Positions 1-64,000 of a DNA stretch of 64,000 nucleotides are shown here, in pieces. This DNA is from an uncultured Curtobacterium sp. (GTDB lineage: Bacteria; Actinomycetota; Actinomycetes; Actinomycetales; Microbacteriaceae): NCBI GenBank assembly GCA_913778205.1, contig CAJYUW010000017.1:1-64000 (forward strand), written 5' to 3'. Every line of letters begins with the position of its first letter. Within the stretch, counting starts at the first letter, position 1. The position numbers were made by a program, and so were the translations under genes. Under the pieces are notes generated by a model. That model had not been told where the DNA came from. It worked only from the letters and a program-made list of their open reading frames with translations, and made no database searches.

Positions 1-1732
1 CCACCGACACCGTCGCGTCGTCCGTGAACCCGGTACCGGTGAGGGTCACCGTCGTGCCGCCGCCGGCCGGGCCGTTGGCGGGGTCGATCGTGGTGATGGT
101 CGGAGCGACCGCGGGCGCCGCGTTGTAGGTGAACGTCAGCGGATCCGAGGTCCCACCGGCGGTCGTCACGGTGACGTCCACCGGACCGGCAGCGTGCGCC
201 GGGGTCGTGAAGGTCAGCGTGGTGCCGTCGTCGGAGATCGAGTCCGGCGTGATCGGGTCCGACCCGTCCACCGACACCGTGCTGTCATCGGTGAACCCGG
301 TGCCGCTCACAGTCACCGACGTGCCACCCGCCGCCGGCCCGTTGTCCGGGTCCAGCGCGGTCGCCGTCGGCGCGGCGAGCGGGCCGGCATTCGGTCCGAC
401 GGCGGCCGAGGCGAGGTTGACGACCGCGGCCGGGGTCGCGGCGTTCGGCAGGAGCCCGACACGGAGCGCGCGCTGGGTGAACACGCCGCCGGCGGTCTCC
501 TGCACGTTGCCCCGGAGGGACAGGACCTGCGTCAGCGCGTTCGCGAGGGGCGTCACGACCGTGGTCCCGAGACCGCTGATCGTGGTGTCGATCGGCGCGG
601 TCACCTGCGTGACGACCGGGTTCACGATCGGCAGGATCAGACCCACGGCGACCGGCGCGCCGAGGAGCGTCACCGTGAGGCCCCGCAGCGACGTCGTGAT
701 CTGCGTCACGACACCTTGGAGCGCCTGGGTGATCGCCGGCAGGAGCTGCGTCGTGAGCGCGTTCGTGATGTACGGCAGCAGCTCGGTGTTCGGCGGCAGG
801 TCGTTGAGGTCGAGCCCCTGGCTGGCGAGCACCGCGGCGACGTCGATCGTGATCGCACCCGTCTGCAGGTTCGCGGTGATCGACCCGTCGGCGGTCGTCA
901 CGGTCGTGACCGAGTCGAGGGTGGCGGTCAGGTTCGGGAGTCCGGACACCTGCACCGCACCCAGCGTCCCCTGCAGCGTCGCCGGCAGGGCGTTCACCGC
1001 CGGCTGCAGTCCCGCGAGCGTCCCGCGGAGACCGGAGACGGTGGAGGCCAGCGCCGGGCTGGTCAGCGACAGGTCGAGGTCGGCGACGCTGTAGTCGCCG
1101 GTCTGCGCACCACCGGGCCCGGCTGCCTGCGCTGCCGTCGCGGAGACCGCGCCGACCTCGAGGTCGAGGTCCGCCAGCGCGCCGGCGAGGTCCTGCCCGA
1201 TCAGGCCGGACAGCGCGAAGGACGCATTCGCCTGCGGGACGCCGTCCTGGCCGCCGACACCGAGCCCGCCGGTGTTCGTGACGGCACCCGATGCCGCGAC
1301 GGAGCTGCCGTCCGGGTTCGCCTGCGCGTACTGGTTGACCGCGCCGAGCGTCAGGATGCCGTTGTCGCCGAGCAGGTTGAGCCCGTTGCCGAGGTCGACG
1401 TTCACGGCGTTGAGCGCGGTCACGTCGAGCGGGTGGACGTCGGTGTCGGTCGCTCCGCCGGTGTTCCGGGCGTCGGCGGGCGTCACGGCGAGGAGGTCGT
1501 CGAGGTTCAGGCCGAGTGCCGTCCCGCTGAGGAAGCGGCCCTGCCCGACGGACGCAGCCGGGGCCGCGGTCGCCGGCGCCGCTGCGAGCACGCTGCCACC
1601 GGCTCCGAGGAGCACAGCGGTGAGCACCGCGAGCCCCTGGCTGCCCCGATTCCGCCACCTGGTGCGGGCCTGGCTCGATGGTCGTGATGGTCCAGGCACG
1701 TTTTCGGCGCGCGCGAGTGTCCCAAGCCTCAT
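1..1732 (-). CDS. Secreted choice-of-anchor G / IPT-TIG repeat protein (partial, continues beyond the left edge)
   Basis: Minus-strand reading from ATG at 1732 (AGGAG upstream): MRLGTLARAENVPGPSRPSSQARTRWRNRGSQGLAVLTAVLLGAGGSVLAAAPATAAPAASVGQGRFLSGTALGLNLDDLLAVTP..., signal-like N-terminus, then IPT/TIG-like repeats (TALDPDNGPAAGGTSVTVSGTGFTDDSTVSVDGSDP / TTIDPANGPAGGGTTVTLTGTGFTDDATVSV). Open at the window edge, so missing from the ORF track. Confidence 0.8.
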   Translation of the reverse strand, partial: MRLGTLARAENVPGPSRPSSQARTRWRNRGSQGLAVLTAVLLGAGGSVLAAAPATAAPAASVGQGRFLSGTALGLNLDDLLAVTPADARNTGGATDTDVHPLDVTALNAVNVDLGNGLNLLGDNGILTLGAVNQYAQANPDGSSVAASGAVTNTGGLGVGGQDGVPQANASFALSGLIGQDLAGALADLDLEVGAVSATAAQAAGPGGAQTGDYSVADLDLSLTSPALASTVSGLRGTLAGLQPAVNALPATLQGTLGAVQVSGLPNLTATLDSVTTVTTADGSITANLQTGAITIDVAAVLASQGLDLNDLPPNTELLPYITNALTTQLLPAITQALQGVVTQITTSLRGLTVTLLGAPVAVGLILPIVNPVVTQVTAPIDTTISGLGTTVVTPLANALTQVLSLRGNVQETAGGVFTQRALRVGLLPNAATPAAVVNLASAAVGPNAGPLAAPTATALDPDNGPAAGGTSVTVSGTGFTDDSTVSVDGSDPITPDSISDDGTTLTFTTPAHAAGPVDVTVTTAGGTSDPLTFTYNAAPAVAPTITTIDPANGPAGGGTTVTLTGTGFTDDATVSV

Positions 1733-1885
1733 GTGGCTTTGCTCCTGATCCTGATCCGAGCGGTTGGTGAGACCGCTTCCGGCGGTTGGTGAGACCGCCG
1801 ACAGCTGGTGTGCTGTGCAGGGAGCGTAACCCTGAGCGCGCGCTCACGTCCAGGACCCCCGATCGGGGGTCAGCCCGGCTCCGGG

Positions 1886-3421
1886 TCAGGCGCCGCCGAG
1901 CGCCCGCGTCGCCAGGTGCAGCGCGAGCCTGGTCTCGGGGTCGGACAGGTCCACGCGGAGCCGGCGCTCCACGCGGGCGATGCGGTCGGCAACGGTGTTG
2001 CGGTGCACGCCGAGCACGGCCGCGGTCTCGGCGATCGAGGACTCGGCGTCGAGGTACGCCGCGAGGGTCTCGTGGAGCACCCCGCCCCCGAGCGGCGCGA
2101 GGAGCTGCTCGGCGGCCGGGAGGAACGTGTCGGTCTGCGTCCACGCGAGCAGGAGCTGCGCCAGGCCGAGCCGGTCGACGTGCACGAACCAGCCGGACTC
2201 CGGCCGGGCTGCGGCCAACCGGACGGCGTCGCCCGCCTCGCCGAGGGTCCGGACGAGGCCCGCCGGCCCGGCGTGCACGCTGCCGACGCCGACGTTGGTG
2301 TCGACGGCTTGCCGCAGCGTGTTCTGCGCGGCTCGGGCCCCTGCAGCGACGGCGGTGACGAGGTCACGGTCGGGCTCGTGGTCGACCGACGCCCAGAGCG
2401 CCCAGCCGTCCGCCTGCTCCACGACGGTCGCGTCGAGGTCGTGCGCCGCGAACGCCGTCTCGACCTCGCGGCGCAGGGCGACCGCGTCCACCCCGTCGGC
2501 GGATCCACGGGCGGCCACCAGTCGGATGCCGACGTGCCAGGCATCGAGCCGCCACCCGGCCGCGAGGGTCCGCTGCACGAGCGCGGGACCCGGGGTGCCG
2601 TCCGCCGCGCGGACGTCGTCGAGCATCGCCATCCGGTAGCGCGCGTCGCGCTCGTCGTCGAGCCGGGTGAGGACGAGCCGGTGTCCGGCCGCGACCGCGG
2701 CGACCCGGAGTGCGGTGGCGACCGTCACCCGTTCGGCGGCGACCGGTGCGGCGAGTTCCACGGCCAGCCAGGCCCGGGCGCCGATGCCGGTCGGGACGGG
2801 GACGGCGACGACGGTCGCACCGCGGTCGTCCGACGCCCACACGGGTTCGCTCGTCCCGGACGTGCGGGCGAGGAGCGCGGCGGTGGACGGAGCCACGGGC
2901 GCACCACGGAGTGCCCGACCGGAGGCGTCGAGGAACAGCAGATCGTGCCCGAGCTCGGCCTCGAGGCGGGTGAACAGGTCCTCGAGCGACGGCCCGGCGT
3001 CGAGGCCGACCCGGGCGGCGACGAGCGCGGCACGCGTCGCCGGTGCGTCGCCGGTACCGATGAGCTCGTGCAGTCGCACCGACGCGGCCCACGGGTCCGT
3101 GGTCCCGAGGACGGTGACGCCGAGCCGGTCCGCGAGCGCCGCCGTGCCGGCCCCGAGCGAGGGCGCCTCCGCCGCCGGCGTGACGACGAGCAGTGACACA
3201 CCGGAGGTCGCGGCGCGTCGGAGCAGCACGTCGAAGCGGGCGTCGAAGCGCTCGACCGGCGTCAGCAGCACGACGCAGTCGTCCGCCCCGGTGACGGTGC
3301 GGCCGACCTGCGCGGGGGCCCCGGCGACCCCGCGGACGGACGCGACGGAGCCGGCGATCGGTCCCGCGAGCACGGTGGCGTCCGCCCCGAGCAGCGGCAG
3401 CGCCTCGGCGACGGGGATCAC
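1886..3421 (-). CDS. PucR-family transcriptional regulator
   Basis: C-terminus LAAYLDAESSIAETAAVLGVHRNTVADRIARVERRLRVDLSDPETRLALHLATRAL is the PucR-type HTH_30; GTG start overlaps the stop of the next upstream gene (GTGA). Confidence 0.85.
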   Translation of the reverse strand: MIPVAEALPLLGADATVLAGPIAGSVASVRGVAGAPAQVGRTVTGADDCVVLLTPVERFDARFDVLLRRAATSGVSLLVVTPAAEAPSLGAGTAALADRLGVTVLGTTDPWAASVRLHELIGTGDAPATRAALVAARVGLDAGPSLEDLFTRLEAELGHDLLFLDASGRALRGAPVAPSTAALLARTSGTSEPVWASDDRGATVVAVPVPTGIGARAWLAVELAAPVAAERVTVATALRVAAVAAGHRLVLTRLDDERDARYRMAMLDDVRAADGTPGPALVQRTLAAGWRLDAWHVGIRLVAARGSADGVDAVALRREVETAFAAHDLDATVVEQADGWALWASVDHEPDRDLVTAVAAGARAAQNTLRQAVDTNVGVGSVHAGPAGLVRTLGEAGDAVRLAAARPESGWFVHVDRLGLAQLLLAWTQTDTFLPAAEQLLAPLGGGVLHETLAAYLDAESSIAETAAVLGVHRNTVADRIARVERRLRVDLSDPETRLALHLATRALGGA

Positions 3422-4497
3422 GCCGCCGCCTCGGCCACGGTGTCGGCGTCGATCCCGAACGCGCGGGGGGCGACGCGGGCGGTGCGCCGCGGGTCCGCCC
3501 ACCACCACGGCGCACCGGGCAGGACGAGCACGGCGAGCTCGTCCCCGACCCGGGCGCGGTCGGTCGGCACCGGCCGCAGGGACCGGGCGTCGACCACGAC
3601 GATGCAGCTCGGAGTGCTCGCGACCGGCTCCCCGTCGACGAGGCAGTGCACCCACTCGCTCCCGGCCTCGATGCGCGCGACCGCGCCGGTGCGGGCGTCG
3701 CGGACGGCCATCGAACCGTGCACGAACGCCACCGCGTCCCCGCCGCGCTGGACGTCGAGCACCCGCCCCTCGGCGAGGACGCGCCCGCCGACCGCGGACG
3801 CGAGTCCCGCGACGTCGGCGGACGCTCCGGCAGCACGGCCGACGCGCAGCGCCCGGCTCACGCTGCCGACGACCGCCCGCTCGGCGAGCACGTCCCCGGC
3901 GACGGGTCCGATGGCGAACGCGGCCCAGCCGCCGCTGTGCGACACGGCCTCGCGCCAGACCGTCTCGAGGTCGCGCGGGTCCGGCGCGTCGACCACGATC
4001 CGGAGTCCGCTGGAGGTCACCGCCGCCGCCGTGACGGCGGGCAGCGGGTCGACGAACAGGGAGAGCTGGTCGATCCGCGGCGTCGCCCGGCCCACCAGGT
4101 CGGCGTCCACGAGCGGCAGACCGGCGGCGTGCGCGGTGAGGGCTGCGGCCGGCCCCGTCACGCCGCCGATCTGCGCGGCCACGACCGCGTCGGCACGGAG
4201 ACCCGTCCACCGTTCGACGGCCGCGAGTGCGTCCGGCAGCTCCCGGCCGCTCGGCGTCTTCTCCTCGAGGACGGTCGTCGAGCCGACCACCCCGACCGCC
4301 ATCACGGACCGCACGGCGTCCCCGAGCGGGACCACCGGGACGCGACCGTCCCCGAGCGCCAGCCGGAGGGCGTGCACCATGTGGTCGACCTGACCGCCGC
4401 CACCGCACCCGAGCAGGGCGGTGCCGCGGCCGAACGCGTCGACGTCGCCGGCCTGGAGGCCCGTCACGGCTCCGTCACGCTGCTCACCCGGGTGCAC
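3418..4497 (-). CDS. DUF917 domain protein (PF06032 family), paralog 1
   Basis: GTALLGCGGGGQVDHMVHALRLAL...VGVVGSTTVLEEKTPSGRELPDALAAVE...GLPLVDADLVGRATPRI; aligns with the two neighbouring paralogs. Confidence 0.8.
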   Translation of the reverse strand: MHPGEQRDGAVTGLQAGDVDAFGRGTALLGCGGGGQVDHMVHALRLALGDGRVPVVPLGDAVRSVMAVGVVGSTTVLEEKTPSGRELPDALAAVERWTGLRADAVVAAQIGGVTGPAAALTAHAAGLPLVDADLVGRATPRIDQLSLFVDPLPAVTAAAVTSSGLRIVVDAPDPRDLETVWREAVSHSGGWAAFAIGPVAGDVLAERAVVGSVSRALRVGRAAGASADVAGLASAVGGRVLAEGRVLDVQRGGDAVAFVHGSMAVRDARTGAVARIEAGSEWVHCLVDGEPVASTPSCIVVVDARSLRPVPTDRARVGDELAVLVLPGAPWWWADPRRTARVAPRAFGIDADTVAEAAA

Positions 4498-4527
4498 GCG
4501 CCCATGCTCTCACCCCGCCGGGCTCGC

Positions 4528-5661
4528 TCAGGCGGTGGTGGCGAGCGCCCGCTCCGCGGGCACCGGTGTCGGGACGAGCTGCTCGACCGGCACGAACGCG
4601 TCGTCGAGCCCGAAGCACGACGGGCCGAACACCGCGAGCGCCTCCGGCGTCCGCATGAGGTCCGGTGTCGAGACCCCGACGACGCGGACGCGTTGGCCGT
4701 ACCGCAGGCGCTCGGTCGTGATCGGCTCGGCGGTCTCGGCGTCGAGCACGCACACGAGGTCCGGGACGACCGCGACGAGCTCGCCGTCGCGGCGCGCGAC
4801 GAGGTTCTCGTTCTGGAACGCGATCTCGAGTGTGGACCCGTCGGCGCCCTCGACGACCGCCCTGCCCTTCGCGAAGCCGTCGACCGTCCGGCGCTCGACG
4901 TCGACGACCTTGCCGTCGAACAGCTCCCGCAGGTGCGTGTAGATCGTCTCCGAGAACGCGTCGGTGAGCGCCGCCACCGGGTCGCGGTGCTCCTCGCGGG
5001 CACGGCGGACGGCGCGGCCCACGGACAGTGCGAGCGAGAGGGTCCGCGGTACCGCCGTGTCCTTGACCTGTCGGCCGGTCATCGCGTACTCGGCGATGTA
5101 GGCGACGCCGCCGAGCCGGATCGTGACGCCGCGGGCGAGCCACTCCATCTGCCGGTTGTCGTGGCCGGTGTCGATGACGACCCCGTGCCCGTTCTCGTCG
5201 CTGATCGCCAGCGGGGAGCCCGGGACGCCGTACACGGAGAACGTCTCCATCTGGAGTTCCGGGAACGCGCGCCCCATGCCGTCCGCGTCGACGACGGGCA
5301 GCCCGCCGGTGGCGCCGACGAGCAGCGGGATCATCGAGTTGATGCCGCCGCACTCGATCGGCATCGTGGCCGTCGCGGTCCGACCGAGGTGCTGTTCGAG
5401 CCGCCGGAGCGCGCCGAGCGGCTCCGGCCCGGCGGGGATGCGTTCGAGCACGACCGTCGGTGCGCCCATCTGCGCGGTCGGGACGACGAGGGCGTCGTCG
5501 TCGACCTCGGACGGGTCGAGGATCGTGACGGGTCCGTGCTCCTCGATCGCGGCCTTGACGAGCAGCATCCCGATGGTCGGGTCGCCGCCGCCACCCGTGC
5601 CGAGCAGTGCGGCCCCGCGGGCGAGGTCCGGCAGGTCGTCCACGTCGATGGTCCAGCTCAT
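4528..5661 (-). CDS. DUF917 domain protein, paralog 2
   Basis: MSWTIDVDDLPDLARGAALLGTGGGGDPTIGMLLVKAAIEEHGPVTILDP...GLPVVDADGMGRAFPELQMETFSVYG...PITTERLRYGQRVRVVG. Confidence 0.9.
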   Translation of the reverse strand: MSWTIDVDDLPDLARGAALLGTGGGGDPTIGMLLVKAAIEEHGPVTILDPSEVDDDALVVPTAQMGAPTVVLERIPAGPEPLGALRRLEQHLGRTATATMPIECGGINSMIPLLVGATGGLPVVDADGMGRAFPELQMETFSVYGVPGSPLAISDENGHGVVIDTGHDNRQMEWLARGVTIRLGGVAYIAEYAMTGRQVKDTAVPRTLSLALSVGRAVRRAREEHRDPVAALTDAFSETIYTHLRELFDGKVVDVERRTVDGFAKGRAVVEGADGSTLEIAFQNENLVARRDGELVAVVPDLVCVLDAETAEPITTERLRYGQRVRVVGVSTPDLMRTPEALAVFGPSCFGLDDAFVPVEQLVPTPVPAERALATTA

Positions 5662-6926
5662 CGGGTCGCTCCTTCGCTGACGGTGCCGTCGTGGCGGACC
5701 GCCGGGGTGTCGTAGCCGAAGTACCGCGGGCCGGCGAGGTCGAGTCCGGCCGCGGAGTGCCAGCGTTCGTCGGCGGGTGCGCTGACGATGCGGACGCGGG
5801 CGCCGTACCGGAGACCCTCGGTGGTGATCGGTTCGCCGGTCTCGGCGTCCAGGGTGATGACGAGGTCCGGGGTGGTGGTCCGCACCGAGCCGGCCACCTC
5901 GACCAGCAGGTGCTCGTTCTGGAAGGCGAGCCGTGCCTCCAGGCCGGTGTCGGGGCCGGAACCGACGATGCGGGCGGTGCCGCGCGCGAACCCGGTGACC
6001 GTCTTCCGCTCCACGTCGGCGACCTTGCCCTCGAACACGACCGTGCCGCCGAGCACCGCCGCGACGGCGGCGACGGGGTCCTCGTTGGCGCTGCGTGCCG
6101 CGACCAGGGCCTCGCCGAGCTGCACGCACCGGGAGAGGCTGCCGCGCACGTAGGACGCCTTCACCTGTGCGCCGGACACGGCGTACTGCGCGCCGATCGC
6201 GGAGCAGCCCATCTCGACCGTGGCGGTGCGGGCGAGCCGTTCCGCCCACCGGTTGTCGACCGTGTCGAAGACGGCGGTGTTGCCCTTCTCGTCGGCGAGC
6301 GCCATCGGCGTCGCGCGGACGCCGTAGAGCGTGGGCAGGACCATCTGGACCTCCGGGAAGGCGCGCCCCATGCCGTCGGCGTCGACGAGCGGCAGGCCGA
6401 GCTCCGCCGCGGCGACGATCGGGCTGGTGGAGTTGACGCCGCCGACCTCGATGCAGGCGATGTGCGTCGGGGTGACGCCGAGGTGGGTCGCCAGGCTGCG
6501 GACGGCTCCGGCGAACTGCGCGGCGGACGGGAGCTTCTCGACCATGACGGTCGGGGCGCCGATCATCGCGACGTTGAGCACCACCGCGTCGTCGGGCAGG
6601 TCCTCGACGGCCACCACGGGCACGGGGCCGTGCTCGCGGACGGCGGCCTCGGCGAGGAGTCGGCCGATGTACGGGTCGCCGCCCCCGCCGGTACCGAGGA
6701 TCGCGGCGCCGCGGGCGAGTGCCGAGCAGTCGGGGCCGATCTCGGTGAGCCGGCGCGCGGGGGCGGGCGCGACCGGGCGCTCGGCGGCCGCGGTGGCGCC
6801 TGCTCCGGGGAGCCGCGGCTGGTCGGTGACCCGGGCGGTGGCCGTTCCGGTGACCGGCGCCTGGTCGGTGACCGTTCCGGTGACCGGCGCCTGGTCGGTG
6901 ACCGGGGCGCTCTGGAGGGCGCTCAC
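5658..6926 (-). CDS. DUF917 domain protein, paralog 3, with repetitive N-terminal extension
   Basis: LARGAAILGTGGGGDPYIGRLLAEAAVREHGPVPVV...GLPLVDADGMGRAFPEVQMVLPTLYG; close to paralog 2. N-terminus VTDQAPVTGTVTDQAPVTGTATARVTDQ. Confidence 0.9.
   Translation of the reverse strand: MSALQSAPVTDQAPVTGTVTDQAPVTGTATARVTDQPRLPGAGATAAAERPVAPAPARRLTEIGPDCSALARGAAILGTGGGGDPYIGRLLAEAAVREHGPVPVVAVEDLPDDAVVLNVAMIGAPTVMVEKLPSAAQFAGAVRSLATHLGVTPTHIACIEVGGVNSTSPIVAAAELGLPLVDADGMGRAFPEVQMVLPTLYGVRATPMALADEKGNTAVFDTVDNRWAERLARTATVEMGCSAIGAQYAVSGAQVKASYVRGSLSRCVQLGEALVAARSANEDPVAAVAAVLGGTVVFEGKVADVERKTVTGFARGTARIVGSGPDTGLEARLAFQNEHLLVEVAGSVRTTTPDLVITLDAETGEPITTEGLRYGARVRIVSAPADERWHSAAGLDLAGPRYFGYDTPAVRHDGTVSEGATR
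6841..6900. repeat. 30-bp tandem duplication (2 units) in the N-terminal coding region of DUF917 paralog 3
   Basis: gccgttccggtgaccggcgcctggtcggtg / accgttccggtgaccggcgcctggtcggtg. Confidence 0.9.
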
Positions 6927-8479
6927 CGGACCACCGCCCCGAGCGCGAGGTCCCCGACCGCCTTCGCGCGGATCCGGGTGGCGTTGCCGGGCAGGTACGG
7001 GATCGGGACCTCGTCGAAGTCCACGATCGCGACGCTCGTCGGGTCGGCTCCCGCGGCGACGGCTCGGTCGACCGCTTCCTGGCGGGCCTCGTCGACGACG
7101 CTCGATCGCTTGCCGTCGCTGATCGCGTAGACCTTGTCGACCTCGCCGGAGACCTGCGCGATCGCGGCGCCGATGGCGTTGGCGACGGAGTGGTGCTCGG
7201 GGCGGTGCACCGTGCCGAGACCGGGCAGCTCGTCCGGCAGCAGCACCGATCCGCCACCGACGGCGACGACCGGCAGCGGGGCCGACGACGTGCGCATGCG
7301 CTCGACGACGTCGGCGACGCGTTCGGCGATGACGGCGAGGGCACGCTCGGCCACGGCGGCGGGGACGCCCGCGACCCGGGCGGGATCGCCGATGCTGCTC
7401 CGGCCGCCGCGCACGGCGACGTCGGTGGCGGTGAGGGTGTCGCCGCCGAAGACGAGTCCCTCCTCGGTCAGCCGGTAGCCGACGGAGTCCGGGCCGACCA
7501 GGGCGCCGTCCTCGCGGATGCGGGAGCCGCCGCCGATGCCGATCGACAGCACGTCGGGCATCCGGAAGTTCGTGCGGATCCCGGCCACGGCGACCTCGCC
7601 CGTGGCCTCACGCGGGAAGCCGCCGGTCAGGACGCCGACGTCGCTCGTGGTGCCGCCGACGTCGACGACGGCGCAGGTGTCGAACCCGGACAGCACCGCT
7701 GCGCCGCGCATCGAGTTCGTCGGGCCGGACGCGAACGTGGCGACGGGGTACCGGCGGGCGTACTCGACGTCCATCAGCGTGCCGTCGTTCTGGCTGAGGA
7801 ACAGCGGGGCCTCGATGCCGCTGGCCGTCACCGATGCCGAGAGCCCGTCGACGATGCCGTCCGCGAGCTCCCGCAGGGCCGCGTTGATGATCGTCGCGTT
7901 CTCCCGCTCGAGCAGGCCGATGCGGCCGATCTCGCTCGAGAGCGAGAACGCGACGTCCGGGCCGAGCTCGGCGGCGAGGATCTCCTGGGCGCGCTGCTCG
8001 AACTCGTCGTTGATCGGGGAGAACACCGACGAGATCGCGACGGACCGGATGCCGGCGGCGGCGATGGCCTCGGCGTGGCGCTTCAGCTCGTCCGGGTCGA
8101 GGTCGGAGATGACCCGGCCGTCGAACTCGTGGCCGCCGTGGGCGAGGAAGGGCCGGGCGCGGACCGCGTCGACCAGGTGTGCGGGCCAGTCGGTGAACGG
8201 CGGGAGGGACGCGGTGGCGGGCAGCCCGAGGCGGACCGCTGCCGTCGGGGCGAGCCCGCGGGCCTCGATGAGCGCATTGATGAAGTGCGTCGTGCCGATC
8301 ATGACGCCGTCGACCTCGGAGGACCCGAAGTCGCGCTGCTCGCGGAGGCCGGCGAGCGCCGCGACGATGCCGGAGGTGACGTCCTGGCTCGTGGACCGCT
8401 TCACGGCGGCGGCGACCGTGCTGCCGTCCATGAGGACGGCGTCGGTGTTGGTGCCGCCGACGTCGATGCCGATGCGCAT
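6923..8479 (-). CDS. Hydantoinase/oxoprolinase family protein (HyuA-like)
   Basis: MRIGIDVGGTNTDAVLMDG...VMIGTTHFINALIEARGL...ATFASGPTNSMRGAAVLSGFDTCAVVDVGGTTSDVGVL typical HyuA/OPLA ASKHA motifs. Confidence 0.92.
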   Translation of the reverse strand: MRIGIDVGGTNTDAVLMDGSTVAAAVKRSTSQDVTSGIVAALAGLREQRDFGSSEVDGVMIGTTHFINALIEARGLAPTAAVRLGLPATASLPPFTDWPAHLVDAVRARPFLAHGGHEFDGRVISDLDPDELKRHAEAIAAAGIRSVAISSVFSPINDEFEQRAQEILAAELGPDVAFSLSSEIGRIGLLERENATIINAALRELADGIVDGLSASVTASGIEAPLFLSQNDGTLMDVEYARRYPVATFASGPTNSMRGAAVLSGFDTCAVVDVGGTTSDVGVLTGGFPREATGEVAVAGIRTNFRMPDVLSIGIGGGSRIREDGALVGPDSVGYRLTEEGLVFGGDTLTATDVAVRGGRSSIGDPARVAGVPAAVAERALAVIAERVADVVERMRTSSAPLPVVAVGGGSVLLPDELPGLGTVHRPEHHSVANAIGAAIAQVSGEVDKVYAISDGKRSSVVDEARQEAVDRAVAAGADPTSVAIVDFDEVPIPYLPGNATRIRAKAVGDLALGAVVR

Positions 8480-8540
8480 GGGGTTCCTTCCGGGTGGTGC
8501 GGGTGCGGGAGCGGGGTGGTGGGGGGGGCTGGGCTGGAGC

Positions 8541-8600
8541 GGGACGGGGTGGTGCGGGACGGGGTGGTGCGGCACGGGGTGGTGCGGCACGGGGTGGTGC
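8541..8600. repeat. 15-bp intergenic tandem repeat, 4 units
   Basis: gggacggggtggtgc x2 followed by ggcacggggtggtgc x2, between hydantoinase and permease genes. Confidence 0.92.
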
Positions 8601-8712
8601 GGCGGCGTTGGCGTGCTGGTCCGGCACCGGGGGCGGGTGGCCCGGGGGCCGGGGAGGGGGACCGGCCGCCCCGCCACCGGATCAGGTGGGGGCGGGACGA
8701 CCGGCCGTGGGA

Positions 8713-8739
8713 GGCGGCCGGGTGGGGGACCCGGCCGCC
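8713..8739 (-). terminator. Strong hairpin, candidate terminator/attenuator downstream of the permease gene
   Basis: GGCGGCCGGGT-ggggg-ACCCGGCCGCC, 11-bp perfect arms; no clear U-tract. Confidence 0.5.
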
Positions 8740-8750
8740 GGTCTGGACCG

Positions 8751-10118
8751 CTACGGGGCGGTGGCGGGGGCAGGCTCGGGCGCGTGCTCGACGGCCGTGG
8801 GCTGCTCGGTCCGGCTGACGCCGAGTCCGCGGACCCAGCCCGCCTTGCCGGCGATGACGTAGAGCACGAAGGCGATGACCACGGAGTTGATGGACGGGAT
8901 GCCGACCGTGACGAAGTAGCCGACCACCGCCGCGATCGCCCAGATGACCAGCGTCGCCGGGACCCAGGTCGGGCTCGTGGCCGGGAGCGACTCGCCGGCG
9001 CTGAGCTCGGCACGCCAGCGCTTCACGACGAAGTACTCGGCGACCATGATGCCGGCGATCGGCGGGAAGACGACGCCGAGGACGATGAGGAACGGCGTGA
9101 ACGCGTCGAGGAACCCGACGGCGGCGAGCACCGACCCGACGACGCCGAGCACGAGCGTGACCACGCCGCGGTTCACCTTGCGGCCGAACACCACGTCGAT
9201 GAAGTTCGTGACCCCGAGGCTCGAGCTGTAGATGTTCCAGTCGTTGATCTTGAACGTGCCGAGCAGGATCACGAGGATGCCGACCCAGCCGACGCTCGAC
9301 GTGATCACGCGGGTGATGTCCGACGAGCCGACCGCGTGGGCGAGGAGGACCCCGGCCAGGCCGATCACGTACTCGCCGAGCGTGACCCCGAGCGCGGTCT
9401 GCTTGACGACGTCGCCGACCGAGCGGTTGAAGCGGGTCATGTCGGGGGTGATCACCGCGCCGACGATGAACCCGCCGGCCACCAGCGTGGTGCCCGCGAC
9501 GAAGCTCAGCTCCGGGCCGGCCGGGGCCTTCGCGGCGAGCTCGGCGATCGAGTGCTTGCTCAGCTCGACCACCACCGCCCACCCGACGAGCACCAGGAAC
9601 AGCGGCACCGTGACGTTCGCGAGCCACTGCATCGAGTGGAAGCCGCGGAGCACGATCGCCGTCACCACGAGGCCGAACACGAGCGACCACGCCCACGCGG
9701 GCAGGATCGGCAGGATCGCGACGAGGCCGGCGGCCGACACCCCGGACTGGATGCCGAACCAGCCGATGAGGCTGAGGCCGATCGCGAGGCCGACGAGCGC
9801 CGAGCCGGCCTTGCCGAAACCGGTCCACCGGGCGATCACGGAGGTGTTGAGACCCTCCCGCATGCCGATGACGCCGACGAAGACGGACACGATCTCGAGG
9901 ATCACCGCTCCGAGTGTGATCGCCCAGAAGGCCTCCCAGAAGCCCATCCCGAAGCCGAGCGTGGCGCCGAGCAGGAACTGGGAGAGCGCGGAGATCTGCC
10001 CGAAGCGCTGCACGGCGACCTGGAACCAGCCGTAGCGGGCGGAGCGGGGGACACGGGACAGGGAGTAGTCGTCGACGACGACGGACGGGGCTGGTGGTGC
10101 TGACGCTGCACTGGCCAT
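8751..10118 (-). CDS. NCS1-family purine/cytosine-type permease (CodB-like)
   Basis: MASAASAPPAPSVVVDDYSLSRVPRSARYGWFQVAVQRFGQISALSQFLLGATLGFGMGFWEAFWAITLGAVILEIV...; about 12 TM, NCS1 signature. Confidence 0.88.
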   Translation of the reverse strand: MASAASAPPAPSVVVDDYSLSRVPRSARYGWFQVAVQRFGQISALSQFLLGATLGFGMGFWEAFWAITLGAVILEIVSVFVGVIGMREGLNTSVIARWTGFGKAGSALVGLAIGLSLIGWFGIQSGVSAAGLVAILPILPAWAWSLVFGLVVTAIVLRGFHSMQWLANVTVPLFLVLVGWAVVVELSKHSIAELAAKAPAGPELSFVAGTTLVAGGFIVGAVITPDMTRFNRSVGDVVKQTALGVTLGEYVIGLAGVLLAHAVGSSDITRVITSSVGWVGILVILLGTFKINDWNIYSSSLGVTNFIDVVFGRKVNRGVVTLVLGVVGSVLAAVGFLDAFTPFLIVLGVVFPPIAGIMVAEYFVVKRWRAELSAGESLPATSPTWVPATLVIWAIAAVVGYFVTVGIPSINSVVIAFVLYVIAGKAGWVRGLGVSRTEQPTAVEHAPEPAPATAP

Positions 10119-10305
10119 CGGGTTGCTCCTGGGGGGAAGGGAGCCGGTCGGGGCGACCGGGTTGTGGCCACGGTAGTGAGGGGGCCGCGCTGCCAGAACG
10201 GGCAGAGTGTCGTGACGAGCATGTGAACTCGTGCAGAGTGCACATGGGGTCGACGAGATGGTTGGTCGGCCAGGCGGCCGCCCTGCGGTGCGCCGTCGAC
10301 CTGCA

Positions 10306-10347
10306 GGACGGGAGGCGCGGGGCGGGCCCGCCACGGGCCTCCCGTCC
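10306..10347. repeat. Intergenic palindrome family (GGACGGGAGGC...GCCTCCCGTCC), member 1
   Basis: ggacgggaggc-gcgg-ggcgggcccgcc-acgg-gcctcccgtcc; 11-bp perfect outer arms around a 12-bp perfect inner palindrome. Confidence 0.9.
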
Positions 10348-10502
10348 GCTTGGTGCCCCGTCGGGGCCCGGGGCGCGGGCCGGATCGGTACGCTCGCCGT
10401 CGCACTGTCCGGCGAGCGCCAGAGCACCGTCGCGTCCGACAGCGAACCGGACCGCGCGGAGCAGAGCGGCCACCTCAGCTCACACGAGAGCGAGGCCTTG
10501 GA

Positions 10503-11900
10503 TCAGTGCCCGTCGACGTCGCCGGTGAGGATCACGCCGACGACACCGGCATCGAGTTCATCGTGGAGCACGCCGACGATGAACTCCTCGACGCCGAGGC
10601 TGAGCAGGTGTTGCAGCACCGCCTCGTGATCCGGCAGCCACGGCCGCCACTCGTCGTGCAGGAACGCCTCGACCTGCCCGTTCGCGTGCACGACGATCGC
10701 GCCGACCTCCTCGAGGCTCCCGTCCTCGTCGAGACGCACGCCGAGCACGAGGGGTTCAGCGTCCTCGCGGACCGGCTCGACGGTGATGTCGCCGGGCAGC
10801 GGCCACGCCGGACGCTGCAGTTCGAGGTTCGACATGTGCAGATGCGGCTCGCTGTCGTGAGCCGCGAACTCGAGGGTGCCGTCGAGGAACCGGTCGATCA
10901 CCTCGTGCACGCGGTCGTGCAGGGCCGGCTGGTACGCCCACCACCGCTCGTGCACAGCGCGGAGCCAGGCCTGCGTCTCGACCGACGTGCCGACCGCTGC
11001 GCCGACGAGCTGCGGCGCGTTGCCGGGAAGCCCGACGACCTCGAACTCCCCCTCGTCGGTCTGGATGGTGAGCGCTCCCGAGTCCGGGTCAGCGTCCACG
11101 TGCAGGATCCCCGCCGGGGCGCCAGCCCAGACGTCCGCTGGCAACGCCGGCGGCAGGGCGAACGGCACCGCGAGGGCGGGCCCCTCGGCCGCGCGGTCGA
11201 GGATCTCGCTCACCCAGGTGTCGCTGTGACGGGCTCCGTGCGTCGGCGCATCCTCGGCGGTGCGTGCGGCGATCAGGTCGGCTGCGCGCTCGTGGGCCTC
11301 GTGCGGATCTGCGTTGACGCCGACGAGCACGCCGGTGTCGGCCCACCGGGCGAGGTTGATCGCCTCGAGGTCGTCGTCGGACAGCGCGACGTTCCACTGC
11401 GCCGGGTCGGCGAGCACGAACGCCGCCGTGCGGCCGGCAGGCCCGTTCTGCACGGCGGACACGATCGCCGGCACCAGGTGCGGTAGGTCCTCGAAGCCGG
11501 CCTCGACCTCGAGGCGGTCGATGATCAGCAGGTCGTCGCGCTCGAGGACCTCGGCGGCGCCGGCGAAGAGGCTGGCGAACGGGCCGCCGTCCGGGTCCGT
11601 GCCGGTCACCACGGACGAGTACGAGCCGTGGGCGTCGGAGGTCTGCAGCGCCTCGACGATCTCCTCGACCGCGTCGGGCGCGCGCACGGTGAACGCCGTG
11701 ACCCGAGCGACGGTCGCCGCCTCCGCTTCGTCGTCCGTGAGCGGTACGCGGACGTCGATGACCCACCTGTCGACATCGAAGGACGGGTAGCCGTCGCCGT
11801 CCTCGTCGGCGATGGTGATGTGCACCAGGCGCAGGCGTCGGTCCCACGCGTCGTGCACAGCACGGACGAGGGCTGATCGGTCGGGTGCGTCGGAGCTCAC
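10503..11900 (-). CDS. Hypothetical protein (465 aa)
   Basis: Long ORF with consistent codon usage (MSSDAPDRSALVRAVHDAWDRRLRLVHITIADEDGDG...); family not recognised. Confidence 0.7.
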   Translation of the reverse strand: MSSDAPDRSALVRAVHDAWDRRLRLVHITIADEDGDGYPSFDVDRWVIDVRVPLTDDEAEAATVARVTAFTVRAPDAVEEIVEALQTSDAHGSYSSVVTGTDPDGGPFASLFAGAAEVLERDDLLIIDRLEVEAGFEDLPHLVPAIVSAVQNGPAGRTAAFVLADPAQWNVALSDDDLEAINLARWADTGVLVGVNADPHEAHERAADLIAARTAEDAPTHGARHSDTWVSEILDRAAEGPALAVPFALPPALPADVWAGAPAGILHVDADPDSGALTIQTDEGEFEVVGLPGNAPQLVGAAVGTSVETQAWLRAVHERWWAYQPALHDRVHEVIDRFLDGTLEFAAHDSEPHLHMSNLELQRPAWPLPGDITVEPVREDAEPLVLGVRLDEDGSLEEVGAIVVHANGQVEAFLHDEWRPWLPDHEAVLQHLLSLGVEEFIVGVLHDELDAGVVGVILTGDVDGH

Positions 11901-12022
11901 GAGCCCACGGTACTGAGCAGCGGCCGCATGGTCACGCCTGCACCGGATGCTCGAGCCTCAGCCCGCGGGCACATCACACCAGGACGCACCGCGACGAGAA
12001 CCTGGTGCGCGACCCCTCAGCC

Positions 12023-12541
12023 TCACAAGTCCTCGAAGTACCCGAGGTAGACCCACGAGCCCTCGTCGCAGCGACCACCGACGTCCAGTCGTTGAGCCCC
12101 ACCGGATGGTGCGACCAGCCGTACCTCCTCCGCCCCCGGCCCCTTGCCACGCCAGTCGTGGCGCACCGGGTAGTCGGACACGGGTGACTCGACGAAGCCC
12201 GCGCGCTCCGCGTCCTGCAGCAGCGCGCTCACATCTGGAACGCACGCCACGGCCCACGCTTCGGACGCCTTGATCAACGACCGCGCGCCCGATGCCTCGA
12301 GCTGTGCGTCCGCGGGCAGTCTGACGCTGAACCTCGTCTCGGTCGACGTCCGCCCGAGACGACTGCACTCGCCCTTCAGCGGCTCGCAGATGCTGCCGTC
12401 CGCGGTCTCTCGTGGTCCGAGTTCCCGGTGCATCGAGGCACCGACGCTGAACACCACCGCGGCGACCACGCCGCCCACGAGCAGAACGAGCGCGGCGAGC
12501 ATGCCCAGCAAACGGAGCACGCTCGGCGCCTGTTCGTCCAT
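12023..12541 (-). CDS. Hypothetical single-TM protein
   Basis: MDEQAPSVLRLLGMLAALVLLVGGVVAAVVFSVGASMHRELGPRETADGS...; ORF 12023..12613 with likely internal start at 12541. Confidence 0.6.
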   Translation of the reverse strand: MDEQAPSVLRLLGMLAALVLLVGGVVAAVVFSVGASMHRELGPRETADGSICEPLKGECSRLGRTSTETRFSVRLPADAQLEASGARSLIKASEAWAVACVPDVSALLQDAERAGFVESPVSDYPVRHDWRGKGPGAEEVRLVAPSGGAQRLDVGGRCDEGSWVYLGYFEDL

Positions 12542-12771
12542 CCCTTCACGGTGCCCGGACGCGCTACCTGCCCGGCGATCCGCCTCATCCGCATCTGCGA
12601 ACAGACGCAGCATCAGGTCACTTCACCTGGCCGTTTGCTCGACGCACGGCCGGCGCGAGTTCGGACGGACTCTGGGCGAGCCGGCGGCAGCACGGACTGG
12701 CCCGACAGTGGGTGCTCGTGGGCGGGCGACCGCGCCAGAACGCGTTTCGGAGACCGTCGGCCGGGGTGGGT

Positions 12772-15294
12772 TCACCTCAGGTGGCGTTGCCCTACCGGTC
12801 GAGCCGTCAAGGAGCGGGTGGCGATGAGGGTTGCAGCAGCGGTTGCGAGCAGCACGACGATCATCGTCGCGATGATCGGCGTACTGGGGATTGCTGTGAC
12901 GGCGTAGTGCCCGGCGATGGCACGCAGGCTCACCACGCCGCCGACGACACCGGTGACCAGTCCTACTCCGACGATGACGGCGGCCTGCACTGCGAGGACT
13001 CCGCGCGTCCATCCCGGCCGGAGGCCGATGGCGACGAGGCGTTCGGAGTAGTCGCGCAAGCGCCGTGCCTGGTCGGTGACGACGAGGAGGAGGACGACGA
13101 ACCCGCCCAGGGCGAGGCCTGTGAAGAACACCCATGCCGCGGCGGGGAGGGTCGGCGCGGGTGGTGGCACGTGGTAGTGCACGAATTCACTGTCGTAGCC
13201 GGCATCGACGCTCGCCGTGACGGCGGAGCGGATCTGGGCGGTGGTGACGGAGGGGTAGAGGTACTTCACGGGGCTGCTGACGGGCAAGCCGAGCTTCTCG
13301 GCGGTGCTGGTGAGGACGGCGCCGGAGAACTGGGTGCTGAACGCGGGTGCGACGTGCGCCTTGAGGGTGGGCAGCACGGGTGTGGTCAGTTGTCGCTCTC
13401 CGCCGTTGGCGACGACCACGAATCGCTGCGAGCCGCGGGCAGCGCTGAAGTCGATGACGCCGCCCGCGCGGAGCACTGATTCAGCCTCGTTCGGCAGGTC
13501 TGATCCGATGAGCCGCCGGAGGTCAGCTGGGTCGTCCAGGGTCAGGGTGCCGGTGCCACCGGAGGCTGCGTGGAGGAACCGAGCTGCGGGTCCGGCTGCG
13601 CCCGATGCCTGCGCGGGACCGGACAGGGCTCGCACCGTCACCGGTGCCGGCATGCCGGGGATGTTCGCGATCGCGCGGGCGATCCCGTCGACGTCGCCGA
13701 CGGCGCTTGCACGCTCGACCCACATCTGCCCGGTGGGGACAGTGCTGAAGGTGAACGCGCTGTCGTTGGCTTGCTTGCTGGCCAGCTGCGTTCCGAGCCC
13801 GATGGGAACGGCTACACAGGCGGCGATGACCGCCGCCGCCACGCCTTGCCGGACCAAAGAGGCGCGCATGATGCCTCGAGCGACGAAGAGGCGGGCACTT
13901 CGCCGCGGGATCGCCCACACGACGAGTCGGACGAAGTCGGGAGCGAGGAGGACCGCGGCACCGATGGCCGCGTGAGCGCCGACGATCCAGGCGTGCGTTG
14001 TCGCGCCGAAGAGAACGGCCGCGACGATGCAGAGCCCGATGAGCACCCGACGGACCAAGCCGACGTGGATGTCGCCGACGATGCGACCCACGGCGGAGAC
14101 CGTCTTGCCCGGTGCGACGCCAGCAGGCCAGGCAGCGCCGGCGGCCACGACGACGAGGGTTGCGGCGATGATCAGCCACGCCGCGGGGGTGACTCCGGTG
14201 AGCGGAGAGAACGGTTGGGTGGCGAAGCGCGCGAGTACGGTGCTGCGGAGCAGCACAGCGATGAAGGTTCCGAGCGCGATGCCGACGATGATCGATGCCG
14301 CGGCGGTGATGGTGAGCAAGCCGGTGTGCAGCCGTCGTACACGCGCTCGATCGAGCCCCAAGTGCACGAGACGGTCTGTCGCATCGACGATGGGTCGTCG
14401 TGTGGTGGCGACGACGAGCGCCGCGACGAGGAGCGCGACCATGAGCAGTGGCAGGTAGGACACAACGACTTGGTCGCTGCCGAACGTCACCGGCCGTGCA
14501 CTGGTGAGCTCGGAGCGGGACGACGTGTTGGCGTTCCAGATCTCGTCGCGGCTGCCCTGCTCCTCCGGAAGCGCGGGGAGGACCCGATCAGCAGCGGCAA
14601 CGATCGCCGTCAGTTTGCCGTCGTTCCAGTAGATGCTGGTTTGTCCCTCGGTTGGCTGGTACTGCTGCGCGGCATCACGCGGTGTGAGCGCCTCCCAGGT
14701 GCCGGCGCCGGCGATCATCACGTCACCCTGTCGGTCGTCGTCGTCCCGGACGACGCCGACGACGTGGAAGCGGGTCGTTCCCGACAGCACTGTGAAACTC
14801 GACCGGTCAGCGGATGGAAGCGCCTCCAAGAGGTGCTCCGACACCACGACGTCGTTCACCTTCGACGGCCAGCGCCCCTTGAGGAGCGCGTAGCGGTCGG
14901 GGAACGCGCGCCGCAGCTGGGGGTCCTCGAGGAAGCGGACCACGGCGGTGGGGGCTTGGAAGTAGAACTTCGGGTAGGCGTCCGGCCGCAACGTCCGGGA
15001 CTCGATGACGAGATGCGCGCCTGGGGCGGCCGAGGTGATCGCTGCCTGCAGGCGCTTCGTGTCCCCTCGCTGCAGATCACCGACGGTGATCGAGGTGTAC
15101 GTCGAGTGGTCATAGGTGCCGAACCGTTGCTGTGCCGTGTGCGCAGGAGTCTGTTCGAACGAACAGACGCTCATGAACACGGCCGTCAGCACGGCGAACG
15201 CCACCGTGAGCGTGACCGCAGCCCGCCGGAGGACCGCCCCGGCGAACCAGCGCGCGGCGAGCAGCCGGACGGCGGCAACCGGAAGCCGGGTCAC
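12772..15294 (-). CDS. FtsX-like ABC transporter permease (840 aa)
   Basis: Multiple TM segments flanking large extracytoplasmic regions; 4-bp overlap with the downstream-coordinate ATPase gene. Confidence 0.8.
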   Translation of the reverse strand: MTRLPVAAVRLLAARWFAGAVLRRAAVTLTVAFAVLTAVFMSVCSFEQTPAHTAQQRFGTYDHSTYTSITVGDLQRGDTKRLQAAITSAAPGAHLVIESRTLRPDAYPKFYFQAPTAVVRFLEDPQLRRAFPDRYALLKGRWPSKVNDVVVSEHLLEALPSADRSSFTVLSGTTRFHVVGVVRDDDDRQGDVMIAGAGTWEALTPRDAAQQYQPTEGQTSIYWNDGKLTAIVAAADRVLPALPEEQGSRDEIWNANTSSRSELTSARPVTFGSDQVVVSYLPLLMVALLVAALVVATTRRPIVDATDRLVHLGLDRARVRRLHTGLLTITAAASIIVGIALGTFIAVLLRSTVLARFATQPFSPLTGVTPAAWLIIAATLVVVAAGAAWPAGVAPGKTVSAVGRIVGDIHVGLVRRVLIGLCIVAAVLFGATTHAWIVGAHAAIGAAVLLAPDFVRLVVWAIPRRSARLFVARGIMRASLVRQGVAAAVIAACVAVPIGLGTQLASKQANDSAFTFSTVPTGQMWVERASAVGDVDGIARAIANIPGMPAPVTVRALSGPAQASGAAGPAARFLHAASGGTGTLTLDDPADLRRLIGSDLPNEAESVLRAGGVIDFSAARGSQRFVVVANGGERQLTTPVLPTLKAHVAPAFSTQFSGAVLTSTAEKLGLPVSSPVKYLYPSVTTAQIRSAVTASVDAGYDSEFVHYHVPPPAPTLPAAAWVFFTGLALGGFVVLLLVVTDQARRLRDYSERLVAIGLRPGWTRGVLAVQAAVIVGVGLVTGVVGGVVSLRAIAGHYAVTAIPSTPIIATMIVVLLATAAATLIATRSLTARPVGQRHLR

Positions 15295-15962
15295 AGCGCT
15301 GTCACCGTGCCGTCGACCATGTGGAAGACAGCATCGGCGTAGTCCTGTGCGATCGGGTCATGGGTCGCGATGACGATGGCCGTGCCGTCCGCGGTCGCAC
15401 GACGCCGGAGCAGCTCGAACAACGTTCGCGAGTTCTCGGAGTCCAACGAACCGGTGGGCTCGTCGGCCACGAGGAGGCGCTGTTCCCCCGCAAGGGCTCG
15501 AGCGATGCCGACTCGCTGCCGCTGACCGCCAGACATCTGCGCCGGCAACCGGTCGGCCAACTGCTCGATCCCGACCGCGGCGAGGGCGTTGCTCGCTTCA
15601 AGCGTTGCAACGTGTCGACGATGCCCTTTGACCAGCAACGGCACGAGGACGTTCTCGAGTGCCGTGAACTCCGGCAACAGGTTGTTGGACTGGAACACCA
15701 CACCCACCCGATGGAGCCGAAGATCCGCCCGCTGCGCCTCGCTGCGCTCGGTGAGATCCTCGCCGGCGATGGTGACCGTCCCGGAGTCAAGGGTTTCGAT
15801 CCCGGCGAGCACATTGAGCATGGTGGTCTTCCCGGAACCACTCGCGCCGTAGATGCATGCCACCTCCCCGGGGTCGAGATCGAAGTCGACCGAGTCGAGC
15901 GCGATGACCGTGTCAGCATTCGTGATGAAGGCCTTGGACGCGGCTCGGAGCTGAGCAACCAC
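15291..15962 (-). CDS. ABC transporter ATP-binding protein (MacB/LolD type)
   Basis: Walker A GASGSGKT, signature MSGGQRQRVGIARAL, Walker B LLVADEPTGSLD; GTG start at 15962. Confidence 0.93.
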   Translation of the reverse strand: MVAQLRAASKAFITNADTVIALDSVDFDLDPGEVACIYGASGSGKTTMLNVLAGIETLDSGTVTIAGEDLTERSEAQRADLRLHRVGVVFQSNNLLPEFTALENVLVPLLVKGHRRHVATLEASNALAAVGIEQLADRLPAQMSGGQRQRVGIARALAGEQRLLVADEPTGSLDSENSRTLFELLRRRATADGTAIVIATHDPIAQDYADAVFHMVDGTVTAL

Positions 15963-16029
15963 GAGGTCGCCTTTCGTGGGCGGCGCGGACAGGTCGAAGC
16001 CCGCCCGCGCCGGAGTGTGAACGGTTCGG

Positions 16030-16428
16030 TCAGCAGGCGCGGGTGAATGCCCAGGACTCAGCCTGGTCGTTGTCCGGGTTGCTCGCCGAGGCCGAAGCGC
16101 GGTTGTTCGCGCCCATCGACACACAGGTGCCGCCACCGCCGGTGTTGTAGTAGAACCGTGCGCCCGTGTCGGTGTAGTTGATCCACGACGACAGCTTGTT
16201 GCGGTTGCCTGCACTGATGTCCTGCAGCCCCACCCCCGGTGCACGAGAGCCGAGGAACGTGCTGTAGCCGGCATTGACGTACGTGCAGGTGAGGTTGCCG
16301 CTACAGGTTGCGGCCGGCGCAGCGGGAGCTGCGAGCGCGGGCGCGCCGAGGCCGACAGCTCCGAGCACCAGCCCGGCAGAGACCCCCAGCGACACCAGCA
16401 GAGAACGCTTGTTGATGATCGTGTCCAT
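16030..16428 (-). CDS. Small secreted protein, peptidase-inhibitor I36 / crystallin-fold-like
   Basis: MDTIINKRSLLVSLGVSAGLVLGAVGLGAPALAAPAAPAATCSGNLTCTYVNAGYSTFLGSRAPGVGLQDISAGNRNKLSSWINYTDTGARFYYNTGGGGTCVSMGANNRASASASNPDNDQAESWAFTRAC; clear signal peptide and 4 Cys. Confidence 0.75.
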   Translation of the reverse strand: MDTIINKRSLLVSLGVSAGLVLGAVGLGAPALAAPAAPAATCSGNLTCTYVNAGYSTFLGSRAPGVGLQDISAGNRNKLSSWINYTDTGARFYYNTGGGGTCVSMGANNRASASASNPDNDQAESWAFTRAC

Positions 16429-16611
16429 CCGTCATCGAAAGGAGTGATGAACATCACTCAGCACCTTCATAACAGAAACACACTCCCAGCCGATGTGGGT
16501 ATTTCTGCTGACCCCCTGTACCCCGCGTGGAACCATTGTGAAGCTGAGCGTTCTATCATATTCGGTGAAATCGCGTCAGCCTCCCCCAGACCGCTATGCA
16601 CATTTGTCCGG

Positions 16612-16985
16612 TCAGCAGGTACGAGTGAACGCCCATGCTTCAGCCTGATCATCGTCAGGCCTGCTCGCAGACGCTGAGGCGCGAGTGTTTGCACCCATCG
16701 GAATACACTTCCCGCCACCGCTCGAGTTGTAGGAGGACCGAGCTCCAGTGCTCGAGTTGTTGATCCAGGAAGAAAACTCGTGCGGTTCTGCACGACAATG
16801 TTCTCCAGACCCGTACCAGGGATGCGCCCCCAGAAAACCGTCGCAACTTGCGTTGTAGCATTCGCGGGTTTGCGAGCCGCTGCATTCCACACCAGCCGCA
16901 GCCTGAGCAGCCAGTGCCGGCACAGCGAGTCCGATTGCCCCCCAGCACGATTCCCGTGCAAACTCCCGGTGAAGTCCGGGGCGCG
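16612..16985 (-). pseudogene. Degenerate tandem copy of the 16030..16428 secreted protein (no recognisable signal peptide/start)
   Basis: Frame reads ...GAIGLAVPALAAQAAAGVECSGSQTRECYNASCDGFLGAHPWYGSGEHCRAEPHEFSSWINNSSTGARSSYNSSGGGKCIPMGANTRASASASRPDDDQAEAWAFTRTC*, homologous to the neighbour; upstream residues (REFARESCW) do not form a signal n-region. 5' boundary approximate. Confidence 0.6.
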
Positions 16986-17377
16986 TATCGCGATCAGCGC
17001 TGGGGTTGACGTCAGGGACCGGAGGTCGCGCACGCTGATCGACTCCCCCTCATCCATGAGCCCGAGAAATCTCAAACGCCTGACCTGTTCGAAGAGACGG
17101 GCAGAGCACGGGACGGACACAGCATCGGTCCTTTCGTGCCTCACGATCACCCGCGCAACACAAGGCTCGCCGCACATCTCCGCAGTGAGCCAGATCTCCG
17201 AAAGCAGTGGCCCTCCCCAATCCGCCACAGGGCGGTGGCAAGCGTGAAGCCCTGGGCCGGGCTGCCCGCTTGCTCAGCGCACGGACTGACTTCTGCAACG
17301 GTTCGAACGTGTGTCGTCTGTGCGCGCACCCGAGCAGGTACCGCACCGAAGACGCACCACAGGCACTCCCGGAAACG

Positions 17378-17407
17378 AGAAAACCCCCGCGTGAACGGGG
17401 GTTTTCT
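17378..17407 (-). terminator. Rho-independent terminator downstream of tRNA-Ser
   Basis: agaaaacccccg-cgtgaa-cgggggttttct; T-rich on the minus strand. Confidence 0.85.
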
Positions 17408-17411
17408 GTGG

Positions 17412-17498
17412 CGGTACCGGTGGGATTTGAACCCACGGTGGAGTCGCCCCCACACATGTTTTCGAGACATGCTCCTTAGGCCGCTCGGACACGGTACC
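17412..17498 (-). tRNA. tRNA-Ser(CGA)
   Basis: GGTACCGTGTCCGAGCGGCCTAAGGAGCATGTCTCGAAAACATGTGTGGGGGCGACTCCACCGTGGGTTCAAATCCCACCGGTACC; anticodon loop CTCGAAA, long variable arm. Confidence 0.95.
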
Positions 17499-17641
17499 GG
17501 GATCGATGGTACACGATCCCGGAGGCCCGCCAGACCACCCCACGTCGCCCCGCCCTCCACAGGTGCCTGATCGGTCGCGCTCGTCCACAGTTCAGCTCGC
17601 TCACCGTGAAGGGGCGTGCAGGCGCGCGTACCGTCCTCGGC

Positions 17642-18607
17642 ATGAAGTCACGCACCGTCATCGCCCTGCTGTCGTCGATCCTCGGCGGTCTGACGGTCGT
17701 CGGTGCCGGACTGTTCGGAGCGAGGGCCGGGATCCGCGGGCAACGGGCGGCGTCGCAGCGCGTGGTCGACATGCTGCCCGTGAACGCCCAGTGGTGGCGG
17801 GAGCACCTCCAGCACGATGGTGAGATCACGTACCTGGCGATCGGTGACTCGGCAGCGCAGGGGGTCGGTGCGACGGTCCCGAACCGGGGGTACGTCGGAC
17901 TGCTCGCGCGACGTGTCCGGCACCGGTCGCGGATGACGGTCCGGGTGGTGAACCTCAGTGTGTCCGGCGCGACGACGTGGGCGGCAAGGAAGGACCAGCT
18001 CCCCAAGCTCCGCGGGTACTCCCCCGACATCTGCACGGTGTCGATCGGGGCGAACGACATCGCCGAGTTCGACGCGGACAAGTTCGAGCGCAACATCCGC
18101 GAGATCTACGGCGCGGTGCCCTCGCACGCGATCGTCGCCGAGTTGCCGTGCATGTTCGTGCCCGACCGGGAACGGAAGGTGGCCGTCGCGAACGAGATCG
18201 TCCATCGGGTGGCGGCGGAGTTCGGGTTGACCGTCGCACCGTTGCACGTCATCACGAAGCGCGTCGGCATCCGACGGACCTTCTTCAACAGCTACGGTGA
18301 CCTCTTCCACCCGAACGACCGTGGCTACGAGATCTGGGCGAGCGCCTTCGAGCCGGCGGTGGACGCGCGGGTCGACACGGTCGCGGCGATCCGGCACTAC
18401 CTGTCGGCACGTGAGGCGGAGGAACTCGGGACGGGTGCGGGTGCGGTCGCAGCGGCCCGGGCCGAGCACGACACGGACGACGCCGAGTCGCTCGACAACG
18501 CGGAGCGTCCGGGTCGGGTGGATCGGCTCCGGCGTCGGGTGACCGGTTCGATCTCCCTGCCTGAGCAGGCCGACCGCCGCACGGGGGATGTCGGCGGCTC
18601 GGCCTAG
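17642..18607 (+). CDS. SGNH/GDSL-type hydrolase
   Basis: MKSRTVIALLSSILGG...ITYLAIGDSAAQGVGA...ICTVSIGANDIAEF...GDLFHPNDRGYEIWA (GDS, GAND and HPND blocks). Confidence 0.9.
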   Translation: MKSRTVIALLSSILGGLTVVGAGLFGARAGIRGQRAASQRVVDMLPVNAQWWREHLQHDGEITYLAIGDSAAQGVGATVPNRGYVGLLARRVRHRSRMTVRVVNLSVSGATTWAARKDQLPKLRGYSPDICTVSIGANDIAEFDADKFERNIREIYGAVPSHAIVAELPCMFVPDRERKVAVANEIVHRVAAEFGLTVAPLHVITKRVGIRRTFFNSYGDLFHPNDRGYEIWASAFEPAVDARVDTVAAIRHYLSAREAEELGTGAGAVAAARAEHDTDDAESLDNAERPGRVDRLRRRVTGSISLPEQADRRTGDVGGSA

Positions 18608-18617
18608 CCTGTCGATC

Positions 18618-19979
18618 ATGGCGCGCCCGCAGTCCCTCTACCGTTGCACCGAGTGCGGCTGGACCAGCATCAAGTGGGTCGGCCGCTGTGGCGAGTGCCA
18701 GTCCTGGGGAACCGTCGAGGACACGTCCGCGGCGTCGGCGAGCAGCCGCGGCACGTCGGCCGTCGCCGTCGCCGGTGCGCGGATCGCCCGCCCCATCACG
18801 GAGGCACGTGGCACGTCCGTCCAGCGCTGGCAGACCGGCATCGGCGAGTTCGACCGAGTCCTCGGCGGCGGTGTCGTGCCGGGCGCGGCGGTCTTGCTGT
18901 CGGGCGAGCCCGGCGTCGGCAAGTCGACACTGCTCCTCGAGGTCGCGTCGCGCGCGGCCGCGACGGGCAAGCGCGTCCTCTACGTCAGCGCCGAGGAGTC
19001 GGTCGACCAGGTCCGGCTCCGCGCCGAGCGCACCGGCGCGATGCACGACGACCTCTACCTCGCGAGCGAGGTCGACCTCGGAGTGATCCTCGGCCAGATC
19101 GACCAGGTGCGACCGGACCTGCTCATCGCGGACTCCGTCCAGACCATCTCGTCGAGCACGATCGACGGCATCGCGGGCGGGACGTCGCAGGTGCGCGAGG
19201 TCGCCTCGACGCTGATCCGGGTCGCGAAGGAACGCGCACTCCCGGTGCTCATCGTCGGCCACGTGACCAAGGACGGCACGATCGCCGGGCCCCGCCTGCT
19301 CGAGCACCTGGTGGACGTCGTCTGCCACTTCGAGGGCGACCGGCAGACCGCGCTCCGCTTCGTCCGGGCGCTCAAGAACCGCTTCGGCCCCACGGACGAG
19401 GTCGGCTGCTTCGACATGGCCGGCGACGGCATCCACGAGGTCCCGGACCCGAGCGGCCTCTTCATGTCGCGGAACGGGGCCCCGGTCTCGGGCACGTGTG
19501 TGACCGTCGCGCTCGAGGGTCGGCGGGCCCTCCCGGTCGAGGTGCAGGCGCTCGTGGTGCCGAGCTCGGCGCCACAGCCGCGTCGGGTCGTGAACGGTGT
19601 CGACGCGTCGCGCGTGGCGATGCTGCTCGCGGTCCTCGAGCGACGCGCAGGACTCAAGCTGTCCGACGCCGATGTGTACGTCTCGACGGTCGGCGGGATG
19701 AAGCTCACGGAACCCGGTGCCGACCTCGCGATCGCGCTGGCCCTCGCGAGCGCCGCGCGGGACCGTCCGTACCCCCACACGTTGGCGGCGATCGGGGAGA
19801 TCAGTCTCGCCGGCGAGATCCGTCCCGCGACGGGCGCGAAGCAGCGGGCCGGCGAGGCCTCGCGTCTCGGGTTCACGACCGTGCTCGGCTCCGGTGCGGA
19901 GCACCTCCGCGAAGCACTGCGGGTGGCGTTCTCGATGACGAAGTCGGCTCGCGAGCGCGAGCTCGACCGCGCGTTCTGA
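18618..19979 (+). CDS. radA: DNA repair protein RadA
   Basis: MARPQSLYRCTECGWTSIKWVGRCGECQSWGTV (C4 Zn finger), SGEPGVGKSTLLLEV Walker A, KNRFG motif. Confidence 0.96.
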   Translation: MARPQSLYRCTECGWTSIKWVGRCGECQSWGTVEDTSAASASSRGTSAVAVAGARIARPITEARGTSVQRWQTGIGEFDRVLGGGVVPGAAVLLSGEPGVGKSTLLLEVASRAAATGKRVLYVSAEESVDQVRLRAERTGAMHDDLYLASEVDLGVILGQIDQVRPDLLIADSVQTISSSTIDGIAGGTSQVREVASTLIRVAKERALPVLIVGHVTKDGTIAGPRLLEHLVDVVCHFEGDRQTALRFVRALKNRFGPTDEVGCFDMAGDGIHEVPDPSGLFMSRNGAPVSGTCVTVALEGRRALPVEVQALVVPSSAPQPRRVVNGVDASRVAMLLAVLERRAGLKLSDADVYVSTVGGMKLTEPGADLAIALALASAARDRPYPHTLAAIGEISLAGEIRPATGAKQRAGEASRLGFTTVLGSGAEHLREALRVAFSMTKSARERELDRAF

Positions 19980-19984
19980 CGTCA

Positions 19985-20290
19985 CCTCGCGCGCCGCGCG
20001 CCGCGCCGCGCCGATGCACCTGGCGGACACGAGCGCGCCGCGCGCAGCGCTCAGCGACCAGCGCTCAGCGACCAGTCCCGCGGAGCGCGCGAGCGCGCCA
20101 CGCGGAGACACGACGTCGGCAGCAGATCCGAGCGCAGCGCACGCGAGCGCGCCACGCCGAGACACGACGACCGGGGCGGACCCGAGCGCCCCGCACCCGA
20201 CACGAGTCCCGCACCGGACCCGAGCGGCCCGCAGCGCACGCGAGTCCCGCAGCGCACGCGAGCGCGCCACAGCGGCGAGCTGCGTGGCGG
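19985..20290. repeat. Low-complexity degenerate repeat tract in the radA-20323 intergenic region
   Basis: Repeated units such as cgcgagcgcgccacgc[gc]gagacacgacg (2x), agcgctcagcgacc (2x), cgcagcgcacgcgag (multiple). Confidence 0.75.
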
Positions 20291-20322
20291 AGGCGAGCCG
20301 CGCCTCCAGGCCGGGTGATCCG

Positions 20323-20706
20323 TTACGCGCGCAAGGCGGCGAGCAGGTCCTCCGGCGTGGACTGCATCGTGTGCGGTCCCGCGATGTCGAAGAAGACGCC
20401 CTCGAGCGAGTCGAGGTGCTCCGCGAGGAACGCCTCGAGCCGAGGACCGTCGTAGACCATGACCTGGCGGACCTTCTCGTTCGGCACCATCGCGGTGTAG
20501 GCGTCGGCGGACGAGAAGAGCAGCAGGATGCGCTTGTCGGTGCCCTCGCGACCGAAGACCCGCACCTGCATGTCCTTCTTGCCGGTGACGAGCCGGGGGA
20601 CGATCACGATGTCGTTGCGGAGCGCGAACGCCACCGCTGCGACGTCCTGCTTCGCGAGGGCTTCCTCGAGCTGCTCGCTCCGGAAGCGCTGTTCCTTGTC
20701 TGCCAT
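20323..20706 (-). CDS. SseB family-like protein
   Basis: MADKEQRFRSEQLEEALAKQDVAAVAFALRNDIVIVPRLVTGKKDMQVRVFGREGTDKRILLLFSSADAYTAMVPNEK... Confidence 0.65.
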   Translation of the reverse strand: MADKEQRFRSEQLEEALAKQDVAAVAFALRNDIVIVPRLVTGKKDMQVRVFGREGTDKRILLLFSSADAYTAMVPNEKVRQVMVYDGPRLEAFLAEHLDSLEGVFFDIAGPHTMQSTPEDLLAALRA

Positions 20707-20983
20707 CGCCCCTAGTCCACCAGATTCATGGGCCCGATTGCGACCTCAGCTCTTCCGTTGTCGCCGGAGCACGGTAAGTTGGTCTCAACCGCTCCGGCGG
20801 GAGTCCATCGTTCTTCCGGTGCGCAGCGCACCTCGAGCGCCATCGGTCACTGACCTTCCCAGGTCGCCTGGCCCCGAACCCGTTCCGCCGGCCCATGCCC
20901 GCGGGACGCATCGATCCGACGACGACCGTCGGCGGATCAGCGGCAGAAATTGTCGCCCCGCAAGAAAGTAAGGAAACGCCATC

Positions 20984-21190
20984 ATGGCAACTGGGACCGT
21001 CAAGTGGTTCAACAACGAAAAGGGCTTCGGCTTCATCGCGCCGGACGACGGCAGCGCTGACGTCTTCGCCCACTTCTCCGCGATCTCGGGCAACGGCTAC
21101 AAGTCGCTCGAAGAGAACCAGAAGGTGGAGTTCGAGATCACCGAGGGCCGCAAGGGCCCGCAGGCCGAGAACATCTCGGTCATCGGCTGA
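20984..21190 (+). CDS. cspA: Cold shock protein
   Basis: [68 protein letters not shown]. Confidence 0.97.
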
Positions 21191-21206
21191 TCACCGAAAC
21201 ACCCTG

Positions 21207-21242
21207 AACGGGCTCGTCGTCTCCGGACGGCGGGCCCGTTCT
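21207..21242 (+). terminator. Putative terminator hairpin after cspA
   Basis: gaacgggctcgtcg...cggcgggcccgttc inverted repeat with two G:U-compatible positions. Confidence 0.6.
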
Positions 21243-21273
21243 GCGTGCGCCCGGGCCACTGGTACGCTGATGT

Positions 21274-21487
21274 TTCATGGGAGCGGGTTTGTCGTCTTCC
21301 GCATCGCGAGCAAGCAGTCGAACAGCACGGGTCTGCAACTCGCCGACCTCGTCGCTCGCCCGATCGGAACCCACATCCTCCGACCCGACCCGAGCAACCG
21401 AACCGGGCGTGGGACCGCATCGTCTGCCGGATGCCGAGGGACCCGTCCGGATCAGTGAAGGGCTGGGGCCTGAAGGTCTACCCGTGA
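21274..21487 (+). pseudogene. C-terminal remnant of a DUF3800 protein, frameshifted
   Basis: Frame 1 gives FHGSGFVVFRIASKQSNSTGLQLADLVARPIGTHILRPD, then a shift to another frame gives PEQPNRAWDRIVCRMPRDPSGSVKGWGLKVYP*; GLQLADLVA.PI..H and G.GLKV.P are DUF3800 C-terminal hallmarks. Confidence 0.65.
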
Positions 21488-21595
21488 GGGGTGCAACTGC
21501 AGCTGGCAAAGCGAGAACCCCCGGATCGCTCCGAGGGTTCGACGCCGACCGGGCATTCCCAGTCCACTTGAGTCTGACTCTTTCAGAGCCGGGGG

Positions 21596-22270
21596 TCACT
21601 GCAGGATGAACTGCACCGACTTCGCCGACTCGATGTTGCCCACCGCGACGGACAGGTGGTAGCTCGCTCCCCCGCCGGTCACCGACGCCCGGGATGCATC
21701 GCACGTGGACGCGGAGGACCGGGTGCGGTCCCAGGAGATCGACGGCGTGGTGAGCTTCTGTCCCGCCTTGATCGTGACGTCCTGGTTCGTGCCGTTCGTC
21801 TGGCAGTCCTTCGACGTCCAGTACTGCTCCTGCCCGGAGCCGATCGTGAGGACCTGCTGCGAGGACCCGAGGTCCATGTGGCACGAGTTCGACCCGGTGT
21901 TCGTGATCGACATCGCGATCTTCGGGTCCTCGGTGGGGCCGTAGCTGGTCTTGTCGACGACGGGGGTCAGCACGATCTGGTCCTTCGTGCAGGTCGCGCC
22001 GTCGGCAGCGGCGGACGCGGACGACCTCGACGGCGCAGCGGACGGCGACGACGCAGCCGACGAGGACGAGGCGGCGGAGGACGAACCGGACGACGCTGTG
22101 GCGGACGGCGATGCGGACGGTGCCGCCGCCGGCGTCGCCCCGTTGCCTCGACCGACCACGATCAGCACGACGACGACCACGACGACGAGGACCGCACCGA
22201 GCGCGATCGCTCGGCGACGCCAGTACACGCTGGGGCGCTCGGGTCCGACGGGGTGACGGAACGACGACAT
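21596..22270 (-). CDS. Membrane-anchored hypothetical protein with Ser/Ala-rich linker
   Basis: MSSFRHPVGPERPSVYWRRRAIALGAVLVVVVVVVLIVVGRG... then SASSGSSSAASSSSAASSPSAAPSRSSASAAADGATCTKDQIVLTPVVDKTSYGPTEDPKIAMSITNTG. Confidence 0.75.
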   Translation of the reverse strand: MSSFRHPVGPERPSVYWRRRAIALGAVLVVVVVVVLIVVGRGNGATPAAAPSASPSATASSGSSSAASSSSAASSPSAAPSRSSASAAADGATCTKDQIVLTPVVDKTSYGPTEDPKIAMSITNTGSNSCHMDLGSSQQVLTIGSGQEQYWTSKDCQTNGTNQDVTIKAGQKLTTPSISWDRTRSSASTCDASRASVTGGGASYHLSVAVGNIESAKSVQFILQ

Positions 22271-22321
22271 GCGCACAGGCTAGGGCGGGACCCGCGACGC
22301 GCCGGGTTGCCGCGCGACGCG

Positions 22322-22864
22322 TCAGAGGATCTTCAGCATGCGGGTGTTGCCGAGCGTATTCGGTTTCACCCGGGCGAGGTCGAGGAACTCCGCGACCCCC
22401 TCGTCGGAGGACCGGACGAGCTCGGCGTAGACCTCGGGCGACACGACGCGCTCGCCGATCTCGAGGTACCCGTGCTTGGTGAAGAACTCGACCTCGAACG
22501 TGAGGCAGAAGATCCGGGCGATGCCGAGCTCCCGGGCGTCGTGCTCCAGCGCCTCGAGCATGCGGTGTCCGACGCGCTTGTGGATCCACTCGCCGTCGAG
22601 GGCGAGGGTCCGGACCTCGGCGATGTCGTCCCAGAACACGGCGAGCGCACCGCAGCCGATCGGGACGCCGTCGGGGCCCTCGGCGATGCGGAACTGCTGG
22701 ATCGAGCCGTAGAGCGCGACGTTCTCCTTGCCGAGCAGGATGCGGCGGTCGACGTAGGGCGCGATGAGGCGCTGGATGTGGGGGACGTCGGAGGCGACGG
22801 CCGGTCGCACGAGGATCCCGTGCTCGTCGCGTTCGTGGAAGGCGTGCCGGCCGTGTTCGCTCAT
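22322..22864 (-). CDS. GNAT acetyltransferase, amino-acid N-acetyltransferase-like
   Basis: ILVRPAVASDVPHIQRLIAPYVDRRILLGKENVALYGSIQQFRIAE...GCGALAVFWDDIAEVRTLAL...GVGHRMLEALEHDARELGIARIFCLTFEVEFFTKHGY resembles ArgA-type GNATs. Confidence 0.8.
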   Translation of the reverse strand: MSEHGRHAFHERDEHGILVRPAVASDVPHIQRLIAPYVDRRILLGKENVALYGSIQQFRIAEGPDGVPIGCGALAVFWDDIAEVRTLALDGEWIHKRVGHRMLEALEHDARELGIARIFCLTFEVEFFTKHGYLEIGERVVSPEVYAELVRSSDEGVAEFLDLARVKPNTLGNTRMLKIL

Positions 22865-22936
22865 CCGCCTCACGATAGCGCGAGCACGCTGACCCCCGCC
22901 GTCCCGCGGTCACGCAGTCCCGCGCCGGAGCGACGG

Positions 22937-22966
22937 GGTCGCGTCCGGTGCGCACCGGACGCGACC
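22937..22966. repeat. Perfect 30-bp intergenic palindrome
   Basis: GGTCGCGTCCGGTGCGCACCGGACGCGACC. Confidence 0.95.
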
Positions 22967-22972
22967 ACGTTC

Positions 22973-23016
22973 CGGACGGGAGGCACGGCACCAGCTGGCA
23001 CCGTGCCTCCCGTCCG
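22973..23016. repeat. Intergenic palindrome family (GGACGGGAGGC), member 2
   Basis: CGGACGGGAGGCACGG-CACCAGCTGGCA-CCGTGCCTCCCGTCCG; 16-bp perfect arms. Confidence 0.95.
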
Positions 23017-23120
23017 TCATGCGGCCGGCTCGGCATCCCCCCACGAAATGCCGACCTGACAGGACCGGCCGAGCGTGGCAGGGTAGAACGAGCGGTCGAT
23101 CCCTTGCAGACCGTTTTACC

Positions 23121-23594
23121 ATGTCTGAGACATCTGCGGGAGGGGAAGCCGTGATCGAGTACACCGACGACGACGCACACCGACGCGAACTGTCGAGGAA
23201 GCTGCAGCTCCTCATGGACGTGGTCGAGGCGAACTCCGGCCAGCGTCCGTCCTACAAGGAGATCGCCGCCGAGATCGAGACCCAAGGCGCCTCGATGAGC
23301 CGCCCGCGCTGGGGCTACATGCTCGGCGGCAACGGACCCGCCGTGCGTGACCGCCGGCTGCTCGAGGCACTGGCGCAGTTCTTCGGCGTCCCGGCCGCGT
23401 ACCTGACGGACGCCGCGGGCAGCACCGACGTCCCCGCTCGGGTGCAGGCGCAGCTCGAACTCGTCCTGGAGCTCCGCAAGCGCGAGGTCCTGGCGTTCGC
23501 GACGCGGCGGCTCGGCGAGTTCGCCTCCGCGGACGAGATCCGCGAGTTCACCGAGCACCTCCGGGCACTCGACGCTCCGGGCGGTGTGTCGTGA
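23121..23594 (+). CDS. XRE-like helix-turn-helix regulator
   Basis: RELSRKLQLLMDVVEANSGQRPSYKEIAAEIETQGASMSRPRWGYMLGGNGPAVRDRRLLEALAQFFGVPAAYL. Confidence 0.85.
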   Translation: MSETSAGGEAVIEYTDDDAHRRELSRKLQLLMDVVEANSGQRPSYKEIAAEIETQGASMSRPRWGYMLGGNGPAVRDRRLLEALAQFFGVPAAYLTDAAGSTDVPARVQAQLELVLELRKREVLAFATRRLGEFASADEIREFTEHLRALDAPGGVS

Positions 23595-24073
23595 GCCCCG
23601 CGCGGCAGCGGCTCGCGGGCGCCGGTCGTGATCGTGCCGCCGCGCTCCACCTCCAGGCCGACGCGCGTCGTCGGGTGCAGCGACTCGGGCTGCCCCGACG
23701 CCTGACGCTGTCGGAGCTCGTGGCCCGGGCAGAGGCGGCGCTCGGCAAGCCGATCGAGGTGCGCACGGCCGACCTCCCCGGTGACCTGTCCGCACGGCTC
23801 ATCCAGCGCCGCGACCACGCCCTGCTCGAGACCCGGCCGGGACTGTCCGACCGGTCCCGCACGGCGTCGGTGCTCCACGAGCTCGCGCACGTGTTCCTCG
23901 CCGACCACGGCTGCGACCACGAGGCCTACACGGGGCTGCTCACCGGACGGACGGCGTTCACGCGGTCGCTCGACACCCCGCATGAGCACACCGTGGAGCT
24001 CGTCGCCGACCAGCTCGCACTGCACATCGGCCTCCTCGACCCCGACCAGCGCACGCCGGGGATCTTCCGGTGA
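23591..24073 (+). CDS. ImmA/IrrE-family metallo-endopeptidase-like protein
   Basis: HALLETRPGLSDRSRTASVLHELAHVFLADHGCDHEA: HELAH (HExxH); GTG start overlaps the upstream stop by 4 bp. Confidence 0.85.
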   Translation: MSPARQRLAGAGRDRAAALHLQADARRRVQRLGLPRRLTLSELVARAEAALGKPIEVRTADLPGDLSARLIQRRDHALLETRPGLSDRSRTASVLHELAHVFLADHGCDHEAYTGLLTGRTAFTRSLDTPHEHTVELVADQLALHIGLLDPDQRTPGIFR

Positions 24074-25008
24074 CCCTGCACGTCTGGGGGTCGCTGCCCG
24101 TGTGGGGCATCCTCGCGGTGCTCCTCGTCCGGCTCTGGTTCGTCCGCACCCAGTCGGCGAGCGTGACCTGGCTCACGGTGTGCTGTGCGTTCGTCGCCGT
24201 CGGGCTGTCGATCAACCAGCCGGACGTCCTCGGCGTGCTCGCGGGCGTGACCGGCGTGCCGAACGTCGCGGACGTCGTGGGTCGCTGCCTGATGGTGTGC
24301 GGCATGTTCGCGCTCGCGCAGTCGGTGGAGGCCGCGGCGAGCAGTGCCCGGCTCCTCCGCCCGTCGAGGATCACCGGGTGCGCCGCCGTGCTCGTCACCC
24401 TCGTGGTGCTCTTCTCGCTGATCGACGCCCCGCGGCCGACCGCGCAGTTCATGGTCGTGTACGGCGACCAGCTCCCCACGGCGCTCTACTCGGCGGTCGA
24501 GATGACGTACATCGCTGTCGTGGTCGCACGGTCCGCCCTGGCGGTGCTCGCGTCCTTCCGCCGGGGTGAGCAGATGGGCCGGATGTACTGGCTCTTCGTG
24601 GTCGGCGCGGCCGCGATGGTGCTGCTCGCCGCGATCGCGGTCGCGATGGACGCGGCGCACGTGCTCGGCGCGGCCGACGTCGTCAGCGCCCTGTCGTTCG
24701 TGTACGCCCCGGTGTTCCTCACGTCGATGGTCCTGCTCGCGCTCGGTGCGGCGGGCGGGGTGCTCCCGGACGCGGTCCGCGAGTTCCGCGAGTGGCGGTC
24801 GGCCCGTCGACGCTTCCGGGCGCTCGAACCCGAGCTGCACCGCCTGGAGTCCGCGTCCGGCAACCAGGGGCTGTACTTCACCGTCGTGTGGCAGCGTCGG
24901 CAGTGGCGGAGCCGTCTGCACCGCCTCGCGGTCGAGATCGAGGACCGGGCGCGCGAGGCCGGACTCACCGCACCCTCCACCGAACCGGACCCGTCAGGAG
25001 CGAGATGA
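24070..25008 (+). CDS. MAB_1171c-like polytopic membrane protein
   Basis: MTLHVWGSLPVWGILAVLLVRLWFVRTQSASVTWLTVCCAFVAVGLSINQPDV...; about 7-8 TM then a charged tail ALEPELHRLESASGNQGLYFTVVWQRRQWRSRLHRLAVEIEDR; 4-bp overlaps on both sides. Confidence 0.75.
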   Translation: MTLHVWGSLPVWGILAVLLVRLWFVRTQSASVTWLTVCCAFVAVGLSINQPDVLGVLAGVTGVPNVADVVGRCLMVCGMFALAQSVEAAASSARLLRPSRITGCAAVLVTLVVLFSLIDAPRPTAQFMVVYGDQLPTALYSAVEMTYIAVVVARSALAVLASFRRGEQMGRMYWLFVVGAAAMVLLAAIAVAMDAAHVLGAADVVSALSFVYAPVFLTSMVLLALGAAGGVLPDAVREFREWRSARRRFRALEPELHRLESASGNQGLYFTVVWQRRQWRSRLHRLAVEIEDRAREAGLTAPSTEPDPSGAR

Positions 25009-26105
25009 CCATAGCGACCCGCACCACCGCGATCGGGACGGCGATCGGCGCCGCCGGTACCTTCGGCCTCGGGGCCGTCGTCGCCCGTCGATTGCTGTTC
25101 CCGTCGCCGTACACCGCGACCGCCACCGTCCGGGCGTCGTCCGCCGACGAGGTGGAGTTCGACGCCACCCGCGACACCCGGCTCCCCGGCACCTACCGGA
25201 TCGTCCGCGGCAGCACCTCGGTCCGTGTCGGGGGCGTCGCCGGGCACCGCGACGACGTGGTCCGACGGGCGCTGCTCGACGGACCGGCCCCCGCGACCGG
25301 CGAGTGGACCTGGGACGCGCTCATGCACGACGTCGTCGCCGAGGTGCTCCCCGGCCCGGCGACCGGGCGAGCGAGCGGTCAGGCGACCGAGCGCGCGACC
25401 GGTCGGGCGACCGGGCGCGCGAGCAACCCGGCGACCGGCCAGGCGACCGAGCGCGCGACCGGCCGCGTGGCCGCGACGCACGTCGTCCACGTCCACGGAC
25501 AGTCGCTCGGCCCCCGCCAGGTCCTCCGCGGCATCCCGGTCTGGGAGGCCCTCGGCGCCTCGTCGGAGATCGTCGACACCACGGACCTCCCGCTGCGCTC
25601 GCTCGACGCCGGCGCCGCGGAGCGCATCGTCGAGCGCGTGCGGTCCGCACGGGAGCGCGGCGCCGAGCGGGTCGTCCTGCAGGGCTGGTCGGCCGGCGCG
25701 CTCGCGTGCTCGATCGCCGCGTCCCGGACGTCCGTGGACGGCCTGGTCGGCATCGCACCGCTCCTCGACGTCCGCTCGGCGCTCCGGGGTGCCGTCGGCG
25801 CGTTCCGCCTCCCCCGCTTCGTCGGGAGCGTGGGCGCCCGGATCGCGACGACCCCGACGCTGTCCCGGCTCGCCGGGGCCGCGGTGCCGGTCCGGATCGC
25901 CACCTGGCAGGCGTCGGGGACACCGACACTGCTCGTCCGCTCGACCGCCGACCCGTTCGTCGCGGCAGCCGACGTCTCGGCCGCCGAGCAACGCGGTGCG
26001 ACCGTGGTCAGCTTCCGCACCGCTCCGCACACGCTGGAGTGGAACGAGGACCCCGAGCGCTTCGACGACGCCGTCCGCACCTTCGCCGGGAGCCTCACCG
26101 CCTGA
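25005..26105 (+). CDS. Alpha/beta hydrolase with internal low-complexity repeat
   Basis: MTIATRTTAIGTAIGAAGTFGLGAVVARRLLFPSPY...ERVVLQGWSAGALACSIAASRTSVDGLVGIAPLLDVRSAL...TLLVRSTADPFVAAADV (GWSAG nucleophile elbow). Confidence 0.8.
   Translation: MTIATRTTAIGTAIGAAGTFGLGAVVARRLLFPSPYTATATVRASSADEVEFDATRDTRLPGTYRIVRGSTSVRVGGVAGHRDDVVRRALLDGPAPATGEWTWDALMHDVVAEVLPGPATGRASGQATERATGRATGRASNPATGQATERATGRVAATHVVHVHGQSLGPRQVLRGIPVWEALGASSEIVDTTDLPLRSLDAGAAERIVERVRSARERGAERVVLQGWSAGALACSIAASRTSVDGLVGIAPLLDVRSALRGAVGAFRLPRFVGSVGARIATTPTLSRLAGAAVPVRIATWQASGTPTLLVRSTADPFVAAADVSAAEQRGATVVSFRTAPHTLEWNEDPERFDDAVRTFAGSLTA
25357..25475. repeat. Degenerate 12-18 bp tandem repeats coding GPATGRASGQATERATGRATGRASNPATGQATERATGR
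   Basis: Repeated gcgaccg[ga]gcgcgcgaccgg units within the hydrolase gene. Confidence 0.85.
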
Positions 26106-26115
26106 GCTCCCCGGA

Positions 26116-26224
26116 ACGGGCAACGGCCCCGGTCCGAAGGACCGGGGCCGTCGGCGGCTCGACACGTTGGGGGGAACAGCCGAGCCGCTCACATCCGAGG
26201 AGCTGGGGGGAACGCCTCGGGTGT
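26116..26224 (-). ncRNA. 6C-type structured small RNA
   Basis: Minus strand: CCGAGGcgttCCCCCCagctCCTCGG (26195-26220) then CGGCTCGgctgttCCCCCCaacgtgtCGAGCCG (26155-26187), two stem-loops each with exactly six C in the loop, followed by terminator ACGGCCCCGGTCC-ttc-GGACCGGGGCCGT. Possible -10 TACGGT at 26236-26231. Ends approximate. Confidence 0.85.
26123..26151 (-). terminator. Terminator of the 6C-type RNA (potentially bidirectional, also serving the hydrolase gene)
   Basis: acggccccggtcc-gaa-ggaccggggccgt, 13-bp perfect arms. Confidence 0.8.
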
Positions 26225-26311
26225 GGTTCAACCGTACCGCGCCTCGGCGACGGATGTGGGGAACCATCCGACCGACGTGACGGGATACGGACTGCTGGTG
26301 ACGAGCTCCGC

Positions 26312-26340
26312 ACGGGAGGCGCGGTGCCGGCTGGCACCGT
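26312..26340. repeat. Partial/degenerate GGACGGGAGGC palindrome (right arm lost)
   Basis: acgggaggcgcggtgccggctggcaccgt aligns to the left arm and loop of the 22973-23016 element. Confidence 0.65.
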
Positions 26341-26428
26341 CAATCCCCCGCGGGCACGATCGGAACGCCCCGCTCAGCGGCTCACATCGCCGCTGCGCGG
26401 GGCGTGCCCGTCAGGGCGTGGTCGCGTC

Positions 26429-28927
26429 CTAGGACTCGATCTCGCCGGCCGTCTCGGCAGCGCCGGTGAGGACCTCCTCGCGACCCGGCTGCCGCCCGGT
26501 CTCGAACTGGAACGCACCGTCGTGGAAGTCGACCTTCACGTGGTCACCGGCGTTGAGCTCACCCTGCAGGATGTGCTCGGACAGCTGGTCCTCGACCTCG
26601 TGCTGCATCGCGCGACGGAGCGGGCGAGCACCCAGGGCCGGGTCGAACCCGACCTTGATGAGCTGCTCCTTGGCGGCGAGCGTCAGCTCCACCGTCATGT
26701 CGCGGTCGAGCAGGCGGTCCGCCAGACGCTTCACGAACAGGTCCACGATCTGCAGCAGCTCGGACTGCGAGAGCTGGGGGAACACGATCGTGTCGTCGAC
26801 GCGGTTGAGGAACTCCGGCTTGAAGTGCTTCTTGAGCTCCTCGTTCACCTTCGAGCGCATGCGGTCGTAGCCGACGCCCGAGTCGCCCTCGATCTGGAAG
26901 CCCACCGGACCACCCGCGATGCCCTGCGAACCGAGGTTCGTGGTCATGATGATGACGGTGTTCTTGAAGTCGACGACGCGGCCCTGACCGTCGGTCAGGC
27001 GGCCTTCCTCGAGCACCTGCAGCAGCGAGTTGAAGATGTCCGGGTGGGCCTTCTCGATCTCGTCGAAGAGGACCACGGAGAACGGCTTGCGACGCACCTT
27101 CTCGGTGAGCTGGCCGCCCTCCTCGAACCCGACGAACCCGGGAGGGGCACCGAAGAGTCGCGAGACCGTGTGCTTCTCACCGAACTCCGACATGTCAAGG
27201 GAGATCAGCGCGCCCTCGTCGTCGAAGAGGAACTCGGCGAGCGCCTTGGCGAGCTCGGTCTTCCCGACGCCCGTGGGGCCGGCGAAGATGAACGAGCCCG
27301 AGGGACGGTTCGGGTCCTTCAGACCGGCACGGGTGCGGCGGATGGTCTTCGAGAGGGCCGAGATGGCCTCCTCCTGTCCGATGACGCGCTCGTGCAGGGC
27401 CTTCTCCATGAAGACGAGCCGCGAGGTCTCCTCCTCCGTGAGCTTGAAGACCGGGATGCCCGTGGCCTGCGCCAGGACCTCGGCGATGATGCCCTCGTCG
27501 ACGGTGCCGGACGCGGCGACGTCACCCGCACGCCACTGCTTCTCGAGGCGGAGACGCTCGCCGAGGAGCTTCTTCTCCTCGTCGCGGAGCGAAGCGGCCT
27601 TCTCGAAGTCCTGCTCCTCGATCGCGGCTTCCTTCGACCCGCGGACCGTCGAGATCTTCTCGTCGAACTCGCGGAGCTCCGGCGGCGCGGACAGGATCGA
27701 CAGGCGGAGGCGTGCGCCGGCCTCGTCGATCAGGTCGATGGCCTTGTCCGGCAGGAAGCGGTCCTGCACGTAGCGGTCCGCGAGGTTCGCCGCGGCGACG
27801 ATCGCGCCGTCGGTGATGGACACCTTGTGGAACGCCTCGTACTTGTCGCGGAGGCCCTTGAGGATGTTGATCGCGTGCGGCAGCGACGGCTCGTTGACCT
27901 GCACCGGCTGGAAGCGGCGCTCGAGTGCGGCGTCCTTCTCGAAGTGCTTGCGGTACTCGTCGAGCGTGGTGGCACCGATGGTCTGGAGCTCACCGCGGGC
28001 GAGGAGCGGCTTGAGGATCGACGCGGCGTCGATCGCACCCTCGGCAGCACCGGCCCCGACGAGCGTGTGGATCTCGTCGATGAAGACGATGATGTCGCCG
28101 CGGGTGCGGATCTCCTTCGTGACCTTCTTGAGGCGCTCCTCGAAGTCACCGCGGTAGCGGGAGCCGGCGATGAGCGACCCGAGGTCGAGCGAGTAGAGCT
28201 GCTTGTCCTTCAGCGTCTCCGGGACGTCGCCCTTGACGATCGCCTGGGCGAGGCCCTCGACGACCGCGGTCTTGCCGACACCAGGCTCACCGATCAGGAC
28301 GGGGTTGTTCTTGGAGCGACGGGAGAGGATCTGCATGACCCGCTCCATCTCCTTCTCGCGCCCGATGACCGGGTCGAGCTTGGCGTCGCGGGCGGCCTGG
28401 GTGAGGTTCCGACCGAACTGGTCGAGGACCTGCGACCCCTGCTGCGCGTTCTGCTGGGTCTCGCCGCCGACGGCGACCGCTTCCTTGCCCTGGTAGCCGG
28501 ACAGGAGCTGGATGACCTGCTGACGGACGCGGTTGAGGTCCGCGCCGAGCTTGACGAGCACCTGGGCGGCGACGCCCTCGCCCTCGCGGATGAGGCCGAG
28601 GAGGATGTGCTCGGTGCCGATGTAGTTGTGGCCGAGCTGCAGCGCCTCGCGCAGGGACAGCTCGAGCACCTTCTTGGCGCGCGGCGTGAACGGGATGTGC
28701 CCGGTCGGCTGCTGCTGCCCCTGCCCGATGATGTCCTGGACCTGCTCGCGGACGGCATCGAGCGAGATGCCGAGCGACTCCAGCGCCTTGGCGGCGACGC
28801 CCTCTCCCTCGTGGATGAGGCCGAGGAGGATGTGCTCGGTGCCGATGTAGTTGTGGTTGAGCATCTTCGCTTCTTCTTGAGCGAGGACGACAACACGACG
28901 GGCTCGGTCGGTGAATCTCTCGAACAT
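26429..28927 (-). CDS. clpC: ATP-dependent Clp protease ATP-binding subunit ClpC
   Basis: [49 protein letters not shown]...; two AAA+ modules ([31 protein letters not shown]). Confidence 0.98.
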
Positions 28928-29048
28928 GTGCTCTCCCTTGCCGGACCGGTACTGGCCCGGTGACGTACATCGAGACTAACCAGCGGACCCCGTGAGGGCT
29001 GCCCCTGTTCGCCGTGGGCGTGACCCCTGTGCGCTCACGCGCACACGG

Positions 29049-29092
29049 CGGACGGGAGGCACGGTGCGGGCCCGCCACGGGCCTCCCGTCCG
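29049..29092. repeat. Intergenic palindrome family (GGACGGGAGGC), member 3
   Basis: CGGACGGGAGGCACGGTGCGGGCCCGCCACGGGCCTCCCGTCCG; close to member 1 including loop. Confidence 0.93.
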
Positions 29093-29184
29093 GCGGTCGG
29101 CCGCGACCCGCCACCGGGGGCGCGGTCCGTCGCGACGCGCCACCCGCCGGGGGTGCGTCCGGCGGGAGTCGGTACCATCCGGGC

Positions 29185-30117
29185 ATGGAGCAGCCCGTCG
29201 TCGGCCTCGTCGTCCACCCGACCAAGAACGTGCAGGAGTCCGTCGAGACCCTGCGCCGCTGGAACGCCTCCGGCCGCGGCGAGCTCATCGCCCGACGAGC
29301 CGACGCGCAGCGCCTCGGCGGGACGATCGACGTCGTCGACGAGGACGAGTTCACCGACCGCGTGGACATGGTCGTGGCGCTCGGCGGCGACGGCACCATG
29401 CTCGGGGCGATGCGCCTCGTCGCCCGGCGACCGGTACCCGTGCTCGGGGTGAACTACGGCAACGTCGGGTTCCTCGTCGAGATCGAGCCGCCGGAGCTCG
29501 AGGCGGCGCTCGAGCGGCTCTCCGCCGGCGAGTACCAGCTCGAGCCGCACCACGCCCTCGAGGCGAAGCTGTCCTGGAGCGGTGCGCGGACGGAGTACCT
29601 CGCCTTCAACGACCTCACCGTGGTCCGACGCCCGGGAGCGGGTCAGGTGTCGGCGGACCTCAGCGTGGGCGGCCTCGGCTACGGGTACTACCGCGCGGAC
29701 GCGATCGTGGCGTCCACGCCGGCCGGGTCCACCGCCTACAACTACGCGGCGGGTGGGCCGGTGCTCTCCCCCGCGCTCTCCGGTTCGGTCGTCACGCCGG
29801 TCGCCCCGATGGCAGGCATCGACCGGTCGGTGGTGCTCGCGGCGCGGGAGCGGTACCGGCTGGACATCGCCGAGGGGACGCGGAGCGCCGCCCTGGAGGT
29901 CGACGGGCTCGTGGTCGGCGAGGTCGCGACGGGTGCGCAGATCGACGTCCGGCTCCGCAAGGACGCGTCGAGCGTGGTGCGCCTCGACGCCGCACGGCAC
30001 GGCCGGACCGGGCGGGTGAAGCTCAGCCTGCTGGACCTGCCCGTCCGACCGGACCAGCTCATCGAGCTCATCCCGCAGGACCTTCGGCAGCGCCTGTCCC
30101 ACGACCTCGAGCAGTAG
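29185..30117 (+). CDS. NAD(+)/NADH kinase-family protein
   Basis: VDMVVALGGDGTMLGAMRLV (GGDGT), GVNYGNVGFLVEIEP, ASTPAGSTAYNYAAGGP. Confidence 0.92.
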   Translation: MEQPVVGLVVHPTKNVQESVETLRRWNASGRGELIARRADAQRLGGTIDVVDEDEFTDRVDMVVALGGDGTMLGAMRLVARRPVPVLGVNYGNVGFLVEIEPPELEAALERLSAGEYQLEPHHALEAKLSWSGARTEYLAFNDLTVVRRPGAGQVSADLSVGGLGYGYYRADAIVASTPAGSTAYNYAAGGPVLSPALSGSVVTPVAPMAGIDRSVVLAARERYRLDIAEGTRSAALEVDGLVVGEVATGAQIDVRLRKDASSVVRLDAARHGRTGRVKLSLLDLPVRPDQLIELIPQDLRQRLSHDLEQ

Positions 30118-30191
30118 CCGCGCGGGCCGGAGCTGCGCGGGCGGGAGCCGCGCGGACCGGCCGTCGTCGGACCGGCCCCGGACGTGCGAGT

Positions 30192-30220
30192 GGCCCGCCC
30201 CGGCATCGCCGGGACGGGCC
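30192..30220 (+). terminator. Putative terminator hairpin between the convergent NAD kinase and sigma factor genes
   Basis: ggcccgccccggc-atc-gccgggacgggcc. Confidence 0.6.
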
Positions 30221-30309
30221 GTTCCCATCACCCCACCGGTCCGTCTTCCCACAGAGCGGACCGGTTCCCCGAGCCGGAGCGGACGCCCCGGCCGAAGTTC
30301 CTCGCTGAC

Positions 30310-31383
30310 CTAGTCGGTCAGGTACAGCTGCATGTCCTGCGAGACCGCCTTGGCGAACAGGCGCAGCTTCGCGCGGGACTCCACCCGGCTGACGGCCTGG
30401 CGGGTCGTGTGCACGATCTTGGAGATCTCGTCGAGCGTCATCGGCTTGTCGTCGTCGAGGCCGTAGCGCATGCGGATCACGTTCGCCTCGTCGCTCGGCA
30501 ACTCGGCCACGATCGAGCGGATGTCGCGGTGCAGCAGCGTGGTCTCGGTGAGCTCGTTCGGGCTCGCGGCGTCCTCGTCCTCGATGAAGTCGCCCAGCTC
30601 GCTGTCGTCCGAGTCGCCGACGACGGTGTGGATCGACACCGGCTCGTGCGAGCGGCCCTTGAGGTCCAGCAGTTCCTCGACGCTCATGCTCAGCTCGGCC
30701 GCGACCTCGTCGGGCATCGGCGCGCGGCCGAGGTCCACGGTCAGGTCGCGCTCGGTGCGGCTGATCTTGTTGATGAGCTCGACGGTGTGGACCGGGATGC
30801 GGATCGTGCGGGCCTTGTCGGCGAGGCCGCGCGAGATGGCCTGGCGGATCCACCACGTGGCGTAGGTCGAGAACTTGTAGCCCTGCGTGAAGTCGAACTT
30901 CTCGACCGCGCGGACGAGGCCGAGGTTGCCCTCCTGGATGACGTCCATGAACGGCAGGCCGCGCTGCGAGTAGCGCTTGGCGATGCTCACGACCAGGCGG
31001 AGGTTCGAGGTGATCATGCGCTCCTTGGCGCGCTCACCGTCGCGGACCAGCCAGCGCAGCTCGCGCTGGAGGGTCTTGTCGATCCCGGTCTCGGTCGTGA
31101 GCTTCTCCTCCGCGAAGAGGCCGACCTCGATGCGCCGGGCGATCAGGGCTTCTTCCTCGGCGGTGAGGAGCGAGAGCCGACCGATGTGCCGGAGGTAGTC
31201 GCCGACCTGGTCGACGGATGCGCCGCGGACTCCGGCGAGCTGCTCGTCGGCCTCGACCTCGGTGTCCAGGGTGGTCGTCTCGACGGACGCGTCGGCGGTC
31301 TTGGCCGCCGCGGCCTTCCGCGTCGTGCTGCGACGGGTGGTGGTGCCGTTCGTCGTGGTCGGTGCTGCCGTTGCGATCGTCAT
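30310..31383 (-). CDS. RNA polymerase sigma factor, sigma-70 family (group 1/2, SigA/SigB-like)
   Basis: ITSNLRLVVSIAKRYSQRGLPFMDVIQEGNLGLVRAVEKFDFTQGYKFSTYATWWIRQAISRGLADKARTIRIPVHTVELINK...; regions 2-4 present. Confidence 0.95.
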   Translation of the reverse strand: MTIATAAPTTTNGTTTRRSTTRKAAAAKTADASVETTTLDTEVEADEQLAGVRGASVDQVGDYLRHIGRLSLLTAEEEALIARRIEVGLFAEEKLTTETGIDKTLQRELRWLVRDGERAKERMITSNLRLVVSIAKRYSQRGLPFMDVIQEGNLGLVRAVEKFDFTQGYKFSTYATWWIRQAISRGLADKARTIRIPVHTVELINKISRTERDLTVDLGRAPMPDEVAAELSMSVEELLDLKGRSHEPVSIHTVVGDSDDSELGDFIEDEDAASPNELTETTLLHRDIRSIVAELPSDEANVIRMRYGLDDDKPMTLDEISKIVHTTRQAVSRVESRAKLRLFAKAVSQDMQLYLTD

Positions 31384-31664
31384 CTGACTCTCTCCCTGCG
31401 TTCGACGGTGATGGGCCTCAGGTGGGGGTGCTGATGAGTAAAGCGGTTGCAAGGTGTACCCCACAAATCGTTCGGACCGATTCCCAGGGTTCTCCGTGCT
31501 TCACCATCGGAACCGTCCCCCACGGGGTACGGCGTGCCGTCAGTCTGACGCCGCACGACGCCCGGTGACAAGCGGATGTCGCCGTGTTTCCGGGGTTGCA
31601 TCGGTGTTTCTTGCACGTTTCGGAGCATGTACCCCGAGCGGCCGCGCCGCGTGGACACGAAAAA

Positions 31665-31708
31665 GGGGTACGACGTTCCGGATCGCAGCGATCCGGATGT
31701 CGTACCCC
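31665..31708 (-). terminator. Long Rho-independent terminator
   Basis: Minus strand GGGGTACGACATCCGGATCG-CTG-CGATCCGGAACGTCGTACCCC followed by TTTTTCG. Confidence 0.9.
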
Positions 31709-31728
31709 GATGAACGGCGGTGCGGGTG

Positions 31729-31860
31729 TCACCAGGAGGGTTCGAGCCACCCGTCCCGGCGCTTCGAGACCTCGAGGTCGGCGTCGCGGTCGAACTCGTC
31801 GTACTCGCTCTCGATGTCGCCGACGAGGCTGCGACCGGCGGGGAACTGCTTCAGGGGCAT
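31729..31860 (-). CDS. Small hypothetical protein (43 aa)
   Basis: MPLKQFPAGRSLVGDIESEYDEFDRDADLEVSKRRDGWLEPSW*; immediately followed by the strong terminator 31665-31708. Confidence 0.55.
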   Translation of the reverse strand: MPLKQFPAGRSLVGDIESEYDEFDRDADLEVSKRRDGWLEPSW

Positions 31861-31934
31861 GCGGACGATGCTCGCCCCGCGGGGCAACCTGCTCGCGACG
31901 CAGCGGTGAACGGCGGGTGACGGGGCCCCGGCTG

Positions 31935-32069
31935 TCAGACGTCGACGTCGTCCTCATCGCCGTCCACCCAGTGCTCGTCACGCATCGGGTCGGCGAGGAC
32001 CCGGTGGCCGAAGGCGTCCTCGGCGTCGACGGGTTCCAGCTCGGCCGGGCCGGCGTCGGGCGTGCGCAT
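31935..32069 (-). CDS. Small acidic hypothetical protein (44 aa)
   Basis: MRTPDAGPAELEPVDAEDAFGHRVLADPMRDEHWVDGDEDDVDV*. Confidence 0.45.
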   Translation of the reverse strand: MRTPDAGPAELEPVDAEDAFGHRVLADPMRDEHWVDGDEDDVDV

Positions 32070-32124
32070 GCCTCCAGTGCAGCACCGACGGGTGAACCGC
32101 ACGTGAACCCGGCCGCGGGTCTGA

Positions 32125-32239
32125 GCGCGGGTGCTCCGCAGGGCGTCCCCCGGCGGCCGCCACTCGGCGGGAAGCGCGGGCGGGCTCCGCCGCGCGGGTG
32201 CTCCGCAGGGCGTCCCCGGGCGGGCGCTACTCGGCGGAC
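32125..32239. repeat. Direct repeat (about 47 bp, two copies offset by 67 bp)
   Basis: gcgcgggtgctccgcagggcgtccccCggcggCcgcCactcggcgg vs gcgcgggtgctccgcagggcgtccccGggcggGcgcTactcggcgg. Confidence 0.85.
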
Positions 32240-32430
32240 GCCGGGGAGGGCGCAGGCCGGCCGTGCTCCCGTTCGAAGCGCGCACGCTCCTCGGCCTCGA
32301 CCTTGGCGTAGGCCGCGCGCTCGGTCCGGTCGGCACGCATGATCGCGCGCATGACGAACCAGAAGATGAGGCCGACGATGACGGTCGGCGTCAGGGCGAA
32401 GATGATCCCGGTCACGACTCCATGCGGCAC
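32227..32430 (-). CDS. Small membrane protein (67 aa)
   Basis: MPHGVVTGIIFALTPTVIVGLIFWFVMRAIMRADRTERAAYAKVEAEERARFEREHGRPAPSPASAE. Confidence 0.65.
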   Translation of the reverse strand: MPHGVVTGIIFALTPTVIVGLIFWFVMRAIMRADRTERAAYAKVEAEERARFEREHGRPAPSPASAE

Positions 32431-32442
32431 GGCAGCATCCTA

Positions 32443-32473
32443 ACGCCCCACCCTGCGCGGCAGGGTGGGGCGT
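32443..32473. terminator. Hairpin in the gap between two minus-strand genes, likely terminator of the 32539 gene
   Basis: acgccccaccctg-cgcgg-cagggtggggcgt, 13-bp perfect arms. Confidence 0.75.
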
Positions 32474-32538
32474 CTGGGTCGAGCACCGGGCCGGCGGACG
32501 ACGCGCCCCCTCGGCCGCGTCGTCCGCCGGTCCCGCGG

Positions 32539-33759
32539 TCAGGCCGCGGGGATGAGGCCGTTCGGGTTGAGCACGTACTTCGTCGCCGCGCCCTTGTCGA
32601 ACTCCGCGTACCCCCGGGGCGCCTCGTCCAGCCCGATCGGCTTCGCGTTGACGTTCTTCGCGATGCTCGTCCGGTCGTGCAGGATCGCCATCATCAGCTG
32701 CCGGTTGTACTTCATGACCGGGCACTGCCCCGTGGTGAACGACAGCGACTTCGCCCAGCCGGTGCCGAGGCTCAGGGACAGCGCACCCTTCTTGGCCGCC
32801 TCGTCGATGCCGCCCGGGTCACCGGTGACGTAGAGACCGGGGATCCCGAGGGCACCACCGGCCGCCGTGACGTCCATCAACGAGTTGAGCACCGTCGCCG
32901 GCGCCTCGTGGTCGGACCCGGCTCCGTGCCCCTTCGCCTCGAACCCGACGGCGTCGATGCCGCAGTCGACGAGCGGTTCGCCGAGGATCTGGTCGATCTG
33001 GTCGGCCGGGTCGCCCTTCGTCAGGTCGACCGTCTCGCAGCCGAACGACCGGGCCTGCGCCAGCCGGTCGGCGTTCATGTCACCGACGATCACGACGCTC
33101 GCGCCGAGCAGGAGCGCACCCGTCGCCGCCGCGAGACCGACCGGGCCGGCACCCGCGACGTAGACCGTCGAGCCGACCTCGACGCCCGCGGTCACCGCGC
33201 CGTGGAAGCCCGTCGGGAAGATGTCCGACAGCATCGCCAGGTCGAGGATCTTCTCCAGCGCCTGGTCACGATCCGGGAACTTCAGCAGGTTCCAGTCCGC
33301 GTACGGTACGAGCACGTACTCGGCCTGCCCGCCGACCCACCCGCCCATGTCGACGTAGCCGTAGGCGCTCCCGGGCCGGTCCGGGTTGACGTTGAGGCAG
33401 ATCCCGGTCTTTCGTTCCTTGCAGTTCCGGCAGCGCCCGCAGGCGATGTTGAACGGCACGGACACGATGTCGCCGACCTTGATGAACTCGACGTCGGGTC
33501 CGACCTCGACGACCTCGCCGGTGATCTCGTGCCCGAGCACCAGGTCCGACGGCGCGGTGGTGCGGCCGCGGACCATGTGCTGGTCGCTCCCGCAGATGTT
33601 CGTCGCGACGGTGCGCAGGATCGCGCCGTGGTGCACCTTCCGGCCGACGTTCGCCGGGTTGACCCCGGGTCCGTCCTTGAGCTCGAAGGTCGGGTAGTCG
33701 GTCTCGATGACCTCGACCTTCCCCGGCCCCTTGTACGCGACTGCGTGGTTCTCCGCCAT
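32539..33759 (-). CDS. fdhA: Glutathione-independent formaldehyde dehydrogenase (Zn-dependent MDR)
   Basis: MAENHAVAYKGPGKVEVIETDYPTFELKDGPGVNPANVGRKVHHGAILRTVATNICGSDQHMVRGRT...CGRCRNCKERKTGICLNVNPDRPGSAYGYVDMGGWVGGQAEYVLVPYAD. Confidence 0.93.
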   Translation of the reverse strand: MAENHAVAYKGPGKVEVIETDYPTFELKDGPGVNPANVGRKVHHGAILRTVATNICGSDQHMVRGRTTAPSDLVLGHEITGEVVEVGPDVEFIKVGDIVSVPFNIACGRCRNCKERKTGICLNVNPDRPGSAYGYVDMGGWVGGQAEYVLVPYADWNLLKFPDRDQALEKILDLAMLSDIFPTGFHGAVTAGVEVGSTVYVAGAGPVGLAAATGALLLGASVVIVGDMNADRLAQARSFGCETVDLTKGDPADQIDQILGEPLVDCGIDAVGFEAKGHGAGSDHEAPATVLNSLMDVTAAGGALGIPGLYVTGDPGGIDEAAKKGALSLSLGTGWAKSLSFTTGQCPVMKYNRQLMMAILHDRTSIAKNVNAKPIGLDEAPRGYAEFDKGAATKYVLNPNGLIPAA

Positions 33760-33908
33760 GTGGTCCTCCTCGACCCCGGCCCACCCCGGGACGCACGGCC
33801 GACACACGTGATCGACGCCCGCGGTCGTTCCCACGTCGTCGTGGGAGGGTCCTGGAACGGGGTGGTGACCGGAGGCTACGCCTCCGGACCGGGAAGGACC
33901 GGAGGCGG

Positions 33909-35414
33909 CTACTTGACCAGCGGGAACAGGATCGTCTCGCGGATGCCGAGCCCGGTGATCGCCATCAGGAGCCGGTCGATGCCCATCCCCATGCCGCCCG
34001 ACGGCGGCATCGCGTGCTCGAGCGCACGGAGGAACTCCTCGTCGACGCGCATCGCCTCCGGGTCGCCCCCGGCGGCGAGCTTCGCCTGCTCGACGAAGCG
34101 CTCGCGCTGGACGACCGGGTCGACGAGCTCGGAGTACGCCGTCGCGAGCTCGAACCCGCGCACGTAGAGGTCCCACTTCTCGACGATGCCGGGGCGCGTC
34201 CGGTGCTCACGGGTCAGCGGCGAGGTGTCGACCGGGAAGTTCATGACGAACGTCGGGCGGTCGAGCGAGTCGATGACGAAGTGCTCCCAGAGCTCCTCGA
34301 CGTACTTGCCGTGCGTGGCGTGCGCTACCTCGACGCCCTCGGCCGCGGCGAGCCCCTGCAGCTCGGACAGCGGCGTCTCCGGGGTGATCTCGCGCCCGGC
34401 GGCCTCGGACAGCGAGCCGTACATGTCGATGCGCGGCCACTCGCCGCCCAGGTCGTACGTGGAGCCGTCGGCCCAGGTGACCTCGAGCGAGCCCCCGGTC
34501 ACCGCGCGCGCGGCGTTCTGCACGAGCTCCTGGGTCAGGTCCGCCATCTGCTCGTAGTCGCCGTACGCCTGGTAGGCCTCGAGCATCGCGAACTCGGGCG
34601 AGTGCGTCGAGTCGGCGCCCTCGTTGCGGAAGTTCCGGTTCACCTCGAACACCCGGTCGATGCCGCCGACGACCGCGCGCTTGAGGAACAGCTCGGGGGC
34701 GATGCGCAGGTACAGCTCGGTGTCGAACGCGTTCGAGTGCGTGACGAAGGGGCGTGCCGAGGCGCCGCCGTGCTGGGTCTGCAGCATCGGGGTCTCGACC
34801 TCGAGGTACTCGTGCGACGAGAAGGTCTGCCGCAGGGACGCCATCACGGCCGCGCGGGCGCGGACGGTCGCGCGGGCGTCCTCGCGGACGATGAGGTCGA
34901 GGTAGCGCTGGCGGACCCGAGTCTCCTCGTTCAGTTCGTTGTGCAGGTTGGGCAGCGGCAGGATCGCCTTCGCCGCGATCCGCCAGTCGTCGACCATGAT
35001 CGACAGCTCGCCGCGACGGGACGAGATGACGCGACCGTGCACGAAGACGTGGTCGCCGAGGTCGACGAACTCCTTCCAGCGCGCGAGCGACTCCTCGCCC
35101 ACCTCGGCGAGGGACACCATCGCCTGGATGCGCGAACCGTCGCCGGACTGGAGCGACGCGAAGCAGAGCTTGCCGGTGTTGCGGGAGAACACGATGCGCC
35201 CGGCGAGCCCGACGACGTCCTGGGTCTCCTCGCCCGTCCCGAGCGACGCGTGGCGGGTGCGGACCTCGGGGATCGTCGTCGTGATCGGCAGCGCTGCGGG
35301 GTAGGCCTCGATCCCGGCGTCGAGCAGCTTCGACCGCTTGTCGAGCCGGACCTGTCGCTGCTCGCTGGTCTCCTCGGCGGACAGGACGTCTGCGGCGGCG
35401 GTCTCTTCGCTCAT
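33909..35414 (-). CDS. lysS: Lysyl-tRNA synthetase class II
   Basis: Class II motifs ([52 protein letters not shown]). Confidence 0.97.
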
Positions 35415-35538
35415 TGCTGGTGCGGCTCCGATGGGGTCGTGGGGGTCGGGGGAAATCGTACCCGGCGGGCCCCGCGCCCGGGGACGGGCCCGGTCGGCGC
35501 CGCGCCCGTCCGGCGGTCTGGGCTCGTGTGGTCGGCGG

Positions 35539-36231
35539 TCAGAGCCGCGCCTGACCGTCCACCGCGGCGAGCGCGTCGTCGACGGCGCTCCGGACGAGCG
35601 CCCCGAGGACCCGACCGGGGTGCTCGACGCCGATGCCGTCGAGCGTCCCGGCGGACTGCTCGACGATCGCGGTCGAGAAGCTCGCCGCGGCCCGGACCGC
35701 GTCGGCGTAGGCGGGGCGGTCCGACTCGGCGACGACGAAGGGCTCCGCACCCATCTCGACGACGAGGGCCTGCGCGATCGGCAGCACGGGCGAGGGAGCC
35801 GTGACGGCGCAGTACGCGTCGCGGAGCCGGGTGAGGTCGACGCTCGTGCCGGTGAACACCATCGCGGGGTGGATCGCGAGCGGGATCGCGCCGGCGCTGC
35901 GGGCCGGTGCGAGGACCCCGGTGCCGTGGTCGGGACTCGTGTGCACGACGAGCTGCCCGGGCTGCCAGATCCCGGCGTCGGCGAGCCCCTGCACGAGACC
36001 GCCGAGCTGGTCGTCCGGCACCGCGAGCAGGACGAGCTCACTGCGCTCGACGAGTTCCGGCGTCGCCAGGACCGGGACGCCGGGGAGCATCGCCTCGGCG
36101 CGGTCGCGTCCGGCGTCGGACACGGCCGTCACGCCGACGACCGCGTGCTCCGCGTTCGCGAGGGCCGCCCCGAGCACCGGCCCGACGCGTCCGGCGCCGA
36201 CGATGCCGACGCCGAGTCGTCCGGCCCTCAC
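35539..36231 (-). CDS. Rossmann-like/DUF2520 domain protein
   Basis: [76 protein letters not shown]...[17 protein letters not shown]. Confidence 0.85.
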
Positions 36232-37991
36232 CGCGTGGCTCCGGGGGTCGGGACGGCGCCCCAGCCGGGAGGCCCGTCCTGGTCCCGCCACGCGGGCGCG
36301 GCGGACGAGGTGGTCGGTCCGGCGCCGGGGGCGACCGGCCGCGGGTCCGTCCCGTGCGTGGCGGGGGCGATCCGGGCCTCCCGTTCGCGCCACCGGTGGG
36401 AGGTGTCGACCGCAGCGGCCTCGACGGCGCGCGCAGCGGTCTCCGACCACAGCCGCTGCGCGTCGTGGGCGTCGAGCGCACCCACGCGCGCGCTCACCGG
36501 CCCCTGCACGGTGTGCACGTGGACGGCGGCGAGGCGGAGCAGCCGCTCGAGCGGGCCCTGGTCCACCTTGACGCTCTGCACGCGCGGCAGCGGCACGATG
36601 ACGAGCGACCGCCAGACGGCACCGAGCCGGAGCAGCACCGCACCCTGCACGAACCGGTACCCGTTGCGGCGGGAGGAGAGCGGGCGGAGCCATGCGCCGC
36701 GCCGCGGGGAGTGCACGAAGCCGCCGCGGGCGCCCGACGTCGTGAGGCTGTCGTCCACCACGCTGACGGCCTCGGCGGAGCCCTCGCGGAGCTCCTCGCG
36801 CGACGCCCGCGGCCCGGCCACCGCCGTGCCGACGAGGCCGGGGAGGATGATGTCGAGGACCTCGCGGACGTCCTCGGCGCGGCCGACCGGCAGGACGATC
36901 GAGGACGCCTGCTGGTTGGTCGACTGCCCGTTGCCGGCGTTCGTCGCCCGGTTGATGCGGATGTCCCACCAGCCGAACGGACGCCAGAGCAGCGGCTGCG
37001 CGACGCTCACGGCGTGGATGCGTCCGGGCGGGAGCGTCTCGTTCGAGGTGGACACGAGCCCGAAGCCGATGCGGATGCCGTCGCGGGTGTCGGCGATCGT
37101 GTACTGCAGCGACCGCGAGAACTTGCGGACGTAGTACCCGCCGGCACCGATGACGGCCGGGAAGAGCGCGAAGAGGATGCCGTACTCGCCGGTGATCGCG
37201 ACGCTGACGACCATCACGGCGACCGCGACGACGAGGAACACGGTCGTGGTGGACAGGAGCATCGAGGCGATGAGCCGCCCGGGGTGCACCTTGACCACCC
37301 TGGTCGCACGCACCGCGGCCGGGTCGAGCTCCGGTGAGAAGACCTCCTCCAGCCGGTCCTGCAGCGCGCCGTACGACGGTCGCGAGGGATCCTGCTGGTC
37401 GTCCTCCTTCGCCCCGGAGGCGAGCACGAGGATGCGGCGACGGAGGTCCTCCGCGGGCTTCGAGCCGAGGTAGGCGAGCTGCACGTTCGCGTCGTTCCCG
37501 GCCTGTGCGATCTCCAGCTTGGCGGTGCCGAGGAGCCGCGGCAGGATCGGCCGCGAGATGTTGATGCCCTGGATCCGGTCGAGTCGCGCCTTGCGGTGGT
37601 TCCGGAAAAGCACCCCGGAGCGGACCTCGACGATCTCGCCCGTGACGCGGAACTCGTGCATCCGCCACGACAGGTAGAACAGCGCGATGAGCACGACGAG
37701 CAGCGCTGCGACGCCGAGCAGGGCCCACCCCACGGCGCCGTGCTCGTACACGTAGCGCACCGGGTCGCCGTCGTCGGGCGGACCGCCCCCGGGGATCACG
37801 AGCTCGACGAGTTGGTCGCGCAGGCTGTTCAGGACGTACCCGAGCACGACGATGAGGACGATGCCGCCGCGGAGCAGCGGGGTCAGGGGGTGCAGTCGGT
37901 GCCACTCCCCGTCGGTCAGCGGGGCGGCGGCGGCCGCGTTGCCGACCTGGCTCGGCGGGGTCGGGGGCGGCGGTCCGGGGCGGAAGGTCAC
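36228..37991 (-). CDS. PH domain-containing membrane protein (bPH2/YdbT-like)
   Basis: Repeated bPH2 units (FRVTGEIVEVRSGVLFRNHRKARLDRIQGINISRPILPRLLGTAKLEIAQAG). Confidence 0.85.
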   Translation of the reverse strand: MTFRPGPPPPTPPSQVGNAAAAAPLTDGEWHRLHPLTPLLRGGIVLIVVLGYVLNSLRDQLVELVIPGGGPPDDGDPVRYVYEHGAVGWALLGVAALLVVLIALFYLSWRMHEFRVTGEIVEVRSGVLFRNHRKARLDRIQGINISRPILPRLLGTAKLEIAQAGNDANVQLAYLGSKPAEDLRRRILVLASGAKEDDQQDPSRPSYGALQDRLEEVFSPELDPAAVRATRVVKVHPGRLIASMLLSTTTVFLVVAVAVMVVSVAITGEYGILFALFPAVIGAGGYYVRKFSRSLQYTIADTRDGIRIGFGLVSTSNETLPPGRIHAVSVAQPLLWRPFGWWDIRINRATNAGNGQSTNQQASSIVLPVGRAEDVREVLDIILPGLVGTAVAGPRASREELREGSAEAVSVVDDSLTTSGARGGFVHSPRRGAWLRPLSSRRNGYRFVQGAVLLRLGAVWRSLVIVPLPRVQSVKVDQGPLERLLRLAAVHVHTVQGPVSARVGALDAHDAQRLWSETAARAVEAAAVDTSHRWREREARIAPATHGTDPRPVAPGAGPTTSSAAPAWRDQDGPPGWGAVPTPGATR

Positions 37992-38000
37992 GGCGGCGCC

Positions 38001-38522
38001 TCAGAGCCCGGCGCGACGGGACTCGGCCAGCTCCACGAGCCGGTCGCGGAGGTCGTCGGCGTCGGCGGCGGGGATGCCCGGGATGCGCACGTTGGTCGCC
38101 GCGGCCGCGGTCACGAACTTCAGCTCGCTCATGCCGAGGGCACGGTCGAGCGGGCCGCGCGCCACGTCGACGAGCTGCATGCGGCCGTACGGCACGGCGG
38201 TGAAGCGCTGCCACATGAGGCCGCGGCGGAACACCAGGTCGTCGTCACGCAGCGCGTAGCCGATCGAGCGGACCCGGCGGGGCGTGAGCACGGCCGTGAC
38301 GAGGGCGACGATGCCGATCGCGATGCCGATGCCGGTCCACACGACGCCCGCGGGGCGTCCGAACCCCCCGTTCACGACGCCGAGGAGCACGAACCCGGCA
38401 GTCACGACCACGCCGACGAGCACGGTCGTCACGAGCTCGGTCCAGACCAGCTTCGGCGAGACCCGGGTCCAGGTGGTGCCGGTCAGGCCGAGGCCCGGCT
38501 CGTCGAGTCGTTCTCTCGGCAT
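38001..38522 (-). CDS. PH domain-containing protein
   Basis: IGYALRDDDLVFRRGLMWQRFTAVPYGRMQLVDVARGPLDRALGMSELKFVTAAAATNVRIPGIPAADADDLRDRL. Confidence 0.88.
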   Translation of the reverse strand: MPRERLDEPGLGLTGTTWTRVSPKLVWTELVTTVLVGVVVTAGFVLLGVVNGGFGRPAGVVWTGIGIAIGIVALVTAVLTPRRVRSIGYALRDDDLVFRRGLMWQRFTAVPYGRMQLVDVARGPLDRALGMSELKFVTAAAATNVRIPGIPAADADDLRDRLVELAESRRAGL

Positions 38523-38538
38523 CGCGGGCTCCGCTCCC

Positions 38539-39027
38539 TCAGTTCGTGGCCGCCGGACCGCCGCGGTGGTCGTCCTGGTCGTCGTCGCCGGGTGGGGCGA
38601 TGCACATGCGTTCGGCGACCAGGGCGCACACCGTCAGGACGACGGCACCGCCGAGCGCCACGGCGTTCGGCAGGGTCGAGCCTAGCGAAGGGGTGGCGTT
38701 CCGGGTCAGGAGGTACAGGAGCAGCCCGGCCCCGAACCCGCCGAAGAGGGCGCCCCCGATGCTCGACGCCTTCGCGAGGACGACCACCCGGGTCGCGTAC
38801 AGCGGGTCGACCGGGCGCTGTCGGAGCGCTCCCTCCTTGGCGTGGCGTCGGACCGGGCGGGCCATGAGCACGACGGCGATGCCGATGAACGCGAGGGTGA
38901 GGCCGAACGGCGTCGTCAGCAGGAGCGTCGGCGCGCTGCGGGAGGCCAGTACGGCGTCGACGGCGAAGCCCGCCACGGCCGCGACGACGGCGACGCTGAC
39001 GAGGACCGACGCCCGGGTCGGCTTCAC
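38539..39027 (-). CDS. DUF3180 family membrane protein
   Basis: MKPTRASVLVSVAVVAAVAGFAVDAVLASRSAPTLLLTTPFGLTLAFIGIAVVLMARPVRR...; position next to folK. Confidence 0.8.
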   Translation of the reverse strand: MKPTRASVLVSVAVVAAVAGFAVDAVLASRSAPTLLLTTPFGLTLAFIGIAVVLMARPVRRHAKEGALRQRPVDPLYATRVVVLAKASSIGGALFGGFGAGLLLYLLTRNATPSLGSTLPNAVALGGAVVLTVCALVAERMCIAPPGDDDQDDHRGGPAATN

Positions 39028-39617
39028 GTCCCCGCTCCGCGTGCCCCCGGCTCGTCGGCCCGCGGGTCGTCGGCAGCTAGCTCGTCGGCAGCTGGCTCGT
39101 CGGCCCGCGGCTCCTCGAACAGGCGCGGCTCGTCGACGCGTTCGGTGTCGTCGCCGACGGCCGCGAGGAGGTCCGCCACCCGTCCGGCGCCGGGCAGCAC
39201 CGCCTCGGGGTCGGCGTCGGCCCAGGGCGCGAGCACGAAGGCGCGCTCCGCGGCGCGCGGGTGCGGCACCGTGAGCGTCGCGGTGTCCAGCACGAGGTCG
39301 TCGACGGCCACCACGTCGAGGTCGAGCGTCCGGTCACCCCAGCGCACCTCGCGCGTGCGGCCGTGCTCGTCCTCGATCCCGTGGAGCGCGTCGAGCAGGG
39401 CCTGGGGCTCGAGGTCGGTCTCGACGACGACGACGCCGTTCCGGTACCGCGGCTTCGTCTCGTCGCGACCCTCGAGCGTGACCGCGACGGACTCCACCTC
39501 TCGGCTCGACGCCACCGGGGTCACGCCCGGCAGTGCCGCGATCGCCGCGGCCGCGGCCCGGAGGGTGCTGCCGCGGTCGCCGAGGTTGGCGCCGAGCGCG
39601 ATGACCGCGCGACTCAC
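39024..39617 (-). CDS. folK: 2-amino-4-hydroxy-6-hydroxymethyldihydropteridine diphosphokinase
   Basis: SRAVIALGANLGDRGSTLRAAAAAI...RTREVRWGDRTLDLDVVAVDDLVLDTATLTVPHPRAAERAFVLAPWAD. Confidence 0.95.
   Translation of the reverse strand: MSRAVIALGANLGDRGSTLRAAAAAIAALPGVTPVASSREVESVAVTLEGRDETKPRYRNGVVVVETDLEPQALLDALHGIEDEHGRTREVRWGDRTLDLDVVAVDDLVLDTATLTVPHPRAAERAFVLAPWADADPEAVLPGAGRVADLLAAVGDDTERVDEPRLFEEPRADEPAADELAADDPRADEPGARGAGT
39049..39108. repeat. 15-bp tandem repeat (4 units) at the 3' end of folK
   Basis: ggctcgtcggcccgc / gggtcgtcggcagct / agctcgtcggcagct / ggctcgtcggcccgc, encoding ADEP/AADEL-like repeats. Confidence 0.88.
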
Positions 39618-40012
39618 TCTTCTTCCTCGCCGGCGGCCCCCGACACCGCGGCACCGCGGGTCCGGCGGATGGTGATCGAGACGTCCGTGAACGGCACCGT
39701 GATGGGCGCTTGCGGCTTGTGCACCGTGACCTCGACCGCCAGCGCCGCCCGGTGCGTGAGGACGGCGGCGGCGATGCGCTCCGCCAGGGTCTCGATGAGG
39801 TCGACCGGCCCGCCCTCGATCTCGGCGACGACCTGCTCGGCGACGACGCCGTAGTGCACGGTGTCGTCGAGGTCGTCGGACCCCGAGGACACCCGCGCGT
39901 CGACCTCGACGGCGACGTCGACGACGAAGTCCTGGCCGTCGGCGCGCTCGTGATCGAACACGCCGTGGTTCCCCCGGGCACGGACCCCGGTCAGTCGGAT
40001 GGTGTCGTTCAC
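39614..40012 (-). CDS. folB: Dihydroneopterin aldolase
   Basis: NDTIRLTGVRARGNHGVFDHERADGQDFVVDVAVEVDARVSSGSDDLDDTVHYGVVAEQV. Confidence 0.94.
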   Translation of the reverse strand: MNDTIRLTGVRARGNHGVFDHERADGQDFVVDVAVEVDARVSSGSDDLDDTVHYGVVAEQVVAEIEGGPVDLIETLAERIAAAVLTHRAALAVEVTVHKPQAPITVPFTDVSITIRRTRGAAVSGAAGEEEE

Positions 40013-41007
40013 GATCGTGCTGCCCTCCAGGCATCCCAGACGTCGAGCACCGCACGGGTCGGTGCGGGGTCGTGCACGCGCACACCCCACGCGCCGCGTT
40101 CGGCGGCGAGCAGGCTGATGGCGGCGGTGGCGAGGTCGCGGTCCCGGGGTGGTGCGCCGGCAGCGCTGCCGACCCCGTCCAGGAACCGCTTGCGGGACGC
40201 GGCGACGAGCACCGGGAGCCCGATCGAGGCGAAGCGTTCGTAGCCGGCCAGGATCTCCCAGTTCTGGGCACCCTGCTTGGCGAAGCCGAGGCCGGGGTCG
40301 ATCACGACCTGCTCCTCGCGCACCCCGAGGACGATGAGTTCGGCGACGCGGAGCTCGACCTCGCGGCGGACCTCCTCGACCGCGTGGGCGTACTCGGCGT
40401 TCCGGTACATCCGGTCACTGTGGCCGCGCCAGTGCATCACGACGAAGCCGGCACCGGTGTCGCGCACGACCCGGGCCATGTCCTCGTCGGCGAGTCCCCC
40501 GGAGACGTCGTTCACGATCGCGGCGCCTGCCTCGACCGCGCGTTCGGCGGTCGAGGCGTTCATCGTGTCGACGCTCACCGCGATGCCCTCGGCGACGAGT
40601 TCCCGCACGACCGGGATCACGCGGTCCTGCTCGACCTCCACCGGGACCCGATCGGCGCCCGGTCGTGTGGACTCGCCGCCGACGTCGACCAGGTCGGCGC
40701 CGGCCGCGACGAGGTCTCGGGCGTGCTGCACCGCCGCGTCGTACGCGTGGTGCAGTCCGCCGTCGCTGAAGGAGTCGGGCGTGACGTTGAGGATGCCCAT
40801 CACCCGCGTCCGATCGGCGGCGGGCGGCTCCGTCACGGCACGGCCGCGCCGACGACCGGTCACGATCTCGGGCACCGGTGCCGGCGCCCGGAGGTCGATC
40901 GCGACCGTCGGCGGCTCCGCGGCGGTCGTGCGCGCCCGGTGTTCCTCGGCGCGCGCACGGTCCGCCTCGGCGAGGCGACGCGAGCGTCTCGTCGGCAGGT
41001 CGGTCAT
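40009..41007 (-). CDS. folP: Dihydropteroate synthase
   Basis: RVMGILNVTPDSFSDGGLHHAYDAAVQHARDLVAAGADLVDVGGESTRPGA...VIDPGLGFAKQGAQNWEIL. Confidence 0.96.
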   Translation of the reverse strand: MTDLPTRRSRRLAEADRARAEEHRARTTAAEPPTVAIDLRAPAPVPEIVTGRRRGRAVTEPPAADRTRVMGILNVTPDSFSDGGLHHAYDAAVQHARDLVAAGADLVDVGGESTRPGADRVPVEVEQDRVIPVVRELVAEGIAVSVDTMNASTAERAVEAGAAIVNDVSGGLADEDMARVVRDTGAGFVVMHWRGHSDRMYRNAEYAHAVEEVRREVELRVAELIVLGVREEQVVIDPGLGFAKQGAQNWEILAGYERFASIGLPVLVAASRKRFLDGVGSAAGAPPRDRDLATAAISLLAAERGAWGVRVHDPAPTRAVLDVWDAWRAARS

Positions 41008-41013
41008 GCCGGC

Positions 41014-42999
<1,986 letters not shown>

Positions 43000-43134
43000 G
43001 TGATCCGGGCAGGACGCCCGACACCTTTCTCTGCCGAAGTTGCGTGCAGGTCAGCATACGGCGGCGATTCTGTGGCGAGAATGGGTGTCCTCTGCGGGCG
43101 AACTCCACGCCCCGCCAGGGTCGCCCGAGCGTCG

Positions 43135-43689
43135 TCAGGAGTAGACGTGCGGCGCGAGCACGCCGATGCCGCGCAGGTTCCGGTAGCGCTCGTCGAAGTC
43201 GAGGCCGTACCCCACCACGAAGGCGTCCGGGATCTCGAACCCGACGTACTTCACGTCCACCTCGACCTTCGCGGCCTCGGGCTTGCGGAGCAGCGCGACG
43301 ATCTCGACGCTCGCGGCACCGCGCGACTCGAGGTTCTGCTTGAGCCACGAGAGCGTCAGGCCGGAGTCGATGATGTCCTCGACGATGATGACGTCGCGAC
43401 CGTGCAGGTCGGTGTCGAGGTCCTTGAGGATGCGGACGACACCGGAGGACTTCGTGCCGGAGCCGTACGACGACACCGCCATCCAGTCCATCCGCGCCTG
43501 CATCTTGAGGTGGCGCGAGAAGTCCGCCATCACCATGACGGCACCCTTCAGCACGCCGACGAGCAGGGGGTCCTTCCCCGCGTAGTCACGGTCGACCACC
43601 GCGGCGAGCTCGGCGAGCTTCTCGTCGATCTGCTCGGGGGTGAAGAGCACTTCGGACAGGTCTGCCTGGACGTCGGAGAGTTCCACCAC
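43135..43689 (-). CDS. hpt: Hypoxanthine phosphoribosyltransferase
   Basis: PLLVGVLKGAVMVMADFSRHLKMQARMDWMAVSSYGSGTKSSGVVRILKDLDTDLHGRDVIIVEDIIDSGLTL. Confidence 0.96.
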   Translation of the reverse strand: MVELSDVQADLSEVLFTPEQIDEKLAELAAVVDRDYAGKDPLLVGVLKGAVMVMADFSRHLKMQARMDWMAVSSYGSGTKSSGVVRILKDLDTDLHGRDVIIVEDIIDSGLTLSWLKQNLESRGAASVEIVALLRKPEAAKVEVDVKYVGFEIPDAFVVGYGLDFDERYRNLRGIGVLAPHVYS

Positions 43690-43695
43690 CCCAGC

Positions 43696-44715
43696 CTAAC
43701 CGGCGGTGAACGCCAGACGGTCGCCCGATCGCGACGCCCGCACGCCCGGGAGGTCGATCGGCCCCTGCCCGTGCCAGTCGGTGACGAGCCGGCAGACCTC
43801 GAGCGTCTGCGTGCGCGTGAGCGTCACCCCGAACTCGCTCTCGACGGCGAGCCGGACCAGGCGCTGGCGGAGGGCGGGCGGGTTCGCGGCGAGTTCCCGC
43901 ACCGAGAGCGAGATGCCCGCCTCGGAGTGCTCGGCGAGGTCCTCCGCCATCTCCTCGGCGAAGTGGTCGAGCGCGGCGGAGTCCTCGCGGAGCTGCTCGG
44001 CCGTGCGGGCGAGCGCCTCGGGCACCCCGGCGCCGAGGTCGCGTTCGAGCGCGGGCATGAGGCTGGTCCGCACCCGCACCCGGCCGTACGCGGGGTCCTC
44101 GTTCTGCGGGTCGTCCCACGGGACGAGTCCGGCGGCGACGCACACTGCCCGCGTGACGTGCCGACGGACGCCGAGCAGGGGCCGTCCGTAGGCCGGCCCG
44201 GCAGCCCGTCGCGCGAGCGGCGGCATCCCGGACAGCGCGTCGGGACCGCTGCCGCGGAGCAGCCCGAGCAGGACCGTCTCGGCCTGGTCGTCGAGGGTGT
44301 GCCCGAACAGCACCAGGGGCGATCCGACGTCGGACGCGACCTCCGCGATCGAGGCGTGCCGGGCCTCCCGTGCGGCCCCTTCCGGACCACCCGCGGTGCC
44401 CACGGCGACCCGACGGACGGTCACCGGGTCGAGACCCAGCGCGGCCGCCTGCCGGGAGGCGCGGATCGCCACGTCCGCGGAGCCCGCCTGGAGCGCGTGG
44501 TCGACCACCACGGCGCCGGCGCGCAGCGCCTGCTTCGGCGCCTCGAACGCGGTCGCCGCCGCGAGCGCCAGCGAGTCCGCACCGCCGCTCAGCGCGACGA
44601 GCACCGGGACGCCGTCGGCGACGATGCCCTCGACCCGCGCGGTCTCGAGCAGGACGCGCACCGCACGGCGGGTCTCGGCGGTCGCGGGGTCCAGCCGGGG
44701 ACGCGGAGAGTTCAC
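43696..44715 (-). CDS. tilS: tRNA(Ile)-lysidine synthase
   Basis: [21 protein letters not shown]-loop; [20 protein letters not shown]. Confidence 0.95.
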
Positions 44716-44765
44716 CCGGTAACGTTAGCCGCGCTCACCGAACCACCGACAGACCAGGAGTGCAC

Positions 44766-45257
44766 ATGGCCGCGTACGACGTCGTCATCGAGATCCCCAA
44801 GGGCAGCCGCAACAAGTACGAGGTCGACCACGAGACCGGTCGCGTCTACCTCGACCGCGTGCTCTTCACGTCGTTCGTCTACCCGACCGACTACGGCTTC
44901 TTCGAGAACACCCTCGGGCTGGACGGCGACCCCGTGGACGCGCTCGTGCTCCTCGAGTACCCGGCGTTCCCCGGCGTGGGCGTGAAGGTCCGCCCGGTCG
45001 GCGTCTTCAAGATGAGCGACGAGGCCGGCAGCGACGCGAAGGTGCTCGTGGTCCCCGCGAAGGACCCGCGCTGGCAGCACATCCAGGACATCTCGGACGT
45101 CGACGAGCAGACGAAGGCCGAGATCGCGCACTTCTTCGAGCGCTACAAGGACCTCGAGCCGGGCAAGTGGGTCAAGGCCGACGGCTGGGGCGACGCCGCC
45201 GAGGCCGAGGAGATCGTGCAGGCCGGCCAGAAGGCGTACGTGCCCGCCGGTCACTGA
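44766..45257 (+). CDS. ppa: Inorganic pyrophosphatase
   Basis: [71 protein letters not shown]. Confidence 0.97.
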
Positions 45258-45269
45258 CAGTTCGACACA

Positions 45270-45308
45270 CGAAGGGCCCCGCACTCCTGGTGAGTGCGGG
45301 GCCCTTCG
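45270..45308. terminator. Bidirectional terminator between convergent ppa and the NlpC/P60 gene
   Basis: cgaagggccccgcactc-ctggt-gagtgcggggcccttcg, 17-bp perfect arms. Confidence 0.85.
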
Positions 45309-45325
45309 TCGGTTCGTCGGTTCGT

Positions 45326-46762
45326 CTACAGCGAGCCGGTGGGGCGCGCCACGTAGGGCAGGAGCTGGTTCGGGAGCCAGACGGCTCGCTCGACCACGCC
45401 GACACCGGGCCTGGCGGCCTCGATCATCTGGCCGTTGCCGGTGTAGATCGAGTCGTGGTAACCACCGCTGGCGGTTCCGTTGTTCGAGTAGAAGAGGATG
45501 TCGCCGGGCTGCCGCTGCGCGAGCGGGACGAGCCGGCCGATCGACGCGAAGTAGTTGTACTGCCACACGACGTTGTGCCCCCCGGTCGCCACGCCCTGCG
45601 AGCCGTAGGCCCCCATCACGAGGCCGGAGCAGTCCCAGCTGTTCGGGCCAGCGGCGCCCAGGAGGTACGGATCGCCGAGCTGCTGCCGCGCGAAGGCGAT
45701 CGCTCCCGCGGCCTTCGACGGGCTGCTCGGGGCGGGGGCGGGCGTGGTCGGCTTCGGCGTGCTCGGCGCGGGGCGGGCCGGGCTGGGCTTGCTCGGTGCG
45801 GGCTGCGCAGGGCTCGGCTTGCTCGGCGCGGGCTGCGCAGGGCTCGGGTTGCTCGGCGCGGAGCCCGAGCCGCCGTCGGAGCCGCCGCCGGTGCCGGGCG
45901 CGGTCGCCGTGCCGGACCCGGTGGACGAGCCGCCGCCCGTGCCCGGGCTCGTGGTGCCCGCGCCGCCACCGCCCGCTCCGGTCTGCGCCCGTGCCGCGAG
46001 CTCGGCCTCGGCCTGCTTCGCCTGCTGTGCGTTCCAGTACGCCGTCTCGGTGGCGACGCTCGTGCCCTTGAGGTAGGCGAGCTGCTGCAGGACCTGGTCC
46101 TGCTGGTCCTGCTCGCGCTGGAGTCGGTCCTGCGCCCGGGATGCGGCGTCCTCCGCTGCCCCGAGGGCGGTCTTCGTCGAGTCCGTCGCCTTCGCGAGCG
46201 CCGTCGTCGCCTGGCGCTGCTGGGACGCGAGCGAGTCGACGGTGTTCTGGTCCGCCTGGGCCTGCGCGAGCACGGTCGCGGAGCGCTGCGACAGGTGCGA
46301 CATCGTCCCGACGCGGTAGAGCAGGTCCTTGGAGTCCCGTGCGTCGACGAGCATCGAGGTGGAGAGGTCGCCGCCGCCCGTGCGTGCCAGCTCGACCACG
46401 AGTCCGGCGACCTGGGCGGCCGAGTGCTCCGCGGTCGCCCTCGCCCGCTTCGACTGGGCCGCCAGGTCGTCGAGGTCGGACTGCGCGACCTGCTGCTCCG
46501 ACGCCGCGAGCGCGTAGGTCTGCGCCGCCTGCTGCTCGCTCACGGACGCCTCGTCGGCGGCGTCCTGCAGCCCCTCGAGGCGCGAGCCGAGCTCGTCGAC
46601 CGTGCGTTGCGCAGCGGCCTCGTCCGACTTCGCCGCCCGCACGTCGTCCCAGCTCGGAGCCGACGGCGTCGCCTGCGCCGGTGCCGCGAGGGCGATCGAC
46701 AGGCCGATGCCGACGACGGCGACGACCGCGGTGCAGGTCAGGGAGCGGGCGGGGTGCTGCAT
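45326..46762 (-). CDS. NlpC/P60 peptidoglycan hydrolase with coiled-coil N-terminus
   Basis: C-terminal AIAFARQQLGDPYLLGAAGPNSWDCSGLVMGAYGSQGV...GGHNVVWQ; signal peptide and coiled-coil region. Confidence 0.93.
   Translation of the reverse strand: MQHPARSLTCTAVVAVVGIGLSIALAAPAQATPSAPSWDDVRAAKSDEAAAQRTVDELGSRLEGLQDAADEASVSEQQAAQTYALAASEQQVAQSDLDDLAAQSKRARATAEHSAAQVAGLVVELARTGGGDLSTSMLVDARDSKDLLYRVGTMSHLSQRSATVLAQAQADQNTVDSLASQQRQATTALAKATDSTKTALGAAEDAASRAQDRLQREQDQQDQVLQQLAYLKGTSVATETAYWNAQQAKQAEAELAARAQTGAGGGGAGTTSPGTGGGSSTGSGTATAPGTGGGSDGGSGSAPSNPSPAQPAPSKPSPAQPAPSKPSPARPAPSTPKPTTPAPAPSSPSKAAGAIAFARQQLGDPYLLGAAGPNSWDCSGLVMGAYGSQGVATGGHNVVWQYNYFASIGRLVPLAQRQPGDILFYSNNGTASGGYHDSIYTGNGQMIEAARPGVGVVERAVWLPNQLLPYVARPTGSL
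45781..45870. repeat. 30-bp tandem repeat coding the PSKPSPAQPA linker
   Basis: ggctgggcttgctcggtgcgggctgcgcag / ggctcggcttgctcggcgcgggctgcgcag / ggctcgggttgctcggcgcgg... Confidence 0.9.
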
Positions 46763-46795
46763 GGTGGGGTCAATGCCTCCTGGCGACGCTCGTGC

Positions 46796-48073
46796 TCAAA
46801 CCGAGATCCCCCGCGCTGCCATGAAGGGGACCGGGTCCGTTGCGGCGCCGTTGACGCGCGTCTCGAAGTGGAGGTGGCAACCGGTGGACCAGCCGGTCGA
46901 ACCGACCTTCGCGATCTGCTGCCCGGCGCTGACGTGCTGCCCGTACGAGACCAGGATCCCGCCGTCGACGACGTGCCCGTATGCGGTCGAGATGCCGCCG
47001 CCGTTGTCGAGGACGACCTCGTTGCCGTAGCCCCCGCCGTTGCCGGCGAACGTGACGATGCCGTCGTGGGCGGCGTAGATCGGCGCGTAGCACGCGGGAG
47101 CCAGGTCGACCCCGGCGTGCAGTGCCGTGGCGTGCGTGTACGGGTCGACGCGCATGCCGAAGCCGCTCGTCTGGTAGCCACCGGTCGGACGGACCCAGCC
47201 GGACGAGGTCGGGGTGCCGCCGCCGGTCCCGCCGGAGGTCGTCGCGGCGGCGCGAGCGGCGGCCCGAGCAGCGGCGGCGGCGATCTGCGCCTGCCGCTTC
47301 TTCTCCTCCTCGACGCCCTTCTTGTACTTGGCCTCGACGCCCTGCTGCTTGGTCGTGAGCAGGGTGAGCTGCGCCTCCAAGCGGTCCTGGTTGTCGTTCT
47401 GCGCGGCCACGGCGGCCTGGGCGGCGTCGGCGGCGCCCTGCGCCTCGTGCATCTTCGACTCCGCTGCGGCCGCGAGGGAACCGAGTGCCCGCTTCGCGGC
47501 GTCGGCCTTGTCGGCGAGCCCCTGCGCGACGCCGCGGTCCTGCGATGCCTGCGCGTAGATGCCGTCCGCCTGCTCGCTGAGCTTCGACATCGCCCCGAGC
47601 TCGTACAGCAGGTCGGTCGACTTGCCCGGGTGCGCGAGCAGGTCGGTGGAGACGTCGTTCGAGCTCGCCCGGCCGAGTTGTGCGGCGAGCTGACCCGCCT
47701 GCGCCTCGGACGCGCTCGCCGTCTTCCTCGCGTCGTCGGCCTGTCCCTGGAGCTTCTGCTGCTTCAGGGTGGCCTCGTCGTACTTCGTCTGCGCGGTCTG
47801 GTAGGCCGTGCCGGCGGCCTCGGCCGCCCGCTGCTTCGACGTCGCCTCGTCCTTGAGCGTGTCGATCAGCGACTTGATCTCGTCGACCTTGTCCTGCTGG
47901 GCCTGCGTCGACGCCTTCGCCTTCTGCACGTCGTCCCAGCTCGGGTAGCTCACGGCGCTGGCGGGACCGCTCGGCGTGAGCACGGCGACGCCACCGGCCG
48001 CGAGCGCGACGGCGACCACAGCGGCGACGAAGCGGCTGCGGCGGCGGAGGGACAGCGGGGATGAGGTCGGCAT
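46796..48073 (-). CDS. M23-family peptidase with coiled-coil N-terminus
   Basis: MPTSSPLSLRRRSRFVAAVVAVALAAGGVAVL...; C-terminal GFGMRVDPYTHATALHAGVDLAPACYAPIYAAHDGIVTFAGNGGGYGNEVVLDNGGG (LytM-type). Confidence 0.94.
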   Translation of the reverse strand: MPTSSPLSLRRRSRFVAAVVAVALAAGGVAVLTPSGPASAVSYPSWDDVQKAKASTQAQQDKVDEIKSLIDTLKDEATSKQRAAEAAGTAYQTAQTKYDEATLKQQKLQGQADDARKTASASEAQAGQLAAQLGRASSNDVSTDLLAHPGKSTDLLYELGAMSKLSEQADGIYAQASQDRGVAQGLADKADAAKRALGSLAAAAESKMHEAQGAADAAQAAVAAQNDNQDRLEAQLTLLTTKQQGVEAKYKKGVEEEKKRQAQIAAAAARAAARAAATTSGGTGGGTPTSSGWVRPTGGYQTSGFGMRVDPYTHATALHAGVDLAPACYAPIYAAHDGIVTFAGNGGGYGNEVVLDNGGGISTAYGHVVDGGILVSYGQHVSAGQQIAKVGSTGWSTGCHLHFETRVNGAATDPVPFMAARGISV

Positions 48074-48375
48074 GGGTCTCGATTTCGTAACAGCGCGGCA
48101 AGGCTCACGCACGTAACACTGTCAACAGACGCAACAGTAACAACAGGTGTCGCACCCGGTCACCCCTCGTGTGAGGGGCAGCGCGGGACGACGACGATGC
48201 TCGCATGCGGGCATCGACGGCTCGGTTCGGAGGCTGGTGCTCCACGGTGAGTGAATGCCCACGGGGCAGCTGCACCCCCGCGACACGCCGGGGAGGACGC
48301 GCTGGAGCCGCTCGATTTGTGAAACCCGGAGGGCATCCGTATGCTTGTCCATCGGTAGCGCACTGCACCGCTTGC

Positions 48376-48448
48376 GGCCCTATCGTTTAGTGGCCTAGGA
48401 CACCGCCCTTTCACGGCGGCAGCACGGGTTCGAATCCCGTTGGGGTCA
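48376..48448 (+). tRNA. tRNA-Glu(TTC)
   Basis: GGCCCTATCGTTTAGTGGCCTAGGACACCGCCCTTTCACGGCGGCAGCACGGGTTCGAATCCCGTTGGGGTCA; anticodon loop CTTTCAC. Confidence 0.95.
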
Positions 48449-48514
48449 CTCCACGTGGGTGAGCAAGCAAGCAGAGCAACACCGAGCAGTGCAAGCAAGA
48501 CAGTAATTCAACAT

Positions 48515-48591
48515 GGCCCTGTAGCGCAGTTGGTTAGCGTGCCGCCCTGTCACGGCGGAGGTCGCGGGTTCAAGTCCCGTCAGGGTCGCCA
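48515..48591 (+). tRNA. tRNA-Asp(GTC)
   Basis: GGCCCTGTAGCGCAGTTGGTTAGCGTGCCGCCCTGTCACGGCGGAGGTCGCGGGTTCAAGTCCCGTCAGGGTCGCCA. Confidence 0.95.
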
Positions 48592-48592
48592 C

Positions 48593-48665
48593 GGCTGGAT
48601 AGCTCAGTTGGTAGAGCGTTCGACTGAAAATCGAAAGGTCCACGGATCGATGCCGTGTCCAGCCA
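48593..48665 (+). tRNA. tRNA-Phe(GAA)
   Basis: GGCTGGATAGCTCAGTTGGTAGAGCGTTCGACTGAAAATCGAAAGGTCCACGGATCGATGCCGTGTCCAGCCA; loop CTGAAAA. Confidence 0.95.
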
Positions 48666-48670
48666 CGGTG

Positions 48671-48701
48671 AAAGGCCCCCTACTCCGGTAGGGGGCCTTT
48701 T
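48671..48701 (+). terminator. Rho-independent terminator of the tRNA cluster
   Basis: aaaggccccctac-tccg-gtagggggccttttcg. Confidence 0.92.
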
Positions 48702-48758
48702 CGCGTTGGAGGTCAGCCGCGTCGGCGGCCCGCCTGCGGTCCGCCCCGCCTGCGGCTG

Positions 48759-48830
48759 GCGTCCGCACGACTGAAGTCATCCGGCGCCGCGGTTCGGCGC
48801 GGTTCGGGCGGACTTCGGTCGTGCGGACGC
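48759..48830. repeat. Inverted repeat in convergent intergenic region (20-bp arms, 1 mismatch, 32-nt spacer)
   Basis: gcgtccgcacgactgaagtc ... gacttcggtcgtgcggacgc. Confidence 0.9.
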
Positions 48831-48897
48831 GGGCCCGGGCGCACGGGCGACGCCAGCTCGGACGAGCCCGCGCCCCGCCGCCGGGCCCACGCAGCCG

Positions 48898-49908
48898 CTA
48901 CGCCTCGCGGGTCTTCGGGCTGCTGTCGTTCGTCTTCGCCGGGTCGCGCTCGACGACCCTGCCGAGGGCGTCGTCGATGCGGGACATCAGCTCGGCGGGG
49001 ATCGTGACCCCGGCCGCTCCGGCGTTGTCGTGCACCTGCTCCGGACGCGAGGCCCCGATGATGGCGGACGCCACGTTCTCGTTCTGCAGCACCCACGCGA
49101 CCGCGAGCTGCGCCATGGACAGGCTGAGTTCGTCGGCGATCGGCTTCAGCTCCTGGACCGCCGTGAGCACCTCGTCGTTCATGAACCGCTCGATCATCTT
49201 CGCGCCGCCCTTGTCGTCGGTGGCACGCGAGCCCTCGGGCAGCGGCTGGCCGGGCTGGTACTTGCCCGTCAGGACACCCTGGGCGATCGGCGACCAGACG
49301 ATCTGCGAGATGCCGAGTTCCTTCGACGTCGGGACGACCTCGCCCTCGATGACCCGCCAGAGCGCGGAGTACTGCGGCTGGTTCGAGATGAGCTGGAAGC
49401 CGAGGTCCTTCGCGAGCGCGGCGCCGGCCCGGAGCTGATCGGCGGTCCACTCGGAGACGCCGACGTAGAGGACCTTGCCGGCGCGCACGACGTCCGCGAA
49501 GGCCTGCATAGTCTCCTCGAGCGGGGTCTCGTGGTCGAACCGGTGCGCCTGGTAGAGGTCGACGTAGTCGGTCTGCAGGCGCTCGAGCGATCCGTCGATC
49601 GACTCGAGGATGTGCTTCCGCGAGAGGCCGACGTCGTTGTGCCCCTTCGGTCCGGTGGGGCCGAACACCTTCGTGGCGATCTCGAGGGACTGTCGCCGCT
49701 CCCCCTTCAGCGCCTCGCCGAGGACGGTCTCGGCGCCGGTGTTCGCGTACACGTCGGCGGTGTCGAACGTCGAGATGCCGACGTCGAGCGCTGCCCGGAC
49801 GCAGGCGATCGCGGCGTCGTTCTCGACCTGGGAGGCGTGGGTCAGCCAGTTGCCGTAGGTGATCTCGGAGACCTTGAGGCCCGAGTTGCCGAGGTAGCGG
49901 TACTCCAT
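48898..49908 (-). CDS. Aldo/keto reductase
   Basis: MEYRYLGNSGLKVSEITYGNWLTHASQVENDAAIACVRAALDVGISTFDTADVYANTGAETVLGEALKG... Confidence 0.95.
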   Translation of the reverse strand: MEYRYLGNSGLKVSEITYGNWLTHASQVENDAAIACVRAALDVGISTFDTADVYANTGAETVLGEALKGERRQSLEIATKVFGPTGPKGHNDVGLSRKHILESIDGSLERLQTDYVDLYQAHRFDHETPLEETMQAFADVVRAGKVLYVGVSEWTADQLRAGAALAKDLGFQLISNQPQYSALWRVIEGEVVPTSKELGISQIVWSPIAQGVLTGKYQPGQPLPEGSRATDDKGGAKMIERFMNDEVLTAVQELKPIADELSLSMAQLAVAWVLQNENVASAIIGASRPEQVHDNAGAAGVTIPAELMSRIDDALGRVVERDPAKTNDSSPKTREA

Positions 49909-50032
49909 GTGCGTGTCACTCCTGTCGTGGGCCGCGTCGGTGCGGCCCGCACCGTGACGCTACGCGGCGAAGGAGGTGCAGGATCGCAGGGGCGCGGTGC
50001 ACAGCGGCACCGCCGGGAGCGAAGGAGCATCC

Positions 50033-51025
50033 ATGACCGGAGCGAGCGTGCTGTTCATCGGCGGCAGCGGGGTGATCAGCGCCGCGTGCGTCCGCGAAGC
50101 CGTCGAGCAGGGGTTCGACGTGACGGTGCTCAACCGGGGGACCACCGGGGGCAGGCCGATCCCGGAGGGTGTGACGCGCCTCCAGGCCGACGTGTCGGAC
50201 CGCGCCGCCCTGGCGGACGCACTCGGCGACCGCCGGTTCGACGTGGTGATCAACTGGATCGCCTTCACGGCGGACCAGGTGCAGGCGGACGTCGACCTCT
50301 TCGCCGGGCGGACCCGGCAGTACGTCTTCATCAGCTCGGCCTCGGCGTACCAGACGCCGGCGACGCACCTGCCGATCACGGAGTCGACGCCGTTGAAGAA
50401 CCCGTACTGGCAGTACTCGCGCGACAAGATCGCGTGCGAGGAACTGCTGATGACGGCCTACCGGGAGCAGGACTTCCCGGCCACGATCATCCGGCCGTCA
50501 CACACCTACGACGAGACGAAGCTCCCGCTGACGGGTGGCTGGACCGCGGTCGCGCGCATGCGTGCGGGGAAGCCGATCATCATCACGGGTGACGGGTCGT
50601 CGCTGTGGACGCTGACGAACAGCCGCGACTTCGCGGTCGGGTTCACGGGGCTGCTCGACCGGGCGGAGGCGATCGGTGAGGCGTTCACGATCACGAGCGA
50701 CGAGGCGCCGACGTGGAACCAGATCGCGGAGGAGATCGCGGCGGCTGCGGGGGTGGACGACCTGCGGATCGTGCACGTGCCGGCGGACGCGATCAACGCG
50801 GTGGACCCGGAGTGGGGTGCGGCGCTCCTCGGCGACAAGGCGAACAGCTCGGTGTTCGACAACAGCAAGGTGCGCTCGCTCGTGCCGTGGTACCGGCCGC
50901 GCGTGGCGTTCCGGCAGGGCGTGCGCGAGGTGATCGCCTGGTACGAAGCACACCCCGAGGAGCAGGTCGTCGACGACCGGCTCGACGCGCTGATGGACCA
51001 GCTCGCCGAGCGCTGGGCGCTGTAG
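50033..51025 (+). CDS. NAD-dependent epimerase/dehydratase family protein
   Basis: MTGASVLFIGGSGVISAACVREAVEQGFDVTVLNRGTTGGRPIPEGVTRLQADVSD... Confidence 0.9.
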   Translation: MTGASVLFIGGSGVISAACVREAVEQGFDVTVLNRGTTGGRPIPEGVTRLQADVSDRAALADALGDRRFDVVINWIAFTADQVQADVDLFAGRTRQYVFISSASAYQTPATHLPITESTPLKNPYWQYSRDKIACEELLMTAYREQDFPATIIRPSHTYDETKLPLTGGWTAVARMRAGKPIIITGDGSSLWTLTNSRDFAVGFTGLLDRAEAIGEAFTITSDEAPTWNQIAEEIAAAAGVDDLRIVHVPADAINAVDPEWGAALLGDKANSSVFDNSKVRSLVPWYRPRVAFRQGVREVIAWYEAHPEEQVVDDRLDALMDQLAERWAL

Positions 51026-51085
51026 CGCGCTGCGGCGGTGGTCGCACGGCGGCGCCGCCCCCGCGTGAGCTGAAGCGCGCGGCAG

Positions 51086-51147
51086 CGCACAACCAAAGCC
51101 ACCCGGAACCACGCGATCGCGTGGTTCCGGGTGGCTTTGGTTGTGCG
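51086..51147. repeat. Perfect 62-bp palindrome between convergent genes
   Basis: CGCACAACCAAAGCCACCCGGAACCACGCGA|TCGCGTGGTTCCGGGTGGCTTTGGTTGTGCG, 31-bp arms with no mismatch and no spacer. Confidence 0.96.
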
Positions 51148-51177
51148 GAGTCCAGACGAACCGCGGTGGCGCCCACC

Positions 51178-51207
51178 GGCCGGGAGGCACGGCGCGCGCC
51201 CGCCCCG
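51178..51207. repeat. Truncated GGACGGGAGGC-family palindrome abutting the rocD stop codon
   Basis: ggccgggaggcacggcgcgcgcccgcc resembles the left arm and loop of the 29049-29092 element; right arm absent. Confidence 0.55.
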
Positions 51208-52464
51208 TCAGCTGCGGGCGCGCAGGACCTCGCCGAGGACGCCGACGGCGTGGCGCACCTCGTCGTCGGTGACGACGAGCGGCGGCGCGAAGCGGATCGT
51301 CGACCCGTGGGTGTCCTTCACGAGGACCCCGCGGTCGGCCATGTCGTGCGCGATCTCCTTGCCGGTGCCGAGCGCCGGGTCGATGTCGATCCCCGCCCAG
51401 AGTCCGGCCACGCGGTGCGTCACGACGCCCTGCCCGACGAGGTCGTCGAGGAGGCCCCGGAGCAGCGGTTCGCCGTCGAGCGCCCGCTGCTGGAACGTGC
51501 CCTCGCCGAGCATCGCCACGACCTCGGAGCCGACGGCCGCCGCGAGCGGGTTGCCGCCGAACGTGGAGCCGTGCTCGCCCGGGCGCAGGACGCCCAGGAC
51601 GTCACGGCGACCGACCACGGCGGAGACGGGGACGATCCCCCCGCCGAGCGCCTTGCCGAGCGTGATGAGGTCGGGCGTGACACCGACCCGCTGCACTGCG
51701 AGGGTGTGCCCCGTGCGACCGAGCCCGGACTGGATCTCGTCGGCGACGAGCAGCGCGCCGAACTCGTCGCAGACCTCGCGGACGGCCGGAAGGTACGACG
51801 CCGGTGGGATGACCACGCCGCCCTCGCCCTGGATCGGCTCGAGCAGCACGGCGACGACGGTCTCGTCCATCGCCGCACGAACGGCGTCGGCGTCGCCGTA
51901 GGGCACCGTGCGGAACCCGGGGGTGAACGGCCCGAAGTCGTCGCGGGCGGTCGGGTCGTCCGAGAACGACACGATCGTGGTCGTGCGGCCGTGGAAGTTC
52001 CCCGACGCGACGATGATCGTGGCGCGGTCGGCCGGGACGCCCTTGACGCGGTAGCCCCAGGCGCGGGCGACCTTGATCGCGGACTCGACGGCCTCGGCAC
52101 CGGTGTTCATCGGGAGCACCATGTCCGTGCCCGTCAGGTCGGCGAGCGCCTCGGCGAACGGTCCGAGCCGGTCGTTCACGAACGCGCGGCTCGTCAGGGT
52201 CACCCGGTCGAGCTGGGCACGGGCGGCGTCGAGCAGCCGGGCGTTGCCGTGGCCGAAGTTCACCGCGGAGTACGCGGCGAGGCCGTCCAGGTAGCGCTTG
52301 CCGTCGACGTCCGTCACCCACGCCCCGTCGCCCGACGCGATGACGACGGGCAGCGGGCTGTAGTTGTGGGCGAGGGCGCGGTCCTCGACGGCGAGCGCAG
52401 CAGCGGTGGCCGCGCCGTGCGACGTGGCGGCTGCGGCGTGCGACGCGGACATCGCGGTGGCCAT
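51208..52464 (-). CDS. rocD: Ornithine--oxo-acid transaminase
   Basis: Class III aminotransferase: ALLVADEIQSGLGRTGHTLAVQRVGVTPDLITLGKALGGGIVPVSAVVGR; operonic with ddaH. Confidence 0.93.
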   Translation of the reverse strand: MATAMSASHAAAATSHGAATAAALAVEDRALAHNYSPLPVVIASGDGAWVTDVDGKRYLDGLAAYSAVNFGHGNARLLDAARAQLDRVTLTSRAFVNDRLGPFAEALADLTGTDMVLPMNTGAEAVESAIKVARAWGYRVKGVPADRATIIVASGNFHGRTTTIVSFSDDPTARDDFGPFTPGFRTVPYGDADAVRAAMDETVVAVLLEPIQGEGGVVIPPASYLPAVREVCDEFGALLVADEIQSGLGRTGHTLAVQRVGVTPDLITLGKALGGGIVPVSAVVGRRDVLGVLRPGEHGSTFGGNPLAAAVGSEVVAMLGEGTFQQRALDGEPLLRGLLDDLVGQGVVTHRVAGLWAGIDIDPALGTGKEIAHDMADRGVLVKDTHGSTIRFAPPLVVTDDEVRHAVGVLGEVLRARS

Positions 52465-53354
52465 CAGGACCGCGCGACCGAGTTGCCGGTGCCGACCGGG
52501 TGCAGGTCGAGCGTGCAGCACTTCACGCCGCCGCCGCCGAGCAGGAGCTCGGACAGGTCGACGCCGATCGGGTTGTAGCCCTTCTCCCGCAGCTGCTCGG
52601 CGAAGGTCGTCGCACGGGACGCGATCACGACGTTGTAGCCGTCCGAGTACGAGTTCAGACCGAGGATCGCGGCGTCCTCCTCGGTGGCGATGATCGCGTC
52701 CGGGAACCGCTCGCGCAGGATCGCCAGCGAAGCCTCGTCGAAGGCGCTCTCGAGGTAGGCGATGTTCGAGCGGCCGGAGGCGTCGGGCTCCGGGTCGAGC
52801 ACGGCGATCGCGGTGTCGAGGTGGTAGAAGTTCGGGTTGATGAGCTTGAGCGTGACGACCTCGCGGCCGTAGATCCGCGCGAGCTCCTCGTGCGAGCTGC
52901 TGTCGGAGCGGAAGCCGGTGCCGGCGAAGATGGTGTCGCCGACGAGCAGGAAGTCGCCCTCGCCCTCGTTCGTCTCCTCCGGCTCGGCCACGGTCAGGCC
53001 GGCGCTGCGGAACCAGTCCATGTACGCGGGCCCCTCGGGCTGACGCTCGGGGTACTGGAACTTCGCGCCGTACGCGACGCCGTCGAGCACGAAGCCGCCG
53101 TTGGCCGCGTAGACCATGTCGGGCAGGCCCTCGATCGGCTCGATGTACGAGATGTCGAAGCCGAGCTGCTCGTAGACGTCGACGAGCGACTGCCACTGCT
53201 GGACGGCCTTCGACGTGTCGGTCGGGTCCTCCGGGTGCATCCACGGGTTGATCCGGTAGCTGACCGTGTAGTGGGTCGGCTTGCACATGAGGATCGTGCG
53301 CTTGGTGGCGACCCGCGTCGGGGTGGCGAGGGATTCGGGAGCGGTGTTCGACAT
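52464..53354 (-). CDS. ddaH: Dimethylargininase / amidinotransferase family protein
   Basis: ILMCKPTHYTVSYRINPWMHPEDPTDTSKAVQQWQSLVDVYEQLGFDISYIEPIEGLPDMVYAANGGFVLDG...LGGGGVKCCTLDL. Confidence 0.9.
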   Translation of the reverse strand: MSNTAPESLATPTRVATKRTILMCKPTHYTVSYRINPWMHPEDPTDTSKAVQQWQSLVDVYEQLGFDISYIEPIEGLPDMVYAANGGFVLDGVAYGAKFQYPERQPEGPAYMDWFRSAGLTVAEPEETNEGEGDFLLVGDTIFAGTGFRSDSSSHEELARIYGREVVTLKLINPNFYHLDTAIAVLDPEPDASGRSNIAYLESAFDEASLAILRERFPDAIIATEEDAAILGLNSYSDGYNVVIASRATTFAEQLREKGYNPIGVDLSELLLGGGGVKCCTLDLHPVGTGNSVARS

Positions 53355-53597
53355 CAGTCCTCCTGGGGGACCGGGGCCCGAGCCTGCCAGGAACCACCAC
53401 TGGACGAGTTGCAGAGCTCCGGCGAGATGCAGGCTCACTCGCCGTAGCGGACCAGGTCGACGCCGTCACCGAGTCTTGCACGAACCGTCCGGCCCGTGCA
53501 GTCACGAAGCGGTCACAGGGTGGCACCCGTTCGGGTGACGCACGTTTCGTGCGTGAGACCCACCTGACGTGCAAGAACCCCGCGTAACATTGGTGCA

Positions 53598-54035
53598 ATG
53601 GATTCGCTCGACCACCGCATCCTGGATCAACTCCGGGAGAACGCCCGCGCCGGCTACGGCGACATCGGGTCGGTGGTCGGCCTCTCGGCCTCCGCCGTGA
53701 AGCGTCGGGTGGACCGACTCGTCGCCGACGGAGTGATCCAGGGCTTCACGATCAAGGTCGACCCCGCCGTCGAGGACCGCGGCACTGAGGCCTGGGTCGA
53801 GCTCTACTGCCGCGGGACCGTCTCCCCCGACGAGCTGCGGTCGCTCCTCGACAGCGTCCCCGAGGTCATCGACGCGGGCACCGTCACCGGCAGCGCCGAC
53901 GCGGTCGTGCACATGCGGTCGCGCGACCTCCCCGCACTCGAGGAGGCGCTGGACAAGGTGCGGCTGGCGCCGCAGGTCGACCACACGCGGAGCGCGATCG
54001 TGCTCTCGAAGCTGGTCACCCGCGAATCCGCCTGA
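53598..54035 (+). CDS. Lrp/AsnC family transcriptional regulator
   Basis: MDSLDHRILDQLRENARAGYGDIGSVVGLSASAVKRRVDRLVADGVIQGFTIKVDP; divergent from ddaH-rocD. Confidence 0.95.
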   Translation: MDSLDHRILDQLRENARAGYGDIGSVVGLSASAVKRRVDRLVADGVIQGFTIKVDPAVEDRGTEAWVELYCRGTVSPDELRSLLDSVPEVIDAGTVTGSADAVVHMRSRDLPALEEALDKVRLAPQVDHTRSAIVLSKLVTRESA

Positions 54036-54084
54036 CGACGGGGCGCCACCGGCGCGTAGGTTCGCCCCTGTGGGACGGAAGACG

Positions 54085-54120
54085 ACGGACGGGAGGCGCG
54101 GCGTGCCTCCAGGACGGTCC
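54085..54120. repeat. Short derivative of the GGACGGGAGGC palindrome family
   Basis: cggacgggaggcgcggcgtgcctccaggacggtccg; core ggaggc-gcggcgt-gcctcc. Confidence 0.6.
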
Positions 54121-54453
54121 GTGACGGCCCGCCACCTGGTCGCCGCCGCCTGTGCCGCGTACGCGGCCAACTGCCTCTGGGGCACGGCCGTGGCCGTGCG
54201 CCTCATCCGCACGAGGCGGCTCCGCGTGGTGCACCACGGCCTCTTCGTCGTCACCGCCACGCTGACCGGGGTGGCCGCGACCACGCCCGTGTGGACCCGC
54301 GACCGCCGCGCGCTGTTCCTGCTGCCCGCGCTCGTGCCCCTCGCCGTCGCGCCACGCACGAACCCGCGCTCCGGAGCACACTGGAGAGTCGCGGTCGCCG
54401 CCGCTCCGTCCTACCTGGGGGCGCTCCTGGCGGGCCGACGACCAGAGAGGTGA
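54121..54453 (+). CDS. Small membrane protein
   Basis: GTG start at 54121: VTARHLVAAACAAYAANCLWGTAVAVRLIRTRRLRVVHHGLFVVTATLTGVAATTPVW...; the upstream start at 54070 would place the palindrome inside the ORF. Confidence 0.6.
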   Translation: MTARHLVAAACAAYAANCLWGTAVAVRLIRTRRLRVVHHGLFVVTATLTGVAATTPVWTRDRRALFLLPALVPLAVAPRTNPRSGAHWRVAVAAAPSYLGALLAGRRPER

Positions 54454-54456
54454 GCC

Positions 54457-55290
54457 GTGGAGCTCTTCGAAGCCATCCGACGCCGACGGACCACGAACGG
54501 CGCGTTCCTGCCCGACCCGGTCTCCGAGGAGCACCAGCGCCTCCTGATGGAGCTCGCGGGGCGCGCGCCGTCGCAGCTCAACAGCCAGCCGTGGCGGTTC
54601 GTGCTCGTCGAGGAGCGGGCGACGATCGACCGGGTGGCCGAGATCAGCGGGTCCTCGATGACGCGGACCATGGCCGCGGGCACCTTCTTCGAGCGCTACA
54701 AGCCGTACTTCCGGTTCTCGCAGGCCGAGATGGACGAGCGGCGTGACGGGATGCTGTTCGACAAGCTCCCGGGCCCGCTCAAGCCGTTCACCAAGCAGGT
54801 GTTCACGAAGCGCGGACAGCTGCTCATGAACACCCTGCGTGTGCCGCAGACGCTCGGCGAGGAGAACCGGCGGCTCGTCGCGGGGTCGCCGTTGCTGCTC
54901 GGCGTGATGCTCGACCGGCACGAGTACCGGAAGGAGGAGCTCTCGGGCTTCTACTCGGTTTTCAGCATGGGTGCGGCGATGGAGAACATCTGGCTGGCCA
55001 CGACCGAGCTCGGCCTCGGCATCCAGTTCGTGTCCTTCCCGATGGAGACACCGGGTGCGTGGGAGGAGATCGAGGGACTGCTGCGCGTGCCCGAGTCCCT
55101 CGAGCTGATGGCCGTCTACCGGATCGGGTACCTCCCGCCCGAGCGCCGTCGACCGGCGATCGACTGGACGTCGAGCGAGCGGAAGCGGCCGTCGCAGTAC
55201 GTGTTCCGCGGGACGTGCGAAACCCCGCAGCAGGGGTGGGACGACGTGTCCGGCACGCCGTCCGCCACCGCTGGGGAGGACCACCGGTGA
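54457..55290 (+). CDS. Nitroreductase family protein
   Basis: [54 protein letters not shown]... Confidence 0.92.
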
Positions 55291-56024
55291 CCGCGATCTC
55301 GGCCGCCGCGCCGCGACTGCCCGGACGTCCGTGGATCCAGCAGGCCTGGCGCGACGTCGTGTTCGTGCACTGGCGCGTCGACGTCTCGGCGATCGCCCCG
55401 CACCTGCCCCCCGGCGTCCGGCCGGACACGCTCGGCGCGGACGGGGCCGATGACGGGGCCACCACGTGGGTGGGACTCATCGCCTTCCGGTTCACCGACA
55501 CGGCGTTCCCGCCCGTCAAGGTCGGACGCGTCGGTGACTTCGTCGAGGTGAACGTCCGCGTCTACACCGTCGACGACCAGGGACGGCACGGCGTGGTGTT
55601 CCTCTCGCTCGACGCCGGCAAGCTCCTGCCGACGCTCGGTGCACGGGCCGCGACCGCGCTGCCGTACTGGTGGGCGCACGCCGAGTTCCGCCGCCCGGAG
55701 CCGGACCGGGCCGCGTACGCGATGCGGCGGCACGGCACGCACACGCGGTCGATGGTCGACGTGCGGATCGGCTCGCCGATCGCCGAGCCCACCGCCCTCG
55801 AGACGTTCCTCACGGCACGGTGGGGGATGCACGTGGCGCGGTTCGGTCAGACCCGCTTCTGGCCGAACGAGCACGAGACGTGGCCGTTGCACCGGGCGTC
55901 GATCGTGCACCTGCGCGACGACCTGATCGCCGCGGCCGGGCTGCCGTTCGCGCTGACCGAGCTCGAGCCGGACTCGGTGCTCTACGCGCCGGGCGTCACG
56001 ACGCGGTTCGGTCTGGGGCGCTGA
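55287..56024 (+). CDS. DUF2071 (YqjF-like) family protein
   Basis: [33 protein letters not shown]...[52 protein letters not shown]. Confidence 0.9.
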
Positions 56025-56206
56025 GCGGGTCCGCACGCCGACGTCCGGCTGCACGCCACCACAGCACCGCGAGGACGACGGCCGCCGGGACGATCGCGAC
56101 GCCCCACCCGATCCACCCGTCCGGTGTCCATCGCCCCTGATGCTCCTCCGCCCCTGGCCCGCCCTGCCTGGACGGTCACGCGGTACCGCCTCGGTACGAC
56201 GGGGGC

Positions 56207-56924
56207 ATGACGCGAGTGGCAGTGGTGACCGGTGGTTCGGCTGGACTCGGACGGGCGACGGTGCGCGAGCTCGCCGCCCGGGGATGGGACGTCGCGGTGC
56301 TCGCCCGCGGGCGGGACGGCGTCGACGCCGCGGTCGCCGAGGTCGCCGAGGTCGCCGAGGTCGAGGCTGCGGGCCGCCGGGGACTCGCGGTGCTCGCGGA
56401 CGTCTCCGACCGCGAGGCCGTCGAGGCCGCCGCGGACCGGGTCGAGGCCGAGCTCGGCCCGATCGACCTCTGGGTGAACGACGTCATGGTGGGCGTCTTC
56501 GGGCGCTTCCTCGACACCGATCCGGACGACTTCACAGCCCGTCGCCCCGATCTACCAGCCCGAGGTCGGCGCACGGGCCATCGCGACCACCGCCGAACGG
56601 CCGCGACGCCGTACCTGGGTGGGTGAGTCGACGGTGTACACGATCCTCGGCAACCGGGTCAGCGCGCGGTTCGCGGACTGGTACGCGGCCAAGACCCTCG
56701 TGTCGGGTCAACAGGCGCCGCGGAAGGACGGGGCGTCGCTCGGGGTCAACCTGTACGAGCCGATCCCCGGCGACCACGGCGCGCACGGGGTGTTCGACGA
56801 CTCGGCGCACGCCTGGTCGCCGCAGACGTGGTGGGTCGAGCACCGACGACTCGGCAACGACGTCATCGGCGCCGCGCTCGGCGTCGCCGGCGCGATCGCC
56901 CTCGGGGCCGGGCGCCGACGGTGA
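56207..56924 (+). pseudogene. Short-chain dehydrogenase with internal deletion/frameshift
   Basis: N-part MTRVAVVTGGSAGLGRATVRELAARGWDVAVLARG...IDLWVNDVMVGVFGRFLDTDPDDF then frame change to VAPIYQPEVGARAIATTAERPRRRTWVGESTVYTILGNRVSARFADWYAAKTLVSGQQAP; the catalytic S-YxxxK segment is missing. Confidence 0.85.
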
Positions 56925-57238
56925 GCGCGGCCGAGGTGCTCCGACTCGCGGCGGCGGCCGGGCACGTGGTCCGGCTCGTCGGTCGGCGCGGGACCCCGGT
57001 GCTCGATGGTGTGCTCGTGGTCCGGCAGACCGTGCAGGCCGCGCTGGTCACCCGCGCCGGCTCGGCCGACGCGCACACCGCCAGCGCCGTCGTGGACCTG
57101 CTGCACGGCGCGTCGATGGTGCCGGTCGTGCTCCTCGGCGGTCGGCTCCGCGGGTTCGCGGCGGTGCAGCTGCTCCTCGCGACCGTGCTCGCCGGGTCCG
57201 AGGTCGCGGCGGCCGGACGGGGACGCCACCGGCGCTGA
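56921..57238 (+). CDS. Hypothetical protein
   Basis: MSAAEVLRLAAAAGHVVRLVGRRGTPVLDGVLVVRQTVQAALVTRAGSADAHTASAVVDLLHG...; GTG start overlapping the SDR remnant end. Confidence 0.55.
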   Translation: MSAAEVLRLAAAAGHVVRLVGRRGTPVLDGVLVVRQTVQAALVTRAGSADAHTASAVVDLLHGASMVPVVLLGGRLRGFAAVQLLLATVLAGSEVAAAGRGRHRR

Positions 57239-57251
57239 CCGGTGGTCCGCG

Positions 57252-57980
57252 TCAGGCGAGGTGCGCGCGGAAGCTGCGGAGTGCCTCCAGGCGGTCTGCG
57301 TCCAGACCGGACCGCTCGACGAAACGGTCCACGTCGAAGCCGTCGACCACGGCGCGGAACGCGCCCTCGACGGTCGTGCCGTGCGCTGCGCAGAGCGCCT
57401 CGATCCGGTGCTCGGGGTCGGGCGCCCCGCGGGACCCGGCGAGCGCGGGCGCGGTCTCGACGCTCAGCAGGTAGTCGTCGACGATGCCCTCCGGCGCGGC
57501 TCCGGCGATCGACAGCAGTGCGAGGGCGACGATCCCGGTGCGGTCGCGTCCGGCCGCGCAGTGGAGGAGCACCCCGCCCGGGGGCGCGTCGGCGATCGCG
57601 GCGAGCGCGGCCGCCGTGCGCTCGGGCAGTGCCGCGAGGTGTGCGCCGTAGTAGAGCGGCGTGCAGACCAGACCGGTCTCCCAGTACGGCTCCCAGAACG
57701 CGGGCGCGTCGTCGCGGCCGTCGTGGTCCACCTCGATCGTGGTCAGCCACCCGGGCCGCGTGCCGGTGTCCGCCGCACGCTCCGCCGGGGCGCGGAGGTC
57801 GACGACGGTCCGGACCCCCGCGGCGTGGAGCGACCGCCAGCCGTCCGCGCGCACCCGGTCGACGGACTCCGAGCGGAAGACGCGCCAGCGTGGTGTCGTG
57901 CCGCCGCCGCGGAGTGGCACCCCTCCGAGGTCCCGGGCGTTGTGCAGGCCGTCGACGTGGAGCGTGCGACCGTCAGACAC
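57252..57980 (-). CDS. Tyrosine-protein phosphatase
   Basis: VDGLHNARDLGGVPLRGGGTTPRWRVFRSESVD...GGVLLHCAAGRDRTGIVALALLSIAG (HCAAGRDRTG active site). Confidence 0.93.
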   Translation of the reverse strand: MSDGRTLHVDGLHNARDLGGVPLRGGGTTPRWRVFRSESVDRVRADGWRSLHAAGVRTVVDLRAPAERAADTGTRPGWLTTIEVDHDGRDDAPAFWEPYWETGLVCTPLYYGAHLAALPERTAAALAAIADAPPGGVLLHCAAGRDRTGIVALALLSIAGAAPEGIVDDYLLSVETAPALAGSRGAPDPEHRIEALCAAHGTTVEGAFRAVVDGFDVDRFVERSGLDADRLEALRSFRAHLA

Positions 57981-60900
57981 GGAGCTCCTGGAAGTCGGGG
58001 TCGAGGTCCCCGAACCGGTGCGCGGTGATCGACACGGACTGCTCGCGCAGGAACGGGAGCATCTCGATGACACCCGACTCGACCACCGGAGCGTCGTGGA
58101 TCGCGGTGTCGATGCTGACGCCGAGGGCTTCCTCGAGAGCGAGGGGGTCCCCGCCGAGGAGGCGGATCCGGCTGCCGGGCCCGCCGAAGGCGGTCTGCCG
58201 CGGGCGGTCGTCGGACTGCGCGAGCACCTGGTCGAGGGCGTCCTGCGGCTCGTCGTCGGGGTCGCTCCACCGCTGGTCGAACAGGGCTCCGGAGGCGGCG
58301 CGTGCGAGGAACTCGTCGTCGCTCTCGACGAGGTGGTCGACGACGTCGAGGGGCGACCGGGCGGACGCGAGCAACTGCGTGAGCGGCCCGGGCAGCGGAC
58401 GGGCGGTGCTCAGCATGAGGTGGGCGCGAGCGGCGGTGGCGGCGGCGAGCACCCGGACCAGGTCGCCGGTCGCGGAGTCCTCGGCGTGCCGGACGATGAC
58501 CGACTGCGGGCGGAAGCGGAGCACGTTCCGCTGCACCAGGAGTCCGGAGTCGTCGTGCGACCGCCCGTACAGGGTCTCCCGGGCGCGGACGTCGCTCAAC
58601 GCACCGGCGCGCACCTGGTCGAACTCCTCGAAGGACAGTCCGCTGCGGGCCGACTCGATCAGCGCCGTCACACGCGACGGGAGCCCGTGGAGCTGGATGC
58701 TCCTGTGCACCTGCCGCTCGGTGCGCTCCCACCGGCCGAGGGTCGCCACGAACAGCGGACCGCCGGCACTGGTGCCGGAGCCCACCGACGAGCGCTTCCA
58801 CCCGCCGAGCGGATGCCGGCCGACGACGACGCTCGTGGTGTCGCGGTTGACGAACAGGTTGCCGGCCTGTACGGTCGCGAGCCAGTCCGCGACCTCGTCG
58901 ACGTCGAGGGAGTGGATCCCCGCGGCGAGGCCGTGGCCGGTGCCGTTCTGGATCGCGACGGCCTGCTCGAGCGTCTCGACGCGCATGATGCCGAGCACCG
59001 GGCCGGCGTGCTCGGACTGGTGGAACTCGCTGCCGGGACGCACGCCGTCGCGGATCCCGGGCGACCACAGCCGGCCGGTGTCGTCGAGCGGCGCCGGTTG
59101 CACGAGCCAGGACTCCCCCGGACCGAGCTCGGTCAGCCCGCTGCGCAGCGTGCCCGTCGGCTCGGCGATCAGCGGGCCCACACGAGCGCCGGGGTCGTGC
59201 GGCCACGCGACCCGGAGTGTGCGGGTCGCGTCCACGAGCATCTGTCGGAAGCGGTCGCTCTCGCCGACCGAACCGACCAGGACGACGAGCGACGCCGCGG
59301 AGCGCCGCTGCCCGGCGTGCCCGAACGCGGACCGCACGACGTCCTGCACGGCGAGGTCGAGGTCGGCGCTCGGGGTGACGACGATCGCGTTCGTGCCCCC
59401 GGTCGCCGCCGTGAGCGGGAGTCCTGCGCGCCACCAGCGGAAGGAGCGGGCGGTGTCGGCGGACCCGGTCAGCAGGACGCGGTCGACCGCGGGGTGCGCG
59501 ACGAGTTCACGGCCGAGAGCGTCGGCGTCGAGGTCGACGAGCTGCAGGAGCGAGTGCGGCACCCCGGCGTCCCAGAGGACGTCGGCGAGGAGTGCCCCGC
59601 TCCGCCTGGCCTCGGGCGCCGGCTTGAGCACGACTCCGCTCCCGGCGGCGAGCGCGGCGAGCACCCCGCCGGCGGCGACCGCGACGGGGGACCGCCACGA
59701 GGGGACCACGACGGTGAGCCGGGGCGGGACGAAGCGGGCTCCGTCGCCGTCGAGGGCGGCGAGCCGTCGGGCGCTCTCCGCGGAGTGGTGCGCGGCGTCG
59801 ACGGCGGCGGTGACCTCGGCGTCGGCCTCGGGGAGGGTCGTGCCGGTCTCGGCGATCGTCACCTCGATGAGGTCGGCGCGGCGGGTCTCGAGCTCGTGCC
59901 CGATGAGGTCGAGCAGTTCGGCGCGGTCGGTCGGGTCCTGCCGACCCCAGTTCACGCCGGCCTGGGCCGTCCGCGCGACGATGCGCTCGAGGGTCGACCG
60001 GTCGACGACCTTCGCACCGCGGATCGTCTGTGCGCCGAGCTGCGACCGCGGCACCCGACGGAGCACGTCGAGCGCCCACGACCGGTTCGCGGCGATCGAC
60101 GGGTCGGTGTCCGGGGCGTTCCGGAAGCCGTCCCGGTGCTCGGGCTCGCCGAGCGGGCGGCGGCGGTCCTGCGTGCGGTGCGTCGTGGGGACCGGCTCGT
60201 CGAGCGCGGCCACGGACGCCAGGTACCGGCCGTGCTCGCGGGCGAAGACGCTGGCGTCGCGGTCGATGTCGGACGCGCCGGCGACGAAGTGCTCCGGGTT
60301 CGCGGACTCCTGGAGGCGTCGGGCGAGGTAGGGGATCGCGGCGTCGAACTCGTCCGGGTGGACGACCGGCGCGCTGAGCAGGATGCGTCCGACGTCGGCA
60401 CGCACCGCTTCGGCGTGCGTGGACGCCATGCCGAGCAGCATCTGGACCTCGACCGCGTCGGTGACCCCACGACGCTGGGCGAGGACCCACGCGGTGGCGA
60501 GGTCGAAGAGGTTGTGCCCGGCGACGCCGATCCGCACGGCGTCGGTGCGCTCGGGAACGAGGGCGGCGTCGAGCATCCGCAGGTAGGCCGTGTCCGTCTC
60601 GCGCTTGCTGCCCCACGTGGCGAGCGGCCACCCGTGCAGGATCGCGTCGACACGCTCCGCGGCGAGGTCCGCGCCCTTGACGAGCCGCACCGTGACGGGT
60701 GCCCCGCCGCGGGCCCGGCGGGCCTGCGCCCAGGAGGTCAGCCGGTCGAGGGCGCCCGCGGCGTCGGGCAGGTAGGCCTGGAGCACGATGCCGGCCTCGA
60801 GGCCGCGGAACTCGTCACGGTCGAGCAGCGTCGTGAACACGGCGAGGGTGGCGTCGAGGTCGCGGTGCTCCCCGGCGTCGAGCGTGACGGACTTCGCGGG

Positions 60901-61548
60901 GCGCCCGTCGGCCAGCGGCGCCGCGGCGAGGCGGTAGAGCGGGAGGAGGCGGTCGACCGCGTGCTCGACGGTCTGGTCGAACGCCCACGCCGAGGGCTGC
61001 GGCACGACGGCACGCAGCGCGATCGAGACCTGGTCGACGTCGTCCCGCGCGAGGAGGTCCATCGCCCGCTGCAGACGACGGTCGCTCCCGGCGGTCCCGA
61101 GCACGGCTTCGCCGAGGGGGTTCACGTCGAGGCGGACGCCGTCGCCGCGCACCTTCGCCAACGCCGACCCGAGCTTCGCCGGGGCGGCGTCGATGACGAG
61201 GTGCCCGGTCATGCGCCGGAGGATCCGACGCGCCGTCGGGACCACGGCCCACGGCGCCATCGCCGCGACGCCGCCGCCGAACGTGACCGCCCCGCGCAGG
61301 TACCAGGCGAGGAACTCCGGGACGTCCTGGCTGATCCGTTCGAGGTTGCGGGCCGCGACCCTGGGGTCCTCCGGACGGACCACGCGGTCGACGAACCCGC
61401 GCGTGAAGTCGAGGCCCTGCTCGTCGCGGAGCACCTCCGCGAGACGCGCGGCGCCCGGGTCCGGCTTCGTCCCCGCCGATGCCGCCAGCCAGCGGCGCAC
61501 GAGGGCGACGGCGTCGTCGGTGCAGTCGGCGATGCTGGGGCTCGGCAT
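57973..61548 (-). CDS. putA: Bifunctional proline dehydrogenase / L-glutamate gamma-semialdehyde dehydrogenase
   Basis: PRODH domain (TVRLVKGADLAAERV; YLRMLDAALVP) plus ALDH-like domain (AVAAGGVLAALAAGSGVVLKPAPEA; GGTNAIVVTPSADLD; PLGGWKRSSVG). Confidence 0.93.
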   Translation of the reverse strand: MPSPSIADCTDDAVALVRRWLAASAGTKPDPGAARLAEVLRDEQGLDFTRGFVDRVVRPEDPRVAARNLERISQDVPEFLAWYLRGAVTFGGGVAAMAPWAVVPTARRILRRMTGHLVIDAAPAKLGSALAKVRGDGVRLDVNPLGEAVLGTAGSDRRLQRAMDLLARDDVDQVSIALRAVVPQPSAWAFDQTVEHAVDRLLPLYRLAAAPLADGRPAKSVTLDAGEHRDLDATLAVFTTLLDRDEFRGLEAGIVLQAYLPDAAGALDRLTSWAQARRARGGAPVTVRLVKGADLAAERVDAILHGWPLATWGSKRETDTAYLRMLDAALVPERTDAVRIGVAGHNLFDLATAWVLAQRRGVTDAVEVQMLLGMASTHAEAVRADVGRILLSAPVVHPDEFDAAIPYLARRLQESANPEHFVAGASDIDRDASVFAREHGRYLASVAALDEPVPTTHRTQDRRRPLGEPEHRDGFRNAPDTDPSIAANRSWALDVLRRVPRSQLGAQTIRGAKVVDRSTLERIVARTAQAGVNWGRQDPTDRAELLDLIGHELETRRADLIEVTIAETGTTLPEADAEVTAAVDAAHHSAESARRLAALDGDGARFVPPRLTVVVPSWRSPVAVAAGGVLAALAAGSGVVLKPAPEARRSGALLADVLWDAGVPHSLLQLVDLDADALGRELVAHPAVDRVLLTGSADTARSFRWWRAGLPLTAATGGTNAIVVTPSADLDLAVQDVVRSAFGHAGQRRSAASLVVLVGSVGESDRFRQMLVDATRTLRVAWPHDPGARVGPLIAEPTGTLRSGLTELGPGESWLVQPAPLDDTGRLWSPGIRDGVRPGSEFHQSEHAGPVLGIMRVETLEQAVAIQNGTGHGLAAGIHSLDVDEVADWLATVQAGNLFVNRDTTSVVVGRHPLGGWKRSSVGSGTSAGGPLFVATLGRWERTERQVHRSIQLHGLPSRVTALIESARSGLSFEEFDQVRAGALSDVRARETLYGRSHDDSGLLVQRNVLRFRPQSVIVRHAEDSATGDLVRVLAAATAARAHLMLSTARPLPGPLTQLLASARSPLDVVDHLVESDDEFLARAASGALFDQRWSDPDDEPQDALDQVLAQSDDRPRQTAFGGPGSRIRLLGGDPLALEEALGVSIDTAIHDAPVVESGVIEMLPFLREQSVSITAHRFGDLDPDFQELRV

Positions 61549-61666
61549 GCCCTCGATCGTATGCCGCCGCACCGACGCTCCCCCTGAGCACGCCGAGCGT
61601 GGCCGACCGCCCTCCGGACGGACGGGACCGGCGTCGCTCCGGGCCGCCGTCGATACGCTGGCGGGC

Positions 61667-62203
61667 ATGGTGGCGCACGAGGACGAGGGACACGACTGGG
61701 TCACGTGGGACACCTACCACGACGCCTGGCGGCGGCTGGACCGGGCGCTCGACCACGCCGTCCAGCAGGGCGCGGGCATCTCGATCCCGGAGTTCGAGAT
61801 CCTCATCGGGCTGCACCGCGACCCGGACCACCGGCTGCGCGTGCGTGACATCGCGGCGGGCATCGGCTGGGAGAAGTCCCGCGTCAGTCACCAGGTGACC
61901 CGGATGGTCGCGCGCGGCCTCGTGCAGCGTGCCGACTGCCCGACCGACGGCCGCGGGAGCTGGGTGTCGATGACGGCGGACGGACGGCGCGCCGTCCTCT
62001 CCGGCATCCGCGCGCACACGCGGGCGCTGGAGGACCTGTTCTGGAGGCCCGTGGGGACCGACGCGGACACGCTGCGCTCCGTCAGCGCGCGCGTCGACAC
62101 CGCGATCGGCCCGGTGGACGTCGACGGCGCGGAGCGCGGCGAGCGGCCAGCGGACCCCGTGGCGCGGCCAGTGGACCGCGGACGGCCCGCGGACCGCGAC
62201 TAG
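61667..62203 (+). CDS. MarR-family transcriptional regulator
   Basis: ISIPEFEILIGLHRDPDHRLRVRDIAAGIGWEKSRVSHQVTRMVARGLVQRADCPTDGRGSWVSMTADGRR; divergent from putA. Confidence 0.93.
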   Translation: MVAHEDEGHDWVTWDTYHDAWRRLDRALDHAVQQGAGISIPEFEILIGLHRDPDHRLRVRDIAAGIGWEKSRVSHQVTRMVARGLVQRADCPTDGRGSWVSMTADGRRAVLSGIRAHTRALEDLFWRPVGTDADTLRSVSARVDTAIGPVDVDGAERGERPADPVARPVDRGRPADRD

Positions 62204-62238
62204 CCGGCGGACCGCGACGAGCCGGCGGACCGCGACGA
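62185..62238. repeat. 18-bp tandem repeat (3 units) spanning the convergent stop codons
   Basis: gcccgcggaccgcgacta / gccggcggaccgcgacga / gccggcggaccgcgacga. Confidence 0.92.
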
Positions 62239-62928
62239 GAGGGCGACGTCCGCGAGCACACGGTCGTCGCCACGGAGCCGGACCTGCACGCTCGCGATGT
62301 CGTCGCGGGGCACGGTCGTCGAGGCCGACAGCCCGCGGGCGTCCTCCCCGGCCGCCGACCACGACGCCACGGTCTCGGTCGCGCCGTCGTCCCGCACGAC
62401 GACGAGGTCGTACGCCACCGACCCGTCCGCCGCCCAGGACCTCCCGCCGTACGAGCAGCCCCAGTCGAACCGCGTGCCCCACGGTTCGCCGCTGACGGCC
62501 AGCTCCACGTCGAGGCCCCGGTCACCGACGAGCGAGTAGCGGTCCGCTGCCGACGCGGCCCGCACCGGCCCGGGGTCGACCCGGGCGGAGCCCACCGCGA
62601 GTCCGCCGAGCACGGCCGCGAGGACGGCGGCGGCCGCGGTGGCGGTGACCCACACCCGACGGCTGCGCCGGCGGCGCCGGACGCGGTGCGCGACGGACGC
62701 GAGGGTGCCCTCGGAGCCGGTGACGGGCCTCCCGTCCGGTTCCGCGATCTCGACCGCCTGGTCGGCCGGCAGCCGGGACAGCAGCCCGGGCAGTCCGACC
62801 AGCTCGGCGACCGCGCCCGCGCAGCGGTCGCACGTCTCGAGGTGGCGCTCGTACTCGAGCCGCTCGTCCGCCGGCAGCGAGCCGAGCACGTAGGCGGCGT
62901 CCCACTCGGCGTAGCGGTCGTCGCTCAT
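62200..62928 (-). CDS. Anti-sigma factor (zinc-finger/RskA-like)
   Basis: MSDDRYAEWDAAYVLGSLPADERLEYERHLETCDRCAGAVAELVGLPGLLSRLP; single TM VWVTATAAAAVLAAVLGGLAVG. Confidence 0.9.
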   Translation of the reverse strand: MSDDRYAEWDAAYVLGSLPADERLEYERHLETCDRCAGAVAELVGLPGLLSRLPADQAVEIAEPDGRPVTGSEGTLASVAHRVRRRRRSRRVWVTATAAAAVLAAVLGGLAVGSARVDPGPVRAASAADRYSLVGDRGLDVELAVSGEPWGTRFDWGCSYGGRSWAADGSVAYDLVVVRDDGATETVASWSAAGEDARGLSASTTVPRDDIASVQVRLRGDDRVLADVALSSRSAGSSRSAG

Positions 62929-63437
62929 CGGGTCACTCCTCGTTCCTGCAGTGCGAGCCGGAGGGCGCGCAGGCCGTAGTGCAGCCGCGACTTCACGGTG
63001 CCCTCGGGGATCTCGTGCCGACGCGCGATCTCGGGCACCGTGTGGCCGAGCCAGTACGCGTCCACCACCACCCGGCGGTGCTCGGGGCTGAGGGACGCGA
63101 GGGCGTCCGCGACCACGATCCGGTCGAGGACGGCGTCGGTCCGGTCGGCCTCCGCCCGGTCGACGGGCTGCTCCGTGCCGTGCTCGCGTCGGTTGCGCGC
63201 CGACCGGGCGTCGTCGACGACGAGGTTCCTGGCGACCGTGAACAGCCACGCCCGCACGCTGTCCGACGGCCGCTCCAGCACGGCCGGACGTTGCCACGCC
63301 CGCACCATGGTCTCCTGCACGACGTCGTCGACCGCGTGGCCGTCCCGCGTGAGGTGCCGGACGTAGCGGGTGAGGGCGTCGCCGTGCTCGCGGTGCAGCG
63401 TCGCGAGCAGCTCGTCGGTACCCCTCCCCGTGACCAT
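62925..63437 (-). CDS. ECF-type RNA polymerase sigma factor
   Basis: DELLATLHREHGDALTRYVRHLTRDGHAVDDVVQETMVRAWQRP...LSPEHRRVVVDAYWLGHTVPEIARRHEIPEGTVKSRLHYGLRALR. Confidence 0.95.
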   Translation of the reverse strand: MVTGRGTDELLATLHREHGDALTRYVRHLTRDGHAVDDVVQETMVRAWQRPAVLERPSDSVRAWLFTVARNLVVDDARSARNRREHGTEQPVDRAEADRTDAVLDRIVVADALASLSPEHRRVVVDAYWLGHTVPEIARRHEIPEGTVKSRLHYGLRALRLALQERGVTR

Positions 63438-64000
63438 CACCGCTCCAGGTCGAGGGAGAACTCGACGGAACCCTCCGGGTCCACGGTGACGAAGCCGAGC
63501 GACGGGGCCTCGACGCCGTAGTCCTCGAACGTGATCGGGATGCTGCCGGCGACCTGCACGGTGCCGTCCTTCCCGACCGCGACCTGGGCGTCGGCGGTGA
63601 CGGGCTTCTGGACGCCGTGGAGGTCCATCGTGCCGGTCAGGGTGACGTCCTGGGTGGAGCCGTCGAGGGCGCCGGACACGTCGACGGGCTCCGTCAGCGT
63701 GAACGTGGCCGTGGGGTGCTGGTCGGTCTGCAGTGCGGTGTTGCGGAAGTACTCGTCGCGGGCGGCCTCGGGGGTGCTGATCTTCGCCACCTGCACCGTC
63801 ACGGTCGCCTTCGTGAGGGACCCGCCGCTGACCTCGGCGGTGCCCTCGACGTCCTTCGTGCGTCCGACCACGTTCACATCCTGGCCCTGCAGCTCCTCGT
63901 GCACCCGGTAGCCCGCGAACGAGTCGCCCGTCGACTTCCACGTGCCGTCTGCCTCGGCCGCGGAGAGCGTGCCCGCACCCGACGGCTCCGCGCTGAGCGA
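63437..64000 (-). CDS. YceI family protein (partial, continues beyond the right edge)
   Basis: WKSTGDSFAGYRVHEELQGQDVNVVGRTKDVEGTAEVSGGSLTKATVTVQVAKISTPEAARDEYFRNTALQTDQHPTATFTLTEPV... Confidence 0.88.
   Translation of the reverse strand, partial: SLSAEPSGAGTLSAAEADGTWKSTGDSFAGYRVHEELQGQDVNVVGRTKDVEGTAEVSGGSLTKATVTVQVAKISTPEAARDEYFRNTALQTDQHPTATFTLTEPVDVSGALDGSTQDVTLTGTMDLHGVQKPVTADAQVAVGKDGTVQVAGSIPITFEDYGVEAPSLGFVTVDPEGSVEFSLDLER

What the first reader, a model, noticed from the sequence alone, without database searches (positions are those of the whole stretch)
26116..26224. 6C-type structured sRNA next to clpC
On the minus strand two consecutive hairpins each display exactly CCCCCC in the loop (CCGAGG..CCCCCC..CCTCGG and CGGCTCG..CCCCCC..CGAGCCG), followed by a 13-bp terminator hairpin. 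This matches the published description of the actinobacterial 6C RNA motif (two stem-loops with runs of about six C, often near a terminator; B11 in mycobacteria). Unannotated RNA genes like this are usually missed, and its place between an operon end and clpC is of regulatory interest.
Basis: partly seen in the sequence, partly recalled or inferred. Interest (0 to 1): 0.75.

Follow-up and report, generated by a model that had tools for sequence, protein, structure and literature searches.

The report
Second 6C-type small RNA beside clpC
Many Curtobacterium species carry, just after the clpC protease gene, a second and unannotated copy of a known type of actinobacterial small RNA that displays two six-cytosine loops and probably silences G-rich ribosome-binding sites; the RNA type is known, but this extra copy, and a related one on large plasmids of the genus, appear not to have been described.

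Summary
On the minus strand at 26225-26121 lie two hairpins with exact CCCCCC loops and a third, terminator-like hairpin, preceded by a conserved promoter-like element. The genome is Curtobacterium. Rfam's 6C model hits the locus at only 38.9 bits (cut-off 47). The same genome has a better 6C match (45.2 bits) between tadA and acs; that locus is the canonical 6C gene of Microbacteriaceae (model match in 150/200 sampled genomes, nearly always single copy). The window RNA is therefore a second, 6C-like paralogue, not the canonical 6C. It occurs in 21 of 41 Curtobacterium genomes and sits between clpC and a convergent hydrolase-like gene in all 14 where I checked. No copy was seen after clpC in the few other genera read. 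Stems show compensatory changes; the loops are almost invariant. Unlike the canonical Curtobacterium copy, whose second C6 hairpin is the terminator, it has two C6 hairpins plus a separate terminator. Most likely it is a trans-acting sRNA whose C6 loops pair with G-rich ribosome-binding sites, as shown for B11 in mycobacteria. A related three-C6-loop RNA lies upstream of a ParB-like gene on Curtobacterium plasmids. No expression data exist.

The parts
26231..26236 (-). -10-like element TACGGT of a promoter-like sequence
   Evidence: G-rich + TACNGT motif (GGGGGTACNGT in most relatives, GCGCGGTACGGT in the window clade) conserved upstream of hairpin 1 in 25 aligned clpC-linked loci; the canonical copy has TGGGGTACAGT. 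No conserved -35; transcription start (~26224) is inferred.
26190..26225 (-). hairpin 1, hexaloop CCCCCC at 26205-26210, closed by GUU/AGC
   Evidence: double changes that keep pairing in the outer stem
26154..26188 (-). hairpin 2, hexaloop CCCCCC at 26169-26174, closed by GUU/AAC
   Evidence: inner three pairs invariant, double changes further out
26121..26153 (-). hairpin 3, terminator-like, UUC loop; C5-C7 loop in some relatives
   Evidence: all 22 aligned relatives keep the GGCCCCGGUC/GACCGGGGCC stem, an outer pair covaries C-G/U-A; no clear U-tract
26121..26225 (-). whole 6C-like sRNA (clpC-linked copy, 'class B')
   Evidence: Rfam RF01066 38.9 bits over 26118-26189; own models R1 57.1 bits and R2 94.8 bits; R1 and R2 were built with this sequence
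26366..26404 (-). terminator-like hairpin directly after clpC
   Evidence: long hairpin in the fold of 26428-26240; species without the sRNA also have a hairpin right after clpC
26429..28927 (-). clpC (832 aa), upstream neighbour on the same strand
   Evidence: full-length match to ClpC1 and ClpC structures
24792..26105 (+). convergent gene, alpha/beta-hydrolase-like (437 aa)
   Evidence: no Pfam/NCBIfam hit; adjacent in all 14 checked genomes with the sRNA, in 1 of 19 without it; the hydrolase label rests on a GWSAG nucleophile-elbow-like motif seen by eye

Best explanation
The locus encodes an independently transcribed, trans-acting small RNA of about 104 nt, a Curtobacterium-specific second copy of the 6C type. 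Two stem-loops hold up CCCCCC hexaloops, each closed by a 3-bp GUU/AAC-type stem above a one-base mismatch, and a third hairpin ends transcription. The loops pair with runs of five to six G at ribosome-binding sites of several mRNAs and block translation; two equivalent loops give redundancy or two-site binding. The canonical 6C at tadA/acs displays the same loops, so the copies probably share targets and differ mainly in when and how much they are made. Shown here: structure, conservation, synteny, copy number. Shown elsewhere: the pairing mechanism, for B11 in mycobacteria. Inferred here: expression, targets, mode of action.
For: Two adjacent C6 hairpins never arose in 200 Markov versions of the window. 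Of 22 distinct relatives 21 fold independently with both C loops open; 10 of 35 consensus pairs show double changes that keep pairing. Promoter-like element conserved. clpC has its own terminator-like hairpin. No same-strand gene follows, so it is not a leader. Canonical copy identified by synteny and present across the family. For B11 of M. abscessus, either C-rich loop suffices to repress eccB4, whose 5' UTR has six G (PMC10470900). One candidate target: a NarL-type response regulator whose RBS is GGGGGG in 8 of 12 species with this sRNA and in 0 of 6 without a second copy (the G029 site is); loop-target duplex about -20 kcal/mol, shuffled targets mean -8.
Against: No transcript evidence. 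Rfam score below the curated cut-off. No U-tract after hairpin 3. No -35 hexamer is conserved. G6 motifs before ATG are only about twice as frequent as the reversed control (32 vs 17 in this genome), and the exact 8-mer TGGGGGGA before ATG is absent in this genome, so targets are poorly resolved. The target correlation is confounded by phylogeny and was chosen after the fact; canonical 6C loops pair with it equally well.
Confidence: 0.72

Rival explanations
1. It is a 3'-UTR-derived RNA cut out of the clpC mRNA, so that sRNA levels follow clpC expression.
For: Same strand as clpC and only about 205 nt downstream.
Against: A strong terminator-like hairpin follows clpC and a promoter-like element is conserved directly upstream of hairpin 1; the spacing from the clpC stop to the first C6 varies widely, about 128-403 nt.
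Confidence: 0.1
2. It is mainly a bidirectional terminator region for clpC and the convergent hydrolase-like gene; the C6 loops are a by-product.
For: Hairpin 3 lies 16 nt after the stop codon of the convergent gene and is the most conserved stem.
Against: The C6 loops and their 3-bp closing stems are almost invariant while the outer stems change; a terminator does not need two upstream C6 hairpins; half of the genus does without them.
Confidence: 0.08
3. It is a sponge or decoy rather than a direct mRNA regulator: identical C loops compete with the canonical 6C for the same G-rich partners or for a C-tract-binding protein.
For: Same loop letters in both copies; copies vary in number between species.
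Against: No partner protein known; the C-loop/G-run pairing of the Mtb 6C is reported as independent of RNA chaperones (title of Mai et al. 2019 as cited in PMC10470900).
Confidence: 0.07

Closest known systems
6C RNA (Rfam RF01066), including B11 of mycobacteria and cgb_03605 of C. glutamicum
   Same: Two stem-loops with runs of six (or eight) C, ~100 nt, actinobacterial, intergenic; the Rfam model aligns end to end at 38.9 bits.
   Different: Below the curated cut-off of 47; located at clpC, not at tadA/acs; the match uses hairpin 2 and the terminator, hairpin 1 is additional; the terminator here has a UUC loop.
Canonical 6C of the same genome (G000:C46:159458-159533, L001)
   Same: Same GUU/AUU-CCCCCC-AA(C/U) loops, same kind of promoter-like element (GGGGTACAGT), both found by one model built from both (R1).
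   Different: Its second C6 hairpin is itself the terminator (GGCGGCACC..GGUGCCGCC-UCUUCU); a conserved 5' hairpin-like segment precedes it; present family-wide.
Extra 6C copies in some mycobacteria (PMC9569102)
   Same: Additional 6C genes away from the regular locus, some on plasmids, similar predicted folds.
   Different: Different order; there they are reported in a few clades, here a positionally fixed copy is kept by about half of a genus.
sX13 of Xanthomonas (RF02232)
   Same: sRNA with C-rich loops; weak Rfam match (18.6 bits, cut-off 50; PMC3771888 listed).
   Different: Unrelated by score; different phylum; at most an analogue of mechanism.

Membership tests
6C RNA (RF01066) | Two consecutive stem-loops each displaying about six C | tested here: met
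6C RNA (RF01066) | Covariance-model score at or above the Rfam gathering score (47 bits) | tested here: not met
   38.9 bits. The canonical Curtobacterium copies also stay below it (45.2 here; the two Curtobacterium matches above the cut-off, L009 and L010, are clpC-linked copies), so the cut-off does not separate members well in this family
6C RNA (RF01066) | Compensatory changes in both stems | tested here: met
   for hairpin 1 and the terminator (hairpin 2 of the window clade is misaligned there)
6C RNA (RF01066) | Second C6 hairpin near or part of a terminator | tested here: inconclusive
   A separate third hairpin is the terminator-like element; no U-tract
6C RNA (RF01066) | Orthologous locus of the canonical gene (tadA/acs neighbourhood in Microbacteriaceae) | tested here: not met
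   It lies at clpC; the canonical locus is elsewhere in the genome
6C RNA (RF01066) | Discrete ~100-nt transcript | not testable with these tools
   Needs Northern blot or RNA-seq
6C RNA (RF01066) | C-loop pairing with G-rich ribosome-binding sites | not testable with these tools
   Only a candidate target from sequence

The most novel reading that the evidence does not exclude
Curtobacterium runs a small family of interchangeable C6-loop sRNAs: a universal chromosomal one (tadA/acs), a second one fixed between clpC and a hydrolase-like gene in half of the species, and a three-loop one kept by its large plasmids upstream of a ParB-like gene. The plasmid copy may let the plasmid tap into, or compete with, the host's G-rich-RBS regulon.
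Probability: 0.3. Interest if true: 0.65.

Novelty: new variant of a known kind. Interest (0 to 1): 0.45.

Why it matters
6C RNA is one of the few sRNAs conserved across Actinobacteria, yet its targets outside mycobacteria and corynebacteria are largely unknown. Here Rfam's cut-off misses the canonical gene in Curtobacterium, and a model built from this genus recovers a 6C RNA in 150 of 200 Microbacteriaceae. A lineage with one, two or three related copies is a natural experiment on why a C-loop sRNA is duplicated and whether the copies divide the regulon by timing of expression.

Tried and rejected
Whole-window Rfam search at gathering scores: only tRNAs. Other Rfam families at the locus (CcsR1, sX13, mir-3160 and others) are far below their cut-offs and rejected. 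Further 6C-like hits of this genome (C39, C31, C24 with Rfam; C23, C28, C1, C47, C20 with model R1) have E 0.3-8; L003, which I read, lacks paired C6 loops, and the rest were left as chance-level. An exact 8-base target search (TGGGGGGA before ATG) gave no site in this genome; GGGGGG before ATG gave 32 sites against 17 for the control, with one recurrent, plausible orthologue among three species. Joint RNAalifold of canonical and clpC-linked copies recovered only hairpin 2 because hairpin 1 differs in sequence, and hairpin 2 of the window clade is misaligned in A4; I recounted pairs anchored on the loops. Model R2 in the order found, outside Curtobacterium, five weak hits in two families; the one whose locus I had read (G053, L013) is a two-hairpin 6C aligned to hairpins 2-3. 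By blastn the window RNA has no relative on plasmids or phages beyond short terminator-stem matches.

Full report
WHAT IS THERE. On the minus strand, just downstream of clpC, 26225-26121 forms three consecutive hairpins. The first two have exact CCCCCC hexaloops closed by a 3-bp GUU/A(A/G)C stem above a small mismatch or bulge; the third is a 13-15 bp G+C-rich hairpin with a UUC loop and no clear U-tract. Randomised windows gave no adjacent pair of C6 hairpins, and the fold is far more stable than shuffles (z -4.55).

WHICH ORGANISM AND NEIGHBOURS. The convergent neighbour (24792-26105 +) is found in named genomes almost only in Curtobacterium, with C. luteum the closest. The upstream gene is clpC by full-length match to ClpC1; a terminator-like hairpin lies at 26404-26366, directly after it. 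No gene on the minus strand follows the RNA within the convergent intergenic region, so a leader (cis) role is unlikely although Rfam labels 6C 'Cis-reg'.

TWO 6C GENES, NOT ONE. Rfam's 6C model scores 38.9 bits here (cut-off 47) and 45.2 bits at another place in the same genome. That other place (L001) lies between a tadA/cpaF-like ATPase gene and acs. The same neighbourhood holds the best 6C-like match in almost all other Microbacteriaceae loci checked, which makes it the canonical gene of this family. From memory, not tested, mycobacterial B11 also lies near a tadA-like gene. A model built from both classes (R1) gives only two convincing matches in this genome, at least one strong match in all 41 Curtobacterium genomes, and a match in 150 of 200 Microbacteriaceae, nearly always one. 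R1 contains the window's own sequence, so its scores for these two loci are by construction; the counts in other genera are not.

DISTRIBUTION OF THE clpC COPY. By my count, 21 of 41 Curtobacterium genomes have this class. In the 14 of them examined by tblastn it lies between clpC and the convergent hydrolase-like gene, and named relatives show the same arrangement. Among the genomes without it (20, four of them with an unlinked extra copy) clpC was found in 19 and none showed a C6 pair downstream (two of the 19 are not informative, a contig end and a poor assembly). The hydrolase-like gene is adjacent in only one of those 19. RNA and hydrolase-like gene thus tend to occur together; G023 (L150) and the record 'Microbacteriaceae bacterium PS02332' (L075) have the gene without the RNA. 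The four clpC loci of other genera that I read show no such RNA after clpC.

CONSERVATION PATTERN. Among 22-25 distinct clpC-linked copies the loop and its closing stem are almost invariant, while outer stems vary with compensation: for example hairpin 2 C-G to U-A, hairpin 1 G-C to C-G. In 21 of 22 both C loops are open in the MFE fold. In one search the covariation score exceeded all shuffles and slid versions, with the caveat that relatedness inflates this and that hairpin 2 of the window clade is misaligned there. A motif GGGGGTACNGT precedes hairpin 1 in most species and TGGGGTACAGT precedes the canonical copy; in the window clade it reads GCGCGGTACGGT. I read it as a -10-type element. 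In one subclade the third hairpin also has a C5-C7 loop (L009, L010, L018, L081, L083).

HOW IT LIKELY WORKS. In M. abscessus either C-rich loop of B11 is enough to repress eccB4, whose 5' UTR has six G (PMC10470900). The same display of C6 here supports the same mechanism. A search for GGGGGG 3-10 nt before ATG in three species gave one recurrent, plausible orthologue, a NarL-type response regulator. Its RBS has six G in 8 of 12 examined species with the clpC copy, five G in the other four, and six G in none of six species without a second copy (two of these have five G); one species with a different extra copy also has six. This is post hoc and follows phylogeny, so it is a lead only. Both 6C copies would pair with it equally well.

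COMPARISON AND NOVELTY. It works like 6C and by structure belongs with it, but it misses Rfam's score cut-off and is not at the canonical locus; I therefore call it a 6C-like paralogue. Whether it arose by duplication or transfer was not resolved. Extra 6C genes are reported in some mycobacteria, also on plasmids (PMC9569102). I found no report for Curtobacterium in the held library, which lacks most subscription papers.

RELATED PLASMID RNA. In other Curtobacterium genomes a three-C6-loop version lies on plasmid-sized contigs; 22 PLSDB plasmid records, all Curtobacterium, match a query holding it, 19 over at least 80% of the query. In pCspYC1 it lies in a gap about 0.8 kb before a gene annotated as ParB N-terminal domain protein; the corresponding proteins of four genomes are 58-87% identical and match a ParB/RepB/Spo0J partition-protein model below its cut-off.

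Noticed in passing
L128:6090-6400 (-), L137, L135, L136, L129; L318:6001-6309: A 6C-like RNA with three C6 loops on large Curtobacterium plasmids (22 PLSDB records, only this genus) and once on the large chromosomal contig (L129), unannotated or overlapped by hypothetical ORFs, upstream of a ParB-like gene.
   Followed up: partly
L127, L130, L133 (G019, G030:C2, G065): Further scattered 6C-like copies at other places in genomes without the clpC copy.
   Followed up: partly
L001 and 150/200 Microbacteriaceae genomes: The Rfam 6C (RF01066) gathering score misses the canonical 6C gene of Curtobacterium; a local model finds a 6C RNA in 75% of sampled Microbacteriaceae genomes.
   Followed up: yes
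L292 (G000:C33:216-935) and orthologues L293-L309: NarL-type response-regulator gene with a G5-G6 ribosome-binding site that tracks presence of the second 6C copy; candidate target, confounded by phylogeny.
   Followed up: partly
clpC 3' ends in L138-L156: Conserved long terminator-like inverted repeat (such as ACAGACGGGAGGCCCGGTGCCAGCTGGCACCGGGCCTCCCGTCTGT) after clpC in Curtobacterium species lacking the sRNA.
   Followed up: no
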